Translations under genes and position numbers: made by a program
Shown: piece by piece, positions 1-64,000 of the stretch
Numbering within the stretch: the stretch's first letter is position 1
Layout of the letters: each line of letters starts with the position of its first letter
Notes under the pieces: generated by a model
What the model saw: the letters and a program-made list of their open reading frames with translations, nothing else
The model's database searches: none
Told to the model about the DNA's origin: nothing
Assembly (NCBI GenBank): GCA_004296775.1
Contig: RHGE01000023.1
Span: 1-64,000 of the forward strand
Direction: 5' to 3'
DNA from: Marinilabiliaceae bacterium JC017
GTDB taxonomy: Bacteria; Bacteroidota; Bacteroidia; Bacteroidales; Marinilabiliaceae
Length of the DNA: 64,000 bases

Positions 1-74
1 AGGATAGTTCTACACATCTACTAAAAAAATTCAAATACTCGTAATCCCTTTTCTTTTCGCCCGGTCATTACTTT

Positions 75-128
75 CCCCTCCTAAAAGATTTAGGAGGGGT
101 GATTTTCATTGAGTATGCAATGAAAATC
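75..128. repeat. REP-like double hairpin
   Basis: Two perfect inverted repeats lie side by side. The first has 11-bp arms at 75-85 and 89-99 (CCCCTCCTAAA and its complement) around a 3-nt loop. The second has 10-bp arms at 101-110 and 119-128 (GATTTTCATT and its complement) around an 8-nt loop. Neither is followed by a long T run, so a simple terminator is unlikely. Palindromic pairs of this kind are typical of REP-like dispersed intergenic elements; I infer membership, because only one copy is in the window. Confidence 0.55.
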
Positions 129-182
129 GGGGTGGTTTGATGGTAATAACAACCAGTGAGGACTTAAAAGAGTTATATAGTA

Positions 183-592
183 GCTGCGGAAGCCAAAAAC
201 ACAGTAAATTGATTAGAAACACGTCAGTAGTGCCCAAAATTACTGTGCACGGAGGCAAAACAGCGTTGCGGAAGCTAAAAACACAGTAAATTGATTAGAA
301 ACACGTCAGTAGTGCCTAGAATTTCTGTGCACGGAGGCAAAACAACGCTGCGGAGGCCAAAAACACAGTAAACTGATTAGAAACACGTCAGTAGTGCCTA
401 AAATTACTGTACACGGAGGCAAAACAACGCTGCGGAGGCCAAAAACACAGTAAATTGATTAGAAACACGTCAGTAGTGCTTAAAATTACTGTGTACGGAG
501 GGAAAACAATGCTGCGGAGGCTAAAAACACAGTGAATTAATTAGGAGCACGTTAGGAAAGCCCAAAATCACAGAATACCAGGAGGTCAACCT
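183..592. repeat. 82-bp tandem repeat, five copies
   Basis: Copies start at 183, 265, 347, 429 and 511, so the period is exactly 82 bp. The first four are about 90 percent or more identical to one another; the fifth decays after its first half. Each unit contains CACAGTAA and, about 35 nt later, TTACTGTG, which are reverse complements and could form the base of a hairpin. Each unit also carries two CGGAGG words about 20 nt apart. No open reading frame runs through the array. It is not CRISPR: there are no variable spacers. Function unknown. Confidence 0.9.
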
Positions 593-1326
593 GATGGATG
601 TTTAGCGAATTTTCCAGATTCATTACTTATTACCTGGTTTCGTTATTTTACTATGTGACCGTAGGGTTAATAGCATTCATTTTCGATAGGTTCCATTATT
701 ATTCTCGTATTTCCAACTGTTTAGATTTACCACTGAGGCGATGAGTTAATAACTTGTTGGTGGGTTAATTGTTCTACGGAATCAGGAGGTGCGCCTGCTG
801 CAAGATCGCTGGTTTTGTGGCTTAGCGCGAATGAACCCACAGCGGCCGCCTTATTTACATCATTTTTTGGCTATGGTAAAAAAAGTATAAGCTTGCGCGA
901 CTTGAGTGCAATAGAGATTATAAAATGATTTGGACTTTATTCACAGGAGATAGGAAATTATAAACCGGCAGCATAGAGATCAGAAAAAATGAATGGGTTT
1001 ATTTGCCCCAATCTTTAATTGTACACTACAGACAGGCTATTCCGGGCATGAACACCGTAATTTCAAAAAAAAACATATTACCAGGAGGATTATTTATAGC
1101 AGATAGAAATAATCATCTATAAAGACAATAAAAATCAGCTGCTATTCCCGTTATTCGGGCGTTGTAACCATGTGTTAAGATTTGTACGAACTAATAGATA
1201 GTGTTATATGAGATTTTTGGCATGGTGTTTGATGGTGGTTTGAAGAATTTTATAAAGAAGTTTTTTAATTATAGTATTTGTGATATATTTATAGTAAAGA
1301 ATGTTTAACACAAAAAACAAACCATT
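593..1326. other. Non-coding stretch, nothing recognised
   Basis: No convincing gene, RNA or terminator is visible between the 82-bp array and the next CDS. The last 100 bases are AT-rich and probably contain the promoter of the downstream gene, but no clean TAnnTTTG box was found (TAGTATTTG, with three bases between TA and TTTG, is the closest). Confidence 0.5.
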
Positions 1327-2088
1327 ATGCCCAGCTTGATTTTATCTTATTGCGATGCTAATGAAATAAGCAGTATATCGGCAAATACCTTATTTGAACT
1401 CCAGAAAAAAGAATGGACTGCCGATGTATTAATACCTGGTATCATCAATATTCTTGTGAAGGAAAATGCGGCATTATCAAATGCTATTGGTGACATACGC
1501 AGCAATAAATACACCGCTCAGCTTATGGAGTTAGATAATCAGTTTAATAAGTCCTTTATCTGTCTGAAACATTTTGTGTCGGCCAATACATGGGTGCCGG
1601 ATGAAGGGATTGTACAGTCGGCCGAACATGTGTGGAAGATTATTGAAGCACATGGTGTTAATTTACATCGATTAGGGTATGAGAAACAAATCGTTTTGGC
1701 CGATTCATTGTTGAGAGACTTTGAGAAAGAAGAAATAAAATCACTTCTGAATCCTCTGGTGGGGGTGCCGGCTTGTGTTACCCAATTAAAAGTTTCTGTA
1801 AATGAATTGAGAAACTTATACAGGGAGGCAAAGGAGAATGAAGCCAGTAAAGAAGAACGGATTGCTCCTTCTACCCAAAAAAATGTTGTAAAAGAGATTA
1901 TAAATAATGATTTACTGCCTTATTTGGAGGTTATGAGCAAGGTAAATCCTGAAGAATATAGAGAAACCACTTTGGTGATTAAAGAATATATAGATAGTAT
2001 TAACACAAAAGCACGAATGCGTAAAAGTCGTACTAATAATCACGCGCCTGTGGCCGATGATGCGGAACAGGAGAGTAATCAAGAATAG
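1327..2088 (+). CDS. DUF6261-like protein of unknown function
   Basis: This 253-residue soluble protein has no signal peptide or membrane segment. It looks largely helical, with a charged C-terminal tail rich in Lys, Arg, Asn and Glu (about residues 225-253). The overall pattern (short N-terminal strand, helical body around residues 20-215) resembles the Bacteroidota family DUF6261, whose members are often found near repeats and mobile DNA. That family has no established function. It stands alone, followed by its own terminator, and faces convergently into carB. The family name is recalled by eye and should be treated as tentative. Confidence 0.6.
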   Translation: MPSLILSYCDANEISSISANTLFELQKKEWTADVLIPGIINILVKENAALSNAIGDIRSNKYTAQLMELDNQFNKSFICLKHFVSANTWVPDEGIVQSAEHVWKIIEAHGVNLHRLGYEKQIVLADSLLRDFEKEEIKSLLNPLVGVPACVTQLKVSVNELRNLYREAKENEASKEERIAPSTQKNVVKEIINNDLLPYLEVMSKVNPEEYRETTLVIKEYIDSINTKARMRKSRTNNHAPVADDAEQESNQE

Positions 2089-2117
2089 TTTTAGAGTTAA
2101 TTTTGCTTAACATGAAA

Positions 2118-2148
2118 GATGCCGGCTCCATGGAGTCGGCATCTTTTT
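2118..2148 (+). terminator. Rho-independent terminator
   Basis: A near-perfect stem (AGATGCCGGCTCCA paired with TGGAGTCGGCATCT, one G-T wobble) is followed by a run of six T. It ends the DUF6261-like transcript and lies between convergent genes. Confidence 0.85.
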
Positions 2149-2196
2149 TATTGAGAACATTTAATTCATCTGTATTGTCAGATAGTGGCTTTACTA

Positions 2197-5100
2197 CTAA
2201 TACTCATCCCAGCTTTTGATCGAGATGTCCTTTTTGTCCAGCTTACAGAAAGCATAGATGAAGGCACTGGCTAATCGAGCATTGGTTAACAACGGAATGT
2301 TGAAATCAATGGCATCACGACGAATCTGGTACCCGTTGCGCAATTCATTCTTAGTGAGGTTTTTCGGGATGTTAATAACCAGGTCAATTTTCTTTTCCCG
2401 GATATAATCCACCGCATTGGGCTGCTTGTTTTCATCAGGCCAATGCAAAAGGGTGGTTTCCACGTCGTTTTCAGCAAAGAATTTATGTGTACCGCTTGTG
2501 GCAAACAGGTTGTACCCGCGTTCTTTTAACATACGGGCACTGTTGAGTAATTCGAGTTTAGAACGTGCCGGACCGGAGGAGATCAATATGTTTTTCTCCG
2601 GGATGCGGTAGCCCACAGCTAACATTGACTGTAGCACAGCATCGTAATAATTCTCGCCGATGCATCCCACTTCTCCGGTAGAAGACATATCTACTCCCAA
2701 TACCGGGTCAGCCTTTTGCAAACGGGCGAATGAGAATTGAGGGGCTTTGATACCCACATAATCCAGGTCAAACAGGTTTTTCCTTGGCTTTTCCACCGGT
2801 AATCCCAACATAACTCGTGTGGCAATGTCGATGAGGTTTACTTTCAGTACCTTCGATACGAACGGGAAGCTTCGGGAAGCTCGCAGGTTACATTCAATTA
2901 CTTTTATATCGTTGTCCTTGGCCAGCAGCTGCATGTTGAAAGGACCGGAGATGTTCAGGCCTTTGGCAATCTGACGGGCAATCTTTTTCACGCGGCGAAT
3001 GGTTTCCACATATAATTTTTGTGGCGGAAACACAATGGTAGCATCTCCGGAGTGTACCCCGGCAAACTCGATGTGCTCTGAGATGGCATAAGCCACTAAT
3101 TCTCCATCTTTAGCCACGGCGTCTACTTCAATTTCCTTGGCTTGCTCAATAAATTCAGATACAACTACCGGAAATTGTTTGGATACATTGGCGGCTAATC
3201 GGAGGAAGTGTTCCAGTTCGTCTTTGTTCGATACCACATTCATGGCGGCACCTGAAAGCACGTAAGACGGACGAACCAATACCGGGAAGCCTACTTCGTC
3301 TACAAAGGTGAAGATATCTTCAATGGAAGTCAGCTCACTCCAGCGTGGCTGATCCACCCCGATGTCATCCAGCAGAGATGAGAATTTCTGACGGTTTTCA
3401 GCCCGGTCGATGTCTACCGGAGAAGTACCCAATACCGGCACGTCTCTGCGGTGTAGTTTCATAGCCAGGTTGTTCGGTATCTGACCGCCCACGCTCACAA
3501 TTACGCCCTTTGGAATTTCCAGGTCGATGATATCCATCACTCTTTCCAGTGTCAGCTCGTCAAAGTATAGACGGTCACAGATATCGTAGTCGGTACTTAC
3601 GGTTTCCGGGTTGTAGTTGATCATAACCGACCGGTATTTCTGTTCATTGACGGTGTTAAGAGCATTTACGCTACACCAGTCAAATTCCACACTCGATCCA
3701 ATGCGGTAAGCACCCGAACCGAGGACAATAACCGACTGCCCATCTTTTTCGTAGTCAATATCGTGTTCCGAACCACTGTAGGTTAAATACAGATAATTGA
3801 TTTGAGCAGGAAACTCACCGGCCATTGTGTCAATCTGTTTCACAATGGGCACAACGCCTTGTGCTTTTCGGTGCTGGCGTACTTTAAGAAGCTCTTCTTC
3901 CATCTCTTCGGAAGCGGCTTTCAGTACCAGACGAGCCAGCTGGAAATCGCTATAACCCATTTTCTTTGCAGCTCTCAAGTCTTCATTGGGAAGCGCTTCC
4001 AGGCTGTTGTGTGATTCCAGAACTTTTTTGTGATCGGAAATATTCTTCAGCTTTTCCAGGAACCATTTGTCGATCTTGGTGAGATCATGTATCTCTTCAA
4101 CCGTATAATCCGCCTGTAAGGCTTCAGAGATGGCAAAGATGCGCTGATCCGTTGGTTCGGCCAGTTCTTCGTTAATATTTTTATTTTTCAGGGGCTGATT
4201 GGCTACAAAACCATGCATGCCCTGCCCAACCATTCGCAGACCTTTCTGAATCGCTTCTTCAAAGGTGCGTCCAATGGCCATGATCTCGCCCACACTCTTC
4301 ATGCTGGAACCAATCTGTTTGGATACGCCTGTAAATTTATTCAGGTCCCACCGCGGAATTTTACACACGATGTAATCCAGTGCCGGTTCGAAAAACGCCG
4401 GTGTTGACTTGGTAACGGAGTTGGTCAGGTGGTGCAAGCCATAGCCTAACCCTAATTTAGCAGCTACGAAGGCCAGTGGATAACCGGTGGCTTTTGATGC
4501 CAGGGCACTGGAACGTGACAATCGGGCGTTTACCTCAATAACACGGTAATCTTCCGAATTTGGATCTAAAGCATACTGAACATTACATTCGCCCACAATC
4601 CCAACGTGGCGAATAATCTTAATAGCCAGTTCACGCAGTTTGTGATACTCAGTATTGCTTAATGTTTGTGAAGGCGCCACCACAATACTTTCCCCGGTGT
4701 GAATTCCCAGTGGATCGAAGTTTTCCATATTACATACAGTAATACAGTTGTTGTAAGCATCGCGCACTACTTCATACTCTACCTCTTTCCAGCCTTTTAG
4801 TGACTCTTCTACTAAAATCTGGTTGGAATACGAAAAAGCATTTTCTGCCCGGGAGATTAACTCCTCTTTGTTGGAACAAAAGCCGCTTCCCATACCTCCC
4901 AGGGTGTAGGCTGCCCGCACAATGATGGGGTAACCAATCTCACCGGCTGCTTTTACGGCATCGTCAATGGATGTTACAGCAATGCTGACCGGTGTCTTTA
5001 CATCAATCTCTCCCAGTTTGTTGGCGAAAATTTCACGGTCTTCAGTGTCGATAATGGCTTGTATGGGCGTTCCTAAGACTTCTACATTGTATTTCTCCAG

Positions 5101-5415
5101 AATTCCCTGCTCGAATAACTGAATACCGCAGTTCAATGCTGTTTGTCCGCCAAAAGCAAGTAGAATGCCGTCAGGATTCTCCTTTTTTATTACCTCTTCG
5201 ACAAAATCGGGGGTCACAGGTAGAAAATAGATCTTATCTGCGATCTTTTCAGATGTTTGTACCGTGGCAATGTTGGGATTAATAAGAACGGTTTTTACAC
5301 CCTCTTCTTTTAAGGCTTTTAACGCTTGAGATCCGGAATAATCGAACTCACCTGCTTCGCCTATCTTCAGGGCGCCTGACCCCAGGACTACCACCTTTTT
5401 GACGTCTTTTTTCAT
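2197..5415 (-). CDS. carB: Carbamoyl-phosphate synthase large subunit
   Basis: CarB makes carbamoyl phosphate from bicarbonate, ammonia (channelled from CarA) and two ATP, feeding arginine and pyrimidine synthesis. The 1072-residue length is the family standard. The two homologous halves each start with a Gly-rich motif (VLGSGALKIGEAGEFDYSGS near residue 10; VLGSGAYRIGSSVEFDW near 563) and each contains an ATP-grasp domain. The C-terminal 130 or so residues form the MGS-like allosteric domain. It diverges from argR across a 478-bp spacer. Unusually, carA is not adjacent: it lies about 15 kb away on the other strand beyond the arg/pro series, so the two subunits cannot be co-transcribed. Confidence 0.98.
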   Translation of the reverse strand: MKKDVKKVVVLGSGALKIGEAGEFDYSGSQALKALKEEGVKTVLINPNIATVQTSEKIADKIYFLPVTPDFVEEVIKKENPDGILLAFGGQTALNCGIQLFEQGILEKYNVEVLGTPIQAIIDTEDREIFANKLGEIDVKTPVSIAVTSIDDAVKAAGEIGYPIIVRAAYTLGGMGSGFCSNKEELISRAENAFSYSNQILVEESLKGWKEVEYEVVRDAYNNCITVCNMENFDPLGIHTGESIVVAPSQTLSNTEYHKLRELAIKIIRHVGIVGECNVQYALDPNSEDYRVIEVNARLSRSSALASKATGYPLAFVAAKLGLGYGLHHLTNSVTKSTPAFFEPALDYIVCKIPRWDLNKFTGVSKQIGSSMKSVGEIMAIGRTFEEAIQKGLRMVGQGMHGFVANQPLKNKNINEELAEPTDQRIFAISEALQADYTVEEIHDLTKIDKWFLEKLKNISDHKKVLESHNSLEALPNEDLRAAKKMGYSDFQLARLVLKAASEEMEEELLKVRQHRKAQGVVPIVKQIDTMAGEFPAQINYLYLTYSGSEHDIDYEKDGQSVIVLGSGAYRIGSSVEFDWCSVNALNTVNEQKYRSVMINYNPETVSTDYDICDRLYFDELTLERVMDIIDLEIPKGVIVSVGGQIPNNLAMKLHRRDVPVLGTSPVDIDRAENRQKFSSLLDDIGVDQPRWSELTSIEDIFTFVDEVGFPVLVRPSYVLSGAAMNVVSNKDELEHFLRLAANVSKQFPVVVSEFIEQAKEIEVDAVAKDGELVAYAISEHIEFAGVHSGDATIVFPPQKLYVETIRRVKKIARQIAKGLNISGPFNMQLLAKDNDIKVIECNLRASRSFPFVSKVLKVNLIDIATRVMLGLPVEKPRKNLFDLDYVGIKAPQFSFARLQKADPVLGVDMSSTGEVGCIGENYYDAVLQSMLAVGYRIPEKNILISSGPARSKLELLNSARMLKERGYNLFATSGTHKFFAENDVETTLLHWPDENKQPNAVDYIREKKIDLVINIPKNLTKNELRNGYQIRRDAIDFNIPLLTNARLASAFIYAFCKLDKKDISIKSWDEY

Positions 5416-5830
5416 ATATATCCAATTTGTTTTCGTTGCCAGATGAAAGAAACATGATTAAAAATACACCAGCCGAAGCTTTTTGAGCGAATTTATTGTG
5501 CTTTATGCATTTTTATTAGTCATGTTTATTTCATATTTATACAATCTTTACACTTTTTTTAGTTCTGACTTATCTTTTTCACATACCTCACCCGTTATCT
5601 TCTCGACGCCGTTAATCAAATACTTAGCCAACAAATGCGGGATTAGTAAACTTACAAAAGACACTTTGTAATATACATTAAAAGGAATCGTTTGTGAATG
5701 GAGATGAATAAAATTTCCAAAGCAGCAATCTGACTTATTATCAACCCGTATCATCACTCGTCTATCCATTTATTTTATGGTCTTGCGGTATGTTCGGGAG
5801 ACAAAAATACAAATTTTTCCCAAAAAAATA

Positions 5831-5860
5831 TTTGATGAATCTAATTTTTGAATATTTTTG
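5831..5860 (+). promoter_or_regulatory. argR promoter
   Basis: TTTG at 5831-5834 and TATTTTTG at 5853-5860 match the Bacteroidota -33 (TTTG) and -7 (TAnnTTTG) elements, with 18 bp between them, one base short of the usual 19-21. The -7 box lies inside the first ARG-box-like site, so ArgR binding would directly block this promoter. Confidence 0.65.
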
Positions 5861-5885
5861 CAAGCGGAATGAATATTTATGCACT
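5847..5885 (+). promoter_or_regulatory. Tandem ARG-box-like operator
   Basis: Two copies of TGAATATTT(T/A)TGCA begin at 5849 and 5870, exactly 21 bp apart. ArgR hexamers in other bacteria bind pairs of 18-bp palindromic boxes (TGAAT-N4-ATTCA) separated by 3 bp, which gives the same 21-bp repeat. The 18-bp boxes here would be 5847-5864 and 5868-5885. They cover the -7 element and the transcription start, and the second ends 8 bp before the argR start codon, which fits autorepression. Confidence 0.7.
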
Positions 5886-5893
5886 AAGATAAA

Positions 5894-6376
5894 ATGAAAA
5901 TAAAAGCACAACGCCTAATTGCAATCAAGAACATTATTTCCACACGGAAAATAAGTAGCCAGGAAGAACTGCTTGCTCTTCTGAATGACGATGGCTATCA
6001 AATAACTCAGGCAACTCTGTCCAGGGACTTGAAGTTTTTAAAGGTAGCTAAAGTATCAGATCCTGAAACCGGATACAAATATGTTATTCCGAAATCGTCA
6101 GCAAATAAAGAGGAAGAAGATAATAGTACAGAAGAATTTCCGGTTAGTGGTGTGGAATCCATCGAATTTTCCGGTCAAGTGGCTATCATGAAGACCAAAC
6201 CGGCATTTGCCAACAGCATTGCCTCGGTAATTGATAGTCATGGCCCATATGAGATATTAGGAACGATCGCGGGAGACGATACAATTTTGTTGATCAACCG
6301 TGACGGGGTCTCAAAGGCCGACATAATTAACGCATTATCGCTCTTTATGCCTGGCCTGAAAGATAAAATTTTATAA
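5894..6376 (+). CDS. argR: Arginine repressor ArgR
   Basis: This 160-residue protein has the two-domain ArgR layout. An N-terminal winged helix (about residues 5-65) contains the recognition-helix pattern QATLSRDLKFLKVAKV, and the C-terminal domain (about 90-160) has the arginine-binding/hexamerisation motif GTIAGDDTILLI. Arginine-bound ArgR represses arginine synthesis genes. It is first in the long arg/pro series, 17 nt before the GNAT gene, and sits immediately behind a paired operator that overlaps its own promoter. Autoregulation, and control of the genes behind it, is inferred from that position. Confidence 0.95.
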   Translation: MKIKAQRLIAIKNIISTRKISSQEELLALLNDDGYQITQATLSRDLKFLKVAKVSDPETGYKYVIPKSSANKEEEDNSTEEFPVSGVESIEFSGQVAIMKTKPAFANSIASVIDSHGPYEILGTIAGDDTILLINRDGVSKADIINALSLFMPGLKDKIL

Positions 6377-6393
6377 GGCTGATAAAGTACAAC

Positions 6394-7077
6394 ATGAGTG
6401 AATTAAAGATTTTAGTTGCCTCAAAGGATCATTTGCATTTTGTGGATCAGATCCTGAAAACGATTGCCGATGCGGCAAAAGTCAGAGGTACGGGTATTGC
6501 TAAACGAAGCCCTGAATATATTTCAGAGAAGATCAGGGAAGGTAAAGCGATCATCGCTTTGGCAGATGATGAATTTGCCGGTTTTTGTTACATCGAATCC
6601 TGGGGCCATGAAAAATTTGTGGCTAACTCAGGTTTGATTGTGCCTGAACGATTCCGAGGGCACGGTTTAGCAAAAAAAATCAAACGCAAAGCTTTTGAGC
6701 TTTCGCAAACAAAATTCCCTCATGCTAAATTGTTCGGATTGACCACCGGCCTGGCCGTGATGAAGATTAACTCGGATTTAGGATACAGGCCCGTTACATT
6801 TTCTGAACTTACCGATGATGAACAGTTCTGGAAGGGGTGTCAAAGCTGTGTTAATTACGATATTTTATTGCGTACCAAACGGAAACATTGCTTGTGCACG
6901 GGAATGCTTTATGATCCGGCACGGGAAGCCATGAAAAAGAAGCAACAGCCGCGAAAATCCATTAAAGTGTATGAGCGGTGGCTGGCCTTTAAACAGTCTG
7001 TGTTTCTCAACAGGAAAAAACCTGTGAATGACGAGAAATCAGAAAAGAAGAAAAGTGCCATCTTATCTATTTGGTAA
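6394..7077 (+). CDS. GNAT acyltransferase, candidate N-acylglutamate synthase
   Basis: A GNAT domain fills residues 1-160, with the acyl-CoA loop at residues 83-95 (VPERFRGHGLAKK). The tail carries CxxC at 149/152 and CxC at 166/168, a possible zinc site, then a basic extension. The locus encodes every later arginine step but neither a classical ArgA nor ArgJ, so this gene, directly after argR, is the obvious candidate for acylating glutamate in the first step. Work in Bacteroides has, as I recall, assigned this role to the equivalent neighbour of argR. Whether the donor is acetyl-CoA or succinyl-CoA cannot be read here; the succinyl-type carbamoyltransferase downstream favours succinyl-CoA. 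Confidence 0.75.
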   Translation: MSELKILVASKDHLHFVDQILKTIADAAKVRGTGIAKRSPEYISEKIREGKAIIALADDEFAGFCYIESWGHEKFVANSGLIVPERFRGHGLAKKIKRKAFELSQTKFPHAKLFGLTTGLAVMKINSDLGYRPVTFSELTDDEQFWKGCQSCVNYDILLRTKRKHCLCTGMLYDPAREAMKKKQQPRKSIKVYERWLAFKQSVFLNRKKPVNDEKSEKKKSAILSIW

Positions 7078-7099
7078 TAACACAGTGTAATAAGTTAAC

Positions 7100-7180
7100 A
7101 TGAAACAAACCATTAAAGCTTTTTTCCCTGCAAAGGCGAATAACAAAGTATGGGGCGTTCCATCTGATATTAAAAAATAA
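7100..7180 (+). CDS. Possible 26-residue small protein or leader ORF
   Basis: The 114-nt gap between the GNAT gene and argG holds a complete ATG-to-TAA frame encoding MKQTIKAFFPAKANNK followed by VWGVPSDIKK. It starts 22 nt after the GNAT stop and ends 11 nt before the argG start, so it fills nearly the whole gap. It has no run of arginine codons, so a classical arginine-attenuator leader is unlikely. It could be a genuine small protein, a translational coupling device for argG, or chance. Conservation in related genomes would decide. Confidence 0.35.
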   Translation: MKQTIKAFFPAKANNKVWGVPSDIKK

Positions 7181-7191
7181 AATTTAAACAG

Positions 7192-8382
7192 ATGAATAAT
7201 AAAGTAGTATTAGCATATAGCGGAGGTCTTGACACTTCATTCTGCGTAAAGTATCTGGCCCTGGAAAAAGGTCTTGAAGTACATTCGGCTATTGCCAACA
7301 CCGGTGGTTTCAGTGAAACAGAACTGACAGATATTGAAAATAAGGCGCGTCAACTGGGAGTTGCATCACATACAACCCTGGACGTAACCAATGAATATTA
7401 TCAAAAATGTATACGTTACATGATCTTTGGTAACGTATTAAAAAATAACACTTACCCGCTGTCGGTAAGTTCTGAACGTATATTTCAGGCCATGTCCATC
7501 GTGGAGTATGCGCGTTCAATTGGCGCAAAATACATTGCGCATGGCAGCACCGGGGCCGGAAATGATCAAATTCGTTTTGACCTGACGTTCCAGATCATGG
7601 CGCCGGAAATTGAAATCCTCACACCTATCCGGGACTTAACATTATCGCGTGAAGCGGAAATTGATTACCTGAAAAAGCTCGGTGTGGAGCGGGATTGGAA
7701 AAAGATGGAGTATTCCATCAATAAAGGACTGTGGGGAACCAGTATTGGCGGAAAAGAGACGCTTACGTCGAATCAAACCTTGCCGGAAGAGGCGTATCCC
7801 AGTCAGCTGCAAAGAAACGACAGCGAAACCATGACGCTGAACTTTGAAAAAGGAGAATTGGTGGCTGTTAACGATACGGTATTTGATAATCCTGTAGATG
7901 CCATCAGAGAAGTAGAGAAGCGGGGGGCAGAATTTGCCGTTGGACGGGACATGCACCTGGGCGATACGATCATTGGAATTAAAGGAAGGGTTGGATTCGA
8001 AGCGGCAGCCCCGTTGATCATTATCAAAGCACATCAGACGCTTGAAAAGCACAACCTGACCAAGTGGCAAATGTATTGGAAAGAGCAATTGGCCAATTGG
8101 TATGGTATGTTGCTGCATGAAGCACAATACCTGGAGCCTGTGATGCGTGATATTGAAGCATTCCTCGATAATTCCCAGGGAAATGTAACAGGTAAGGTAA
8201 TTGTTAAGCTTCATCCGTATCGGTTCGAAATAGTTGGTATTGAATCAGCGCATGATTTAATGAATAGCGGATTCGGCGACTATGGGGAAGTGAATAAAGC
8301 CTGGTCGGGAGACGATGTGAAGGGATTTACCAAGTTATTGGCCAATCCGCTTAAGATATATAGTAATGTAAATAAGAAATAA
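7192..8382 (+). CDS. argG: Argininosuccinate synthase
   Basis: ArgG joins citrulline and aspartate using ATP to give argininosuccinate. The 396-residue protein begins with the ATP-pyrophosphatase loop AYSGGLDTS (residues 8-16) and has the expected STGAGNDQIRF motif in the N-terminal domain. The C-terminal half carries the citrulline/aspartate-binding and multimerisation regions. It lies between the GNAT gene and argC, 17 nt before the latter, in the same transcription direction. Length and motifs are normal. Confidence 0.97.
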   Translation: MNNKVVLAYSGGLDTSFCVKYLALEKGLEVHSAIANTGGFSETELTDIENKARQLGVASHTTLDVTNEYYQKCIRYMIFGNVLKNNTYPLSVSSERIFQAMSIVEYARSIGAKYIAHGSTGAGNDQIRFDLTFQIMAPEIEILTPIRDLTLSREAEIDYLKKLGVERDWKKMEYSINKGLWGTSIGGKETLTSNQTLPEEAYPSQLQRNDSETMTLNFEKGELVAVNDTVFDNPVDAIREVEKRGAEFAVGRDMHLGDTIIGIKGRVGFEAAAPLIIIKAHQTLEKHNLTKWQMYWKEQLANWYGMLLHEAQYLEPVMRDIEAFLDNSQGNVTGKVIVKLHPYRFEIVGIESAHDLMNSGFGDYGEVNKAWSGDDVKGFTKLLANPLKIYSNVNKK

Positions 8383-8399
8383 CCGGAAAGTTCGCGATC

Positions 8400-9365
8400 A
8401 TGATAAAAGTAGGGATAATAGGAGGAGCCGGGTACACTGCCGGGGAACTTATTCGGTTGTTGATAAACCATCCACAGGCAGACATCTGCTTTGTGCATAG
8501 CAGTAGTCATGCCGGAGAGCCGGTTTATCATGTTCATCAGGACTTAACCGGCGATACTGAACTGGTTTTTACCGGTTCGCCCGATTACCGGGAGGCCGAC
8601 GTGCTGTTTCTTTGTATGGGACATGGGCGGTCAAAGGATTTTGTGGAAAAAATTGCGGCTTCCTATCAAGGCAAGATCATTGACTTGAGTCATGACTTCA
8701 GACTTCATTCCGATGACCATGATTTTGTCTACGGATTGCCGGAATATCAAAGGGAGAAGATAAAGGAGGCTGTTCATATCGCCAATCCCGGTTGTTTTGC
8801 TACTGCTATTCAGATGGCCTTGCTGCCATTGGGTAAACAACAGCAATTAGCAGAGGTGCATGTGCATGCTCTAACCGGTTCTACCGGTGCTGGACAGGCT
8901 GCTACCGCTACCACACATTTTAGCTGGCGAAACAACAATGTTTCGGTGTATAAACCTTTTCAGCATCAACATTTGGCTGAAATTTCAGAAACATTAAAAG
9001 GGTTACAGGCTGATTTTTCCGATTCCATCAACTTCATCCCCATGCGGGGTAATTTTTCACGAGGTATTTTGGCATCGGTTTATCTTGATGTGGATATGTC
9101 GGAAGCTGAAGCTGTAGAATTATACAAAGAGTATTACAAAAGTCATCCGTTTGTACATGTGGTTAATAAATCGCCCGATGTCAAATTAGTGGTGAATACG
9201 AATAAGGCCTTGCTTCACGTAGAAAAGCACGGTGATAAAATACATGTTGTGAGTGTGATCGATAACCTTTTGAAAGGGGCTTCCGGTCAGGCTGTGCAAA
9301 ACATGAACCTCATATTTGGTTTGGATGAGACAACTGGACTTCAACTCAAGCCTTCAGCTTTTTAA
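8400..9365 (+). CDS. argC: N-acyl-gamma-glutamyl-phosphate reductase
   Basis: ArgC reduces N-acylglutamyl phosphate to the semialdehyde with NADPH. The N-terminal Rossmann motif GGAGYTAGE (residues 8-16) binds the cofactor, and the catalytic cysteine is C132 in the signature ANPGCFATA. At 321 residues it is the short form of the family. It is followed by an unusually long 279-bp gap before argD. Substrate acyl group (acetyl or succinyl) cannot be told from this protein alone. Confidence 0.96.
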   Translation: MIKVGIIGGAGYTAGELIRLLINHPQADICFVHSSSHAGEPVYHVHQDLTGDTELVFTGSPDYREADVLFLCMGHGRSKDFVEKIAASYQGKIIDLSHDFRLHSDDHDFVYGLPEYQREKIKEAVHIANPGCFATAIQMALLPLGKQQQLAEVHVHALTGSTGAGQAATATTHFSWRNNNVSVYKPFQHQHLAEISETLKGLQADFSDSINFIPMRGNFSRGILASVYLDVDMSEAEAVELYKEYYKSHPFVHVVNKSPDVKLVVNTNKALLHVEKHGDKIHVVSVIDNLLKGASGQAVQNMNLIFGLDETTGLQLKPSAF

Positions 9366-9443
9366 GAAGGGTTGTTTATTATTTGGTTTAAATTAGGTGT
9401 TCATTCTTCATTCCGCGAAGACAGTTGCTAATTTATTTTGATG

Positions 9444-9467
9444 CCACAGTTGCAACGGCAACTGTGG
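9444..9467. other. Perfect hairpin in the argC-argD gap
   Basis: CCACAGTTGC and its exact complement surround the 4-nt loop AACG, giving a 10-bp perfect stem in the middle of the 279-bp gap. There is no T run, so it is not a standard terminator. It could be an mRNA stabiliser or processing site inside the arg transcript. Nothing else is recognised in the gap (9366-9644). Confidence 0.5.
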
Positions 9468-9644
9468 TATCACATCCATCCGAATAGATTCTGAATTTTT
9501 TACGGGAATCAATATCTGTATTAAAGAGTATGCGCGAGCAGAGAGTGGTCTGTTTATCGTGTTGCTCATGTTGTATCCCGGATAATTGATTTTTGACCAT
9601 ATCTACCTTTAATTAATCTGCCAAAAGGCAAAAAACAACGTCGC

Positions 9645-10775
9645 ATGAAACTTTTTGATGTGTACTCTCTTTTCGATGTCACCCCCGTAAAAGCAAAAGA
9701 CTGCTACGTGTGGGACGATAAGGGAAATAAATACCTTGATTTGTATGGAGGACATGCTGTTATCTCAATCGGGCATAGTCATCCGCATTATATTGCCAGT
9801 TTGTCGGAACAGTTACAACGCATCGGATTTTATTCCAATTCGGTAAAGAATCCATTACAGGAAGAGTTGGCTACTAAGTTGGGGCAGCTTTCTGAAATGG
9901 ATGATTATTCATTGTTCCTTTGTAATTCGGGGGCCGAAGCCAACGAAAATGCTTTAAAGCTGGCTTCTTTTCATACGGGAAGAAAAAAAGTGGTGGCTTT
10001 CGAAAAAGCCTTTCACGGGCGAACATCCGCTGCTGTGGCAGCCACCGATAATCCAAAAATTGTTTCACCACTAAATACCGGACATGATGTGGTGTTTTTA
10101 CCCATGAATGATACCCGGAAAGTGTCCGAAGTACTGGCCGGTAATGATGTGGCGGCCGTTATTATTGAAGGTATCCAGGGAATTGGGGGTATTCATATTC
10201 CAGAACCTGGCTTTCTGCGGGATCTGGCTTTTTTATGTCAAAAACATAACACCGTATTGATCCTTGATGAGATACAGTCGGGGTATGGACGAAGCGGAAT
10301 GTTTTTTGCCTTTCAGCATGCCGGGATTCATCCCGATATAGTTACTATGGCTAAAGGAATGGGAAATGGGTTCCCGGTTGGCGGATTATTAATCCATCCG
10401 GACATAAAAGCATCCAAAGGAATGCTTGGGACCACCTTTGGCGGCAATTATCTGGCGTGTGCTGCTTCCATTGCAGTTTTGGACGTGATAAACGATGAAA
10501 ATCTTATTGCAAATACCAGAGCGACAGGTGAATATTTGTTAAACAATTTAAAAAAATCCATAAAAACGGCGCAGGTAAGAGGAATTGGCCTGATGATTGG
10601 TGTAGAATTTTCAGAAAATATAGCTTTGTTGAGGAAACATTTATTAGAGAAAAAATATATTTTTACCGGTGTTTCTGGCATCAATACTGTAAGGTTATTA
10701 CCTCCTTTAACCCTCACCAAGGCGCATGCAGACGTGTTTATGCAAGCAGTCCAGGAATTGGTCGATAGTACATAA
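9645..10775 (+). CDS. argD: Acetylornithine/succinylornithine aminotransferase
   Basis: This 376-residue fold-type I PLP enzyme converts N-acylglutamate semialdehyde to N-acylornithine using glutamate. Visible signatures are NSGAEANENALKLA (cofactor phosphate binding, residues 94-107), LDEIQSGYGRSG with D208 contacting the PLP ring, and the Schiff-base lysine K237 in MAKGMGNGFPVGG. It lies inside the arg series, 18 nt before the NUMOD4-type gene. Class-III aminotransferases are close relatives, but the operon context makes argD the natural call. Confidence 0.95.
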   Translation: MKLFDVYSLFDVTPVKAKDCYVWDDKGNKYLDLYGGHAVISIGHSHPHYIASLSEQLQRIGFYSNSVKNPLQEELATKLGQLSEMDDYSLFLCNSGAEANENALKLASFHTGRKKVVAFEKAFHGRTSAAVAATDNPKIVSPLNTGHDVVFLPMNDTRKVSEVLAGNDVAAVIIEGIQGIGGIHIPEPGFLRDLAFLCQKHNTVLILDEIQSGYGRSGMFFAFQHAGIHPDIVTMAKGMGNGFPVGGLLIHPDIKASKGMLGTTFGGNYLACAASIAVLDVINDENLIANTRATGEYLLNNLKKSIKTAQVRGIGLMIGVEFSENIALLRKHLLEKKYIFTGVSGINTVRLLPPLTLTKAHADVFMQAVQELVDST

Positions 10776-10793
10776 AATTTTACATATTTTCAT

Positions 10794-11384
10794 ATGGTTA
10801 GGTCGTTTTGGAATGAAGAATGGAAAGAAATAAAGTTTGAAAAAGGCGCGTTGAAGAAGCGTTATGCTGTTTCAAACTATGGACGTATTGTAAGTTATCC
10901 CGATGTAATGGATAATGGTATGATTATTCGAGGCGGAAAGTTAAGAGGATATGCCACCCTCCCACTTCGTCCCTTTGGAAAATCGAAAACTTACTACGTA
11001 CATAAATTAGTTGCGGAATATTTCCTTGATAAGGAGAATGACAAGCAACAATACGTAATCCATAAGGATTATAATAAGGCAAATAACTTTATCGAAAATC
11101 TTAAGTGGACAGATAAAGATGAAATGTTTGCGCATCAACAGCGGAATCCGGTTGTGCTTGAAGCACGGGAAAAGCAGAAAGGACGAAAAACTCAGGTTGG
11201 GCATAAGCTAACTGCTACCCAGGTGATCAGGTTAAAGAAGAAAATAATGGATCCCAATCGAAAGACCCGGTTAAAGCTCATTGCCAAGCAATTTGGAATA
11301 AGTGAAATGCAGCTTTACCGCATCAAGTCGGGAGAAAACTGGGGTCACATTGAAGTGGAGGTGGAAAGTAAAGAAAATAGTTAA
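10794..11384 (+). CDS. NUMOD4/HNH-like protein with C-terminal helix-turn-helix
   Basis: The 196-residue protein starts with a NUMOD4-like segment (EEWKEI, then YAVSNYGRIVS, residues 8-35). It continues with an HNH_3-like core: YYVHKLVAEYFL near residue 67, VIHKDYNKANNFIENLKW near 83-100. It ends in a helix-turn-helix-like region (LIAKQFGISEMQLYRIKSG, about 162-180). Such domains occur in homing endonucleases. The His of the HKD motif and the Asn residues are kept, so nuclease activity cannot be ruled out. It lies in the same direction between argD and proC with an 18-nt gap upstream and no flanking repeats, which looks more like a resident or domesticated gene than a recent invader. Function unknown. 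Confidence 0.75.
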   Translation: MVRSFWNEEWKEIKFEKGALKKRYAVSNYGRIVSYPDVMDNGMIIRGGKLRGYATLPLRPFGKSKTYYVHKLVAEYFLDKENDKQQYVIHKDYNKANNFIENLKWTDKDEMFAHQQRNPVVLEAREKQKGRKTQVGHKLTATQVIRLKKKIMDPNRKTRLKLIAKQFGISEMQLYRIKSGENWGHIEVEVESKENS

Positions 11385-11480
11385 ATATTGATTGGTTACT
11401 AGGGGTGTTGCTTGTAAGTTGCCAGTCAATAGTGTATTTTTCTGATAATTTTTAAGCGATAACCAATAGAAGCCATCAAT

Positions 11481-12278
11481 ATGAAAGCAACCCACATTGC
11501 TATTATTGGAGGCGGGAACCTGGGGACAGCCATTGCAAAAGGTTTGTTGTCCAAAGGCTTGATACCCGCCTCAAATATTTCTGTTACCAGACGAAGAGTG
11601 GAACTCATTTCGGAATTGGCGGAAAAAGGAGTCCATACCTCTTCTGATAATCACTTGGCTGCCTCGCGCGCCAATATTATAATACTTGCCGTTAAGCCTT
11701 ATCAGCTTGAAAAGGTGGTGAAGGAGATCAAGCCGGCCTTAACAACGGATAAAATACTTGTCTCGGTAGCGACTGGTATATCTGCTATTCACATACAAGA
11801 GTATTGTGACCTGAAATTACCTGTTTTTCGTGCGATGCCCAATACTGCCATAGAAATTGGGGAATCGATGACCTGTGTTTCCTCCCTGAATGCCACAAAG
11901 GAACAGGAGGAGACTGTTGTTCGGCTGTTCAATCAAATGGGCGTGGCGTTATTAATCCCGGAAGAATTGATGTCTGGTGCGACGGTGCTTGCTGCCTGTG
12001 GTATTGCCTTTGCCATGCGTTTTGTAAGAGCTGCTACCCAAGGAGGGATTGAAATTGGTTTTGGTTCCCGGTTAGCTTTGCAAATAACAGCCCAGACAGT
12101 GAAAGGTGCCGTGGATTTGCTTATCCAAAAAGGTCAACATCCGGAAGATGAAATTGATAAAGTTACAACACCGCGAGGTATCACTATTTCAGGCTTAAAT
12201 GAGATGGAACATCAAGGTTTCAGTTCTTCTTTGATAAAGGGATTGCTGACATCATTCAATAAAATCGAAAACGGCTAA
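11481..12278 (+). CDS. proC: Pyrroline-5-carboxylate reductase
   Basis: ProC performs the last step of proline synthesis, reducing pyrroline-5-carboxylate with NAD(P)H. The Rossmann motif IAIIGGGNLGTAIAKGL is at residues 6-22, and FRAMPNTAIEIGESM near residue 115 is the family signature. The C-terminal dimerisation domain contains VTTPRGITISGLNEME, close to the family consensus (TSPGGTT). Length 265 is standard. It is 11 nt before proB, so the two are almost certainly co-transcribed. Confidence 0.96.
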   Translation: MKATHIAIIGGGNLGTAIAKGLLSKGLIPASNISVTRRRVELISELAEKGVHTSSDNHLAASRANIIILAVKPYQLEKVVKEIKPALTTDKILVSVATGISAIHIQEYCDLKLPVFRAMPNTAIEIGESMTCVSSLNATKEQEETVVRLFNQMGVALLIPEELMSGATVLAACGIAFAMRFVRAATQGGIEIGFGSRLALQITAQTVKGAVDLLIQKGQHPEDEIDKVTTPRGITISGLNEMEHQGFSSSLIKGLLTSFNKIENG

Positions 12279-12289
12279 CAACCCGGGAA

Positions 12290-13369
12290 ATGTATAACAC
12301 TATTACAATAAAAATAGGGTCAAATGTCTTGACCTCAGCTGACGGTACCCTAAATCGGAGCCGAATAGAACATTTAACAGAACAAATTGCCGCTCTTCAT
12401 CACCAGGGGAAGAAAGTTATCCTGGTTTCATCGGGAGCGGTGGCTGCCGGTCGCAGTCTTTTGCATATTAATCCCAAATCAGATCCGGTATCTGCCCGTC
12501 AGGCACTCTCCGCTACCGGCCAGGTTAAGTTGATGAGCCTGTATACAGAGTTGTTTGAGAAAAAAGATGTGCAAATAGCACAGGTATTGGTGACCAAGGA
12601 AGAATTCAGAACCCGGGAACACTATCTGAACATGAAAAATTGTGTTTCGGCACTATGGGATAATAATGTCTTACCTGTGGTGAATGAAAACGATGCCGTA
12701 TCCGTGACAGCCCTGATGTTTACCGATAATGATGAATTAGCCGGCCTGATGTCTGCCATGATGAACTGTAATGCTCTTTATATCCTTAGTAATATTGACG
12801 GGATTTATAATGGTGATCCGAAATTACCTGATTCACGAGTGATTCAGGATATCCATATTTCTGATAACTCTGTTTCAAATTATATATCGTCTGTTAAATC
12901 TGATTTCGGGCGTGGGGGAATGCTTACAAAGTGTCGTATTGCGCAAAAGACAGCTGCCTCAGGTATTCAGGTGCACATTGCTAATGGTACCCGGCCAAAT
13001 ATAATAAGAGATCTGACGGCATCCCCGGATGAAGTGGTGCATACCCGCTTTGAAGCTGGTGAGTCCCGGCCGGCTATTAAAAAGTGGATGGCTTATGCTG
13101 AAGGATTTGCCAAGGCTGAAGTGACGATTAATAATGGTGCCAGGGAAGCGCTTTATGGCTCCAAGGCAACCAGTCTTTTGCTGGCTGGCCTTAGTTGGAT
13201 TAAAGGAAATTTCAAAAAGGGGGATCTTCTGTTGATAAAAGATGAATCGGGCGTGCTTATTGGTATCGGACGTGCCAAATTTGATAAGGAGAAAGCCGAA
13301 AAGCACCGGTTTGATAAGAAGTATAAGCCTTTGGTTCATTACGATTACTTATTTCTGTTTCCCCATTAA
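12290..13369 (+). CDS. proB: Glutamate 5-kinase
   Basis: ProB phosphorylates glutamate, the first committed step to proline. The amino-acid-kinase domain (residues 1-255) starts TITIKIGSNVLTSADG and contains VSSGAVAAG and VNENDAVS. A PUA-like C-terminal domain follows (about 270-350). Total length 359 matches the two-domain form. In other bacteria the kinase is inhibited by proline. It is followed by proA after 17 nt. Confidence 0.96.
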   Translation: MYNTITIKIGSNVLTSADGTLNRSRIEHLTEQIAALHHQGKKVILVSSGAVAAGRSLLHINPKSDPVSARQALSATGQVKLMSLYTELFEKKDVQIAQVLVTKEEFRTREHYLNMKNCVSALWDNNVLPVVNENDAVSVTALMFTDNDELAGLMSAMMNCNALYILSNIDGIYNGDPKLPDSRVIQDIHISDNSVSNYISSVKSDFGRGGMLTKCRIAQKTAASGIQVHIANGTRPNIIRDLTASPDEVVHTRFEAGESRPAIKKWMAYAEGFAKAEVTINNGAREALYGSKATSLLLAGLSWIKGNFKKGDLLLIKDESGVLIGIGRAKFDKEKAEKHRFDKKYKPLVHYDYLFLFPH

Positions 13370-13386
13370 CCTGGTTGCTAAAATGA

Positions 13387-14643
13387 ATGACGATGAAATA
13401 TATTGAACAGTTTAAAGCTGCTAAAAAGGCCTCCAGGGGATTGAACAAGTTATCCCCTGATAAAATTGCAGCTGTTTTAATATTAGTAGCTGAGGCTTTA
13501 AATGCGCGTACTGATATTATTCTCGAAGCCAATAAAAAGGATCTTTCCAGGATGTCAGAAGAGGATCCGCGCTATGATCGGTTAATGTTAACCCCGGAAC
13601 GCATTGAGGGCATTGCATCGGATACCCGGCAGGTAGCGGAATTGCCTTCTCCCCTGGGGCAAATTATTGAAGCTAAAACGTTGCCCAACCGATTAGAGAT
13701 GGAAAAGCGTCGAACTCCCCTGGGAGTTGTGGGCGTAATCTACGAAGCAAGGCCCAATGTAACGGTTGATGTATTTGCTTTGTGTGTGAAGTCTGGCAAT
13801 GTGTGTGTGCTAAAAGGAGGGCATGATGCCGACGAGAGCAATAAAATATTGGTTTCAATTATTAAAAATGTACTGAAAGAGGCAGGTATTGATACTGAGA
13901 TTATTCAGTTGTTAGGACCGGACAGGACTGCGGCTGATGAACTGATGCAGGCGCAGGGATATGTGGATGTGCTTATTCCCCGGGGATCTCAGAATCTGAT
14001 TAATTCAGTGAGAGCGCAGTCAAAAATACCTGTGATTGAAACCGGAGCTGGCATTGTGCATACTTACTTTGATAAATCAGGTGATATAGCCAAGGGTGCT
14101 AATATCATTTTTAATGCGAAAACCCGGCGTGTGAGTGTTTGTAATGCGTTGGACTGTTTAATTCTTCACAAAGACAGATTATGTGATTTGCCCAAGCTGG
14201 TGGAAAAACTTGCCGAAAAGAAAGTTGTAATCATGGCGGACGAAAAAGCTTTCGATGCGCTTTCCGGTCGCTATCCTGCTGAATTGCTTAATCCGGCCGG
14301 TCAAACCGATTTCGGTACTGAGTTTTTAAGCTTCAAGATGGCAATCAAAACCGTTGCTTCCTTTGATGAAGCCATTGAACACATATATGAATATAGCTCG
14401 CAGCACAGTGAGGCTATTGTTGCGGAAGATCAGGCTACCATCGACCGTTTTTTTATGGAGGTGGACGCTGCTGCTGTTTATGCCAATGCCAGCACTGCCT
14501 TTACCGATGGGGCGCAGTTCGGAATGGGAGCGGAAATAGGTATCAGTACACAAAAACTCCATGCCAGAGGACCTATGGCGCTTAATGAGTTGACCAGTTA
14601 TAAATGGATCATAAAAGGAAACGGTCAAACGAGACCTGTGTAA
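13387..14643 (+). CDS. proA: Gamma-glutamyl phosphate reductase
   Basis: ProA reduces glutamyl-5-phosphate to the semialdehyde with NADPH. The 418-residue aldehyde-dehydrogenase-fold protein shows [16 protein letters not shown] (about residues 112-127), [11 protein letters not shown], and a conserved VCNALD motif near 256 holding the catalytic cysteine. The C-terminus has [17 protein letters not shown]. The start could be two codons downstream (13393). It completes the proC-proB-proA block lying inside the arg series and is 39 nt upstream of argF'. Confidence 0.96.
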
Positions 14644-14682
14644 TGGAACATGAAAAATAAAAACGTCTAAAACCAAAATGTC

Positions 14683-15630
14683 ATGAAGCGATTTCTTAAG
14701 GTAGATGATATAGGTGATTTGCAAATTGCCTTGAAAGAAGCGGAAATTCAGAAGAAGAATCCTTTTGGTTTCAGTTATCTGGGAAAAAATAAGACCATTA
14801 TTATCCTTTTCTTTAATTCCAGTCTTCGTACGCGGTTGAGTACGCAACGGGCGGCCATGAACCTGGGCATGAATGTGATTGTACTGGATGTAAACAAGGA
14901 TAGTTGGAAGCTTGAGTCGGAGATGGGGGTAATCATGGATGGCGACAAGCCTGAGCATCTGCGAGAGGCGATTCCGGTCATTGGTAGTTATTGTGATATT
15001 ATTGGTATTCGATCGTTCGCTACATTTGAAGATAAAGAGGCCGATTATCAGGAAAAGCTGCTCAATCAGTTTATCCAATATTCAGGCGTGCCTGTAATCA
15101 GTCTGGAGTCAGCTACCAGGCATCCGCTTCAGGCTTTTGCCGACTTATTCACCATTGAAGAGTATAAAACAGTTCAACGTCCTAAAGTAGTGCTTACCTG
15201 GGCGCCGCATCCGCGTGCTTTGCCGCAGGCTGTTCCCAATTCATTTGTGGAGTGGATGAAGAAGGCAGATGTGGAATTAGTCGTTACGTATCCTGAAGGT
15301 TATGAGTTGGCACCCGAATTTACAGATGGTGTAACTGTTGAATATGATCAGGAGAAGGCTTTTGAAGGTGCTGATTTTATTTATGCCAAAAATTGGGCTT
15401 CTTTTTCGGAATATGGTCAGGTGTTATCAACCGATAGGAATTGGATGGTTGATGAAGAGAAGATGGCGTTAACCAACAATGCCAAATTCATGCATTGTCT
15501 GCCCGTGAGAAGAAATATGATTGTTTCCGATGGTGTCATTGACAGTCCTCAATCAATTGTTGTTGATGAAGCTGCTAATCGGATTGTATCCGCCCAGGTA
15601 GTGATCAAACGCATGCTGGAGAAGCTTTAG
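14683..15630 (+). CDS. argF': N-succinylornithine carbamoyltransferase
   Basis: This transcarbamylase moves the carbamoyl group of carbamoyl phosphate onto N-acylated ornithine instead of free ornithine. The 315-residue protein has the carbamoyl-phosphate loop FNSSLRTRLST (residues 44-54), the second-domain motif MHCLPVRRN, and the ALPQAVPNSF region typical of the Bacteroides type. Residue 90 is proline in MDGDKPEHL. In the characterised family a proline at this position marks succinylornithine specificity, and glutamate marks acetylornithine specificity. That makes the pathway here probably succinylated, which is the key clue for the GNAT, argB, argC, argD and argE substrates. Confidence 0.93.
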   Translation: MKRFLKVDDIGDLQIALKEAEIQKKNPFGFSYLGKNKTIIILFFNSSLRTRLSTQRAAMNLGMNVIVLDVNKDSWKLESEMGVIMDGDKPEHLREAIPVIGSYCDIIGIRSFATFEDKEADYQEKLLNQFIQYSGVPVISLESATRHPLQAFADLFTIEEYKTVQRPKVVLTWAPHPRALPQAVPNSFVEWMKKADVELVVTYPEGYELAPEFTDGVTVEYDQEKAFEGADFIYAKNWASFSEYGQVLSTDRNWMVDEEKMALTNNAKFMHCLPVRRNMIVSDGVIDSPQSIVVDEAANRIVSAQVVIKRMLEKL

Positions 15631-15689
15631 AAGGTAATTATAAGCGATTTTGGTCTTGTGACTTGATACTTGGATCTAAATTAAAACAG

Positions 15690-16475
15690 ATGGCAAAAAA
15701 ATTGACAATAATAAAAGTCGGCGGAAAAGTTGTGGAAGACAAGGAGGTATTAAATGCCCTGTTGGATGATTTCGCTACCATTGAAGGTCCCCGGATTTTG
15801 GTACATGGAGGAGGTTCCACAGCGACAAAGCTGGCCGGAGACTTGGGAATTGAAACGCAAATGCACAATGGACGGCGTATCACAAGTCAGGAGATGTTGG
15901 AAGTAGCTACCATGGTTTATGCCGGATTGGTAAATAAAAATATTGTGGCTCAACTTCAATCCCGAAAGGTTAATGCAATTGGACTTACCGGAGCTGATCT
16001 TAATTTGATAACGGCAACAAAACGTCCGGTGAAAGAAATAGATTTTGGATACGTGGGTGATATCATTTCTGTACAAGCTTCGGAATTGACGCGGTTAGTT
16101 CAAAAGGGTGTGGTTCCGGTGATAGCCCCGCTTACACATGATGGAAACGGACAATTACTCAATACCAATGCCGATACCATGGCGTCTGCTTTGGCGCAGG
16201 CCTTAATCGATGTGTTTGAAGTGCGTTTGGTTTATTGTTTTGAGAAGCGTGGTGTCTTGAATGATCCGGACGATGACAATTCAGTGGTCAGTTCCCTTTC
16301 ATATGGACAGTTTAAAGCTTATCAGGACGACGGTACCATTGCGGCAGGAATGATACCCAAGCTGGATAATGGTTTTGACGCCCTTAAAGCGGGTGTAAGA
16401 GAGGTGATCATTACCAATACGCAAGGAATCACTAATCTATCAGCGACAGGTACTCATTTACTCAACCAGGAATAA
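15690..16475 (+). CDS. argB: N-acylglutamate kinase
   Basis: ArgB phosphorylates the gamma-carboxylate of N-acylglutamate. The protein begins MAKKLTIIKVGGKVVEDKE, the usual amino-acid-kinase start, and continues with RILVHGGGS (substrate/ATP glycine loop) and a C-terminal GMIPKLDNGFDALKAGV. I chose the ATG at 15690 because upstream extension to a TTG at 15663 adds nine residues not expected in the family; this gives 261 residues. It ends 4 nt before argE. Confidence 0.95.
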   Translation: MAKKLTIIKVGGKVVEDKEVLNALLDDFATIEGPRILVHGGGSTATKLAGDLGIETQMHNGRRITSQEMLEVATMVYAGLVNKNIVAQLQSRKVNAIGLTGADLNLITATKRPVKEIDFGYVGDIISVQASELTRLVQKGVVPVIAPLTHDGNGQLLNTNADTMASALAQALIDVFEVRLVYCFEKRGVLNDPDDDNSVVSSLSYGQFKAYQDDGTIAAGMIPKLDNGFDALKAGVREVIITNTQGITNLSATGTHLLNQE

Positions 16476-16479
16476 TATA

Positions 16480-17541
16480 ATGACAATAAATCAATTGGTA
16501 GAAGATTCCATAGGTCTGTTGAAAAAGCTGATTTCTATTCCTGCACTGAGCAGGGAGGAGGATCATGCAGCTGATTTGATTCAGCATTTTCTCGAACAAC
16601 AGCAGCTTAAGGTTAATCGGCGTAAGAATAATATTTGGGTGGAGAGTACTGTTAGAAGTGCTAATAAGCCTACGATTCTTTTGAATTCGCATATTGATAC
16701 TGTAAGACCTTCAGATAAGTGGACACGTGATCCATTTTCAGCCACAGAGGAAGATGGAAAGCTATATGGTCTTGGGAGTAATGATGCCGGTGCATCGCTG
16801 GTATCACTCATGGCTGCTTTCTTGTATTTAAATGCAACAGAACAACCTTATAATCTCATTTTCGTGGCGTCAGCTGAAGAGGAGGTCTCAGGCAACAGTG
16901 GTGTGGCTTCTATTTTAGAGGAATTGGGCCCTATTGATCTGGGTATTGTAGGTGAACCAACATTGATGCAGATGGCTGTGGCCGAAAAGGGTTTATTGGT
17001 GCTGGATTGCGAGGCTAAAGGAAAAGCAGGCCATGCAGCCCGTCACGAAGGCGTTAATGCTATCTATGAAGCACTACCGGATATTGAATGGTTCAGAAAT
17101 TATCAATTTCCGAAAGTATCTGATCTTCTTGGACCGGTACAGATGACCGTAACCCAGGTGGAGGCAGGTTCACAGCACAATGTGGTGCCGGATAGTTGCC
17201 GGTTTGTGGTAGATATACGAGTTAATGAGCATTATAGCAACAAGGAAATGTATGAATTTATCAGTGAGCAGGTGAAGTGTCAGGTGACGCCGCGTTCATT
17301 CCGTATTAACAGTTCTTCAATTGCTCTTAGTCATTCGGTTGTGAAACGCGGTAAGGGGCTGGGTATGGAGTATTATGGATCGCCAACGACAAGCGATCAG
17401 GCTGTCATGCCTTTTACAACGTTGAAGATAGGCCCTGGAGACTCTGCACGTTCGCATACCGCCGATGAATATGTTTTGATTTCGGAGATTGAACAAGGTG
17501 TGCGAAACTATATCGCTTTATTGAGTAATCTTAATTTGTAG
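16480..17541 (+). CDS. argE: M20 deacylase (acetyl/succinylornithine or citrulline)
   Basis: A 353-residue M20 metallopeptidase-family hydrolase with the two-metal ligands H71 and D73 (NSHIDTVRP), D102 (GSNDAGAS) and the glutamates of SAEEEVSG (about 133-135). In this pathway the acyl group must be removed after carbamoylation, so the substrate is expected to be N-succinylcitrulline (or N-acetylcitrulline), not acylornithine. It lies 4 nt behind argB. The related DapE desuccinylates diaminopimelate precursors, but position and the succinyl-type argF' favour the arginine role. Confidence 0.9.
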   Translation: MTINQLVEDSIGLLKKLISIPALSREEDHAADLIQHFLEQQQLKVNRRKNNIWVESTVRSANKPTILLNSHIDTVRPSDKWTRDPFSATEEDGKLYGLGSNDAGASLVSLMAAFLYLNATEQPYNLIFVASAEEEVSGNSGVASILEELGPIDLGIVGEPTLMQMAVAEKGLLVLDCEAKGKAGHAARHEGVNAIYEALPDIEWFRNYQFPKVSDLLGPVQMTVTQVEAGSQHNVVPDSCRFVVDIRVNEHYSNKEMYEFISEQVKCQVTPRSFRINSSSIALSHSVVKRGKGLGMEYYGSPTTSDQAVMPFTTLKIGPGDSARSHTADEYVLISEIEQGVRNYIALLSNLNL

Positions 17542-17713
17542 CGGTGGAAAAACGTGATGATTGTCATTAAAAATAACCTCTAGGTAATGATTTATCATTA
17601 AAAAAAGCTAATTTAGCGCCAAATATAAGCACAAGGCCTTAAAATATTTCTAATAGAAACTTATCTGGCGCATTTCAATCAACAAAATCCCTTTTTTAAA
17701 AACTGTTATTACC

Positions 17714-19045
17714 ATGAAACTTTGGGACAAAGGTATTTCTGTAAATAAAAAGATTGAAACGTTTACGATCGGACAAGACCGTGAACTCGACCTCCATCTG
17801 GCTCCCTTTGATGTATTGGGTACAATGGCCCACATCACTATGTTGCAGGAGGTAGGCTTGTTAGAAAAAGCTGATCTGGAGCAATTATTAGAAGGACTTA
17901 AGAACATATATAAGGAGATACTTTCAGGAGAATTCTCTATTGAAGAGGGGATTGAAGACGTCCACTCGCAGGTAGAACTGCTGTTGACACGCCGGTTGGG
18001 TGATGTTGGCAAAAAAGTTCACAGTGGCCGTTCGCGTAATGACCAGGTGCTCCTTGATTTGAAGCTTTACACTCGTCATCAGATTGAGAAGGTTGTTCAG
18101 GTTACCAATAACTTGTTTCAGACCTTACAACGAAAGAGTGAGACGTATAAGGATATTCTTATTCCCGGTTACACACACTTGCAGGTGGCTATGCCTTCGT
18201 CTTTTGGGTTGTGGTTCGGAGCTTATGCCGAAGGATTGGCAGATGATATGCACATGCTTCAAGCAGCGTGGAAAGTGGCCAATCAAAATCCTCTCGGCGC
18301 AGCTGCCGGGTATGGCTCATCGTTCCCTTTAAATAGGGAGACAACGACTAAGCTCCTTGGTTTTGATGATTTGAGTTACAATGTGGTTTATGCACAGATG
18401 GCGCGTGGAAAATTAGAACGCCTGGTCTCTTTTGCCCTGGCTTCAGTGGCTCAAACGGTTGGTAAACTGGCTATGGATGGTTGTTTGTATACCAGTCAGA
18501 ATTTCGGATTTCTGAAGCTTCCCGATGAGTTTACAACCGGATCGAGTATTATGCCTCACAAGAAGAATCCGGATGTGTTTGAACTGATCAGGGCGCATTG
18601 TAATAAGATACAGGCCTTGCCTCAGACCATTGGTATGATCACAGCTAATCTGCCGTCAGGGTATTTTCGCGATCTGCAACTTATCAAGGAAGTCTATATC
18701 CCGGCTTTTGAAGAGATGCTTGATTGCCTGGAATTAACCGCCTATGCCATTGAAAATATTGAGGTGTCGAAAGATGTCATGGATGACAAGAGATATACCT
18801 ACGCTTTTAGTGTGGAGGAGGTTAATAAACTTGTTCTTCAAGGGGTGCCATTCAGGGATGCCTACAAACAGGTAGGATTGCAAATTGAAGCAGGTGATTT
18901 TAATCCCGAAAGGCAAGTGGCACATACCCACCAGGGAAGCATTGGAAATTTATGCAATAAGCAAATTCAAGATAAAATGGAAAAGATTGTAACAAGCTTC
19001 AATTTTGAACACGTTCATGAAGCACTTAAACACTTAGTAACCTAA
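17714..19045 (+). CDS. argH: Argininosuccinate lyase
   Basis: ArgH splits argininosuccinate into arginine and fumarate. The 443-residue protein has HSGRSRNDQV (about residues 102-111), the family signature GSSIMPHKKNPD with the catalytic serine near residue 277, and the usual helical-bundle architecture. It follows argE by 172 bp, a gap with no clear promoter or terminator, so it may still belong to the same transcript. It lies 28 nt before the citrate synthase gene. Confidence 0.97.
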   Translation: MKLWDKGISVNKKIETFTIGQDRELDLHLAPFDVLGTMAHITMLQEVGLLEKADLEQLLEGLKNIYKEILSGEFSIEEGIEDVHSQVELLLTRRLGDVGKKVHSGRSRNDQVLLDLKLYTRHQIEKVVQVTNNLFQTLQRKSETYKDILIPGYTHLQVAMPSSFGLWFGAYAEGLADDMHMLQAAWKVANQNPLGAAAGYGSSFPLNRETTTKLLGFDDLSYNVVYAQMARGKLERLVSFALASVAQTVGKLAMDGCLYTSQNFGFLKLPDEFTTGSSIMPHKKNPDVFELIRAHCNKIQALPQTIGMITANLPSGYFRDLQLIKEVYIPAFEEMLDCLELTAYAIENIEVSKDVMDDKRYTYAFSVEEVNKLVLQGVPFRDAYKQVGLQIEAGDFNPERQVAHTHQGSIGNLCNKQIQDKMEKIVTSFNFEHVHEALKHLVT

Positions 19046-19073
19046 AAAAGATTAACAAATAAACATTAATCAT

Positions 19074-20417
19074 ATGACATTACTCGAAAAACTGGCCAAA
19101 TCAGCGCTTGTTTCAAGCGATATTGATAAATCTCTCTTCGATGAATACAATGTAAAACGAGGTCTTCGTAATGCTGACTTCTCAGGTGTCTTAGTTGGGC
19201 TTACCACCATTGGAGATGTGGTGGGGTATAACAAAGAAAATGGTAAACTAACGCCTTGCCACGGTGAACTCTATTACAGGGGTGTTGAGCTGAAAGACCT
19301 GGCTAAGGGGTTTCAGGATAATAACCGACATGGTTTTGAAGAGACTGCTTTTTTGTTATTATCCGGTTGCTTACCTAATTCATCGGATTTGCAGGAGTTT
19401 GCTCACCAGCTGGCTGCAGAAAGGGAACTTCCTTCATTCTTTTCGAAGAATATGATTTTATCATTGCGAGGACGTGATATCATGAATATGTTGGCGCGTT
19501 CGGTGTTGGGACTTTATACCGCCGATGAAGCTGCCGAAGATTATTCGCCTGAAAATTTGTTGAAGCAATCCATCAGTTTGATCGCCAAATTTCCGGTAAT
19601 TGTTGCCTATTCCTATTTTGGTATGCGCCATTCCTATCAGCGTAAATCATTAGTGATTCGTCATCCGCAGCCGGAACTCAGCCTGGCTGAAAATTTCCTT
19701 TATATGCTTAAAGGGCGTGATTACACCAAACTGGAAGCTGATTTATTGGATCTTTCGTTGGTTATTCATGCCGAGCACGGAGGTGGAAATAACTCCACTT
19801 TTACTACCCGGGTGGTTAGTTCCGCGCAAACAGATACTTATTCAGCCATAGCTGCCGCATTGGGATCATTGAAAGGTGGCCTGCATGGTGGAGCTAATCT
19901 GAAAGTAATTGACATGATGGATAACATCAAGGCCAATGTTAAAAACTGGAGTGATGAAAAAGAGGTGGCTGAGTACCTGAAGAAGATTTTGAATAAGAAG
20001 GCCTTTGATAATACCGGGAAAATATACGGGATAGGTCATGCCATTTATACCCTCTCTGATCCGCGCGCCATCCTGTTGAAAGAGAAAGCACGTGAGCTCG
20101 CTGAAGAAAAAGGGAAATTGGATGAGTTTAACTTGTATGCCCTTATCGAAGAATTGGCGCCCCAGATTTTCTATGAATTCAAAGGAGCCAATGCCAAGAC
20201 TATTTCAGCTAACGTTGATTTCTATTCGGGTTTTGTGTATCAATGTTTGCAGATACCCAAGGAGATTTATACACCCATCTTTGCAGTGGCTCGTATCGCC
20301 GGTTGGTGTGCCCATCGCATTGAAGAGGTTTCCTTTTCAAGCCGACGGATTATTCGTCCGGCCTATAAAAATGTATTTAAGCGTATCCCATATATTGAAT
20401 TGGATAAAAGACAATAG
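19074..20417 (+). CDS. gltA: Citrate synthase family protein
   Basis: This 447-residue protein condenses acetyl-CoA (or propionyl-CoA) with oxaloacetate. The three catalytic residues are visible: His near 271 in KGGLHGGAN, His near 322 in GIGHAIYTLSDPRA, and Asp near 381 in NVDFYSG. The C-terminus ends in ARIAGWCAHRIEE, a family hallmark. Citrate and 2-methylcitrate synthases cannot be separated by eye. Sitting 28 nt behind argH and before a strong terminator, it is probably the last gene of the arg transcript, and would supply 2-oxoglutarate-derived glutamate to it. Confidence 0.93.
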   Translation: MTLLEKLAKSALVSSDIDKSLFDEYNVKRGLRNADFSGVLVGLTTIGDVVGYNKENGKLTPCHGELYYRGVELKDLAKGFQDNNRHGFEETAFLLLSGCLPNSSDLQEFAHQLAAERELPSFFSKNMILSLRGRDIMNMLARSVLGLYTADEAAEDYSPENLLKQSISLIAKFPVIVAYSYFGMRHSYQRKSLVIRHPQPELSLAENFLYMLKGRDYTKLEADLLDLSLVIHAEHGGGNNSTFTTRVVSSAQTDTYSAIAAALGSLKGGLHGGANLKVIDMMDNIKANVKNWSDEKEVAEYLKKILNKKAFDNTGKIYGIGHAIYTLSDPRAILLKEKARELAEEKGKLDEFNLYALIEELAPQIFYEFKGANAKTISANVDFYSGFVYQCLQIPKEIYTPIFAVARIAGWCAHRIEEVSFSSRRIIRPAYKNVFKRIPYIELDKRQ

Positions 20418-20449
20418 ATATTTTGTAACTCTTTTTTTGTTGATTGGGT

Positions 20450-20494
20450 AGAAAGGTCGCATTATCGGGGGATTGGCGGCCTTTCTTGTTTTTG
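20450..20494 (+). terminator. Terminator after citrate synthase
   Basis: GAAAGGTCGC (20451-20460) pairs with GCGGCCTTTC (20476-20485) with one G-T wobble, followed by a T-rich stretch. It closes the long arg/pro series. Confidence 0.75.
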
Positions 20495-20577
20495 TATATT
20501 TATTCAGGAGATACTTATAAAGAATGCATATTTAATACATTTTTACATTTTTTTTTATCTCCTTTTCAAATATTTAT

Positions 20578-20585
20578 TACCTTTG
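20578..20585 (+). promoter_or_regulatory. carA promoter (-7 box)
   Basis: TACCTTTG matches the Bacteroidota -7 consensus TAnnTTTG exactly. The expected transcript start is near 20591, giving a leader of about 95 nt before carA. No good -33 element is visible. Confidence 0.65.
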
Positions 20586-20606
20586 TGGCGGTCTAAAATG
20601 TGATAT

Positions 20607-20648
20607 AAATGCATTTATTCATCCTTTATGGGAATAAGTGCATTTTTT
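20607..20648 (+). promoter_or_regulatory. Terminator-like hairpin in the carA leader
   Basis: Fourteen bases at 20607-20620 (AAATGCATTTATTC) pair with 20632-20645 with one wobble, around an 11-nt loop, and the stem runs directly into six T (20643-20648). It lies between the carA promoter and start codon, about 39 nt before the ATG, the position of a transcription attenuator. The stem is AT-rich, so its strength is uncertain. No leader peptide or alternative antiterminator stem was identified with confidence. Confidence 0.55.
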
Positions 20649-20686
20649 CTGCGAAATCGATTATTAAGGGTTAACGACAACTGAGT

Positions 20687-21766
20687 ATGCCTGAACTAAA
20701 AAAAATCAAGCTGGTATTGGAAGACGGTACAGTCTTCGAAGGAAAATCATTTGGGTACCATAAATCAGTGGCCGGAGAAGTTGTATTCAACACCGCTATG
20801 ACTGGTTATCCTGAGAGTTTAACTGATCCCTCCTACGAAGGACAAATTCTTGTATCGACCTATCCGTTGATAGGAAACTATGGGGTGCCTAAGGATGATA
20901 AAGAGAATGGTATACCTAAGTTTTATGAGTCGGATCGTGTTCATATTTCCGGTCTGATTATTTCGGACTACTCATTTGAATACAGTCACTGGAATGCTAA
21001 AAATAGCTTGCGCGAATGGCTGATTCAAAATCAGGTGCCAGGTATCTTTGATATCGACACACGTGCCCTTACCAAAATATTACGGGAAAAAGGTTCCATG
21101 TTAGGAAAGATTGAAGTAGAAGGTGAAAGCATCGAATTTCATGATCCCAATCAGGATAACTTGGTAGCCAAAGTGAGTGTGAAGGAGAAGGTTACCTATG
21201 GCAATGGAAAAAACAAAGTGGTGTTGGTTGATACTGGTGCAAAGAATAACATCTTACGCTGCCTGTTGAAAAGAGATACTACTGTGATTCGTGTGCCCTG
21301 GAACTATGACTTCACACAAGAAGAGTACGATGGTATCATGTTATCTAATGGTCCTGGTGATCCACAGATGTGCAAAGAAACCATTGGGAATATTCAAAAA
21401 GCCATGGAGATTGGAAAACCTATTTTTGGGATCTGTCTTGGGAACCAGCTTTTGGGTATTGCTTCAGGTGCTAAAACCTTTAAATTAAAATATGGACATC
21501 GTGCCCATAATCACCCGGTCATTAAAGCTGGTACCGATACTTGTTATATCACCAGTCAGAACCATGGTTTCGCTATTGATTCAGAGTCGTTGAGCAGCGA
21601 TTGGGAACCATTGTTTTATAACATCAATGATAAAACTAACGAAGGGATTAAGCATAAAACAAAGCCTTTCTTTTCCACCCAGTTCCACCCTGAAGCATCG
21701 AGTGGACCGACTGATACTGAGTTTTTGTTTGATCAGTTCATTGAGCTGATTGAAAAACATAGATAA
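20687..21766 (+). CDS. carA: Carbamoyl-phosphate synthase small subunit
   Basis: CarA hydrolyses glutamine and passes ammonia to CarB. The N-terminal CPSase domain (residues 1-150; VFNTAMTGYPESLTDPSYEGQ) is followed by a class I glutamine amidotransferase domain with the nucleophile Cys near residue 250 in GICLGNQLLG and the His/Glu pair in FHPEASSGP near 332-335. The 359-residue length is normal. It has its own promoter and terminator and is separated from carB by the arg/pro genes. Confidence 0.97.
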   Translation: MPELKKIKLVLEDGTVFEGKSFGYHKSVAGEVVFNTAMTGYPESLTDPSYEGQILVSTYPLIGNYGVPKDDKENGIPKFYESDRVHISGLIISDYSFEYSHWNAKNSLREWLIQNQVPGIFDIDTRALTKILREKGSMLGKIEVEGESIEFHDPNQDNLVAKVSVKEKVTYGNGKNKVVLVDTGAKNNILRCLLKRDTTVIRVPWNYDFTQEEYDGIMLSNGPGDPQMCKETIGNIQKAMEIGKPIFGICLGNQLLGIASGAKTFKLKYGHRAHNHPVIKAGTDTCYITSQNHGFAIDSESLSSDWEPLFYNINDKTNEGIKHKTKPFFSTQFHPEASSGPTDTEFLFDQFIELIEKHR

Positions 21767-21795
21767 CATACAACATTGAACAGACACACCATCAG

Positions 21796-21820
21796 GCCCG
21801 GTTTTTACCGGGCTTTTTTT
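21796..21820 (+). terminator. Terminator after carA
   Basis: GCCCGGT (21796-21802) and ACCGGGC (21806-21812) form a 7-bp GC-rich stem, followed by a run of eight T. Confidence 0.9.
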
Positions 21821-21828
21821 ATGAATCA

Positions 21829-22103
21829 ATAGTTGTTGCTTGTAAAATCAAACCGTCTCTCGTTTTTCCATAAATCGATTTTATAGATGTATAATATTGA
21901 CTATTGAATACATTTCGTTTTTCATGGATGGGATCATTGGCATTATACCTGATTTAATTTGAACTAAAATAGCACAAATAGCGTGGTACAGGCCTGGACG
22001 AAATTAAGAGAATAGCTGAATGATATATTGACGAAGAATATAGTGACCTGGCCAGGGGGTAAACGTAGTTATCAGAAGGAGGAAATGATATTGTGAGGGA
22101 TAA
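21829..22103. other. Intergenic stretch, nothing recognised
   Basis: No open frame of note, RNA, repeat or promoter box is visible between the carA terminator and the terminator of the convergent lipoprotein gene. Confidence 0.5.
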
Positions 22104-22135
22104 TAAAAAACTCCTGGTATAAGAAAACACCAGGA
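22104..22135 (-). terminator. Terminator of the lipoprotein gene
   Basis: TCCTGGT (22112-22118) pairs with ACCAGGA (22129-22135). Read on the minus strand the stem is followed by a T run (A run 22105-22110 on the plus strand). It lies just past the stop of the lipoprotein gene. Confidence 0.75.
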
Positions 22136-22147
22136 ATTTTGATCGTT

Positions 22148-22768
22148 TTACTTTTTTCTTAAGAATGTTGTCTTGTTAAATTTCAGGCAATCTTCAGTTT
22201 TGGTGTAGTCGTAAGTTTTTCCAGGGATGTATTTATTCGGATCAATTTGTCTTATGGTTAGCGTTTTGTCATCTGCTTTCCATTTGAAATTGGTCTTTAC
22301 GGTTTTGTTAAGGTGCACACCAGTTCCATCTTCATTGAATGTGTAAGATAATACTACTTCCTCATTATGGTAATATTCCCATGTGCCAATGAATTCAGCA
22401 GAAACTTTTGCTGTTGTGAATTTGCATGTGCCTTCGCAACATTTTTTGTCAGCAGCATTGTATCCGATTACCAATATTTTATATTCGGTTGCGGCTAACA
22501 AGTCTTGATATCTGTAGCTCGTTCCATCATCTACCAAAGTTGCATTATCGTTATTGAATTCTTCATCGGTTTTTACACATTCTACTTCATAACTGATAGA
22601 TCCATTTTCACTGGTCCATTCGAATTCAAGAGCGTCAGTCGTTATGTCCGTTGATTTGATTTGTAGAGTTGCCGGAGCTACATTCTTATCATCATCGTCA
22701 TCACTACTACAAGAGGAAACGAAAAACAATGAGGCACACAGTGCCAAGGCTGACAATTTAATTTTCAT
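22148..22768 (-). CDS. Surface-exposed lipoprotein, fibronectin III and lipocalin-like
   Basis: The 206-residue protein starts with a lipoprotein signal (LFFVSSC, mature Cys about residue 20) followed by SSDDDDD. An acidic stretch right after the cysteine is the Bacteroidota lipoprotein export signal, so display on the outer face of the outer membrane is likely. Residues 33-118 look like a fibronectin type III domain ending in TCKFTTA. Residues 125-206 begin EFIGTWEYY, typical of lipocalin-like small beta-barrels. The paired cysteines of KKCCEGTC could form disulphides. It is monocistronic; ligand and role are unknown. Confidence 0.8.
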   Translation of the reverse strand: MKIKLSALALCASLFFVSSCSSDDDDDKNVAPATLQIKSTDITTDALEFEWTSENGSISYEVECVKTDEEFNNDNATLVDDGTSYRYQDLLAATEYKILVIGYNAADKKCCEGTCKFTTAKVSAEFIGTWEYYHNEEVVLSYTFNEDGTGVHLNKTVKTNFKWKADDKTLTIRQIDPNKYIPGKTYDYTKTEDCLKFNKTTFLRKK

Positions 22769-22863
22769 AATAAATAAATTATAGGTTTAAATATGCATGT
22801 TGTGCCTTCGTTTATAAAGGCGCGTATCTTTTACGGGGCCTGCAATAGGGCATTATAAAGGCG

Positions 22864-22871
22864 CAAAGTTA
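22864..22871 (-). promoter_or_regulatory. Promoter of the lipoprotein gene (-7 box)
   Basis: Read on the minus strand this is TAACTTTG, an exact TAnnTTTG match, about 95 nt upstream of the start codon, giving a leader of roughly 85 nt. Confidence 0.55.
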
Positions 22872-23233
22872 ATGGGCTTCTTGAGATAATGAAATATGTT
22901 TATAAGTATGGGGGAGGACGGCCTATATATGATATATGTCATTTTAACTTTTTTATCATTTGTCATACAAATACATACTCTATAAAAGAGTTAAGGAAAA
23001 TCAGTAATTCATGGTTATTAGTTATTCGGAATCAATCTAATTTGAGCTTTGTGAGTGTTGAATTTGAGTTGGTAAGCCTATTACTCCAAATAAATCAACA
23101 ACCTCATGGAGATTAGTTAAAAATTTAAAAAAGTTTCCATTTGATCAGGTAGAAAATTGAAATTAGTAGGGTGTTTTTTCTAAAGTTACTGGGGGATGAG
23201 TTGTGTTCATGTTCCCGGTTATTTCGTATCTGA
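22872..23233. other. Intergenic stretch, nothing recognised
   Basis: AT-rich DNA between two minus-strand genes. Small open frames on both strands have no recognisable family signature and no promoter box; I do not call them. Confidence 0.5.
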
Positions 23234-24718
23234 TTATTTGTTTGGGAAATAGGAGGAGCGTGTTGTTCCAGTGGTTTTAGTGCTGGTACAATATTTTGAG
23301 ATGTATTTGTACGCTTTTTTGTTTCCCAATTCACCCGCCCTTTTCCAATCGGCACAGGCCTCTTCTGTCATGCCCAGATCCAGGTGGGCTAATCCCCGGT
23401 TAAAAAAGGCATGGACATCGTTCGAGTTGATTTGTATGGCATTGGTAAAATCATTAATGGCGTCTGAATAATTTTGCCTGGATAGGTTTAATGTGCCTCT
23501 TATGGAGAAGGCCCCGGGTAATTCGGGCTCTAATGCGATGGATCTGGATATGTCGTTAAAGGCCTGATCCTGATCTTCTGAATATTGTAATAGCAAACGG
23601 GCCTTTTGGTAATAGGCTTCTGCAATCAGTGAATCGTGGTCCGTGGCTTCGGAAAATAAGTGAAAGCTTTTTTTTATATCCTTGTTTATCGTTAGTTCAA
23701 TGCGGCCGAGTTCCAGCAAGGCCGGTGCAAAGTCACTTTTGTTTTGATAACAATGGATGAAACTCATCTGAGCCTTTTTATAGGCTTTGTTCTCCAAATG
23801 AATCAATCCTTCCAGATAATAAGCCAGAAAACCGCCAGGTTCTATGGTTTTGGCATGTGTTAAATCATCATGCCCCCCTTGTTCATTGTTGTATTTAAAT
23901 CTGACATATCCTCTTAAACAGTAGCCAGGATAGTGGTTTTTAAACCGGGTTAGATGAGTGGTAAAAGCGTCATCTGATTTTTTATAGTTGTGGTTGAAAA
24001 GATGAATTAACCCGTTGTTAAAGTCAGGGCTTAAATAGTTTTGGTATTCTACAGTATCTGCAATAACACTCAGTGGTTGATTGATTGCTACCCAATTTGT
24101 ATCTGTTAATATCTGGGGATTATATAGCAGATTTCCTTTCGTCAAGGACGGTGATACGCAGATGGCTGCTACTTCTCCTTTTGGGTTAATAGCAGGATTA
24201 ACACACATCTTCTCGTTGCTCTTTCTTAAAATGTTGGCTGTTCTGCCCAGGAAGGGCAGGTCTGTGATTTTATCAGGATGACCAATCCAATGCGTTTGTT
24301 TGTCGGTTGAAGTATCGTCAAATATCAACAATTCATCGGTTACTTTAATTGTAGTGTTACCTGGCTGCAGGAAGAAAAAACTTTTTGATCGAAGGGGCCT
24401 AACTTTCAGTATAACCAGATTGCTTGGAACATGAGTCGATACTAATTGCTCTATTATGTGTCTGCGTCCTCTGCTTGTTGTGACAACAATTGAATCTGAT
24501 TCCAAGAAGATGCTACCATGGGCAATGGCCAGTCCATCAGGAGAGATAAAGAAACCTGATTGGTGGTTTAATGCCATGCCTGAATGGTTGTAGGCGGTGA
24601 TTTGAAAAATGGCTTCTTCGTAGTTTGCTGTCCAGCTTTTATCGCTTCGGTTGTTGGTGGCTGTTAAGATAATTATAGACAAAAGAGCGATGCTGATTTT
24701 CAGGATTGATGCTTTCAT
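23234..24718 (-). CDS. Secreted protein: degenerate trypsin-like domain plus TPRs
   Basis: The 494-residue protein has an N-terminal hydrophobic signal segment (residues 6-21). Residues 33-215 follow the order of an HtrA/DegP-like protease: GFFISPDGLAIAHGSIF, then VPSNLVILKV, then INPKGEVAAIC. However, the catalytic Asp position is Asn and the GNSGGP serine motif is missing, so proteolysis is not expected. Residues 240-480 carry several TPRs, including AYYQKARLLLQYSEDQDQAF, AFSIRGTLNLSRQNYSDA and AFFNRGLAHLDLGMTEEA. It probably scaffolds other envelope proteins. A second degenerate domain of the same kind occurs at 30011-31306. Confidence 0.75.
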   Translation of the reverse strand: MKASILKISIALLSIIILTATNNRSDKSWTANYEEAIFQITAYNHSGMALNHQSGFFISPDGLAIAHGSIFLESDSIVVTTSRGRRHIIEQLVSTHVPSNLVILKVRPLRSKSFFFLQPGNTTIKVTDELLIFDDTSTDKQTHWIGHPDKITDLPFLGRTANILRKSNEKMCVNPAINPKGEVAAICVSPSLTKGNLLYNPQILTDTNWVAINQPLSVIADTVEYQNYLSPDFNNGLIHLFNHNYKKSDDAFTTHLTRFKNHYPGYCLRGYVRFKYNNEQGGHDDLTHAKTIEPGGFLAYYLEGLIHLENKAYKKAQMSFIHCYQNKSDFAPALLELGRIELTINKDIKKSFHLFSEATDHDSLIAEAYYQKARLLLQYSEDQDQAFNDISRSIALEPELPGAFSIRGTLNLSRQNYSDAINDFTNAIQINSNDVHAFFNRGLAHLDLGMTEEACADWKRAGELGNKKAYKYISKYCTSTKTTGTTRSSYFPNK

Positions 24719-24963
24719 TACTAGCGGGTTGATTCATGTAATCAAGGTATGAAAACATCATTAATGAGGCCAATATATTTTGACATAGCAAATAGCCATT
24801 ACGGCTTGAAGATGTGTGATTCGTTTTATTTTTCATGCCTTAGATTGACATATATCTGGGTTGAGTTGTGTTTGATGGTGAGGTAGGGCAGGTGAGAAGA
24901 ATGGGCTGGTATAAATGATCGATCTATTTTTTTGTATCTTATAGCAAACTTAATCCCAACTCT

Positions 24964-25746
24964 ATGAATCAACCAGATAGTCTGATTAACTGGTTCAAGC
25001 CAATAAAAAAAGCCAACCTTTTATTTTCCGGTGGATTTGACAGTAGTGCGGTGCTTGGAGCTGCTTTGCGGGCAGGTAGCCATATTACTCCCTATTGGAT
25101 TGATAATGGATTTAACCGGGCATCAGAGGAGGATATAACGGTCCAGGCCCGAAATCTTGGCGTCAGTCAACTGAAAGTGATAAAAGTTAAATCCGGAAAC
25201 CTTGTTTGTGAAAATTCTCAAAACCGTTGTTACCATTGTAAGAGAGGTATTTTACGACATATGCCCAATACAGGAATTCCTATTCTTGACGGATCAACCG
25301 CCAGTGATATGGGACAATTTCGGCCGGGTAAAAAGGCATTGGCGGAATATGGTGTCCGGTCGCCGTTGGCTGAGTTGGGCATAACCTCTCTTCAGGCGAG
25401 GGATATTGCTTTGCAATTTGGCGCTGATCCGTTACTCGCAAATCTGGAGAGTTGCCTGGCCACCAGAATAAATTACGGCTATCAACTCAGTGAGGAACGA
25501 CTGGTTGCTATCAGAAACATGGAAGCCTATATAATTGAACAATCAGGTGATTTTGATGTGCGCTGTCGGATAGATGACGATGATCACTTTCGCATTGAAC
25601 TCTCCCGGGCCGAGAGTTATGTCGCTCTGGCAAATGAAGCTTTTCGTAATGAGTTAGTGAAAATGGGGAAGGGCATTGCCCTTTTTGTTACCGTTGATAT
25701 GCAACCTGCTCGTCCCAATGAATACGATAAAAGAATAGTAAAATGA
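24964..25746 (+). CDS. larE: Sulfur transferase LarE (nickel-pincer cofactor)
   Basis: LarE is a PP-loop ATPase that adenylates a pyridinium dicarboxylate carboxylate and inserts sulfur during synthesis of the nickel-pincer nucleotide cofactor used by LarA racemases. The PP-loop SGGFDSS is at residues 22-28. Cysteines C89 and C92 (NRCYHCK) plus C164 (ESCLATR) match the three-cysteine class that binds an Fe-S cluster and can act catalytically, in contrast to the single-cysteine sacrificial type of Lactobacillus. The gene overlaps larB by 4 nt (ATGA), showing translational coupling. Confidence 0.9.
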   Translation: MNQPDSLINWFKPIKKANLLFSGGFDSSAVLGAALRAGSHITPYWIDNGFNRASEEDITVQARNLGVSQLKVIKVKSGNLVCENSQNRCYHCKRGILRHMPNTGIPILDGSTASDMGQFRPGKKALAEYGVRSPLAELGITSLQARDIALQFGADPLLANLESCLATRINYGYQLSEERLVAIRNMEAYIIEQSGDFDVRCRIDDDDHFRIELSRAESYVALANEAFRNELVKMGKGIALFVTVDMQPARPNEYDKRIVK

Positions 25747-26480
25747 CTTTTGACGAATTGTTTGAACACATACAATCAGGAGATCTTTCCAAAGAGGAGG
25801 CCCGTCGTCATTTCTCGTTGGACTGGCTGGAAACAGCCAACAGGTATATTCTGGATATAAATCGGGGTATGCGCACCAATATTCCTGAAATTATTTACGG
25901 AGAATATAAATCGGTGGAACAAAGTATTGAATTGTGTGAGAAGATACTGAGTGAACATCCGCGCGTAATCATTTCACGAAGTCCCCATCACTTGAAAATA
26001 TCCAGGCACTTTAAGGACCGGTTTCCTCTTTTGGTTTCTGAAATGGCCATGGTTATAGGTAACCTGCCCGAAGCCAAAGGGAATATTCTGGTGGTGAGTG
26101 CAGGTTCGGCCGATCATCCCATAGCCACGGAGTGTGAAACTATTTTAAATGCCCTTGGAGTTACACCCATGGTATTTGAAGATCGTGGTATTGCTCATCC
26201 CACACGTGTACTGGAGGCGGTTAAGGCAGGGCTTGAACAAAACGTTTCTGCGGTTATTGTAATAGCAGGGATGGAAGGTGCCCTGGCTCCTTTTGTAGCC
26301 TCATTGGTGCCGCTGCCTGTGATTGGCGTTCCTACTTCGGTGGGGTATGGATTTCGGGCTAAAGAAGCAGCTCTTACCTCCATGTTGGCCTCTTGTGCGC
26401 CCAATTTAACGGTGGTTAACATTGATGGTGGCTTGCGAGCTGCTGTTGTTGCAGCCTTAATAGCAAAAAATCAAAACTAA
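25743..26480 (+). CDS. larB: LarB, nicotinate dinucleotide carboxylase/hydrolase
   Basis: LarB carboxylates the pyridinium ring of nicotinic acid adenine dinucleotide and releases AMP, the first step to the nickel-pincer cofactor. The 245-residue protein has a C-terminal PurE-like domain with VVSAGSADHPIATECE and FEDRGIAHPTRVL (about residues 118-165) and the Gly-rich PTSVGYGFRAKEAALTSML. The N-terminal domain includes a conserved SRSPHHL. It is coupled to larE upstream and is 59 nt before larC. Confidence 0.92.
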   Translation: MTFDELFEHIQSGDLSKEEARRHFSLDWLETANRYILDINRGMRTNIPEIIYGEYKSVEQSIELCEKILSEHPRVIISRSPHHLKISRHFKDRFPLLVSEMAMVIGNLPEAKGNILVVSAGSADHPIATECETILNALGVTPMVFEDRGIAHPTRVLEAVKAGLEQNVSAVIVIAGMEGALAPFVASLVPLPVIGVPTSVGYGFRAKEAALTSMLASCAPNLTVVNIDGGLRAAVVAALIAKNQN

Positions 26481-26539
26481 TGATAGAGCCAAACAGGAGT
26501 TTAATTTACGATCTACCTTATTTCTTAAAAGATGCTTAA

Positions 26540-27334
26540 ATGAATCTATACATCAATCCTTCGGGCGGCATTGCCGGTGATATGTTTGCCGCCGCACTTA
26601 TTTCAGCCGGAGCTAATGAAAAAACCATGCTTAACGGCCTGTTGATTGCTGCTAATAAAATAGGTCATTCTTCCTTTTCAACGGTTTTGACCGATGATGG
26701 ATCAACCCGTTTAAATATTGTCATCGATCATTTTCAGGCCCATCTTTCTGCCCATGCTGCCCGACATTATCTCAAAGAAATATTTGCCGAACTGAATATG
26801 GAGTCAGCTTACAGAGAGTTTGGATTTAAGGCCCTTCAAATTCTTATTGAGGCAGAAGAGAAAGCGCACAAAGAGTGCGGTTTTCTCACAGATCATCTTC
26901 AGAAGCGACAACATGATTGTAAATATCACCAACATTTTCACACGCCACCTAAAGACCAACGTGATGATACCTATTTGCATGAAGCACAGGATATCCTTAT
27001 TGATATAACCGGAGCCGCTCTTGGACTGCAGTTATTAGGCATCACGCCACGGGCCATATTATTAAATGCTGTTAGTCTGGGCGGAGGTACCATTAATTTT
27101 TCCCATGGTCATTTATCTGTTCCGGCGCCAGCGGTCAAAAATATAATGATTAAGTACAAAATACCTGTGGTTATGGGACCGGTTGATTCGGAGTTATGTA
27201 CACCTACTGGTGCTGCGATCCTGGCAGCCCTTGGGGCAAATTCATTGGGTGTGGCACCGGTTACGGCTCAAATGAAAGGACGTTCGAGAGGCGGGAAGGA
27301 TTTACCTATCCCACCCTTGGAGATTCTCTGTTAA
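26540..27334 (+). CDS. larC: LarC1-type protein (nickel insertion), short form
   Basis: LarC inserts nickel into the pincer nucleotide using CTP. This protein has the N-terminal LarC1 features: YINPSGGIAGDMFAAALISAG at residues 4-24, a His-rich stretch HDCKYHQHFH near 130-140, and TPTGAAILAAL near 222. At 264 residues it stops where LarC1 ends (GRSRGGKDLPIPPLEIL). Full-length LarC is over 400 residues, and its C-terminal part carries the CTP site. In Lactobacillus the two parts are joined by ribosomal frameshifting, but here a terminator follows 4 nt after the stop, so no LarC2 lies downstream. No larA is in the window. Confidence 0.88.
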   Translation: MNLYINPSGGIAGDMFAAALISAGANEKTMLNGLLIAANKIGHSSFSTVLTDDGSTRLNIVIDHFQAHLSAHAARHYLKEIFAELNMESAYREFGFKALQILIEAEEKAHKECGFLTDHLQKRQHDCKYHQHFHTPPKDQRDDTYLHEAQDILIDITGAALGLQLLGITPRAILLNAVSLGGGTINFSHGHLSVPAPAVKNIMIKYKIPVVMGPVDSELCTPTGAAILAALGANSLGVAPVTAQMKGRSRGGKDLPIPPLEILC

Positions 27335-27337
27335 TAA

Positions 27338-27376
27338 GAAAAAAGGCCTCACTTTTCAGTAAGGCCTTCTTTTTTG
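27338..27376. terminator. Bidirectional terminator, larC / Crp-type gene
   Basis: AAGGCCT (27343-27349) pairs with AGGCCTT (27362-27368), with an A run before and a T run after. It can serve both the plus-strand lar operon and the convergent regulator gene. Confidence 0.85.
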
Positions 27377-27391
27377 AGTATTGTTAATAGG

Positions 27392-28099
27392 CTAGACGTA
27401 AATGTTACCGATCTTAATTAATTTTGAGATGTTCAATAACTTAATTTTACGTCCGTTGAGTTCAATTAATTTGTCTGCTTTAAACTCAGACAATAAACGG
27501 ATTACTGATTCGGTGGCAGTACCAACCATGTTGGCCAATTCCTCCCGTGTTAATGAAATCTGAAGGGTATGATCCTCATCCAGATCAAAGGTGTCCATTA
27601 AAAGAAGTAGCACTTCTGCCAGGCGTTCTCTGACTGTCTTTTGGGCAATGTCGGTAAGAAACTTATTCGATTCACCCAATTCCTGACAGGTTAGCTTCAT
27701 GAGCGCCAGGGCAAATTCAGGATTTCCTTTAATCAAGCTGGTGAGACAATCTCCTGGCAGGTAACACAAGACTGCATCGCTAATAACTTTTGCAGTGGTA
27801 CAGGCCAGTTCGTCACTAATGACAGATCTAAATCCAATCAGATCACTATCTCGGGCAAATCGAATGATCTGCTCCTTACCATCAAAACCGGTTTTGTAGA
27901 TCTTCAGGATACCTTTCACAACAATGTAAGAGCCATTGATGCGACTGCCTTCATGATACACGATGTTACCGCGTTTGTGATAAGTGCAACTCATTGCCTG
28001 CCTGAGGGAATCCAGTTCCTGATCTGATAATCCTTTGAATATTTCGTAGGACGGTAGATTCACCTCATCATTAAAGGAGACATTTTGGATACTTTTCAT
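27392..28099 (-). CDS. Crp/Fnr-family transcriptional regulator
   Basis: The 235-residue protein has an N-terminal cyclic-nucleotide-binding fold (residues 15-140; RGNIVYHEGSRINGSYIVVKG) and a C-terminal Crp helix-turn-helix (residues 165-225) with LTREELANMVGTATESVIRLLSEF. There is no N-terminal cysteine cluster for an Fe-S centre, so it is not a canonical FNR. The effector is unknown. It diverges from an osmC-type gene, and a palindrome between them overlaps its own expected transcript start, so autorepression and control of the osmC gene are plausible. Confidence 0.9.
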   Translation of the reverse strand: MKSIQNVSFNDEVNLPSYEIFKGLSDQELDSLRQAMSCTYHKRGNIVYHEGSRINGSYIVVKGILKIYKTGFDGKEQIIRFARDSDLIGFRSVISDELACTTAKVISDAVLCYLPGDCLTSLIKGNPEFALALMKLTCQELGESNKFLTDIAQKTVRERLAEVLLLLMDTFDLDEDHTLQISLTREELANMVGTATESVIRLLSEFKADKLIELNGRKIKLLNISKLIKIGNIYV

Positions 28100-28123
28100 A
28101 ACTTGAAACTTGAGCTTATGGTC

Positions 28124-28147
28124 TAAAATGTGATAAATGTCATTTTA
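28124..28147. promoter_or_regulatory. Candidate operator of the Crp-type regulator
   Basis: The site reads TAAAATG-N10-CATTTTA, perfect in its outer seven bases on each side. It lies between the -7 box of the regulator gene (CAAAGATA, 28154-28161, minus strand) and its start codon. It is also about 50 bp upstream of the expected osmC start. Sixteen bases from 28120 to 28135 recur exactly just downstream of the carA promoter (20590-20605). Confidence 0.5.
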
Positions 28148-28153
28148 TGGTCA

Positions 28154-28161
28154 CAAAGATA
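28154..28161 (-). promoter_or_regulatory. -7 box of the Crp-type gene
   Basis: On the minus strand this reads TATCTTTG, an exact TAnnTTTG match, about 55 nt upstream of the regulator start codon. Confidence 0.5.
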
Positions 28162-28172
28162 TAAAGAAAGAT

Positions 28173-28180
28173 TAATTTTG
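28173..28180 (+). promoter_or_regulatory. -7 box of the osmC-type gene
   Basis: TAATTTTG matches TAnnTTTG exactly and lies 34 nt before the start codon. The -33 position has no TTTG, which is compatible with a need for an activator bound at the upstream palindrome. Confidence 0.55.
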
Positions 28181-28213
28181 CATCATATCGTTAACATTTA
28201 ACTATTTAGATGT

Positions 28214-28630
28214 ATGAAAACTTCAGTTGACGTTAAATGGACAGGCAATATGTCGTTTGAGACTGAGCTATTTGGACACAAATTGGTAATGGATGCCGGC
28301 CCTGAAAATGGCGGGGAAAACAAGGGCGTTCGGCCAAAACCATTAATGCTGACAGCCCTTGCCGGTTGCACAGGAATGGATGTTGTTTCAATTCTAAAAA
28401 AGATGAAGGTTGAGGTAGACGATTTGAACATTGTTGTGGAAGCCAGCATGACCGATGAGCATCCTAAATACTATGATAAGATGCATGTCATCTACCGCTT
28501 CAAAGGGAAGAATCTGCCAATGGACAAACTTGAAAGAGCTGTGAATCTTTCTGAGGAAAAGTATTGTGGGGTGTCGGCATTGTATAAAATAGCCATACCG
28601 GTCACCACCGAAATACAGGTTGTAGAATAA
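28214..28630 (+). CDS. OsmC/Ohr-family peroxide or envelope-stress protein
   Basis: This 138-residue protein has the OsmC fold with the two conserved cysteines: one in LAGCTGMDVVSIL (about residue 56), the other in KYCGVSALYK (about 119). Family members reduce organic peroxides through this cysteine pair in the cytoplasm. The basic patch GVRPKPLMLTALAGC is typical. It is monocistronic, divergent from a Crp-type regulator and followed by a bidirectional terminator. Confidence 0.9.
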   Translation: MKTSVDVKWTGNMSFETELFGHKLVMDAGPENGGENKGVRPKPLMLTALAGCTGMDVVSILKKMKVEVDDLNIVVEASMTDEHPKYYDKMHVIYRFKGKNLPMDKLERAVNLSEEKYCGVSALYKIAIPVTTEIQVVE

Positions 28631-28744
28631 TCAATAGATCGTTAGACTTTAGCTAATAGATACGAGCCTAATAAGTACTTCCGGTGCTCATTTATGCATT
28701 GTCTCTATTTTGGCAATCACAAAAGTTTAACAAGCTATTAAAGA

Positions 28745-28775
28745 AAAAGCCCCTTTGCGAGGGGCTTTCTTTTAT
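28745..28775. terminator. Bidirectional terminator, osmC-type / pheS
   Basis: AAAGCCCC (28746-28753) pairs with GGGGCTTT (28761-28768) around a 7-nt loop, with A and T runs on either side. It lies between convergent genes. Confidence 0.9.
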
Positions 28776-28794
28776 ATGTATATTAATTCTCTGA

Positions 28795-29814
28795 TTAGTC
28801 GGCTGACCTGAATTGCTCCAGGAAGCGCACATCGTTTTCGAAGAACAGGCGAATGTCTTTTATCTGGTAGCGCAACATGGTAATCCGTTCGATTCCCATT
28901 CCAAAGGCAAAGCCGGTATATTCCGAACTGTCAATGTTGTTACATTCCAACACAGCAGGATCAACCATACCACATCCTAAGATCTCTACCCAACCGGAAC
29001 CTTTACATACGTTACAGCCTTTACCGCCACACAGTGAACAAGAGATGTCCATCTCTGCTGAAGGTTCAGTAAATGGGAAATAGGATGGACGTAATCTGAT
29101 CTTTGTGTCTTGTCCAAACATCTCTTTAGCGAAATACAGAAGCGTTTGCTTCAGGTCGGCAAAGGAGACATTCTTATCGATGAATAAGCCTTCTACCTGG
29201 TGGAAAATACAGTGTGCCCTGGCAGAGATTGCTTCGTTACGAAATACCCGGCCCGGGAAAATAGCCCTAATCGGTGGCTTCTGTTTTTCCATCACGCGCA
29301 CCTGTACCGAGGAAGTATGCGTTCTTAGCAATATATCGGGATCCTGTGCGATAAAGAAAGTATCTTGCATGTCACGTGCAGGGTGTTCCAATGGGAAATT
29401 CAACGCCGTAAACACGTGCCAGTCATCTTCAATCTCCGGCCCTTCAGCGATGGTGAATCCCAGGCGACCAAAGATATCAACAATCTCATTTTTTACGATG
29501 GATAAGGGATGCCGTCCTCCTATCTCAAAAGAAGTACCCGGTAAGGTTAAATCAACATTACCCTGATCATGAGAAGAGGCCTGAAAACTATCTTTCAGTT
29601 CATTGATCTTCTCCTGAGCCATCACTTTTAACTCATTCAGTACCTTTCCTACTTCACGTTTTTGCTCATTAGGAATGGTCTTAAACTCGTCAAAGAGCTG
29701 TGAAACCAGGCCTTTTTTACTCAGGTATTTTATCCGTAGCTGTTCTGCTTCGTCAGCAGTTTGGGCTACTGTACTTTTTACTTCTTCTGCTAGCTGTTTT
29801 ATTTTCTCAAGCAT
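28795..29814 (-). CDS. pheS: Phenylalanyl-tRNA synthetase alpha subunit
   Basis: PheS charges tRNA-Phe together with PheT, which is not in the window. The protein begins MLEKIKQLAEEVKSTVAQ (N-terminal coiled-coil), then has the class II catalytic core: RTHTSSVQVRVMEKQKPP, FRNEAISARAHCIFHQVEG (motif 2) and FAFGMGIERITMLRY (motif 3). A cysteine set CSLCGGKGCNVCKGSG (about 263-278) suggests zinc. I chose 29814 because upstream extension to a GTG at 29883 adds 23 unrelated residues and would lie upstream of the predicted promoter. Length is then 339. Confidence 0.96.
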   Translation of the reverse strand: MLEKIKQLAEEVKSTVAQTADEAEQLRIKYLSKKGLVSQLFDEFKTIPNEQKREVGKVLNELKVMAQEKINELKDSFQASSHDQGNVDLTLPGTSFEIGGRHPLSIVKNEIVDIFGRLGFTIAEGPEIEDDWHVFTALNFPLEHPARDMQDTFFIAQDPDILLRTHTSSVQVRVMEKQKPPIRAIFPGRVFRNEAISARAHCIFHQVEGLFIDKNVSFADLKQTLLYFAKEMFGQDTKIRLRPSYFPFTEPSAEMDISCSLCGGKGCNVCKGSGWVEILGCGMVDPAVLECNNIDSSEYTGFAFGMGIERITMLRYQIKDIRLFFENDVRFLEQFRSAD

Positions 29815-29846
29815 ATTTCCACTTATTTCATTGCAATCGCGACGCG

Positions 29847-29854
29847 CAAATTTA
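29847..29854 (-). promoter_or_regulatory. pheS promoter (-7 box)
   Basis: On the minus strand this reads TAAATTTG, matching TAnnTTTG, 32 nt upstream of the pheS ATG. It supports the shorter pheS start. Confidence 0.55.
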
Positions 29855-30010
29855 ATAAATAGTTCGGGATGAAGGAGCACCACATCTTAATTAATCATTA
29901 AAAAGCCGTTATGCCATTTGGGGATTAATCGGGAGTTAGGCGCCCTCAGAGCCTTAAAAATTAATTATCAACGTCGAGTAGTTATTGATTATTATATACC
30001 CTGTCAGCAA

Positions 30011-31306
30011 TTAACGGGTCAATATTTCAATGGTTAAAACACGAATGTCTTTCACCGGCCTGTCCACCGCATAGGTTTCTACAGCCGCTATTTTATCCAC
30101 AATAGCCATTCCTCGCACCACCTCGCCAAATACGGTGTAGTCCCCATCCAGGTAGGGTGCTCCGCCTGTGGTTGTATAAACGCTCCGTTGCTGTTTGGTG
30201 AATTTCGTCCCTTTCTCCTCTTCCAGTTCATCCAGTTCGCTATTGGAAAAGGAGCGGCCTGAGATAATGTAAAACTGTGATCCGTCCGACCGGTTTTTGG
30301 GATTTCGGTCACGAGGCAGCTTAGAGGCCGCTACGGCGCCCCGCCGGTGAAACAGCTGCGGTTTAATATTCATGGGTAGCGTGTAACCAGGACCTTGCCA
30401 GCCCACCACATCGTCTTTTTTGGCATATTTAGTATCGGAGGCGCCGGTTTGAATCAGGAAATTCTCCAGCACCCGGTGTACCAATAAGCTGTCGTAAAAC
30501 TGATCTGAAACCAGCTTGATGAAGTTATCGCGGTACTTTTGTGTGGCATCGTACAAATGAATGTCGATGTTTCCCATGGTGGTTTTTATGCGAAAGCCTT
30601 TTACTTTTTTATGCGAGATATAAACCTTATCTGATTTAGCACTCAAATCAAACAGAGCCTGGGGCCTCTTCATTTTCTCTTTTACCAGTTTGGTGATCCA
30701 CTTGGCATGAAGCGCCGTGCTGAGAATTGTATCTTTCGAGGTTCTCTTTTGATTGATACCAACCAATTGGTGTCTTTTGTCAAAGACCGGTTTTCCCGCT
30801 ATCAGTTCATTACTTAATATGGGCTGAAAGCTAATGGTGTCATTCTTTTGCTCTGAATCTAATGAAGCCTTTCGGACAAACAACTTTCTGTTTTTTCTGA
30901 AAAGCGAATAGATGGTATCCGGGTTGCTTGGTACATGGGATAACTTGAGGGCGTTGGGGTTCTTCCGGGCTACTTCCAGCAATACCAGGTTTAACCCAAA
31001 ATCGTAGGCCACAAAACCCTTTACCTCGGTAAAATCTTCGGTGTCCATTGGTGATATTTTAGCCCGGTAGCAGCCTTTAATTAAATCCAGGTTAGTTACC
31101 ACCAGGTTAGTGCCCACGTAAAAGCCATATCCCCGCTTCAATATTCGGGTGTAATGATCAAAAGTTTGAATGGATACAATGCCTTTTACATTGGATTGGT
31201 ACGATCCGGTGTATGTTTTCGGTGATTTGGATGCCTGCCGGTTGCTTTTCTCTCCGCCACAGGCAATAACAGCAAAAACTAATAAGCTATAAATAAAGCA
31301 ACGCAT
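30011..31306 (-). CDS. Lipoprotein: dead trypsin-like domain fused to cyclophilin
   Basis: The 431-residue protein has a lipoprotein signal (LLVFAVIACG, Cys near residue 16). Residues 40-215 keep the outline of a trypsin-like fold (GYGFYVGTNLVVTNLDLI, then YDFGLNLVLLEV, then KPVFDKRHQLVGIN), but the catalytic His and Ser positions are lost. Residues 238-431 form a cyclophilin-type peptidyl-prolyl isomerase: MGNIDIHLYDATQKYRDNF, VHRVLENFLIQTGASD, GSQFYIISG and DYTVFGEVVRGM. It is the last of three consecutive isomerase genes, 5 nt after its neighbour. Probable role: folding of envelope proteins, with the dead domain as a binding module. Confidence 0.85.
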   Translation of the reverse strand: MRCFIYSLLVFAVIACGGEKSNRQASKSPKTYTGSYQSNVKGIVSIQTFDHYTRILKRGYGFYVGTNLVVTNLDLIKGCYRAKISPMDTEDFTEVKGFVAYDFGLNLVLLEVARKNPNALKLSHVPSNPDTIYSLFRKNRKLFVRKASLDSEQKNDTISFQPILSNELIAGKPVFDKRHQLVGINQKRTSKDTILSTALHAKWITKLVKEKMKRPQALFDLSAKSDKVYISHKKVKGFRIKTTMGNIDIHLYDATQKYRDNFIKLVSDQFYDSLLVHRVLENFLIQTGASDTKYAKKDDVVGWQGPGYTLPMNIKPQLFHRRGAVAASKLPRDRNPKNRSDGSQFYIISGRSFSNSELDELEEEKGTKFTKQQRSVYTTTGGAPYLDGDYTVFGEVVRGMAIVDKIAAVETYAVDRPVKDIRVLTIEILTR

Positions 31307-31311
31307 TGTAT

Positions 31312-32121
31312 TCAGAGTTTAATGACGGAAACTTTCATCTTCACATCGGTTACCGGACGGTTGTTTTTATCTGTTTTTAAACGGGCAATCTTATTAATCA
31401 CCTCCATGCCTTGCGTCACCTCCCCAAATACTGTGTATTCCCCATCCAGGTCGGGAGTGCCGCCAATGGTTGTGTAGGCTTTGCGTTGGGCTTCGGTAAA
31501 CTCCTTTTTGTCGGAGATGCTGTAGTGGAAATTAATCTCATCTTTTATCGCCCTGAGTTTTTTGTTGAAGGCCTTGGGGTCGGTCTTCTTTAATTCTGCA
31601 AGTTCAGCCTTATGCGGTAGGTAATATTTTTTTTTCAGGTCTATCTTAATGGGGTTATTGTGGGCTTTCTCAATCAAATCCAATTCTTCGTTGGTGTACA
31701 CACGCCCTTTTACAATATAGAACTGGGCAATGTCCGACATCTTGAAATGGTTAATATCCTCCGGTTGTCGGGGCGCACACAACGCGCCTTTCTTATGGAA
31801 ACAAGCATCGTTAAATTCCGAGTCAATCACGTTCGATTTGCTGCCATAGCCAATATGTTTTCCGGGAGGAGCGTTCCGTGAATCGGACGATCCTCCCTGG
31901 ATAACAAAGTTTTTTACCACCCGGTAGAACAACGTTCCGTCAAAGTGTTGTTCACCGGCCAGTTTCAGAAAGTTATCCCGGTGATTGGGGGTGTCATTGT
32001 ATAGCTTTACTTTCATATTGCCCATATTGGTTGAAATGAGCACATAAAACACCGGCTCCTGTGCCCGGCCAACCTGACCCAACAGCATAATAAGGATCCA
32101 AACACCTAATAACCTCCTCAT
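31312..32121 (-). CDS. Secreted cyclophilin-type peptidyl-prolyl isomerase
   Basis: A signal peptide (MRRLLGVWILIMLLGQVGRAQ) sends this 269-residue protein out of the cytoplasm. The cyclophilin core has MGNMKVKLYNDTPNHRDNF, FYRVVKNFVIQGGSSD (Tyr in place of the usual His before the catalytic Arg) and AQFYIVKG. An insert of about 60 residues (about 145-205), rich in Lys and Glu, separates the two halves before DGEYTVFGEVTQGMEV. It lies in an operon between two other isomerases, 11 nt after one and 5 nt before the other. Confidence 0.88.
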   Translation of the reverse strand: MRRLLGVWILIMLLGQVGRAQEPVFYVLISTNMGNMKVKLYNDTPNHRDNFLKLAGEQHFDGTLFYRVVKNFVIQGGSSDSRNAPPGKHIGYGSKSNVIDSEFNDACFHKKGALCAPRQPEDINHFKMSDIAQFYIVKGRVYTNEELDLIEKAHNNPIKIDLKKKYYLPHKAELAELKKTDPKAFNKKLRAIKDEINFHYSISDKKEFTEAQRKAYTTIGGTPDLDGEYTVFGEVTQGMEVINKIARLKTDKNNRPVTDVKMKVSVIKL

Positions 32122-32132
32122 ATCAATTCTTT

Positions 32133-32939
32133 TTATTTAGCAAGTTCAATTTTCATGCGTACATCGGTTACCGGACGATTGTTTTTGTCGATTTCAACAT
32201 CGGCAATTTTATCAATCACATCCAGGCCTTCCACCACTTCTCCAAACACGGTGTAGTTTGAATCCAGAAATGGTACTCCACCCTCGGTTTTGTATACCTC
32301 TCTTAGGTCAGCCGGAATTTCATACTTAGGCTTGTCTGCGGCTTCCTTTTCTACACGTGCCATAATTGTTTGTTGAAGCGCCATCATGGCATTCTTGTCG
32401 CCACTCTGCTGAACCGCTCTCAAGGTATCCTGATATTCCGGTAACATGGCATAAAACACCTGTTGCTTCGTCATGTCGTTCATTTTGGCCTCAATTTGAT
32501 CCAACTCTTCGTCAGTGTATTTTTTCCCCTGAACAATGTAGAATTGCGAGCCTGATGATTTTTTCTCAGGATTTACCTGATCCCCTTCACGAGCAGCAGC
32601 AATCACCCCTTTTTTATGGAAATAATGAGGGTAATCGATCTCTGCAGGTAGCGTGTAACCAGGGCCACCCATGCCCAACATATCACCTGGTTTGGCCGTT
32701 TTTGAATCCGGATCGCCACCCTGAATCATGAACTCCTTGATCACCCGGTGAAACATCAACGAATCAAAATAGCCCTCTTGTGTCAGCTTCAGAAAGTTGT
32801 CGCGGTGACCGGGGGTTTCATCGTATAACTTGATTTTCATGTCACCCATTTCGGTATGTACCACAACCAGGTTTTTATCCGACAGCTGGCAGCCAGCCAG
32901 GACTAGTACCATTAAAAATGGCAAAATTAGTTTTCTCAT
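32133..32939 (-). CDS. Lipoprotein cyclophilin-type peptidyl-prolyl isomerase
   Basis: The signal ends in a lipobox (LVLAGC, Cys at residue 17). The 268-residue protein has a canonical core: MGDMKIKLYDETPGHRDNF, FHRVIKEFMIQGGDPDS with the active-site FHR, GGPGYTLPAEI, GSQFYIVQG and YTVFGEVVEGLDVID. As in its neighbour, a charged insert (about residues 145-215) splits the domain. It is the most canonical of the three and probably the active enzyme. It follows the 113-residue gene at 32945-33286 after 5 nt. Confidence 0.92.
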   Translation of the reverse strand: MRKLILPFLMVLVLAGCQLSDKNLVVVHTEMGDMKIKLYDETPGHRDNFLKLTQEGYFDSLMFHRVIKEFMIQGGDPDSKTAKPGDMLGMGGPGYTLPAEIDYPHYFHKKGVIAAAREGDQVNPEKKSSGSQFYIVQGKKYTDEELDQIEAKMNDMTKQQVFYAMLPEYQDTLRAVQQSGDKNAMMALQQTIMARVEKEAADKPKYEIPADLREVYKTEGGVPFLDSNYTVFGEVVEGLDVIDKIADVEIDKNNRPVTDVRMKIELAK

Positions 32940-32944
32940 CTTTT

Positions 32945-33286
32945 TTAATTAATCTCGTGAATGTTAAAATATTGAATTAAACCCTTTTTGATTAGTTGAT
33001 GTTGATATGCAGGGAGCATCGAATCCATGGGCTTTATGGTTTTGAACAAAGGCCATCCCTCTTCGTCTTTCCCCGTTTCTTCCAGGTAACCCGCCAAACA
33101 GAAAATGTGGCATCGACCCAGGTTTATCAAATCCATCTTCTCCGACCGGCTAAAGCTTCTAATTCCTTGTCCAAGCTCCTGAACGCCTGTTATGAAAAGC
33201 AAAAACTCCACATCAGCCGACACCTTAAAATGCTTACTTGCTCTCAGCAATAAGTCATTCCATGTTTGTTCAAATTCCGTATTCAT
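32945..33286 (-). CDS. Small conserved-looking protein, unknown function
   Basis: This 113-residue soluble protein begins MNTEFEQTWNDLLLRASKHF and is mostly helical, with no signal peptide. I do not recognise a family. The start at 33286 is preferred to an upstream ATG at 33388 because a good -7 box (33305-33312) lies 18 nt before it. It is the first gene of the cyclophilin operon, 5 nt ahead of the next gene, which suggests a linked function, though it appears cytoplasmic while its partners are exported. Confidence 0.7.
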   Translation of the reverse strand: MNTEFEQTWNDLLLRASKHFKVSADVEFLLFITGVQELGQGIRSFSRSEKMDLINLGRCHIFCLAGYLEETGKDEEGWPLFKTIKPMDSMLPAYQHQLIKKGLIQYFNIHEIN

Positions 33287-33304
33287 ATATGTTTTCAAAA
33301 GTAC

Positions 33305-33312
33305 CAAAAATA
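33305..33312 (-). promoter_or_regulatory. Promoter of the cyclophilin operon (-7 box)
   Basis: On the minus strand this reads TATTTTTG, an exact TAnnTTTG match. The expected leader is only about 12 nt. Confidence 0.6.
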
Positions 33313-33461
33313 GATAAAGGCCAAAAATCATGGTTTGTTCACCCATTTCAACGCCATGCCGGTTCCCCTGCAATAGGCCCATAATCACTCTTCCCCGGTT
33401 AATTTGAAATAAATAAAATCTTCAACAAGCATCCCCAACCCTTAATCTTTTTTTATGCGTC

Positions 33462-33570
33462 CCGCCTCGCCTGAGGCTCGCCGCCGGGCTTTCCGTTCCT
33501 ACTCCTCGCTCTCCTCACCCGCCGGGCCTTATATCGCTGCGGGGTATCCACTACAATCCCTGGCCGGAAA
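33462..33570. repeat. GC-rich intergenic element
   Basis: About 110 bases markedly richer in GC than the surroundings, without a gene. The word CGCCGGGC occurs twice, and the block contains CGCCTGAGGC, a self-complementary hairpin core. It resembles dispersed GC-rich intergenic elements common in Bacteroidota, but only one copy is in the window, so this is tentative. Confidence 0.35.
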
Positions 33571-33575
33571 CCAAT

Positions 33576-33617
33576 AGCAGTGATCAGTTAGCAGTGAACA
33601 GTTAGCAGTGGACAGTA
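33576..33617. repeat. Three copies of a 14-bp direct repeat
   Basis: AGCAGTGATCAGTT, AGCAGTGAACAGTT and AGCAGTGGACAGTA follow one another without spacing. The unit is imperfect but clearly tandem. No function is apparent. Confidence 0.8.
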
Positions 33618-33655
33618 AATAATTACCCTCTCTTACCAGTGATTAGATAAACTGC

Positions 33656-34033
33656 TAAAAAATCACCCGGGAGCTTTAGAAATCGCATTGCATCACCAAA
33701 AAATCATTCAGGAGCATCAGAAAACACTCAAACGCAAAGAAAAAACACTCAAGAGCAACGGAAAATCATTCAAGGGCTCTGGAAAACATCCAAGAACTCC
33801 GAAAAATCATTCAAGCGCAAAGAAAAATCACCCAAGGGCATTGGAAAAACATCCAAGAGCTCCGGAAAACATCCAAGAGCATAAAAAAATCATTCAAGTG
33901 CATTAGGAAAACACTCAAGAGCATCGGAAAATCATCCAAGAGCTCAGGAAATCATCCAAGAGCACCAGAAAACACTCAAGAGCTTCGGAAAACATTCCAG
34001 CGCATCAGAATTCATTCCAGCGCTATAAAAAAG
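33656..34033 (+). repeat. Array A of a 21-nt degenerate repeat
   Basis: About 16 to 17 consecutive units of 19-24 nt with consensus AAAAYCAYYCAAGAGCWYCGG. The core CAAGAGC or a one-base variant recurs in most units. Unit length varies by single bases and is not a multiple of three, so this is not a coding repeat even though an open frame runs through part of it. The same family forms array B at 57059-57408 on the opposite strand; the best 40-nt segments match at 38 positions. Confidence 0.9.
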
Positions 34034-34141
34034 CAAGCTTCATGGCTGATCAATGAAAAACAAACCAATAATATCAAAGCTATTTTAATCACCAATCGGG
34101 ATAATAAAGAGATAACCCGTTTCCAATCTGGAAAAATAGTT

Positions 34142-34149
34142 TATTTTTG
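34142..34149 (+). promoter_or_regulatory. tRNA-Val promoter (-7 box)
   Basis: TATTTTTG matches TAnnTTTG exactly and lies 12 nt upstream of the tRNA, so transcription would begin only a few bases before the mature 5' end. Confidence 0.65.
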
Positions 34150-34160
34150 CAATCAGACAC

Positions 34161-34235
34161 GGGTTGTTAGCTCAGTTGGTTTAGAGCATTACCTTGACAG
34201 GGTAGGGGTCACTGGTTCGAATCCAGTACAACCCA
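34161..34235 (+). tRNA. tRNA-Val (GAC)
   Basis: A 75-nt cloverleaf: acceptor GGGTTGT pairs with ACAACCC, the D arm is GCTC/GAGC, and the anticodon stem TTACC/GGTAG encloses loop TTGACAG, so the anticodon is GAC (reads GUC, valine). The T arm is ACTGG-TTCGAAT-CCAGT. The discriminator base is A, as usual for valine. CCA is not encoded. It is followed directly by a terminator. Confidence 0.95.
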
Positions 34236-34244
34236 CATTCAAAT

Positions 34245-34277
34245 AAAAAAGGCTGTTTATTACAACAGCCTTTTTTT
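34245..34277. terminator. Bidirectional terminator, tRNA-Val / DUF748 gene
   Basis: GGCTGTT (34251-34257) pairs with AACAGCC (34264-34270), with six A before and seven T after. It serves the tRNA and the convergent DUF748-type gene. Confidence 0.9.
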
Positions 34278-34297
34278 ATTTATTCTTCCTGTTAAAA

Positions 34298-36514
34298 TTA
34301 TTTCAACGTAACCTCTACCTTATATTTAGGGCTTTTCAGTTCCTCCGGAATATTTTTCAGGTCAGCCGTAGTAATCTCAAAATTTTCCCGGGCAATACCT
34401 TTTTCTTCTTCAAGATAATGTGTGATAAGCGCGTTTCTTGTTGAGATTAGTTGGGTGAAAGTTTGCCCGATTGTTTCTTCTCCCACCAATTGATAACATT
34501 TGCTTCCCATGCTAAGCGAATCCGGCAGGTGATTATACTGAGCCATATAGGCGTTGAATGCCTCATCTTCATCATTGATTTCCAGCAGGCGCTTTTCAAG
34601 AGCCAGGGAATCTTCCGTGTTGTTAAGTGGCATTGTGGCAGCCAACATGCGCCGTTTAACTTCTCTGACGGCAAGGTGTTCTTTTTCAATCATGGGATCT
34701 GTTTGTTGTGAAAAAGAAAATACCAGGTCTGGTTTCTTGGTGATGATGGTGTAAATCTTATCAAGTGTTTTGCGTTGTGCTACCCCGAGCGAATCCTGCA
34801 TGTAATCGAAGGGCAAGGTCTCCAGGCTTTCGGGATTGGTTCCCGCCAGGCTGCTTAGCGCCTTAAACGGCGAACTGGCTGTTTTAATTAAAAAGTTCAT
34901 GAAGGCTTTCCAGATGATTTTTCCCAGCCTGAACTCCGGATCGGATGGATTGCCGGTAACCGGCAGATTGAAAGCAATGACGTCATTGGGGTCTTTCAAC
35001 AGGTAAAGGCCCAGCCGAATAGGCGTATTGGTGGCCGTGGTGTCTCCTGTTTTATCACCAAATTCCAACTCTTCAATGCGTACATCGTTCTGGTTTTCCA
35101 TCTTCTTTTTAGTCATATTCACCTGGCATTTATAGGTAAAATCGCCTTGTGTGATGGGACGGCCAATGTGGTATTCAGTATAGGGAGAAAAGCTCATTAG
35201 TTGCAGCTTTTTCAGGTGGCCGTCAAAATCAAATCGATAGGGATCTTCCAGGCTGAAATGGCTGGTTCCTGAAAACATACCGTTGTCATTCATGTTTATC
35301 GAAAAGGAAACAGGAATGTTGTCTGCGTTTTCATCAATGGCACCAATGGCCGTGTTAATAGCCTTGAATTCATATTTAAATGCGCGATTGAGGGTTAAAT
35401 CGGCCAGGGTAATTACCCCATTATTTACCATTATGGAGTCGATGTGGTATTTTATAACCGTTGAATCTTCCGGTAGACTCTCTGGTTTGGATTCAATGGT
35501 TGTTGAATCTTCTTCCATCAACGGAAGAAAAACCTTTTCGATGTTACTGCCGTCTTTTTCCAGTTTTGCGTAGAGGCGTGGCTCTTCTACCCGGATATTT
35601 CCCAGTTTATAATAGGATTTGTCTATGTCCAGTGAATCAAATTCTGTGAAAAACTGTGTGGCAGAAATCAGGGTTTCGCCATTCGTTGCGGTCATTTCAA
35701 AAGCATCTAAGGTGGCATCCCCCGAAATAATAAGATCCATCACCTGGGCCATGTCACCATGAATGCGCAGATTGGTGTGCAGAAACCCATTTACTGCTCC
35801 CACATTTAAATATTCCTTCAGGTAATTGGTGGCGGCATTAATTCCGATGCTATCCATGTCCAGGGACAGCAGGTATTTGTTTTGCCGGTGATCCACATTG
35901 GCACCAAGGGAAACGGCTCCGTGTGCTCCTATTCGGAAATCAACACCCATCTGTGACTCTTCGCTGTTCCAGGCAATCAGGGGGAGGTTCAGATTCAGGT
36001 TTTCCATCATCACAAGGTTATCAACCAACTGATCGTAGTAATGTATCCGTCCTTGTAATAAATGAATGTTTCTCACTGAAAAATGCAACGGATCTGAATC
36101 GTTGGGCTCCACACTCTCTTCTGTTGAGATAGTATCTTGAGCGGGGGGCACCAGGTCATCGAAGTTAAAAGCTTCCCCGTTTTGTGTTACCGACACGAAG
36201 GCACTGTCTAATGTTATGGCAGAGAACGCGTACTCATTGTGCAGCAATTTCCAGGGTTGGAAATTCACATACAATTCTTTGAAGGCCGCAAATGTATCCA
36301 CTTTGTTTTGTTCATACATCACGAATTCCTTCGCACGGATTGCCACTTTCAGGTAGTTAATATGTAGTTCTTTGAGTTGTATGCGACGCCCGATCAGTGT
36401 CTCGCTATTTTTCACCAAATAGTTTTTTGCAATGGTTGAAAGGAAAAACAATCCCAAGAATAGAAGCAGAAGTAATCCGCCCACTATGATGTATCGTTTT
36501 TTAATCTGTTTCAT
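34298..36514 (-). CDS. DUF748/AsmA-like inner-membrane-anchored protein
   Basis: The 738-residue protein has one N-terminal membrane helix (residues 8-27) and a long beta-rich periplasmic body, in the style of the AsmA/DUF748 group. Recognisable elements are the N-terminal ETLIGRRIQLKELHINYLKV and repeated amphipathic strands such as VRNIHLLQGRIHYYDQ and IDSIMVNNGVITLADL. The C-terminal 130 residues are helical. AsmA-type proteins are thought to bridge the envelope and carry phospholipids; the DUF748 role here is unproven. It is monocistronic, with a terminator-like hairpin about 95 bp upstream of its start. Confidence 0.8.
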   Translation of the reverse strand: MKQIKKRYIIVGGLLLLLFLGLFFLSTIAKNYLVKNSETLIGRRIQLKELHINYLKVAIRAKEFVMYEQNKVDTFAAFKELYVNFQPWKLLHNEYAFSAITLDSAFVSVTQNGEAFNFDDLVPPAQDTISTEESVEPNDSDPLHFSVRNIHLLQGRIHYYDQLVDNLVMMENLNLNLPLIAWNSEESQMGVDFRIGAHGAVSLGANVDHRQNKYLLSLDMDSIGINAATNYLKEYLNVGAVNGFLHTNLRIHGDMAQVMDLIISGDATLDAFEMTATNGETLISATQFFTEFDSLDIDKSYYKLGNIRVEEPRLYAKLEKDGSNIEKVFLPLMEEDSTTIESKPESLPEDSTVIKYHIDSIMVNNGVITLADLTLNRAFKYEFKAINTAIGAIDENADNIPVSFSINMNDNGMFSGTSHFSLEDPYRFDFDGHLKKLQLMSFSPYTEYHIGRPITQGDFTYKCQVNMTKKKMENQNDVRIEELEFGDKTGDTTATNTPIRLGLYLLKDPNDVIAFNLPVTGNPSDPEFRLGKIIWKAFMNFLIKTASSPFKALSSLAGTNPESLETLPFDYMQDSLGVAQRKTLDKIYTIITKKPDLVFSFSQQTDPMIEKEHLAVREVKRRMLAATMPLNNTEDSLALEKRLLEINDEDEAFNAYMAQYNHLPDSLSMGSKCYQLVGEETIGQTFTQLISTRNALITHYLEEEKGIARENFEITTADLKNIPEELKSPKYKVEVTLK

Positions 36515-36608
36515 GGGTAAATGGTTTGTGTTTTAATATTCTTGCTGAATTTGATTTAATGGTAAAGATTAATAAATAATTCCAAAATCTGATGGATCAG
36601 GGCGTAAC

Positions 36609-36647
36609 AAAAAAATACCATTGCCATTTTTTTCAGCTGCAATGGTA
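36609..36647 (-). promoter_or_regulatory. Terminator-like hairpin upstream of the DUF748 gene
   Basis: TACCATTGC (36616-36624) pairs with GCAATGGTA (36639-36647). On the minus strand the stem is followed by seven T (A run 36609-36615). No minus-strand gene ends here, as the upstream gene is on the plus strand. The element therefore lies in the leader region of the DUF748 gene or ends an unknown short transcript. Confidence 0.5.
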
Positions 36648-37229
36648 TCTTTCGCCAATGAAATTATAAGTTATCTCTTTAATAAAGGGTGTTGTTTGAT
36701 CACCACGATAACTTCTGCCGGGTTGGTTTATCTCAAGATGAATGCCACAGTTGGACGGAAATAAATAAAAGGTTTGAATATTCTTTAATCTTTGTAAAAG
36801 AGGATATGCAACGGTCTTTTTTATAATAACTGGTTGATTTCTTTTAATTCTCGTGGATACATGTTCGCAGGATATTAATCGGGTATCATCGGTAAAATAA
36901 ATCTTCTATTTTTGTCACCTGAAACAATTTGAAAGGAACAATCTTTGTTTTGAAGTTGCGCGTTTGTCAACAGGGAAATAATTAATGATGCGTATTAACA
37001 TTGGATCGTTATTTCAACTGATTTTACATTGACTGGAAAAGCAGAGCTGAAATTTATCCATGCGATGAATTGGACTTGATACTCGGGTGATATTTTTTTT
37101 AATATCGAACCATCTATTGATAAAGGAATTTGATACGCAAGCGGATGATTTAAGAAGTAGGTTGGTGACGCAACTTTTAATTTGACTTGTGGTCTATATA
37201 TTTATTTTCTGGATTTTAATTTTAAAAAC
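36648..37229. other. Intergenic stretch with one possible promoter box
   Basis: AT-rich and without a convincing gene. TATTTTTG at 36907-36914 (plus strand) is an exact -7 match and could start a leader of about 310 nt for the beta-barrel gene at 37230, or an unrelated small RNA. Nothing else was recognised. Confidence 0.35.
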
Positions 37230-37712
37230 ATGAAGCGACTATTATTAGGAATTGTATTTGTTCTGGGATTGTCTTTCGCAAGTATGGCGCAAAGTTCAGA
37301 CAGAAACATAGGATTACGCCTTGGCGGTGGGCATGGGTTTGGTGCAGAGATTTCGTATCAACAGCCCTTCGAATACAACCGAATTGAAGTGGATTTGGGT
37401 TGGGGATCGAGTTCCCATTGGAATGGTTGGGGGCTTACCGGCCTTTATCAATGGGTCATGCCTATTGAGAGTGGTTTTAACTGGTACTTAGGAGTGGGGC
37501 CTTCATTAGGCTACTGGAGCGAAAAAGACGAGGATAAGGATATTGACGACCAGGGAATGTACCTGGCTGCTGCAGGAGATATCGGGATTGAATACAATTT
37601 TACGGAGATTCCCATTCAGATATCGCTTGATGCAAGGCCGGAGTTGGGCTTGATCAATCGCTGGGACGCATTTGATATGAGTTTAGGTTTTTCGATCCGT
37701 TATCGATTCTAA
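37230..37712 (+). CDS. Secreted outer-membrane beta-barrel-like protein
   Basis: The 160-residue protein has a clear signal peptide (MKRLLLGIVFVLGLSFASMAQS). The mature part alternates hydrophobic and polar residues with many Gly, Trp and Tyr, and ends in FSIRYRF, a terminal aromatic typical of outer-membrane barrels. Length fits a small eight-strand barrel. The ATG at 37230 is chosen because the upstream extension to 37182 would place residues before the signal peptide. Monocistronic; function unknown. Confidence 0.8.
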   Translation: MKRLLLGIVFVLGLSFASMAQSSDRNIGLRLGGGHGFGAEISYQQPFEYNRIEVDLGWGSSSHWNGWGLTGLYQWVMPIESGFNWYLGVGPSLGYWSEKDEDKDIDDQGMYLAAAGDIGIEYNFTEIPIQISLDARPELGLINRWDAFDMSLGFSIRYRF

Positions 37713-37724
37713 ATAAAACTAAAA

Positions 37725-37754
37725 AAGAATCTGCGACAGCAGATTCTTTTTTTA
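37725..37754 (+). terminator. Terminator after the beta-barrel gene
   Basis: AAGAATCTGC (37725-37734) pairs perfectly with GCAGATTCTT (37739-37748) around GACA, followed by a run of T. Confidence 0.9.
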
Positions 37755-37887
37755 TCTCATTTATCACAATGGTTCGTTTAGTTTTTGTAGTTAAATGAAA
37801 AATAGCTTGTGCTGGTTTGATAATTTAATTTTCAAGGGGCACAAAATGAAACTAATGTATATCAGTCTCAGGTCTATTATCTAACTA

Positions 37888-38508
37888 TCAATTTTTATCA
37901 AGCAATTCATTCAACTTTCTTTTCACCTTTGAGCCATCCCAATTGGCTGCTCCCTGTTTCTTCATGATGATCTGACCTTTTTGAGAAATCAGGTAACTGG
38001 CGGGAATGCTCCGCGAATAAAAGATTTCTGGTACCCGGTCTTTCAAGATATAGACCGGTAAGTCATATCCGCGCTTTTCAAGAAACGAACGAACTGTTTC
38101 AGGTTCTTCATTCGTGATAAAGAAAAACGCCACGTCGTCTCCATAAAGTTCATAGAGCTTATTGATCGAAGGCAATTCGGCAATACACGGCGGACACCAG
38201 GTAGCCCAGAAGTTGAGGAAAATAGTTTTTCCAGACGCAGATACGGGCATTATTTCCGTTCCGTCTGCCAGGGCCTCCAGTCGAAAGCTTAAATCTTTCT
38301 TTTCAACAAATATCACCTCTTCCACCTCGCGGGGTTGAAACATGCTATAGCGTATGATGGTGGAGGAGACTACTTTTCTGGAATCCGGAATAACCATGGC
38401 TATGAGCAACGCAAAGAAGAAAAAATCCATTACGATGCCAAGCTTCGTCTTTTTCCGTCGGTATTTCTTCCACTGTTCTGAAAAATTCATAATACGTTCG
38501 TTATTCAA
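37888..38508 (-). CDS. Membrane-anchored TlpA-like thioredoxin
   Basis: The 206-residue protein has an N-terminal membrane anchor (about residues 23-42) and a thioredoxin-fold domain (75-205) with the redox motif FWATWCPPCIAELP; cysteines about residues 107 and 110. A cis-proline region (SIPASYLI) is present. It probably works on the periplasmic side as a thiol-disulphide oxidoreductase. The start could be six codons later (38490). It is 27 nt behind the membrane protein gene at 38536. Confidence 0.9.
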   Translation of the reverse strand: MNNERIMNFSEQWKKYRRKKTKLGIVMDFFFFALLIAMVIPDSRKVVSSTIIRYSMFQPREVEEVIFVEKKDLSFRLEALADGTEIMPVSASGKTIFLNFWATWCPPCIAELPSINKLYELYGDDVAFFFITNEEPETVRSFLEKRGYDLPVYILKDRVPEIFYSRSIPASYLISQKGQIIMKKQGAANWDGSKVKRKLNELLDKN

Positions 38509-38535
38509 TTATAGTCAGCTTACGAACAGATAATG

Positions 38536-39219
38536 CTATATACTTCCCCAAAATGGCTTCTTATAAGTAGTGTAGGTCTTTCCATTGCTGGCTTCTACGC
38601 TAATACTCACTTTTTTGAACTTTTTAAGTTCCGGTACCTGGGCTTTAAAGCGATTAATATCGATGATCAGTTTATGGCCTGTTCCATGCATTAAGGTTAA
38701 TGGAAAAAGAATCTGTCCATCGCCACCTTTAATTTTAAATTTGCGTTGTTTCCCAAAGCGGTGAAAGACCAACACGGGCGGATGGAAGGTGAGTCCTTGC
38801 TTGCTTTGGTTGTTAATAACGAGTTTTAAAAGGGTCTGTTTGGGTTGTGTTTTCTTTTCCAACTTCGTGGAAACAATAACCAGTTTAGGCATCATTTTAT
38901 GTATCCAGCCCCGCTTGCGTGCCACATAAAAGAGTAATATGATTCCCGTCATCAACAAAAAAGGCATCCACTGCGACGTGGGTTTGGGCGCTGGCTCCTC
39001 CCTTAATTTCTCAATGTAAGATTGTTCGAGACTTTCTTTAGCTGAAGAATCAGGACTCACAGATATTTCTTGCTGTGGTTGGTGATTTTGCTTGGAGGCC
39101 GGGACGGCCGAATAAAAACTACGTCCACATGTTTGTATGACTAATAGAAATGTCAAACCGGCTATTATCCAGTTTCTGTTACGATTGTAAAATGCTTTAA
39201 GCTGTTGTAATTGATTCAT
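38536..39219 (-). CDS. Two-helix membrane protein, unknown function
   Basis: The 227-residue protein has hydrophobic helices at about 17-29 and 84-99, with a Gln/Ser/Pro-rich linker between them. A soluble C-terminal domain (about 110-227) is rich in beta-strand patterns and Lys. I recognise no family. It lies between a conserved small gene (39225) and a TlpA-like thioredoxin, all within 30 nt of one another, so the three are probably co-transcribed. A role in the envelope is inferred only from topology and context. Confidence 0.65.
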   Translation of the reverse strand: MNQLQQLKAFYNRNRNWIIAGLTFLLVIQTCGRSFYSAVPASKQNHQPQQEISVSPDSSAKESLEQSYIEKLREEPAPKPTSQWMPFLLMTGIILLFYVARKRGWIHKMMPKLVIVSTKLEKKTQPKQTLLKLVINNQSKQGLTFHPPVLVFHRFGKQRKFKIKGGDGQILFPLTLMHGTGHKLIIDINRFKAQVPELKKFKKVSISVEASNGKTYTTYKKPFWGSI

Positions 39220-39224
39220 GTTCT

Positions 39225-39608
39225 TTAAAATCTTGGAAAATCCTGCAGACCTTTAAAATTGATATAATACTCTCCATCTACTTCCGGCTTGCTCATCTCT
39301 TCTTCTGAATCCCCGTTGGCATTCGCAATACCGACACTGGCGAAATAACAAGTGGCTTTGTTTTTTGCTGCAATGGTCAACACATCAGACGCGATATGTG
39401 GCAGGAGTATGCCCATATCCGGGTACGATGCGGTGCGAACCACCACTAATATGCGATTCCCTTCCTTCATTGCCAGGATCTGTGGATTCACATCAGGCTC
39501 CTTTCGTACATTTAATATTTCATAGCCTTCATCCACCATATATTTATAAACCACTTTTATTCCCAGAAAATGCAGCTCTTCCGCTGTCATCTGTTTCCCA
39601 TTCCCCAT
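39225..39608 (-). CDS. Small protein with nuclease-like fold pattern, unknown function
   Basis: The 127-residue cytoplasmic protein contains GYEILNVRKEPDVNPQILAMKEGNRILVVVRTASYPDMG (positions about 28-66 in two parts). The spacing of Asp, Gln and the strand ILVVVRT recalls PD-(D/E)XK-like nuclease folds, but the second acidic/lysine pair is not convincing. Similar Bacteroidota proteins are, as I recall, sometimes labelled as a NADH-quinone reductase subunit without support. It leads a three-gene operon with a membrane protein and a thioredoxin. Confidence 0.6.
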   Translation of the reverse strand: MGNGKQMTAEELHFLGIKVVYKYMVDEGYEILNVRKEPDVNPQILAMKEGNRILVVVRTASYPDMGILLPHIASDVLTIAAKNKATCYFASVGIANANGDSEEEMSKPEVDGEYYINFKGLQDFPRF

Positions 39609-39827
39609 AAAGTTCTAAATTTAAGGCTGCAAAATTGGCACAAAAATATTGAAAATAAAATTAGCCTCCGGGGTTAGATCATTTGTAAGTGGTTTAATGG
39701 GATCCAATGAAAGGATGAAATCGTATAAAACGTTATTCTTTTGGGGTTAGAAGGTTTCTTGGGAAAATTCTAATCCGAGTTAAATATCTTTAACCTAACC
39801 TGGGCTCAAACAATGAAAGATTGTTAT

Positions 39828-39835
39828 TAATTTTG
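39828..39835 (+). promoter_or_regulatory. -7 box directly in front of a start codon
   Basis: TAATTTTG ends 5 nt before the ATG at 39840. Transcription would start at or within about two bases of the A of the ATG, so the mRNA is probably leaderless. Confidence 0.55.
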
Positions 39836-39839
39836 CGCC

Positions 39840-40232
39840 ATGATTTACCTTATTATTGGAATAGTAATTGCATTGGCAATTGCTTTTTGGGCTTCTGCCA
39901 AAGGGAAAGATCAATCAAAATCAGATCAACAACCGACAATCGATATTCCTAGTGATTGCTGTGGTGCGCATGAAGTATGTGAAAGCGAATCCTTACTAAA
40001 TTTCAAAGCTGAAATTATCTATTATGAGGATGAGGAGTTAGATGCGTTTAAAAACGTTGAAGATGCTGCCTATACCGACGATCAGATTGAAGAGTTCAGG
40101 GATATTCTGTACTCTTTAAGAGCCAGAGAGGTGGCCGGATGGCTTAAGAGTTTGCAGCTGCGAGAGATTACGCCGCCATCTGTCATTCGGGAGGAAGCAC
40201 TATTGATTGTGGCAGAATTAAGAGAAAAATAA
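39840..40232 (+). CDS. Membrane-anchored protein with CCGAHEVC motif
   Basis: The 130-residue protein starts with a membrane helix (MIYLIIGIVIALAIAFWA) and has a conserved-looking cysteine motif DCCGAHEVCE at about residues 39-48, followed by an acidic helical domain. The start is forced: this is the only methionine in the frame and a stop codon lies 12 nt upstream. The Cys/His motif could bind a metal. I recognise it as a Bacteroidota-type hypothetical but know no function. Next to pyrH, convergent. Confidence 0.75.
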   Translation: MIYLIIGIVIALAIAFWASAKGKDQSKSDQQPTIDIPSDCCGAHEVCESESLLNFKAEIIYYEDEELDAFKNVEDAAYTDDQIEEFRDILYSLRAREVAGWLKSLQLREITPPSVIREEALLIVAELREK

Positions 40233-40256
40233 AAAGGGGCTTTAAGCCCCTTTTAT
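40231..40256. terminator. Bidirectional terminator overlapping the pyrH end
   Basis: AAAAGGGGCT and AGCCCCTTTT form a near-perfect palindrome (40232-40254) between convergent genes, touching both stop codons. Confidence 0.85.
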
Positions 40257-40963
40257 TATTTCTTGACAAGCGTGCCGATATTTTCGCCCGCGATTACTTT
40301 CTTTAAATTGCCTTTGGTGTCCATGTCAAATACAACAATGGGCAGGTCATTTTCTTTGCACATGGTTGTTGCTGTGAGATCCATCACTTTTAATCCACGG
40401 TGGTATATTTCATCAAAAGTGATTTCATCAAATTTAGTTGCCGATGGATCTTTTTCCGGATCAGCCGTGTAAACACCATCAACCCTTGTGCCTTTTAACA
40501 TCACATCCGCCTCAATTTCGATCCCACGTAACGATGAACCGGTATCTGTAGTAAAGTATGGGTTGCCTGTTCCGGCTGATAGAATAACTACTTCTCCTTT
40601 TTCAAGGGCCTCAATGGCTTTGGGTTTGGAATAAAACTCTCCAACCGGCTCCATGCGGATGGCAGTTAATACGCGAGCTTTTGCGCCAATGCTTTCGAGT
40701 GCCGAACTTAACGCCAGGCTGTTTATGACAGTCGCCAACATCCCCATTTGGTCTCCCTTATAACGGTCGAAGCCATTGGCAGATCCGCTAAGCCCACGGA
40801 ATATATTGCCACCGCCAATTACAATGCCCACTTGTACTCCCATTTGAGAGATTTCCTTTATCTGTTCGGCATAATCACTAAGACGTACGGGATCTATTCC
40901 ATGTCCTTGTTCTCCCATGAGCGACTCGCCGCTTAGCTTAAGTAATATGCGTTTATATTTCAT
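40256..40963 (-). CDS. pyrH: UMP kinase
   Basis: PyrH phosphorylates UMP to UDP. The 235-residue protein starts [17 protein letters not shown] and has [21 protein letters not shown] and [11 protein letters not shown], the amino-acid-kinase-fold signatures of bacterial UMP kinase. The ATG at 40963 is chosen over 41005, whose extra 14 residues are not family-like. The gene stands alone in the minus direction. It is essential for pyrimidine nucleotide supply, which links functionally to carAB. Confidence 0.97.
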
Positions 40964-41108
40964 TTGTTTATAATTTAGATTCACGGTATAAGTATCAAGA
41001 CGCATGACCGATTAATAAAACTACCAGATAGCGCCTTTTAATTGTTTGCTTTTGTGTCTATTGAAATGATTGTCGCAAAGATATTTTTTTTGAGTTAGAA
41101 TCAGAAGC

Positions 41109-41143
41109 AAAAAAAAAGCCGCTTCAAATTGTGTCGAGCGGCT
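41109..41143 (-). terminator. Terminator of the SPOR-domain gene
   Basis: AGCCGCT (41117-41123) pairs with AGCGGCT (41137-41143). On the minus strand the stem is followed by a long T run (A run 41109-41117). Confidence 0.8.
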
Positions 41144-41170
41144 GATATTTATTTAACTAATAATTTTTGA

Positions 41171-42106
41171 CTACCTCTGGGTTAGCATCCAAACTGACGA
41201 AAAGGCTTTTTGATTGCGGTATTGCTTGAGTACCGATAAGGCTTGTTCTTTATTATCGAAACCTTTTAGTGCTACACGGTATTGTCCTTTGTGACTCTTT
41301 AGTACAAATGCATTTCCTTGTCCCTGTGCTTGTACTTTTCCCAGGTAATGCTGAGCCTGACTTTCTTTGTTAAAACTGCCTGCAATAAGGAAATAAACAT
41401 CGGGCTGTTCTTTGGCAGTGATAGCCTCGCTGTTTTCTGTTACATCTGTCTTTTTAGCAATATTGGGTTCATATGCAGCAGCAGAAACTTGAGTATTATC
41501 TTCAGGCTGAATAAAGCTGATTACGCTGGCTTGTTCTTGTTCATGTATGGCAGGAACTTTAATTTCCGGTGCAAACATAAACAGACCAATAAATAACGCA
41601 ATTGATGCAGCCAATTGTTTTTTGCTCAGTGGACGTAAAGCTCTTTTTACTTGGCGGTGTTGTTCACTTAATGGTTTTAGGTGAGGTGTAACTGGTGAGA
41701 AATGGAAGGAGGATAATCCAAATGCATCTGGTAAAAAGCTTTCAGTTTTATTCGGGATAAATTGAATATTCCCAATGGCATCCTGCTTTAATTCTCCAAC
41801 TGAATCAATTGAAGCCGTTTTGCCATCTTTAATCTGACCATCCACATCTGTTACAAATGCTTCTACAATGCTTTTTGCTGCCTGATAAGAAATTCCCTCA
41901 CATCGGGCAATTTCATTAATCAGCAAGCCGTCATGATGCGACAGGCTTCGGTTGAAGCCAATTTCTTTACAAGGAGGAGTAAAAATATTCCTTTCAGCAT
42001 CAATTTGAGCTTCGGTAAAATTAGCAACTAATCCTCCTAACCCCGGGATAATCACACAATCGTGATGATGGAGCAGATTTGTGATGTGTTTGGATACCGT
42101 TTTCAT
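41171..42106 (-). CDS. HU-CCDC81-like and SPOR domain protein
   Basis: The 311-residue protein starts MKTVSKHITNLLHHHDCVIIPGLGGLVAN, matching the HU-CCDC81 type N-terminal domains (about 1-135). A basic stretch and one membrane helix (about 170-186) follow, and the C-terminus is a SPOR domain (about 235-311) that should bind denuded peptidoglycan at the septum. The topology joins a possible DNA-binding-fold cytoplasmic part to a cell-wall-binding part, which suggests a cell-division or envelope-organising role. The ATG at 42106 lies 5 nt after a -7 box; upstream ATGs would lie outside the transcript. Confidence 0.85.
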   Translation of the reverse strand: MKTVSKHITNLLHHHDCVIIPGLGGLVANFTEAQIDAERNIFTPPCKEIGFNRSLSHHDGLLINEIARCEGISYQAAKSIVEAFVTDVDGQIKDGKTASIDSVGELKQDAIGNIQFIPNKTESFLPDAFGLSSFHFSPVTPHLKPLSEQHRQVKRALRPLSKKQLAASIALFIGLFMFAPEIKVPAIHEQEQASVISFIQPEDNTQVSAAAYEPNIAKKTDVTENSEAITAKEQPDVYFLIAGSFNKESQAQHYLGKVQAQGQGNAFVLKSHKGQYRVALKGFDNKEQALSVLKQYRNQKAFSSVWMLTQR

Positions 42107-42111
42107 AATTG

Positions 42112-42119
42112 CAAAATTA
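42112..42119 (-). promoter_or_regulatory. -7 box directly in front of the SPOR gene start
   Basis: On the minus strand this reads TAATTTTG and ends 5 nt before the ATG at 42106, predicting an almost leaderless mRNA, as at 39828. Confidence 0.5.
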
Positions 42120-42316
42120 GGAAATTTTAGGCGGTCATGCATCATTTAATTTCAACATCTGTTGACAATCTGTTAATATTAGTAATGGCTTGTTAATATC
42201 TCATTTCCTTTTGAAACAGGGCTGACTTTTTGAAAATTTGGACCTTGCCCCTCCTGAAAAATTTTAATATTTCGTACTTTTACAACTTGTTTTACGATAA
42301 TTAAATAGTTTTTGGC

Positions 42317-43345
42317 ATGAGTAAACAAATATTAGTAACCGGCGGAACAGGATACATTGGTTCACACACCGTTGTAGAATTACAAAAAGAAGGGTTTGAT
42401 GTAGTTATTGTGGACAATTTATCTAATTCTCGCATTGAGGTGTTGGATAACATTGAAAAAATAACAGGTATCCGTCCTGCTTTTGAGCAATTCGATCTCG
42501 CCGAAAGGGATAAGACTGATGCTTTCTTTCAGAAATACCCTAACATTGAAGCGATCATTCATTTTGCTGCTCATAAGGCAGTTGGTGAATCAGTGGGTAA
42601 ACCACTCATGTACTATCGTAATAACCTGGTTTCTTTAATGAACCTGCTTGAGTGTATGAAAAAATACGATGTGGCCAACATGGTATTTTCTTCTTCCTGT
42701 ACCGTCTATGGACAGCCAGCCACCCTTCCTGTTACTGAATCAACACCTCGTCAGGAAGCTGAGTCTCCTTATGGTAATACCAAGGCTATCTGTGAAGATA
42801 TTATGCGTGACTTCTGTAAAGCAACAGATTCCCTTAATTGTATTGCTTTGCGCTATTTTAATCCCATTGGAGCTCATGAATCGGGTTTGATTGGTGAATT
42901 TCCTGTTGGTATTCCTAACAACCTGGTGCCTTTTATTACCCAAACAGCTGCCGGCCTGCGTGATGAATTGAAAATATTTGGTGATGATTATAATACTGCT
43001 GATGGAACTGCTATTCGCGACTACATCAATGTAGTAGACCTTTCAAAAGCTCACGTCGTAGCTATTAATCGCCTTCTTAATAATAAGAATAAGAAGAACT
43101 ACGAATATTTCAATGTGGGTACTGGAAATGGATACTCTGTGATGCAACTGGTTAAAACCTTTATTGAGGTTACCGGTGTTCAGTTGAAATATCAAGTTGT
43201 TGAACGTCGTACGGGGGATATTGAAAAGATTTATGCCGACACATCCATTGCTAATAATGAGCTGGGATGGCATGCTGAAAAATCATTGGAAGAAACTTTG
43301 GCAACAGCATGGAATTGGGAGAAGAATGTTAGAAATATAGACTAA
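42317..43345 (+). CDS. galE: UDP-glucose 4-epimerase
   Basis: The 342-residue short-chain dehydrogenase interconverts UDP-glucose and UDP-galactose. It has the NAD motif VTGGTGYIGSHTVVEL (residues 6-21), the catalytic SSSCTVYG (Ser about 125) and YGNTKAICE (Tyr and Lys about 150/154), and the C-terminal substrate-binding ADTSIANNELGW. Start and length are standard. It is monocistronic with a strong terminator. Confidence 0.95.
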   Translation: MSKQILVTGGTGYIGSHTVVELQKEGFDVVIVDNLSNSRIEVLDNIEKITGIRPAFEQFDLAERDKTDAFFQKYPNIEAIIHFAAHKAVGESVGKPLMYYRNNLVSLMNLLECMKKYDVANMVFSSSCTVYGQPATLPVTESTPRQEAESPYGNTKAICEDIMRDFCKATDSLNCIALRYFNPIGAHESGLIGEFPVGIPNNLVPFITQTAAGLRDELKIFGDDYNTADGTAIRDYINVVDLSKAHVVAINRLLNNKNKKNYEYFNVGTGNGYSVMQLVKTFIEVTGVQLKYQVVERRTGDIEKIYADTSIANNELGWHAEKSLEETLATAWNWEKNVRNID

Positions 43346-43367
43346 TACAATTAATACATACTAAGAG

Positions 43368-43393
43368 AAGGCGGCTATTTAGCCGCCTTTTCT
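43368..43393 (+). terminator. Terminator after galE
   Basis: AAGGCGGCT (43368-43376) and AGCCGCCTT (43381-43389) form a 9-bp perfect stem around ATTT, followed by T. Confidence 0.9.
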
Positions 43394-43475
43394 GTATCCA
43401 GGTATTTTAATCCGATTCGATTTTTAATAATATTGTCAACGTCATTTGAAATATTAAAAATCAACTGCAGAAATT

Positions 43476-43913
43476 ATGACTTCTGAAATCCAAATCCATC
43501 CACGTCCCTGGCAAGGTACTGTATTAGGAATATTCAGTATTTTGGGAATTGTCCTTTCTTTTATAGCCATTGTAATACTGGTGATCGCTTTAATGGCAGG
43601 TGGTGCTTTCCTTGATGCCTTTATTTCCGAAATTGATATTCCAGTGGGAGCCATAAGTATGACCGCACTTTCGGGTGTGTTGCTTCTATCTTTTATTCCG
43701 ATAGTGGTTTTACAAGTGTTTATTGCTATTGGCATCTTCAAAGGACAAAAATGGGCAGTGATTATAGCAATGATATTCTCGATAATGGGTTTGATGGGTA
43801 ATCTTATTTCTTTTACTTTTTATGGGGTAGCAGTTAATGGTTTCCTTCTTTATTGTGAGATAATCTGTTTGCAGGAAGCTTATTATAACCGTAGAAAAAT
43901 TGATTTAGTTTAG
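43476..43913 (+). CDS. Small multi-pass membrane protein, unknown function
   Basis: The 145-residue protein has three or four hydrophobic segments (about 16-42, 54-85, 90-105 and 108-125). A soluble N-terminus contains HPRPWQGTVLG. It resembles the DUF4064/DUF2127-like small membrane proteins of many bacteria, but I cannot name a family with confidence. It lies alone between galE and rfbB. Confidence 0.65.
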   Translation: MTSEIQIHPRPWQGTVLGIFSILGIVLSFIAIVILVIALMAGGAFLDAFISEIDIPVGAISMTALSGVLLLSFIPIVVLQVFIAIGIFKGQKWAVIIAMIFSIMGLMGNLISFTFYGVAVNGFLLYCEIICLQEAYYNRRKIDLV

Positions 43914-44303
43914 AATATAGTTTTTGCTCGATTTGATTTATAGTTGGTTTAGTTAATCGACAGATTAATTTAATCTTTTAGTTTTTCCATTCGTGTTGGT
44001 ACGTTTGGTTACATCTGCTATGAATGTTTATCTTGCAAGCTCTAATGTTTTAGAGGTAAAGAGAGTCAGGGAAATATTAATTTCACATCCATTGATTAAT
44101 GATTTTGAACATTGTCCAAATAAAGGATGACTAATAGTATAAAGAATGGAGTTGTAGATTTATCTTGATATCTCATTTCATTATCTAATACTTAATTTGA
44201 AATAAATGAAACGTCCATATTTGGATAATTATTAAACTACACAGGAAAGTGATTATACAGATATGGAAAGTTCCATATGGCCTTAGAAAATAAATGTAAT
44301 CAT
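43914..44303. other. Intergenic stretch, nothing recognised
   Basis: AT-rich DNA upstream of rfbB with no terminator, repeat, RNA or exact -7 box found. Confidence 0.45.
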
Positions 44304-45356
44304 ATGAAAAAGATACTTATTACTGGAGGAGCCGGATTTATTGGTTCACATGTTGTTCGATTGTTTGTGAATAAGTATGGCGACAGTCAGATTGTGAACC
44401 TTGATGCGCTTACATATGCCGGCAATCTTGAGAATTTAAAAGATATAGCGGAGAAGCCAAACTATACCTTTGTTAAGGGAGATATTACTGATGAATCTTT
44501 TATAGATGAATTATTTACACAATACCAATTCGACAGTGTGATTCACCTTGCTGCCGAATCGCATGTAGACCGTTCTATTGCTGATCCGTTAGCTTTTATC
44601 AGAACTAACATTTTAGGGACGGTCAACCTGTTGAATGCTGCAAAAAAGATATGGCAAAAGGATATGACAGGTAAACGCTTCTATCATATATCAACCGATG
44701 AAGTATATGGTTCGTTGGGAGAGGAGGGGTTGTTTACAGAAACAACTGCTTATGATCCCAGAAGTCCATATTCGGCCTCTAAAGCCAGTTCTGACCATTT
44801 AGTTCGTGCTTATTACCATACATATGGGCTGCCTGTTGTTATTTCTAATTGTTCTAATAACTATGGGCCAAATCAATTCCCGGAGAAATTGATCCCGTTA
44901 TCAATTAATAACATTAAAAAAAATAATCCCATTCCTATCTATGGGAAAGGAGAGAATATTCGTGATTGGCTATATGTGATTGATCATGCCAATGCTATTG
45001 ATCTGATTTTTAATAAAGGGTTGATTGGAAACACCTATAATATTGGTGGAATAAATGAATGGACCAACATAGACCTCATTCACAAGATTTGTGAAGTTAT
45101 GGATCGAAAACTTGGCCGGGAACAGGGAACATCAGCTCAATTAATCACTTTTGTTAAAGATAGAGCAGGACACGACAAACGTTATGCAATCGATTCTTCA
45201 AAACTAATGAAGGAGTTGGAATGGAGTCCTTCATTGCAATTTGAAGAAGGCATTGAAAAAACCATCGATTGGTATCTGCAAAATGAAGAGTGGCTCGACA
45301 ATATTCTGTCAGGGGAATATGAAAAGTATTATAAAAAACAATACGCTGATCGATGA
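44304..45356 (+). CDS. rfbB: dTDP-glucose 4,6-dehydratase
   Basis: RfbB makes dTDP-4-keto-6-deoxyglucose on the route to dTDP-rhamnose and other surface sugars. The 350-residue protein has ITGGAGFIGSHVVRLF (NAD motif), HLAAESHVDRSI, ISTDEVYGSLGEEG (catalytic Thr-Asp-Glu) and YSASKASSDHLVRAYYHTYG. The ATG at 44304 is chosen because extension to 44277 adds nine residues before the usual MKKILITGGAG start. The other rhamnose genes are not in the window. Confidence 0.95.
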   Translation: MKKILITGGAGFIGSHVVRLFVNKYGDSQIVNLDALTYAGNLENLKDIAEKPNYTFVKGDITDESFIDELFTQYQFDSVIHLAAESHVDRSIADPLAFIRTNILGTVNLLNAAKKIWQKDMTGKRFYHISTDEVYGSLGEEGLFTETTAYDPRSPYSASKASSDHLVRAYYHTYGLPVVISNCSNNYGPNQFPEKLIPLSINNIKKNNPIPIYGKGENIRDWLYVIDHANAIDLIFNKGLIGNTYNIGGINEWTNIDLIHKICEVMDRKLGREQGTSAQLITFVKDRAGHDKRYAIDSSKLMKELEWSPSLQFEEGIEKTIDWYLQNEEWLDNILSGEYEKYYKKQYADR

Positions 45357-45361
45357 AATAG

Positions 45362-45392
45362 AAAAGGCCGGTTTAATACCGGCCTTTTGTTT
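45362..45392. terminator. Bidirectional terminator, rfbB / glmS
   Basis: AAAAGGCCGGT (45362-45372) pairs with ACCGGCCTTTT (45378-45388) between convergent genes. Confidence 0.9.
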
Positions 45393-45413
45393 TATATGGT
45401 AATTTCAATTTAT

Positions 45414-47249
45414 CTATTCTACTGTTACTGATTTAGCCAGATTTCGTGGTTGATCAACATTGCATCCTCGAAGTACAGCAATGTGATACGAGATAATCTG
45501 CAATGGGATCACTGTTAACAATGGTGCCAATGCTTCATGACAATCTGGTACTTCAATAACGTGGTCAGCCATATTTGTTATTACCGTATCTCCTTTTGTT
45601 ACAATCGCGATTACTTTACCATTGCGAGCTTTTACCTCCTGAATATTACTAACAATCTTTTCATACGATTTATCTTTTGTAGCAATAACAAATACTGGCA
45701 TGTTTTCATCAATCAAGGCAATAGGCCCGTGTTTCATTTCAGCTGCAGGATAGCCTTCGGCATGAATATAAGAGATCTCTTTTAGTTTTAATGCGCCCTC
45801 GAGAGCTACCGGAAATAAACAACCACGGCCAAGATAAAGGACATTTGATGCCTTCTGATAGGTTTCGGCGATTTCCTTAATATGTTTTTCAGATTTCAGG
45901 ATTTCCTTTATTTTCTCAGGAATTTGGGTTAATTCATCCACCATATGGGAATAGGTTATTTCATCAAGAGCCAGACGTTTTTTACCAATGAGTAAGGCCA
46001 TCATGGTCAGGACAGTAACTTGTGAGGTAAAAGCCTTGGTGGAAGCGACTCCAATTTCCGGTCCTGCATGTGTATATACACCAGCATGTGTTTCCCGGGG
46101 AATTGAAGATCCTGCCACATTGCAAATGCCAATAATGGTAGCACCGGCTTCTTTTGCCATTTTGATGGCAGCCAGGGTATCAGCTGTTTCTCCACTTTGT
46201 GAGATAGCAATCACAACATCATCGGCTGAAACCACCGGATTGCGATATCGAAACTCTGATGCATATTCTACTTCAACCGGGATGCGTGCATACTCTTCAA
46301 AAAGGTATTCACCTACTAAGCCGGCATGCCAGGAAGTTCCACAGGCAACAATAATTATCCTGTTTGCTTTTGCAATTGCAGGTAATGCCTCTGTAATTCC
46401 TCCTAGAAATATTTTTGATTTGTCAAGAGAAATGCGGCCCCTATAGGTATCTGCGATGGATGAGGGTTGCTCATATATTTCTTTGAGCATGAAATGTTCG
46501 TAATCACCCTTGTCAATTTCTTCGATGCTTAAGTCTACTTTTTGAATTTTTGGAACTTTAGCATCATTCTGAATGCTTTTCATATCCAGTTTTTCACGAG
46601 AGATGATAGCAACTTCTTCATCATTCATGTAGATTACCTGATCTGTATATTCTACAATGGGTGTTGCGTCAGAGGCGAGGAAATATTCTTTATCACCAAC
46701 TCCAATTACCAACGGACTTCCTTTTCTTGCTGCAATAAGTTGATCTTTTTCATCCGTACAGGAGATTACCAAACCGTAGGCGCCAACAACTTTAGTAAGT
46801 GCTAATCGTACAGCTAGTTCTGCATCGACCTTTTTTTCCAGATAGATATTCTCGATCAGGTTAGCAAGGACTTCAGTATCTGTTTCGCTCTTGAAATTGT
46901 AGCCTCTGTTGATCAATTCTTTTTTTAGATGAGCGTAATTTTCGATAATTCCATTGTGTACTACAATGAATTTTCCATTTTCTGATTCATGTGGGTGAGC
47001 ATTATTGTCGCTCGGTTCTCCATGGGTGGCCCACCGGGTGTGTCCCATTCCAATTGTTCCTGAAATAGCATTTCCATTAGTATGCTTCTCCAGGTCTTTA
47101 ACTTTACCCTGGCATTTATAAACATGAATGCCTTTATTAAGTAAGGCTATCCCGGCAGAGTCATAGCCACGATATTCCAATCGCTGCAATCCTTTTATCA
47201 AAATTGGGTAGGCTGTGCGCTCCCCTACGTAGGCCACTATACCACACAT
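45414..47249 (-). CDS. glmS: Glutamine-fructose-6-phosphate aminotransferase
   Basis: GlmS makes glucosamine-6-phosphate from fructose-6-phosphate and glutamine for peptidoglycan and LPS. The 611-residue protein begins MCGIVAYVGERTAYPIL, with catalytic Cys2, and has the amidotransferase motif GMGHTRWATHG. Two SIS sugar-isomerase domains follow (about 285-425 and 460-600; ISQSGETADTLAA, EGALKLKEISYIHAEGYPAAEMKHGP). The C-terminus ends in the usual KSVTVE. Its catabolic counterpart nagB lies directly upstream on the same strand. Confidence 0.97.
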   Translation of the reverse strand: MCGIVAYVGERTAYPILIKGLQRLEYRGYDSAGIALLNKGIHVYKCQGKVKDLEKHTNGNAISGTIGMGHTRWATHGEPSDNNAHPHESENGKFIVVHNGIIENYAHLKKELINRGYNFKSETDTEVLANLIENIYLEKKVDAELAVRLALTKVVGAYGLVISCTDEKDQLIAARKGSPLVIGVGDKEYFLASDATPIVEYTDQVIYMNDEEVAIISREKLDMKSIQNDAKVPKIQKVDLSIEEIDKGDYEHFMLKEIYEQPSSIADTYRGRISLDKSKIFLGGITEALPAIAKANRIIIVACGTSWHAGLVGEYLFEEYARIPVEVEYASEFRYRNPVVSADDVVIAISQSGETADTLAAIKMAKEAGATIIGICNVAGSSIPRETHAGVYTHAGPEIGVASTKAFTSQVTVLTMMALLIGKKRLALDEITYSHMVDELTQIPEKIKEILKSEKHIKEIAETYQKASNVLYLGRGCLFPVALEGALKLKEISYIHAEGYPAAEMKHGPIALIDENMPVFVIATKDKSYEKIVSNIQEVKARNGKVIAIVTKGDTVITNMADHVIEVPDCHEALAPLLTVIPLQIISYHIAVLRGCNVDQPRNLAKSVTVE

Positions 47250-47302
47250 ATTCTTAATGTTTAAGTTTTACTTGTATAATTATTGTGGTTGGAGAGATAT
47301 AA

Positions 47303-47329
47303 AAAGGAACCCGGATTGGGTTCCTTTAT
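47303..47329 (-). terminator. Terminator between nagB and glmS
   Basis: AAAGGAACCC (47305-47314) pairs with GGGTTCCTTT (47320-47329). On the minus strand it is followed by T, so it ends the nagB transcript and separates it from glmS. Confidence 0.75.
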
Positions 47330-47396
47330 CATTTTGCAGTCTATTGTGATGCAATGATACATACAGATCATTGCTTCCCAGTGTCTTTAGTGAATG

Positions 47397-48203
47397 CTAG
47401 TTAAGTTGTGAATCCGGATTCAAATTATTCTTTTCAATATCCTTGAAATAATTATAAGTACCCACTTTTAATTCAAAAGTAGCTGCTTCATCACAAACAA
47501 TAATTCCTTTCGGATGCATTTGCAAAGCACTAATAGTCCACATGTGATTTATACCCTCTTCAACAGCATGTTGTAAAGCTCTTGCTTTATTATGTCCGTT
47601 TACAATGATTAGCACCTCTTTGGCATCTAAAACAGTGCCTACTCCAACAGTTACAGCTGTTTTAGGAACCCTGTCCGGATCGTGATCAAAGAAACGGGAA
47701 TTTGCAAGAATTGTATCATAGGTTAACGTTTTAACCCTGGTTCTGGAATTTAACGAAGAACCTGGTTCATTAAAGGCCAGGTGACCATCAGGTCCGATTC
47801 CGCCTAGGAAAAGGTCGATTCCGCCAAACTCTTTAATTTTGTTTTCATATCGAAGGCATTCCGCTACCGCATCTTCTGCATTACCATTCAAGAGATTTGT
47901 GTTTTCAGCAGTAATGTCAATATGACTGAAGAAATTTTCCCACATAAAAGAATGGTAGCTTTGTGGATGTTCACGCGGGATGCCCATGTATTCATCCATG
48001 TTAAAAGTTACTACATTCTTAAAAGAAACTCTACCTTCTTTATGTAGTTTAATTAGCTCTTTATAGGTTCCCAATGGGGATGATCCTGTCGGAAGCCCTA
48101 AAACATATGGTTTAGCTTCTTTGTGTTGGTTAATTTTTTGAGCAATGTAATTGGCAGTCCATTTGGAAGCCGTGTCGTAGTTTGGTTCAATAATTAAACG
48201 CAT
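47397..48203 (-). CDS. nagB: Glucosamine-6-phosphate deaminase
   Basis: NagB converts glucosamine-6-phosphate to fructose-6-phosphate and ammonia, the reverse of the GlmS direction. The 268-residue protein contains [15 protein letters not shown] (phosphate binding), [18 protein letters not shown] with the catalytic Asp, and [19 protein letters not shown] with the catalytic His. It lies 18 nt behind the DUF4954 gene, and the two are probably co-transcribed. Confidence 0.95.
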
Positions 48204-48221
48204 GATATTTTGATTTTTGGT

Positions 48222-50219
48222 TCATCTCTCTTTTTGTAAGAGGATTAGCCTTTCCTTGAGCTCCCTTGCCAGTTCGCTTTTTTCCTTTATATGACGTTGA
48301 ATGTCTTGCACAGAAGGATGGCTTTCAAATTCGCCCCGGACTTGCTCAAAATCAAGATGACGAGTTTCTTCACTACCATCTATGCCGAAACCAGTCTGAG
48401 ATTTAAGTGTAAACTCTTTATGGGCATCAGCATATAGCATATGATCGAGCTCAATCACCTTCTCTTTCCATTTATCAATGAATGAGAGTAACTGATCAAC
48501 CTTAACCGTTTCCACATCCAGGTGGAATTCATCTCTTAAGACATGTGTACACCACGTCCATGCAAAATCGAAATATTGAATATGTAGCATCTTGAACTCT
48601 TCATTTATCTGTTCAAGATTAGCTATCTTTTCGCATTCAATATCGTCTAAAAGGGTTAATACCCTTTCTTTTGGCAAAAGCATGCCGGCCAAATCAATCC
48701 ATTCCCCTTGTCCAAAAGGTGAAACAGGAAGCAGGCTTCTCCTCAAATGTTCCGAATCGACAAAGATAATGTCTTCGAGCTTTTTTATGAGAGCATTACC
48801 AAGAAATTTAATTATACCAAGGTTATATAGTTTGATTCCACGTTGTAATGAGGAATTTGTAATTTTTACGCTATTGTACATGTAATACTCGGAGGTAATA
48901 CCAGAGGTCTTTTGCATTTTCTCTAGCAAATTTTTACCATCCAACATCTTTTGTATTGTAAACGGACTAAGTAGATTGAAATTAATATAATCAAGCTGCT
49001 TAAAATCCTTGCGTTTATCACGTTTTGGCCATTTGCGTGCATCGCGAATAGTACCAACGCTTTGTAGGTTAACACCCGGTGCCAGATAGCTTTCATCCTT
49101 TTTCTCGATCAGATATGAAAATGGTAAAATAGATGTATCAGGATTTCTATAGTGACGGCCCATTACCAGAGAAAAAGCACCAATTTTCGCTGGCCATAAT
49201 AAATAGGAATCACTGGTTGTTTTAGATCCTCGTTCCAGTACTCCCTGATGAATGGGGCCGAGTTTATACATGTGATTACTCTGGTTGGAGCCGCTGCCTG
49301 CATTCAGAAAAGAGAAATAACCTGCAATAAGTAGGGTGGACTTATGATGGGAAACCGTGTATGGTCCGGCAAAGATGGAACATGCCTCACCGTGAAAACC
49401 TTGGCAATTGGCAAAAAAGACAGAATTCTCAGCAGAATAATGTTTTCCTAATTCACATCCTTGTCCAATAAAGCATTTAGAAACTAGCGTTGCATCAGTT
49501 ATGGTTGCACCAGAGGTGCATATAAAATTTTCAGCGATTACACCGGGACCAAAATAAGAGGGGTGTTCTTTTGAACTGTTAATGCTGCCGTTTTTCAAAC
49601 GATATACACCTTCGATGGCAGCATGGGGTCCTATGTTTACGTCTATTAAAGTTCTACAGTTAATCAACTTGGCATACGGCTCAATTTTTCCGATTGGTGA
49701 ACAAATGCTCTTGGCATAATTGTCCACCATGGTTTGTAGTTTTTCAATCATTACAGGCCGGTGACGATATAGTGACATGAGGTAAGCCATATGTGCAGAG
49801 AGATCGTTATATATCGTTATCTCTCTTCCTCCAGCTTCATTTAATGCTGCTACCCTTAGTCCATTGCCAAAGTAGGATTCAGATTCCGTAGTGATAGAAT
49901 CCACGTTTTCAATTACCACATTGGAATGAATGTGATAGTTGGCAATATGATTTTTCACCTGATTGATATAGACATCATCTTCAATGGTGCAGTTATGAAT
50001 TGTAGCATATGAAATACCGGCACTTTTTTCAACTCCACCAGGGAATAAAAATTTTCTAGAGAAAGCTCCCAGCTTAATGTTTCCGGAGAAAGTTACAAAC
50101 TTGAGGGTTTTAGCATCAAATGCATCAGCAACCAGTATGTTATTCCAGTCTGTTGAAGAGCAGCCTTGCTGCTTCAATAATTCAATTTCGTTTGGTGATA
50201 GGTGTCTGTGTGAACTCAT
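48222..50219 (-). CDS. DUF4954 family left-handed beta-helix protein
   Basis: The 665-residue cytoplasmic protein has a long hexapeptide-repeat-like region (about residues 40-370: for example DVNIGPHAAIEGVYRLKNGS and KCFIGQGCELGKHYSAENS), indicating a left-handed beta-helix as in acyl- and nucleotidyl-sugar transferases. A helical C-terminal half follows. This matches DUF4954, a Bacteroidota family of unknown reaction. The ATG at 50219 (MSSHRHLSPNEIELL) is chosen because the 48 residues upstream of it are hydrophobic and unrelated. It precedes nagB, so a role in amino-sugar metabolism is possible but unproven. Confidence 0.8.
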   Translation of the reverse strand: MSSHRHLSPNEIELLKQQGCSSTDWNNILVADAFDAKTLKFVTFSGNIKLGAFSRKFLFPGGVEKSAGISYATIHNCTIEDDVYINQVKNHIANYHIHSNVVIENVDSITTESESYFGNGLRVAALNEAGGREITIYNDLSAHMAYLMSLYRHRPVMIEKLQTMVDNYAKSICSPIGKIEPYAKLINCRTLIDVNIGPHAAIEGVYRLKNGSINSSKEHPSYFGPGVIAENFICTSGATITDATLVSKCFIGQGCELGKHYSAENSVFFANCQGFHGEACSIFAGPYTVSHHKSTLLIAGYFSFLNAGSGSNQSNHMYKLGPIHQGVLERGSKTTSDSYLLWPAKIGAFSLVMGRHYRNPDTSILPFSYLIEKKDESYLAPGVNLQSVGTIRDARKWPKRDKRKDFKQLDYINFNLLSPFTIQKMLDGKNLLEKMQKTSGITSEYYMYNSVKITNSSLQRGIKLYNLGIIKFLGNALIKKLEDIIFVDSEHLRRSLLPVSPFGQGEWIDLAGMLLPKERVLTLLDDIECEKIANLEQINEEFKMLHIQYFDFAWTWCTHVLRDEFHLDVETVKVDQLLSFIDKWKEKVIELDHMLYADAHKEFTLKSQTGFGIDGSEETRHLDFEQVRGEFESHPSVQDIQRHIKEKSELARELKERLILLQKER

Positions 50220-50373
50220 ATTTTTCTTTTCAGGGATAAATGTAGAAAAGATTGATTTTGGTTCTTTTAAGTTCAATAAAAAGAAAGTAAACTGCAAGGA
50301 AATCGAAAGGGATATCAATAAAATATAATTCAATGAAAACCTTTTTTCTGCCAATCGAAACACGATTAACGAA

Positions 50374-50406
50374 AAAAAAGGGCAGGATTTAATATCCTGC
50401 CCTTTT
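50374..50406. terminator. Terminator downstream of the DUF4270 gene
   Basis: GGGCAGGAT (50379-50387) pairs with ATCCTGCCC (50393-50401), with A and T runs outside. It lies just after the DUF4270 stop, read on the minus strand. Confidence 0.85.
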
Positions 50407-50430
50407 TGTATATGATGTAGTTGTAAATTA

Positions 50431-51936
50431 CTATTCGTATTTCACGTATTTGATCTTTAATTGCAAAGGTTTATCCTTGGCATTATTGCTCTTCAAAATT
50501 ACTCGATTGAAATTTCCTTCGGGGAGTTGAGGGGCCAGGTAGAGATCCTGGAAATTCTTCGCTGCTTCTTCCTTATTGAAGTCATCGGCATTTAAAACTT
50601 TCTCCAGATATTCCGCATTCAAATAGAACCGGTACATGTCCCCAATGATGTCACCACCACTAAACACCGGCTGGTCAATGGAGGAGATTTTACTATCGAA
50701 AGTAGGGACTTCATATTTTATCTCTCCATCTTTCAATATCTTTTTCAAAATACTAAGGTTGGATGGAGGCGGGTATCTTTCAAAATCACTGGCAATGGTA
50801 TCTACTTCAAAAAAGAACTCGATATTGGCGAAGATGTTTTTGTTATAGGTCTCTCCTTGCTCAATAGAGTCGCGCCAGTTCATTAATTCATCCGAAAAAT
50901 CAATCTTGGCATGACTTCCGGCCATTCCCTGAATGTATAATTGCTCTACTTTTTCGTTTTCAAAATCAATTTTGTTTTGGAAATCATGCTTAAAACGGTT
51001 TATTCTCACCGCTTCAGTGTTGATGGAAAAATCGTATGTTTTAGCAATGGTATCCGTTACTTTATTATTGTCGTCTCTGGAGAAATAGTGGTAGTGCAAC
51101 GTCATTTTTGAGCTAGAACTGAGTAAATTCAACCTTAGCAGGCTACCAAGTTCACTTCCTCCATCAAGATCTGAAGTAATGTAAAAACCATTGAAATAAT
51201 TTCTAAATGCATCTCTTGACTTAAGTGACTCTTCGTCAATGTTAAAAATTTTCTCTGCTAATTCATCACTAAGTTTAAAGGACCATTTGTGCGTTTTTAA
51301 ATCTCCTTCGGTTTTTGACAGATCCCATAAATAAGCAGGCGATTTCCATAAAGAGTCGGGGTGTGTCCATATTTCGTCAGGACCTTTGCGCCATACCGAA
51401 TCAGCTACGTCATCATTCACATATGCCAACTTGGTTGCAACCGGGGTGTTGGGGTTGTAATAATTGGCTAGATCCATGTTGGAATAATACTTGTCTCCCG
51501 GAGTTAATGTCTTTGTGAGTTCGTAGAGGTTGATTTGGTGTTTTGCGAACATGTCGCCATACCACCAGTTAAAATTATAAACCAGATCAAGATTTAAGGA
51601 GTCCAGAAAATAATCTGCACCTTGATTGAATGCACCTTCTCCCGGATCTGCAGTGGGCATCACCTCAGTCAGGAAATCAGCCTTTGTATACCCGAATTTG
51701 GGATCGTTGATTTCCCCGATGATTCCATATGGCGGGTCATCTGATCTTATTATTTCCTTTGTACTATTAATGTTAGTAAACGGTGTTTCGTTATAATAAT
51801 TTGCTGAGATGAAATCACCAGGTGGGAGAATGCCTAATCCCATATCTGCCGGTTCATCCTTGCAACTAACCATTAGTAACAAAGAAATAAGGCCAATAAC
51901 AAACGATTGGCCTTTATTAATATTTAGAATTTTCAT
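50431..51936 (-). CDS. DUF4270 family lipoprotein
   Basis: The 501-residue protein has a lipoprotein signal (FVIGLISLLLMVSC) followed by KDEPADMG. The body shows the DUF4270 pattern: DFISANYYNETPFT, then GIIGEINDPKFGYTKADFLTEV, then tandem beta-rich halves of equal size. Members are Bacteroidota envelope lipoproteins of unknown role. The acidic residues just after the cysteine could act as a surface-export signal. It is 28 nt downstream of the glycogen synthase gene on the same strand; this pairing is familiar from other Bacteroidota. An alternative start lies six codons upstream (51954). Confidence 0.85.
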   Translation of the reverse strand: MKILNINKGQSFVIGLISLLLMVSCKDEPADMGLGILPPGDFISANYYNETPFTNINSTKEIIRSDDPPYGIIGEINDPKFGYTKADFLTEVMPTADPGEGAFNQGADYFLDSLNLDLVYNFNWWYGDMFAKHQINLYELTKTLTPGDKYYSNMDLANYYNPNTPVATKLAYVNDDVADSVWRKGPDEIWTHPDSLWKSPAYLWDLSKTEGDLKTHKWSFKLSDELAEKIFNIDEESLKSRDAFRNYFNGFYITSDLDGGSELGSLLRLNLLSSSSKMTLHYHYFSRDDNNKVTDTIAKTYDFSINTEAVRINRFKHDFQNKIDFENEKVEQLYIQGMAGSHAKIDFSDELMNWRDSIEQGETYNKNIFANIEFFFEVDTIASDFERYPPPSNLSILKKILKDGEIKYEVPTFDSKISSIDQPVFSGGDIIGDMYRFYLNAEYLEKVLNADDFNKEEAAKNFQDLYLAPQLPEGNFNRVILKSNNAKDKPLQLKIKYVKYE

Positions 51937-51964
51937 GTGGATAAGCTTATTCATAAAAAGTCAA

Positions 51965-52771
51965 TTAATCCAAAAGTTTATCGTAAAACTCATCAAAGGC
52001 GGCAATGTAATTATCTTCAGATTGATATCCAAGGAATGGTTTACCGGATTCTTTAATGAATTTTTCAATTTCAGGACTAATTGTTTCACTTCCCTGAATG
52101 ATTCCATCAGACATGGAAATGGCCAACTTGGTTAAATTCTCATAGTTGGCATCTTTCAATACTTCCAAATCGGCATCTTCTACCCCGTCAAGTTTCAATT
52201 TTTCTTTGAAATTTTCAGGCCATTGGCTGTTGAAAGCATTGTCATATACTGAATAAACCACTTTTGAGTTGGCAAAATGAGGATCATCATTCATTGCTTT
52301 CTTAATGTACAATGGAGCTAATCCTGTGAACCATCCGTGGCAATGAACGATGTCTGGTGCCCACCGTAATTTTTTAGTGGTTTCCAAAACACCTCTGGCA
52401 AAGAAAATAACACGTTCGTCGTTATCTTCAAATTCTTTTCCATCGCCATCGGTCAAGGTTGATTTGCGATGAAAGTAGTCTTCATTGTCAATGAAGTAGA
52501 CCTGCATCCTTGCGGCCTGAATAGAGGCAACCTTAATAATCAATGGATGATCGGTATCATCAATAATAAGGTTCATTCCCGACAAACGAATTACTTCGTG
52601 CAGTTGATTTCGTCTTTCATTGATGCAACCAAAACGAGGCATGAAGGTTCGAATTTCCTTACCACACTCCTGAATTCCCTGGGGGAGATTGCGACCAATT
52701 TTTGACATTGGCGATTCGGGAAGATATGGAGTAATTTCCTGAGAGATAAATAAAACTTTGGCTTTTTCCAT
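51965..52771 (-). CDS. Glycogen/starch synthase, GT5 domain only
   Basis: The 268-residue protein begins MEKAKVLFISQEITPYLPESPMSKIGRNLPQGI, the N-terminal half of a GT5 glycogen synthase, including the ADP-glucose-binding start and VHCHGWFTGLAPLYIKK. Canonical GlgA proteins are about 480 residues and carry a second Rossmann domain with the catalytic glutamate; that half is absent here. Short GT5-only proteins are common in Bacteroidota and lie next to panC/panD. The start at 52771 removes 35 unrelated residues. Catalytic activity is doubtful; it may be regulatory or bind sugar nucleotides. Confidence 0.85.
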   Translation of the reverse strand: MEKAKVLFISQEITPYLPESPMSKIGRNLPQGIQECGKEIRTFMPRFGCINERRNQLHEVIRLSGMNLIIDDTDHPLIIKVASIQAARMQVYFIDNEDYFHRKSTLTDGDGKEFEDNDERVIFFARGVLETTKKLRWAPDIVHCHGWFTGLAPLYIKKAMNDDPHFANSKVVYSVYDNAFNSQWPENFKEKLKLDGVEDADLEVLKDANYENLTKLAISMSDGIIQGSETISPEIEKFIKESGKPFLGYQSEDNYIAAFDEFYDKLLD

Positions 52772-53018
52772 TGTTTTAAAGATGTGATTTTTTGCAAGTG
52801 CAAAACTACTAAAAATATGCTTGCTATCAAAGAAAGCGATGAATGACCAATGGCTTTGCAGACTAAGTGCAGGCAAGTTTGTTCTCGATGCTCATCAAAA
52901 ACCGATTATTTGATTATTTTCGCAGCTCCATCTAAATTGAGTTTTGATTTCTTATTTCATCACCTTGGAACGAATAAGTTCTACTCAGGTAAGATGAAGA
53001 TCAAGGGTTATAGTTATC

Positions 53019-53879
53019 ATGAAAGTTGTAAAAACAGTAGAAGAGCTACGTGAAACTTTGGAAGTTTTGCGTCAGGAGAATAAGTATGTAGGTTTTGTTC
53101 CTACTATGGGCGCATTACATAAAGGTCATTTGTCATTGGTAGATAGAGCTGGAGAAAAATGCGACGTAGTTGTGGTTAGTATTTTTGTTAATCCAACACA
53201 GTTTAATAATCCGGATGATTTGACGCGATATCCCCGTGATTTGGATACCGATATTGCTTTTTTAGACACCACTAAATGCAACATCATCTTTGCTCCATCT
53301 GTTGAGGAGGTTTATCCTGATGAAGATAAAAGGCAATTTGATTTTGGGGATCTGGATAAAGTAATGGAAGGCGAATTTCGCCCCGGACATTTCAATGGCG
53401 TTGCACAAGTGGTAAGCAGGCTTTTCAACATGGTAAAACCTGATAAAGCATTTTTTGGCTTAAAAGATTTTCAACAACTGGCCATTATTCGCAAAATGGC
53501 CAGGGATTTGGAACTGCCTATTGAGATTGTTCCTTGTCCGATAATGAGGGAGGATAGCGGGTTAGCCATGAGTTCACGTAACCAGTTACTCTCACCGCAA
53601 CAGCGAAAAAATGCTCCTGTCATTGCTCAAACTTTATTTGAATCTGTTAACTTTGCGCCTGAAAAGCCAGTGCATGAAGTTATTAATTTTGTCACTGGAC
53701 GGATCAATGAGGTAGAAGGATTTGAAGTTGAGTATTTCAATATAGTCAACGGCGACACGTTAATGCCTGTACAGGATTGGAATGAATGTGATTACATCGT
53801 AGGGTGCATTGCTGTGTTTGCAGGAAAAATAAGGTTGATTGATAATGTGATTTACAAAAACATTAGTCATGAATGTTGA
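53019..53879 (+). CDS. panC: Pantothenate synthetase
   Basis: PanC joins pantoate and beta-alanine with ATP to make pantothenate. The 286-residue protein has [16 protein letters not shown] (nucleotide-binding HxGH-like motif, residues 26-41), [24 protein letters not shown] and the MSSRNQLL signature KMSKS-like region. The 3' end overlaps panD by 11 nt, so the two are translationally coupled and make up the pantothenate branch together. Confidence 0.96.
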
Positions 53880-54219
53880 GGTAGTAAAATCAAAATTGCA
53901 CAATGTTTCTGTTACAGAAGCCAATTTAAATTATGTGGGAAGCATTACCATTGATGAAGATTTAATGGATGCTGCCAATATAATTGAGAATGAAAAAGTG
54001 CAGGTAGTCAATAATAACAATGGTGAGAGACTTGAAACCTATGTTATTAAGGGCGAACGAGGGTCGGGTGTAGTGTGTTTAAATGGCGCAGCAGCCCGAA
54101 AAGTAGCCGTGGGAGATGTGGTGATAATCATCACATACGCAACCATGCCGTTGGATGAGGCAAAGCAGTTTAAGCCTGCCTTTGTATTCCCGGATACGAT
54201 GACCAACAAGCTGGTCTGA
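53869..54219 (+). CDS. panD: Aspartate 1-decarboxylase
   Basis: PanD decarboxylates aspartate to beta-alanine, the substrate of PanC. The 116-residue proenzyme is cleaved between Gly24 and Ser25 (NYVGSITID), and Ser25 becomes the pyruvoyl cofactor. [17 protein letters not shown] (about 61-77) and [11 protein letters not shown] are further family motifs. It overlaps panC by 11 nt and ends just before a hairpin terminator. Confidence 0.96.
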
Positions 54220-54247
54220 GATTGAATGTTTGTTAAATTCATATAAG

Positions 54248-54269
54248 CCCCGGCGAAAACCGGGGTTTT
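54248..54269 (+). terminator. Terminator after panD
   Basis: CCCCGG (54248-54253) and CCGGGG (54260-54265) form a 6-bp GC stem around CGAAAA, followed by four T. Confidence 0.7.
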
Positions 54270-54289
54270 GCTGTATAAATACCTTTCTG

Positions 54290-54784
54290 ATGAAGCATAT
54301 TGAACAGATAAAAAGCAAAATAGCAGGCCAAAAAACAGCTGCAGAACTGGTTGGTAACTGGCAAGCAAAAGGCGAGAAGGTGGTATTTACCAATGGCTGT
54401 TTTGATATTGTGCACCGGGGACATGTGGATTACCTGTCGCGGGCAGCTGATCTGGGACAACGAATGGTTTTGGGCCTGAACACCGATGCTTCGGTGGCAC
54501 GATTAAAAGGACCCGATCGTCCTATTGTGGATGAGGAGTCACGGGCAATATTGCTGGCTGCGTTGCAATTTATCGACTTGGTTGTCTTCTTTGATGAAGA
54601 TACCCCTTATGAGTTAATAAAAGCCGTTCAACCCGATATCTTGGTGAAAGGCAGCGACTATAAAGCTGAAGACATTGTGGGCTATGATATTGTTACCGGA
54701 CGTGGTGGTACGGTTGAAACAATCAGTTTTGTAGAAGGATTTTCTACGACAAATATCATCGACAAAATTATTAAAACCCAATAA
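54290..54784 (+). CDS. rfaE2: Heptose 1-phosphate adenylyltransferase
   Basis: This enzyme adenylates D-glycero-beta-D-manno-heptose 1-phosphate, a step to ADP-heptose of the LPS inner core. The 165-residue nucleotidyltransferase has FTNGCFDIVHRGHVDYL with the HxGH motif and the C-terminal KGSDYKAEDIVGYDIV plus EGFSTTNIIDKI. It is the separate C-terminal domain of what is HldE in E. coli. The ATG at 54290 is chosen because the 20 residues upstream read through the panD terminator. It is 2 nt before radA. Confidence 0.93.
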   Translation: MKHIEQIKSKIAGQKTAAELVGNWQAKGEKVVFTNGCFDIVHRGHVDYLSRAADLGQRMVLGLNTDASVARLKGPDRPIVDEESRAILLAALQFIDLVVFFDEDTPYELIKAVQPDILVKGSDYKAEDIVGYDIVTGRGGTVETISFVEGFSTTNIIDKIIKTQ

Positions 54785-54786
54785 CC

Positions 54787-56154
54787 ATGGCCAAGACCAA
54801 ATCAGTATTTGTATGTCAGAATTGTGGCACGGAGTCGCCCAAGTGGGTAGGTAAGTGCTTTTCTTGCGGGGAATGGAATACTTTTGTGGAGGAGATGACC
54901 ACCACTAAAACGAAAAGTACGGGACGTTCCGGCTTTGGCGTGGCTGAGCATTCGAAACCGGTACCCTTATCTGATGTTACAGTCGCTGATTTGCCGCGTT
55001 TAACCACCGGAAATCATGAATTGGATCGGGTGTTAGGTGGTGGCCTGGTGCCTGGTGCCATTGTGTTGCTGGGTGGAGAGCCGGGCATTGGAAAATCCAC
55101 GTTGGTGTTGCAAATGGCGCTTCATCTTCCCAAGGCTAAAATTTTATATGTCTCCGGGGAGGAGAGTCCCCAGCAGATCAAGTTAAGAGCCGAACGGATT
55201 AAAGACGGGGCAGTTGAAAACTGTTTTATTGTCAGTGAAGTGTCGCTGGAACGGGTGCTGACGCATATTGAAAACCAACAACCGGATGTGCTGATTATCG
55301 ATTCGGTTCAAACGCTGGAAACCGAACGTGTAGAATCGGCCCCGGGCAGTGTGGCGCAGATAAGGGAGTGTACCGCCGGTATTTTGCGGGTGGCCAAGGA
55401 GAAGAACCTGCCGGCATTGCTCATCGGGCATATCAATAAAGATGGCCATCTGGCCGGACCTAAGGTGTTGGAGCATATGGTGGATGTGGTGTTGCAATTC
55501 GAGGGCGACCGCAATCACATGTACCGGATCTTAAGGGCCATTAAAAACCGGTTTGGTTCCACTCATGAGATTGGCATTTTTGAAATGCAAAACAATGGCC
55601 TGCGGGAGGTCTCCAATCCATCGGAATTGTTACTGGCGCGTCATGGGGAGTTGTTGAGCGGGGTTGGCATTGCGGCGGCCCTGGAGGGTATGCGGCCCTT
55701 CCTGATTGAAGTTCAGGCACTGGCCAGTTCTGCTGCCTATGGTACGCCTCAGCGGTCATGCACCGGGTTTGACATGCGCCGTTTAAATATGCTGTTGGCA
55801 GTGCTGGAGAAACGCGCCGGGTTTAAATTAGCCGCCAAAGACGTTTTTCTCAATATTGCCGGTGGATTGAAGGTAAATGATCCTGCCATTGATTTGGCTG
55901 TAGTAACCTCGGTGCTTTCATCCAATATGGATATGGCTGTCTCACCCGAGATTTGTTTGGCCGGCGAAGTTGGGTTGTCGGGTGAAATAAGACCCGTTAC
56001 GCGCATTGACCAGCGGGTTGGAGAGGCTGCCAAACTTGGCTTTAAAACCATTATCATCCCCACCTATCCCAAAGGAGTAGATTTTGATAAATTTGATATA
56101 AAAGTGCACCAGGTCACTAAAATAGAAGAAGCTTTCAGGTTTCTGTTTGCTTAG
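54787..56154 (+). CDS. radA: DNA repair protein RadA
   Basis: RadA helps process recombination intermediates. The 455-residue protein has an N-terminal zinc finger with C10, C13, C24 and C27, a RecA-like ATPase core with Walker A GGEPGIGKST (about residues 97-105), the RadA-specific KNRFG motif near 253-257, and a C-terminal Lon-protease-like domain lacking protease residues. The 2-nt spacing behind rfaE2 suggests co-transcription. Confidence 0.96.
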   Translation: MAKTKSVFVCQNCGTESPKWVGKCFSCGEWNTFVEEMTTTKTKSTGRSGFGVAEHSKPVPLSDVTVADLPRLTTGNHELDRVLGGGLVPGAIVLLGGEPGIGKSTLVLQMALHLPKAKILYVSGEESPQQIKLRAERIKDGAVENCFIVSEVSLERVLTHIENQQPDVLIIDSVQTLETERVESAPGSVAQIRECTAGILRVAKEKNLPALLIGHINKDGHLAGPKVLEHMVDVVLQFEGDRNHMYRILRAIKNRFGSTHEIGIFEMQNNGLREVSNPSELLLARHGELLSGVGIAAALEGMRPFLIEVQALASSAAYGTPQRSCTGFDMRRLNMLLAVLEKRAGFKLAAKDVFLNIAGGLKVNDPAIDLAVVTSVLSSNMDMAVSPEICLAGEVGLSGEIRPVTRIDQRVGEAAKLGFKTIIIPTYPKGVDFDKFDIKVHQVTKIEEAFRFLFA

Positions 56155-56279
56155 CCTGGTTGTTCCCATGCTTTGTGCGTGCTGCAGATTGCTCTGGTTA
56201 CGGCACACCATGTTGGAAATAAATTTGTATTTTCACTCGTTCAACAGGCCTGTGCGACCGTTTCAATTCTATAAAAGCT

Positions 56280-57002
56280 ATGGAAAATATTAATATCAGT
56301 ACCACTCAAAATGTGGATATCGAATTTCAATTAGCCAGTGTCGGGGATCGGATCCTGGCCTATTTAATTGATGCGTTTTTTCAATTGTCCTATATCCTAA
56401 TCATTGTGTTTATCATTTCCATGGTAGACATTAAAGTGACATGGGAATTAAGCTTTTTGGCGCTTCCCATTCTTCTATATCACCTGCTTTGTGAAATGTT
56501 CCTCAATGGTCAGAGCTTTGGTAAGCTTATCATGAAAATAAAGGTGGTGAAAATGAATGGTGGCGAACTTAGTTTTGGCAGTTGTTTCATCCGGTGGATC
56601 TTTCGACTCATTGAGTTTACGCTGTTCTCAGGTCTCATCGCCTTGATAACGATCCTGATTAATGGTAAAGGTCAACGCCTTGGCGATATCGCTGCCGGTA
56701 CCACTGTGTTAAAAGTTAATGCTAAGAATCTGCTTCAACATACTGTTTTTATGCAACTGCCCGATGATTATGTGCCCAGGTACCAGGCAGTCGAAAATCT
56801 TTCTGATATCGATTTACGAACCATTAAAGAGGTGCTCTCTTTGGTTGAGAACAATCACGCTGGATACAATGGTGGTGTGCCTCATCCATTGCTCATGAAA
56901 ACACGTGATGCGGTATCAAAAAAGATGGGCGTTAATCCACAGGAATCCTCCCTGGAGTTTTTAACAACGGTATTGAAGGATTTCAACTACTACAACAGGT
57001 AA
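56280..57002 (+). CDS. RDD-family membrane protein
   Basis: The 240-residue protein has the RDD domain in the first 150 residues: LASVGDRILAYLIDAFFQL near the start, with helices at about 35-55, 60-80 and 113-130. Its soluble C-terminal tail (about 160-240) contains an arginine/acidic helical region. RDD proteins are thought to be transporters or transport regulators in the inner membrane; the substrate is unknown. It is 125 nt behind radA and immediately followed by array B of the 21-nt repeat. Confidence 0.85.
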   Translation: MENINISTTQNVDIEFQLASVGDRILAYLIDAFFQLSYILIIVFIISMVDIKVTWELSFLALPILLYHLLCEMFLNGQSFGKLIMKIKVVKMNGGELSFGSCFIRWIFRLIEFTLFSGLIALITILINGKGQRLGDIAAGTTVLKVNAKNLLQHTVFMQLPDDYVPRYQAVENLSDIDLRTIKEVLSLVENNHAGYNGGVPHPLLMKTRDAVSKKMGVNPQESSLEFLTTVLKDFNYYNR

Positions 57003-57058
57003 GAAGACTCAACAGCAGGCCGTTTCCAATTGATTTGTTGGTTACCTCTATTTTATCA

Positions 57059-57408
57059 GCTCTTGAGTGTTTTCTGATGCTCTTGGATGATTTCCGGAGC
57101 TCTTGAATACTTTTCTGATGTTCTTGGATGATTTCCGGAGCTCTTGAATACTTTTCTGATGCTCTTGGATGATTTTTTGGAGCTCTTGAGGACTTTTCCG
57201 ATGCCCTTGGATGATTTTCGGAGCTCTTGAATACTTTTCTAATGCTCTTGGATGATTTTTTGGAGCTCTTGAATACTTTTTCGATGCTCTTGGATAATTT
57301 CCAGAGCTCTTGAATGATTTTCCGTTGCTCTTGAGTACTTTTTCTTTGCTCTTGAGTGTTTTCTGAAGCTCCCGAGTGTTTTCGGGAGGCTCCTGAGTGG
57401 TGAATTGG
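57059..57408 (-). repeat. Array B of the 21-nt degenerate repeat
   Basis: Seventeen units of 20-21 nt, each starting GCTCTTG or a close variant on the plus strand. In the first two thirds two unit types alternate (ending in ATACTTTTCTGAT and GATGATTTCCGGA), giving a 41-nt higher-order period. The minus strand matches array A at 33656-34033; 57059-57098 is 38 of 40 identical to the reverse complement of 33944-33983. The array fills the gap between two convergent genes and ends at the LuxR-gene stop. Confidence 0.92.
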
Positions 57409-58014
57409 CTACTTGGTCAGTTTATAGTCTTCCGTGTTGATCAGGTTGTTGATAACTGCGTAAATAGTTAGGCCTGAAGCTGATTTTACGCCCAGTTTAT
57501 TGGAAATGTTTTTGCGGTGCGTAATCACAGTGTTGATGGAAATGTTTAATTCATCCGAAATTTCCTTGTTGGCAAAACCTAATGCCACACATCGGAGAAC
57601 ATCTTGTTCCCTGTTGGTTAATGACTGGTTGTTGTTAATAGCTGGTTCCTCTTTTTTGCGTGTGAGAACTGCCATGATTTTTTCGCGCATCGTGCAGCCG
57701 GCGTCGTTAATGTATATCTGACCATCAAATTGCGATAAGACGCATTCGTCAAAGAAAGCATAAACCAGGGCCATCACCGGGATGTTTTTTAACCGGGCGG
57801 TTTGTTTTAGTTTTTCCGCATTGCCACCGGGTAACAAGGCGGGATTCATGATGACAATTTGAGTTTTTTCTTGCTCAACCAAGCACATGAGTTCATTAAA
57901 ATGACAGGCTTCGTGAATAGTGCCGGTAAGTTTCAGGTGCTTGCTGATCATGAATTTTAGCCCGTGTCTGATTAGTTCGGATTGATCGGCGATTAATATT
58001 TTTACAGGCTTCAT
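57409..58014 (-). CDS. LuxR-type response regulator with degenerate receiver
   Basis: The 201-residue protein has an N-terminal receiver-like domain (residues 4-115) and a C-terminal LuxR helix-turn-helix (about 130-195; LTNREQDVLRCVALGFANKEISDELNISINTVITHRKNI). The phosphoacceptor Asp of a true receiver is not present: the equivalent stretch reads IVIMNPALLPGG (about 53-64), and the conserved Lys position is Asn. Phosphorylation control is therefore unlikely. It overlaps the hemerythrin gene by 4 nt and is probably translated with it. Confidence 0.88.
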   Translation of the reverse strand: MKPVKILIADQSELIRHGLKFMISKHLKLTGTIHEACHFNELMCLVEQEKTQIVIMNPALLPGGNAEKLKQTARLKNIPVMALVYAFFDECVLSQFDGQIYINDAGCTMREKIMAVLTRKKEEPAINNNQSLTNREQDVLRCVALGFANKEISDELNISINTVITHRKNISNKLGVKSASGLTIYAVINNLINTEDYKLTK

Positions 58015-58715
58015 AGGCTTTTTCTTTCCTCCAGCTGTTTAATCAATGGTACCAGCACGATGTCTTCGAGTCGGTTGTGGTCGTTAATGTCATATTCAAA
58101 ATCGAACAGTTCTTGCAAGATCATGTTGCGATAGAAATTGTCAGAGGTAGGGGGAAAATGTTTTATCAGCAGGTGCTTAAGATCGGTTAGTTTTTCTTCA
58201 ATGTCGGAGTGGTGTGTTGAAAACTCATCGATGGAATAGCCGGATGTATTTTCGGTATTAGTCAGCAGTGATTGGATATAGGGGAAAACCTGTTGGTCTT
58301 CATATTCCATGTGGGCTTTTACCTCTTCGGCATAAAGCGAGAAAAAGTCGCGTAATAAAACCGAGTGTTTTGATTGGGAGTCTTCAATGAACCGGGTCAG
58401 TAATTTTTGCAGATAAGGAATTTTCTTATTCAGGTAATAGAAGTGGGCATTTGACAAGTATTGGATTAATCCCGGGATCATGTCAGTATTTAAATTGCCT
58501 TCGGGACAATAGGCATGGCTGTTGTACATGTTCAGCAGCATAAGCACCATCTCGATGTTCAGGTTGTGTTCCCGGCAGCACTGGGTAATGGTTTTATCGC
58601 CCATACCAAGGGGTAAACCAATACGGTCCGAAATCAGTAGCAAGCGTTCATTGGTTAGTAAAACATCAGACAGTTTCATTTCTGGTGAGATATGCAATTT
58701 CTCAGAACAACTCAT
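58011..58715 (-). CDS. Hemerythrin-like di-iron protein with ScdA-type N-terminus
   Basis: The 234-residue protein has an N-terminal segment of the ScdA/YtfE type (KLSDVLLTNERLLLISDRIGLPLG) and a four-helix hemerythrin HHE domain with the expected iron ligands spread over AHFYYLNKKI, AHMEYEDQQVFP, STHHSDIEEKL and DINDHNRLEDI. Such proteins bind oxygen or nitric oxide and take part in Fe-S repair or redox sensing. The gene overlaps the LuxR-type regulator by 4 nt, suggesting a sensor/output pair. The start at 58715 removes 12 residues upstream of the family-like region. Confidence 0.88.
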   Translation of the reverse strand: MSCSEKLHISPEMKLSDVLLTNERLLLISDRIGLPLGMGDKTITQCCREHNLNIEMVLMLLNMYNSHAYCPEGNLNTDMIPGLIQYLSNAHFYYLNKKIPYLQKLLTRFIEDSQSKHSVLLRDFFSLYAEEVKAHMEYEDQQVFPYIQSLLTNTENTSGYSIDEFSTHHSDIEEKLTDLKHLLIKHFPPTSDNFYRNMILQELFDFEYDINDHNRLEDIVLVPLIKQLEERKSL

Positions 58716-58892
58716 AGTGTTTCGTTTTTTGTATTTAGACAAAGGTCGCATTTTTCTGTGTTTTTATGGAAGAAAGAAGAGATAGAAAAAGGTTGTTCAG
58801 TTACCGACAAAATGAAAAAAGTGTATAATGGGGAAGAGTGAGTAATATTAACACCTTACGGTTACTGAAACAACCTTTGAATATAATAACAC

Positions 58893-59447
58893 TTAAAAGC
58901 CTGCTATCCCCCATAGGACAGGAATTAAAATGCCGGCTAGTACCAGCCAAACCCCGCGTTTTTTAAAGCCTTTGGGGCCCGGTAGAATGACCATACCGGA
59001 TAATGCCAGGAAAATCAGGATGCCGGCAAAGATGTCAGCCACACCGCGCCAACCGCTAATGCGGCCGTAGTGCATGCGGTTGAGCAATCGGATGATTGGC
59101 TTGGGCTCATACACCTCGGTTTCTACAACGCCGGTTGCCGGCTTGTAATTGCCAATTCCGCCCTTCAGGTAGAGTTTTATTTCCTGTTGGTCCTCAATGG
59201 CCCGGTTTAGTTTAATGCCCGGCATCTTTTGCAGCCAGCGGGCGGTGAGTTGCCGGGATGACAATCCTTTTTCAAACCGCGCTGAGTGTTTCACAGTTTT
59301 ATAAGCCGGGTCTGATTCGCCGCTTTTATGGTTTAATATGATACCGCTTAAGGCGTAGATTACTATCAAGCCAACAGTCAGGTAACCCAGGTCGCGGTGT
59401 AGCGACCTGAGGGGCTTGCGCCATTTAAAGTTCTTCGTCATAATCAA
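58893..59447 (-). CDS. PepSY-associated membrane protein
   Basis: The 184-residue protein has about four hydrophobic segments, with the PepSY-associated pattern LRSLHRDLGYLTVGLIVIYALSGIILNHK at the start and RMHYGRISGWRGVADIFAGILIFLALSGMVILP toward the end (positions about 13-41 and 130-162). Related proteins are heme- or iron-linked ferric reductase-like membrane proteins. The start may be two codons later (59441). It overlaps the lipoprotein gene at 59425-59970 by about 20 nt, so they are coupled. Confidence 0.8.
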   Translation of the reverse strand: MIMTKNFKWRKPLRSLHRDLGYLTVGLIVIYALSGIILNHKSGESDPAYKTVKHSARFEKGLSSRQLTARWLQKMPGIKLNRAIEDQQEIKLYLKGGIGNYKPATGVVETEVYEPKPIIRLLNRMHYGRISGWRGVADIFAGILIFLALSGMVILPGPKGFKKRGVWLVLAGILIPVLWGIAGF

Positions 59448-59970
59448 TTCCTTCCAGAAAATAAACAGAGTAATAGCTTTTATTGTGTTTCTGCATCCAG
59501 CTTTTCATTTTTTCAATGTTTGCCAGTTCGGCCCCACAGGCTTGTTCTTCTTTTTCAAGCGCCACTTTTTCTTTCAGTGCTTTTTGTTCCCATTGGTTGA
59601 TAAATTCTTCTTCCAATCTTTTTTCACGAACAATACCGGTGACAGTAATGGATGAGCCCGATAACTCGCGGTTAAAGCCTTTAATTTTTCCGGCTGCTTC
59701 TACCCGGATACTAACATCACCTGCTTCATCGGATACGATACACCGTTTCCCGGAATGGGAACAAACATGGTTTACCAGGCCTTTAAGTGTTACTTTTTGT
59801 CCAATTAATTGGGCGCCATTGGTCATTACTTCCGACACCTTATAAACCTTTGTTGGTTGATTTTGGGTTGTTTGTGTTTTGCTTTTTGTTTGGTTGCTGT
59901 TGTTTGAACAGCTTGTCGCTAGTACTAAAATTGCGACCATTAATGTTGTTGAAAAAAATAATTTATTCAT
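59425..59970 (-). CDS. Lipoprotein with OB-fold-like domain and Cys/His motif
   Basis: The 181-residue protein has a lipobox (LVLATSC, Cys near residue 21). The middle domain (about 40-115; QLIGQKVTLKGLVNHVCSHSG, then KRCIVSDEAGDVSIRV) reads as an OB-type beta barrel carrying HVCSHSGKRC, a candidate metal or redox site. The C-terminal third is helical and charged. The ATG at 59970 is chosen because 11 extra residues upstream precede a normal signal. It lies 11 nt downstream of the DUF4857 gene stop (59981) and overlaps the PepSY gene. Confidence 0.75.
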   Translation of the reverse strand: MNKLFFSTTLMVAILVLATSCSNNSNQTKSKTQTTQNQPTKVYKVSEVMTNGAQLIGQKVTLKGLVNHVCSHSGKRCIVSDEAGDVSIRVEAAGKIKGFNRELSGSSITVTGIVREKRLEEEFINQWEQKALKEKVALEKEEQACGAELANIEKMKSWMQKHNKSYYSVYFLEGIDYDEEL

Positions 59971-59980
59971 AATAGTGGTA

Positions 59981-61204
59981 TTAATTGTTTTGCTTTTTTT
60001 CACTGTAGATCAATGCCGGGATAAAACCATAAAGGCCTGTCAGTAGGATCCAAATCACAAGGATGATTTTATCTTTTGTTTTTCTTTTAAGACTAATGCC
60101 AAAATAGATTAAAGCCATTATTAAACATGTAAAGAGCGCAGAGAGATGTCCCGGTGTAAAGCGCGGTTTAATAAAATCATCACTCATAGAAGTAAACGAC
60201 AGGGTAAATGGAGTGTATGATAAAATCATTTCGTCTGCTGGCGGAAATGGGCGCTTCATACTTGTTTCACTCTCCACGTCTCTTGTTTTGGTATTAATAG
60301 CAAACAGATGGTTTCCTTGTGCATTAGTTACTTCCACATTCCAGAAGAACATGTTGCCCATAATCATCAAGCGGTCTTTATCGGCATTGAATAATCCTGT
60401 GGGCACTGGTTTTAAGGTATAGTTATCCGTACCAATGGTGTATACTTTGTTGTTGGTATCGATTAAAAAACCATAAAACTCCCGGTTGGGGTATTCAGTG
60501 GTGATAATGATTCTGGGTATTAACCGGGCCGGCAAGTTGGTGTTTCGAATAAAGGGTTTCCCATTGACCATTTTCATGTGGAATACCTTGTTGTTATTGT
60601 CTATGATGAAGTACCCTTCGTCATAGGCTTTTCGGGTGGTTGGCGTACCTGCAATGTGCTTTGCAGGTCCTTGATACCCCTTGGCCTTAAGCGTTTTTGT
60701 AAACAGGTTACTCTTTGAGGTATTAACGGTGTTGGTTTCCGGATCAATAAAAGTGATTACGGAATCCAGTCGAAAGACATCTCCAGGCATGTCCAAATCA
60801 ACACGACCACTCATAGATTCATACAAGGGGAAGAGTTTTATTCCTGGTTTTTTAACATCTGATGGATTGTACCGGAAAAAGAAAGTGTTCTGTTGAATGA
60901 TTTTACCATTTACAGGTGTACCGTTAATCGAATCGGGCATACGACCGTCGGTTAGTAATTGCCGGTAATAAAACATGGGCAGAAGACTGTCGAATTCTGT
61001 TTCAGTATAATGGTGACCGGATTCATCTTTATAGACCAGTGAATCGCCTGTTAGTTCCATGCTGCAGAATTGGTGCAGGATAGAGCTGTAATAGGTAAAA
61101 GGATAATGAACCGATTTTTCGGTCATAAGCCCGTAAAGGGAAGGGATGCCCCAGGAGAGAATCACTGTTGCAACAACTATTATCAGGTAGTTAATCTTTT
61201 TCAT
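59981..61204 (-). CDS. DUF4857 family membrane protein
   Basis: The 407-residue protein has an N-terminal membrane helix (residues 5-25), a large extracytoplasmic beta-rich domain (about 30-345) and two C-terminal helices (about 350-368 and 377-400). This fits DUF4857, a Bacteroidota family that I recall next to ABC transporters. Function is unknown. It follows the ABC permease gene by 205 nt and leads into the OB lipoprotein and PepSY genes. Confidence 0.75.
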   Translation of the reverse strand: MKKINYLIIVVATVILSWGIPSLYGLMTEKSVHYPFTYYSSILHQFCSMELTGDSLVYKDESGHHYTETEFDSLLPMFYYRQLLTDGRMPDSINGTPVNGKIIQQNTFFFRYNPSDVKKPGIKLFPLYESMSGRVDLDMPGDVFRLDSVITFIDPETNTVNTSKSNLFTKTLKAKGYQGPAKHIAGTPTTRKAYDEGYFIIDNNNKVFHMKMVNGKPFIRNTNLPARLIPRIIITTEYPNREFYGFLIDTNNKVYTIGTDNYTLKPVPTGLFNADKDRLMIMGNMFFWNVEVTNAQGNHLFAINTKTRDVESETSMKRPFPPADEMILSYTPFTLSFTSMSDDFIKPRFTPGHLSALFTCLIMALIYFGISLKRKTKDKIILVIWILLTGLYGFIPALIYSEKKQNN

Positions 61205-61409
61205 TTTAGTTAAAATATTAGAGCCGTGATTGAAATATCAAGACACATAAATGTTGAAAACGCCATTATTATTGGAGTTTTTGCAGGCATGTAACGTGTT
61301 AATTAACTTTTTTAAAAAGCCGTCATATGCTCATCGTTAAAATTCCAACGGGTTGTTTTGTGATATGTGTCCGGGATATTTATCATGGCTTGTTTCATTT
61401 GAATTCCAA

Positions 61410-62081
61410 TTAATCTTGTTTGCCCGATTTGAATCGGTTGATGGAATGGAAAATGAAGACGATTGGTAATAAGGTGGCAACGCTGTAAATGGCTAATGTT
61501 GGTTCATAACTACCTGGAGCTGCCGACATGTAGAAAAAGTAGGTAAAGAAAATAGCAATCAGCGTATTGGCTATTCTCATTTTCCAGGATGGCTCCAGGC
61601 ATACCCAGGCTGTGAATCCATAGATGGTTAATCCACCCAAATACCAGGGACATATGGTTATGAATGCCATGGTTACAAATTCAGAGGTAAAAAAGACTGA
61701 AATACCTGTTAATAAAAGGCCGATAAAAAGACTAAACAGACCAATAAGGATGGTAATGCCTGCGCCATTCATGGCGAGTGTAAGTCTTTTTTCTGGTAGC
61801 GGCAGATGAAGATGCAGCTTGAGTCTTTTTTGATAGGTTTCAGGCACGTATTGTGCCAATCCCACCAATAGCCCGGCTATTAATGGAAAGTATTGAACCG
61901 GTTCAAATAAAAAACGGTTCCGATTAATAATGACATCCCAGAGATGTTCTTTTCCTGCGAACCGAAAAGTGCGGCCCAGCTTGATGAATAAATAAGCATG
62001 TAATACAATGCCTGTCAGTAGCAGCGCATAAATTACCCAGCGGGTTTTTAACCATTCTTTATATAGGAGTGCTTTTGTCAT
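61410..62081 (-). CDS. ABC transporter permease
   Basis: The 223-residue protein begins MTKALLYKEWLKTRWVIYALLLTG and has about six hydrophobic segments. It is an ABC-2-type-like permease that partners the ATPase upstream; the start follows that gene's stop by 5 nt. The ATG at 62081 is preferred to 62141, which would overlap the ATPase. Substrate unknown. Confidence 0.8.
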   Translation of the reverse strand: MTKALLYKEWLKTRWVIYALLLTGIVLHAYLFIKLGRTFRFAGKEHLWDVIINRNRFLFEPVQYFPLIAGLLVGLAQYVPETYQKRLKLHLHLPLPEKRLTLAMNGAGITILIGLFSLFIGLLLTGISVFFTSEFVTMAFITICPWYLGGLTIYGFTAWVCLEPSWKMRIANTLIAIFFTYFFYMSAAPGSYEPTLAIYSVATLLPIVFIFHSINRFKSGKQD

Positions 62082-62086
62082 TCTTC

Positions 62087-62974
62087 TTAGTATTTCCCGG
62101 TTAATCCAATGAATGCTTCCTCCAGGGAAAGCGTTTCGCATTTAATCTCTTTGACAGGTATATTGGCAGAAATAAACTCTTTCCTCACCTGGTCTGGTGA
62201 CATGAAACTATAGGTCTCAATCTTGTTTTTGGTTACTTCGGTATTCAGTAAACCAGGTAGATCAAGGTTTTTAATGTCCTTTGTTGTTTCAAACGTAAAC
62301 CGCCTGAAAGAATTCAGAAATGAGTGCGTGGAATCCTGAAGCAGAATTTTGCCATAATCCAGGATGAGGCAATCGTCAATGAGGCGTTCCATATCCTGAA
62401 TAATGTGGGAGGTAACAAATACGGTTTTCTCTTCGGCTTTGGCATATTCTCCCAGGTAATCGACAAACAGGCGGCGGTAACCGGGATCCAGTCCCATAGA
62501 GAAATCATCCAGTATCAGTAAGTCGGGGTCTTGTGCCAGGATCAGGCCCAGCGCCACTTGTGACCGTTGTCCGCACGACATCCTGGAGATTTTTTGCCGG
62601 GGAGCAATGGCTAGTTTTTTCATCAGTTCATAGTACGGCTCTCGTTGCCAGTTAGGAAAGAAGGCGCCGTAGAAACGTTCAATTTGCTCGATGTTCATAA
62701 AGGCATATTGAACATGGCCTTCAATGAGTAGTCCGATGCGTTGTTTGACACCGGGAGAGAGATGACCGGCTTTTTCACCAAACATCAGACATTCGCCCTC
62801 CACGGGTTGCAGATAGCCGTTTAAAAGATTTATGGTGGTTGTTTTACCTGTTCCATTTTTCCCCAGAAGGCCCAGTATTCTTCCTTTGGGAACGGTGAAA
62901 TTCAGATTTTCGTAAATACATCGTTTCCCGTAGTAATGGGTTAATCCATTACACTCTATTACATTTTCTGTCAT
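62087..62974 (-). CDS. ABC transporter ATP-binding protein
   Basis: The 295-residue protein has Walker A GLLGKNGTGKTTTINLLNG (about residues 34-52), a deviating signature MSCGQRSQVALG (Cys in place of the first Gly of LSGGQ), and Walker B LLILDDFSMGLDPG, in which the catalytic Glu is Asp. The H-loop SHIIQD is present. The substitutions could lower ATPase activity but are seen in some exporters. It is the first gene of a group with the permease and DUF4857. Confidence 0.88.
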   Translation of the reverse strand: MTENVIECNGLTHYYGKRCIYENLNFTVPKGRILGLLGKNGTGKTTTINLLNGYLQPVEGECLMFGEKAGHLSPGVKQRIGLLIEGHVQYAFMNIEQIERFYGAFFPNWQREPYYELMKKLAIAPRQKISRMSCGQRSQVALGLILAQDPDLLILDDFSMGLDPGYRRLFVDYLGEYAKAEEKTVFVTSHIIQDMERLIDDCLILDYGKILLQDSTHSFLNSFRRFTFETTKDIKNLDLPGLLNTEVTKNKIETYSFMSPDQVRKEFISANIPVKEIKCETLSLEEAFIGLTGKY

Positions 62975-63512
62975 CTGTAATTAAATGTTTAGTCTTAATG
63001 TTTTTAGGGAGATGGAGTGGTTGGTGTGTTATTGTAGTGGTTAATTATGTTATAACATGACGAATTATTTGTTGATGGACTTGTATGTATGGTTGATTTA
63101 TTGTTTTAAAATTTACGGGCTTGGTGGAAAAACGAACCACGCAGTGCGTAATTATGCTCCTGCGTGATTCTGACTAAACAATTTAATCCACCACTATTTT
63201 AATTGTCCCGGAAAAAAGGGAATTGTTGGTTGACAATCGCTATTTGAGTTATTGGGATTGAAATGGTTCGTCGGTCTTCTTTCAATGAATCGACCTGGCT
63301 AAAATCCTGCTGGCTTTTTGTTTTAAGGGGAAATCCTGGTGGCAGGAGAAATAGTATATGTGGTGGTTTAATCATGGGGAACAAAGTAAGTGCAGCAGCA
63401 GATGCCTTTCAATCCTTATAAATTAGGATATGACAGTGCTTGAGTCGCTATAAATAGTGAGTAGATTGGTGAATGAGGAAATAGGTGGTTATGCCAAGTG
63501 TGATCCTTTTTA
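62975..63512. other. Intergenic stretch with a weak hairpin
   Basis: No convincing gene. CACGCAG (63138-63144) and CTGCGTG (63160-63166) can pair over a 15-nt loop, and GTGGA/TCCAC outside could extend it; no T run follows. Small minus-strand open frames here show no family signature. Confidence 0.35.
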
Positions 63513-63520
63513 TACCTTTG
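63513..63520 (+). promoter_or_regulatory. prfB promoter (-7 box)
   Basis: TACCTTTG is an exact TAnnTTTG match, 21 nt before the prfB ATG. No strong -33 element is visible. Confidence 0.6.
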
Positions 63521-63541
63521 GAGGCTAATTAAAAAAGAGAT

Positions 63542-64000
63542 ATGATTACACAAGAACAGATGAAGAGTCTTAGTGGACGCGAGCTTGCGTTAAGGAGGTA
63601 TCTTTGACGTCGATCGTAAGAAAGTAGAAATCGACGAAGAAGAAATGCGTTCGCAGGCGCCTGATTTTTGGGATGACACCAAGAATGCCGAAAAACAGAT
63701 GAAGAAGCTCCGGGAACTGAAAGCCTGGGTAGGTGCCTATGAGGAGGTGAAAACGGCGGTTGATGATTTGCAGGTGCTCTACGACTTCTTTAAAATGGAG
63801 GAGGCCGAAGAGAGTGATCTGGATCAACAATATGCTGTTGCCCTTGATTTAATTGAAAAGTTGGAGCTTAAAAACATGTTGCGCCGTGAGGAGGACAAGA
63901 TGGGAGCTATCCTTAAAATCAATGCAGGGGCGGGTGGAACCGAAAGCCAGGATTGGGCTTCCATGTTAATGCGGATGTATATTCGCTGGGGAGAAGCGCA
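63542..64000 (+). CDS. prfB: Peptide chain release factor 2 (partial, frameshifted)
   Basis: RF2 ends translation at UGA and UAA. The ATG at 63542 opens a frame of 21 codons that meets TGA at 63605-63607. The site AGGAGG-TAT-CTT-TGA-C is the classic RF2 programmed +1 frameshift: an internal Shine-Dalgarno (63593-63598) sits 3 nt before CTT, the ribosome skips the T at 63605 and reads GAC onward. The second frame continues as LDVDRKKVEIDEEEM and includes NAGAGGTESQDW near the end. The gene runs off the window at 64000. Frameshifting rises when RF2 is low, so RF2 autoregulates its own synthesis. Confidence 0.97.

Follow-up and report, generated by a model that had tools for sequence, protein, structure and literature searches.

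Throughout the Bacteroidales, a hemerythrin-like protein of RIC descent is paired with a LuxR-type regulator whose receiver domain has kept its fold and lost its phosphorylation site, and the two proteins may together form a metal switch. The window analyzed here, a 64,000-nucleotide stretch of contig RHGE01000023.1 of Marinilabiliaceae bacterium JC017, carries one such pair. Our preferred reading, toward which we lean by a little more than even chances, is that the di-iron protein gates the regulator through contact and without phosphotransfer, mainly as an iron switch that could also be modulated by O2 or NO. A wider evolutionary reading appears to us evenly balanced between right and wrong: that a metal switch arose from a phosphorelay across the order, with the RIC-derived protein driving a pseudo-receiver by contact, and that in at least two lineages the receiver was then deleted, leaving one-component hemerythrin-LuxR regulators.

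As listed in Table 1, the window pair has the arrangement described for the cdhR operon, a hemerythrin gene followed by a LuxR-type regulator gene on the same strand. The first-pass annotation, made from the nucleotide sequence of the window, had reported a 4-nt overlap of the two genes, and the overlap is indeed there, as an ATGA shared at 58014-58011. An in-frame ATG further upstream, at 58751, would give an alternative hemerythrin of 246 aa. The leader of the hemerythrin gene is predicted by RNA folding to form a hairpin with a large inner part, and none of 200 shuffled sequences was equally stable; the hairpin may be the terminator of the PepSY operon, an attenuator or an operator. That its dyad is a repeated element was rejected, because 58780-58892 is single copy in the genome. 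A sigma-70 scan gave two promoter-like sites, as against 4.7 in shuffled sequences. Separately, intergenic tandem arrays with a 21/41/83-bp unit occupy 57058-57371 and 33698-34017, their units being near reverse complements by eye, as members of a dispersed minisatellite family, and a further array with an 82-bp unit (4.5 copies, 91% matches) occupies 183-552.

Table 1. Features of the hemerythrin/LuxR locus and of the genes upstream of it (window coordinates).
Feature	Position	Strand	Basis or remark
LuxR/GerE helix-turn-helix	57457..57627	-	PF00196 match; portion retained in receiverless fusions
NarL/FixJ-type (LuxR HTH) regulator gene, pseudo-receiver	57409..58014	-	201 aa; Pfam GerE, AF2
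Pseudo-receiver domain, residues 1-121	57652..58014	-	AF2 strands and helices at residues 4-118; catalytic residues lost
Asn57 codon at phospho-Asp position	57844..57846	-	HMMER alignment to VraR
ATGA overlap, 4 nt, of hemerythrin and regulator genes	58011..58014	-	ORF coordinates
Hemerythrin (HHE) gene	58011..58715	-	234 aa from ATG at 58715; RIC/YtfE/ScdA-like, two-domain
Stretch with six predicted di-iron ligand codons (H91, H135, E139, H169, H213, E217)	58065..58445	-	Alignment with true RICs
Hemerythrin gene leader, predicted hairpin	58716..58892	-	RNA fold z -3.5
PepSY_TM-like protein, co-directional, upstream of pair	58893..59447	-	Pfam PF16357 4.6e-11
Small protein between PepSY and DUF4857 genes	59425..60003	-	No Pfam match
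DUF4857 protein	59981..61204	-	Pfam PF16149 8.8e-99
Protein between ABC ATPase and DUF4857 genes	61410..62141	-	No Pfam match at 1e-5
ABC transporter ATPase	62087..62974	-	Pfam ABC_tran 4.4e-20

The regulator is recognized by Pfam through its GerE domain (2.4e-19), and its receiver gives no PF00072 match at an E of 0.001. According to the available text of a 2025 review, some pseudo-receivers fall outside PF00072, though most match it (PMC12632262). The AF2 model (mean pLDDT 86) consists of a (beta-alpha)5 domain and an HTH, and its best PDB fold match by Foldseek is VraR (E 1.4e-9), with RcsB, LiaR and NarL also among the best. When aligned to VraR by HMMER, Asn57 of 'IVIMNP' stands opposite the phospho-Asp of 'LILMD', Asp10-Gln11 opposite the DD pair and Val84 opposite the Thr; at the Lys site, where the VraR alignment is gapped, placement by motif gives Asn103-Asp104. 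A (beta-alpha)5 fold lacking one or more of DD, D, T and K defines a pseudo-receiver (PsR/ALR), and this is the state of the window regulator, from which the canonical NarL/FixJ set of phospho-Asp with DD, T and K is absent. The earlier observations that the receiver active site has no Asp and that the conserved Lys is Asn were thus correct, and the loss goes further, since the second acidic residue and the Thr are also gone; it also recurs order-wide. The same genome provides a control: 23 of its 27 GerE matches were read as ORFs over their first 130 residues, and in these the D and K are missing only in the two hemerythrin partners, while six other receiver proteins keep both, five of them with DD and one with ED.

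The replacement at the phosphorylation site follows a pattern across the family. The assignment of residue 57 becomes uncertain among the most divergent receivers, and 21 of the 173 paired regulators have no receiver-profile match and were aligned by position before the HTH; with this proviso, the residue is N in 120, D in 15, S in 14, F in 6, E in 5, Q in 4 and another residue in 9 of the 173. Counting the commonest residue of each family instead gives N in 50 of 74, D and S in 9 each and others in 6. Both acidic residues are present in only 2 of the 173 partners, a K at the Lys site in 5 and a Thr or Ser at the Thr site in 21. Because D57 together with both acidic residues occurs in none of the 173, phosphotransfer is very unlikely, in line with the first-pass view that a histidine kinase would hardly drive this protein. 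Among 99 non-degenerate regulators, only one of 121 receiver columns varies less than position 57, which ranks as the eighth least variable of 118 columns in a wider set of 164. This low variability suggests that Asn is favoured rather than drifting, though it is not universal; the previous description of a missing Asp therefore holds for the loss itself and understates a site that favours Asn. That the Asp was lost through a mutation or assembly error in a single genome was rejected, as Asn is found in 120 of 173 regulators and in the second pair of the same genome. Judged from these alignments, the regulators have lost their phosphorylation site, and the pseudo-receiver is presumably active without Asp phosphorylation. 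The 15 regulators with Asp at position 57 count against our preferred explanation.

The partner protein matches Pfam Hemerythrin (1.1e-9), and its relatives of solved structure are ScdA and YtfE. Its match to the RIC family TIGR03652 (1.6e-20, 73.8 bits) lies far under the family cut-off of 204.7, and those to the ScdA and YtfE families are below cut-off as well. The AF2 model (pLDDT 86, pTM 0.85) contains a four-helix bundle, and its best fold matches are YtfE and ScdA at a Foldseek E of 1.5e-3 and a probability of 1.00, none falling below 0.001. The ligand positions read HHEHHE, the predicted di-iron ligand set of RIC proteins, and all six are intact in 154 of 172 paired hemerythrins (one of the 173 pairs being too short and left out) and in 34 of 36 fused ones. 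Most bacterial RICs typically carry an N-terminal DfCCgG motif. At the columns of this motif, Cys occurs in 0 of 172 paired and 0 of 36 fused hemerythrins, in contrast to both Cys in all six true RICs; a CC elsewhere in the N-terminal part is present in 2 of 102 paired proteins, and the window protein has one at residues 46-47, nine positions C-terminal to the motif columns. Separate genes for true RICs above the cut-off exist in 6 of 21 relatives, none of them in the window's own genome, so the paired hemerythrin is not simply the RIC of its host. We therefore rejected a plain RIC repair protein on the grounds of the sub-threshold score, the missing motif cysteines and the separate RICs. The protein resembles YtfE/ScdA in its two-domain fold, its six di-iron ligands and its best matches in both fold and sequence, but differs in the absent Cys, the low score and the pairing with a regulator.

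Not every paired hemerythrin has kept the metal site. Fifteen pairs in 7 families (L316, L317, L310, L308, L315, L312 and L069-L077) form a ligand-less clade with a recurring N/D-R-D-x-H/N-R pattern (N/D91, R135, D139, R217); nine of its rows come from one genus, and six of those were omitted from the broader quick tree described below. Since these pairs retain the LuxR partner, metal is not required in every pair, which again weighs against the preferred explanation. Such pairs look like a pseudo-sensor alongside a pseudo-receiver. Ligands are further lost, by another pattern, in two pairs of family f30, and one more pair is truncated.

The pairing itself is widespread. A hemerythrin match at E <= 0.001 is present in 103 of 149 genomes sampled from the order, and one at E <= 1e-20 in 97 (hand count), the latter figure leading us to reject a recent mobile acquisition. 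All 114 places at E <= 1.6e-23 were read, yielding 103 pairs, 5 fusions and 6 hemerythrins next to which no LuxR gene was detected, one of these at a contig edge. Over every search, the distinct loci, defined by the last 120-150 residues of the hemerythrin match, amount to 173 pairs, 36 fused proteins and 27 hemerythrins alone, 20 of the latter from outside the order. There, only 1 of 21 hemerythrin relatives is paired, and the other 20 have no LuxR neighbour within short flanks. Of the 173 pairs, 169 have an intergenic gap of at most 25 nt and 36 overlap by 4 nt as in the window, although overlaps may be overstated as these counts use mechanical ORF starts. The pair is found on eight named contigs, which belong to Bacteroidota MAGs, for the most part of Bacteroidales. 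The genome of the window has a second hemerythrin/LuxR pair (C180) in other surroundings, with genes for an Era-like GTPase, an RDD protein and a 1240-aa histidine kinase nearby. By gene neighbourhood, the pairing is conserved across the order. Two loci (L165 and L278) have the reversed order, regulator first and hemerythrin second; another locus (L257) has its second copy cut by the region end, and L025 lies at a contig edge. Five hemerythrins (L306, L307, L296, L301 and L281) have no LuxR neighbour though the contig continues, two of them (L306/L307) being followed by a gene for a 926-927 aa protein.

The strongest argument that the separate proteins cooperate comes from natural fusions, which attach the sensor straight to the HTH and in which the receiver appears dispensable as a phosphate switch. 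Hemerythrin is followed directly by a LuxR HTH in 36 distinct fused proteins, and a receiver match was found in none of them; Pfam returns only Hemerythrin and GerE for one example (L187). Read-through artefacts were rejected as an explanation on account of the same 36 distinct proteins, none with a receiver match. The fusions fall in 5 families, 31 of them in one that is Bacteroidaceae-like by context (f59) and 5 in four others; in f59, hemerythrin is found in 264 of 301 drawn genomes, and many of the listed open frames are near 320 aa. Parsimony requires 4 changes of the fused state on a tree built from 74 hemerythrin domains, of which the well supported branches alone force only 1, and a single clade for the 31 fused rows of f59 is rejected (AU p 0.0026). 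A broader quick tree has 5 fusion changes, at least 3 of them forced by well supported branches. Given the long branches in these trees, at least two fusion origins is the safe reading. Taken together, the fusions strongly suggest that hemerythrin is the input to the regulator, which lends weight to the first-pass proposal of a di-iron protein as the sensor.

The genomic context points to iron at part of the loci. In the window, the pair lies downstream, on the same strand, of genes for an ABC ATPase, an unnamed protein, DUF4857, a small unnamed protein and PepSY_TM; the first of the two unnamed products is probably an ABC membrane subunit. By gene types this cluster resembles BT3625-29, for which the accessible text of PMC10434189 gives an increase of 37-65 fold in low iron (BT3625-3629). 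In 125 pair or fusion regions of >=7 kb, searched with one query protein for each gene type over a mean flank of 8.6 kb in all, 12 have FeoB within 2.7 kb (113 having no close FeoB), 8 have an OprB porin within 2.8 kb, 5 have flavodoxin within 6 kb, 3 have DUF2023 within 1.5 kb and 1 has Prismane beside the pair. The FeoB-adjacent cases represent 7 coded families and three named contigs, and the order hemerythrin-LuxR-OprB-FeoB recurs in five loci (L035, L036, L038, L151 and L291). FeoB gave 58 matches in 60 genomes, 53 of which have one; at about one copy per genome of ~3.5 Mb and 9-13 kb scanned, only ~0.4 FeoB neighbours would be expected in 125 regions, by a rough arithmetic in which the regions are neither random nor independent. 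A neighbourhood shared by all pairs was looked for and none was found, most pairs having no close iron gene. An iron-gene context is thus present, as far as neighbouring genes tell, in part of the loci. At one locus (L170) the pair adjoins flavodoxin and DUF2023 genes. At another (L171:5128-8978) it adjoins flavodoxin and a Prismane/Hcp-type gene, a hint of NO chemistry.

The gene pair has been described before, contrary to the first-pass statement that no example was known. As given in the available text of PMC10434189, the cdhR operon consists of a hemerythrin gene and CdhR, PG1236-PG1237 in P. gingivalis and BT0519-BT0520 in B. thetaiotaomicron, and in P. intermedia the two are fused (PIN17_RS10465). 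The same source reports that low iron raises BT0519-20 by 16-20x and PG1236-37 by about 7x, and places flavodoxin/DUF2023 gene types, BT0516-0517, near BT0519-0520. CdhR has been tied to hmuYR in P. gingivalis (PMC10434189, PMC9666725, PMC8787120, each in its accessible part), and the portion of PMC4082711 at hand describes repression of mfa1 and luxS by CdhR. Our best reading is that the window pair is a CdhR-type pair, as judged from description and synteny. The likeness consists of the same hemerythrin-then-LuxR gene order, the known fused form and the L170 neighbours, which match the BT0516-0520 gene types; the window pair differs in adjoining a PepSY/DUF4857/ABC cluster instead. The prior description of the operon limits the novelty of the pair, and what the present analysis adds is that the receiver is dead throughout the family and was deleted repeatedly. 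In the available portions of the literature, no mention was found of CdhR having a dead receiver or of the fused form having lost it, although the key CdhR papers may contain one. Likewise, 'hemerythrin', 'Bacteroid' and 'CdhR' were not found in the accessible text of the pseudo-receiver review (PMC12632262).

We propose the following mechanism. The sensor would be a cytosolic di-iron protein of RIC descent and the output a LuxR-type regulator, whose receiver, a fold without chemistry, would give the hemerythrin a platform for docking or dimerisation. When the di-iron site is filled, lost or oxidised, in response to iron supply in the first place and perhaps to O2 or NO, the contact would be altered, and the altered contact would change DNA binding by the HTH and so tune genes for iron and heme uptake and for iron sparing. 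In several lineages the hemerythrin would have been joined directly to the HTH with deletion of the receiver, whose job the metalloprotein would take over. Contact between hemerythrin and regulator seems to us highly probable and iron as the main signal fairly probable; the contact, the ligand and the direction of the switch are all what we infer.

The first-pass annotation had left oxygen, nitric oxide and iron as candidates for the signal. The genomic context and the published expression data favour iron, and NO and O2 are also possible. It is accordingly conceivable, though unlikely in our judgment, that the same pair responds to NO or O2 stress, the RIC-like di-iron site reacting with these gases and the iron regulation being a by-product. 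RIC relatives do act in NO and ROS stress according to the available text of PMC9268430, the title of a 2023 paper concerns CdhR in nitric oxide stress, and the L171 pair has the Hcp-type neighbour noted above. Against this, FeoB stands beside 12 of the 125 regions and Prismane beside one (one query protein each), and induction by low iron is strong in two species (PMC10434189, as far as available). That same induction of the operon can also be turned into an argument for a regulator that is constitutively active and controlled by its amount only, with the hemerythrin as a co-transcribed repair or iron-handling protein that makes no direct contact, a reading we regard as decidedly improbable. 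Expression-level control of a constitutively active pseudo-receiver is a model put forward in the accessible part of PMC12632262, and five hemerythrins stand alone. Yet in the fusions, which recur and lack a receiver, the hemerythrin is attached to the HTH itself, and a repair role fits poorly with the absence of the RIC-column Cys in 172 of 172 paired proteins and with true RICs being separate genes in 6 of 21 relatives.

It seems most doubtful that the receiver is still modified, by tyrosine phosphorylation through the Ptk1/Ltp1 axis or by deamidation of Asn57 to Asp, and that the hemerythrin is secondary. Even with an Asp at position 57, the second acidic residue, the Thr and the Lys would still be lacking, and in the fused proteins the whole receiver is missing. 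Moreover, residue 58 is Pro in 106 of 173 partners, and an Asn before Pro is a slow context for deamidation. In its favour, deamidation has been raised for Asn-type receivers (PMC4395418, in its available portion), and tyrosine phosphorylation and dephosphorylation have been reported to bear on CdhR, which in P. gingivalis is stated to be subject to an axis of tyrosine kinase and phosphatase (PMC4082711, PMC9666725 and PMC8787120, in their accessible parts). The latter reports count against gating by the di-iron protein through contact, but direct phosphorylation of CdhR is described as only under investigation in the available text of PMC4082711.

Related hemerythrin-gated outputs are known. 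In animals, FBXL5 uses a hemerythrin domain as the redox or iron input to a fused output. The accessible text of PMC10101095 describes the same role in Bhr-DGC of Vibrio cholerae. Here, by contrast with both, a DNA-binding HTH forms the output, and sensor and regulator are usually separate proteins. On the regulator side, the window protein is of the NarL/FixJ type and has a dedicated, gene-overlapping di-iron partner, whereas RitR of S. pneumoniae is an OmpR/PhoB-type orphan not known to have such a partner. The two are alike in a catalytically void receiver fold with Asn at the phosphorylation site, Asn53 in RitR, and in a link to iron, RitR controlling iron transport; the available portion of PMC4395418, from which this is taken, also gives Asn as 16% of the replacements at this site and reports that substituting Lys10 or Asn53 of RitR was without effect.

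The 2025 review calls the on/off mechanisms of bacterial pseudo-receivers a mystery and, of 20 atypical regulators described, counts only two that are not orphans (PMC12632262, accessible text). A large family in which the regulator has a partner of its own, encoded by an overlapping gene, and in which natural fusions do without the receiver makes the question of how a pseudo-receiver is switched directly testable. The iron response of Bacteroidales, moreover, is called sparsely known in the available text of PMC10434189, in which low-iron induction of the pair spans gut and oral members of the order. If the metal-switch reading is true, the input mechanism would be defined for a whole family of natural bacterial pseudo-receivers, and a large one.
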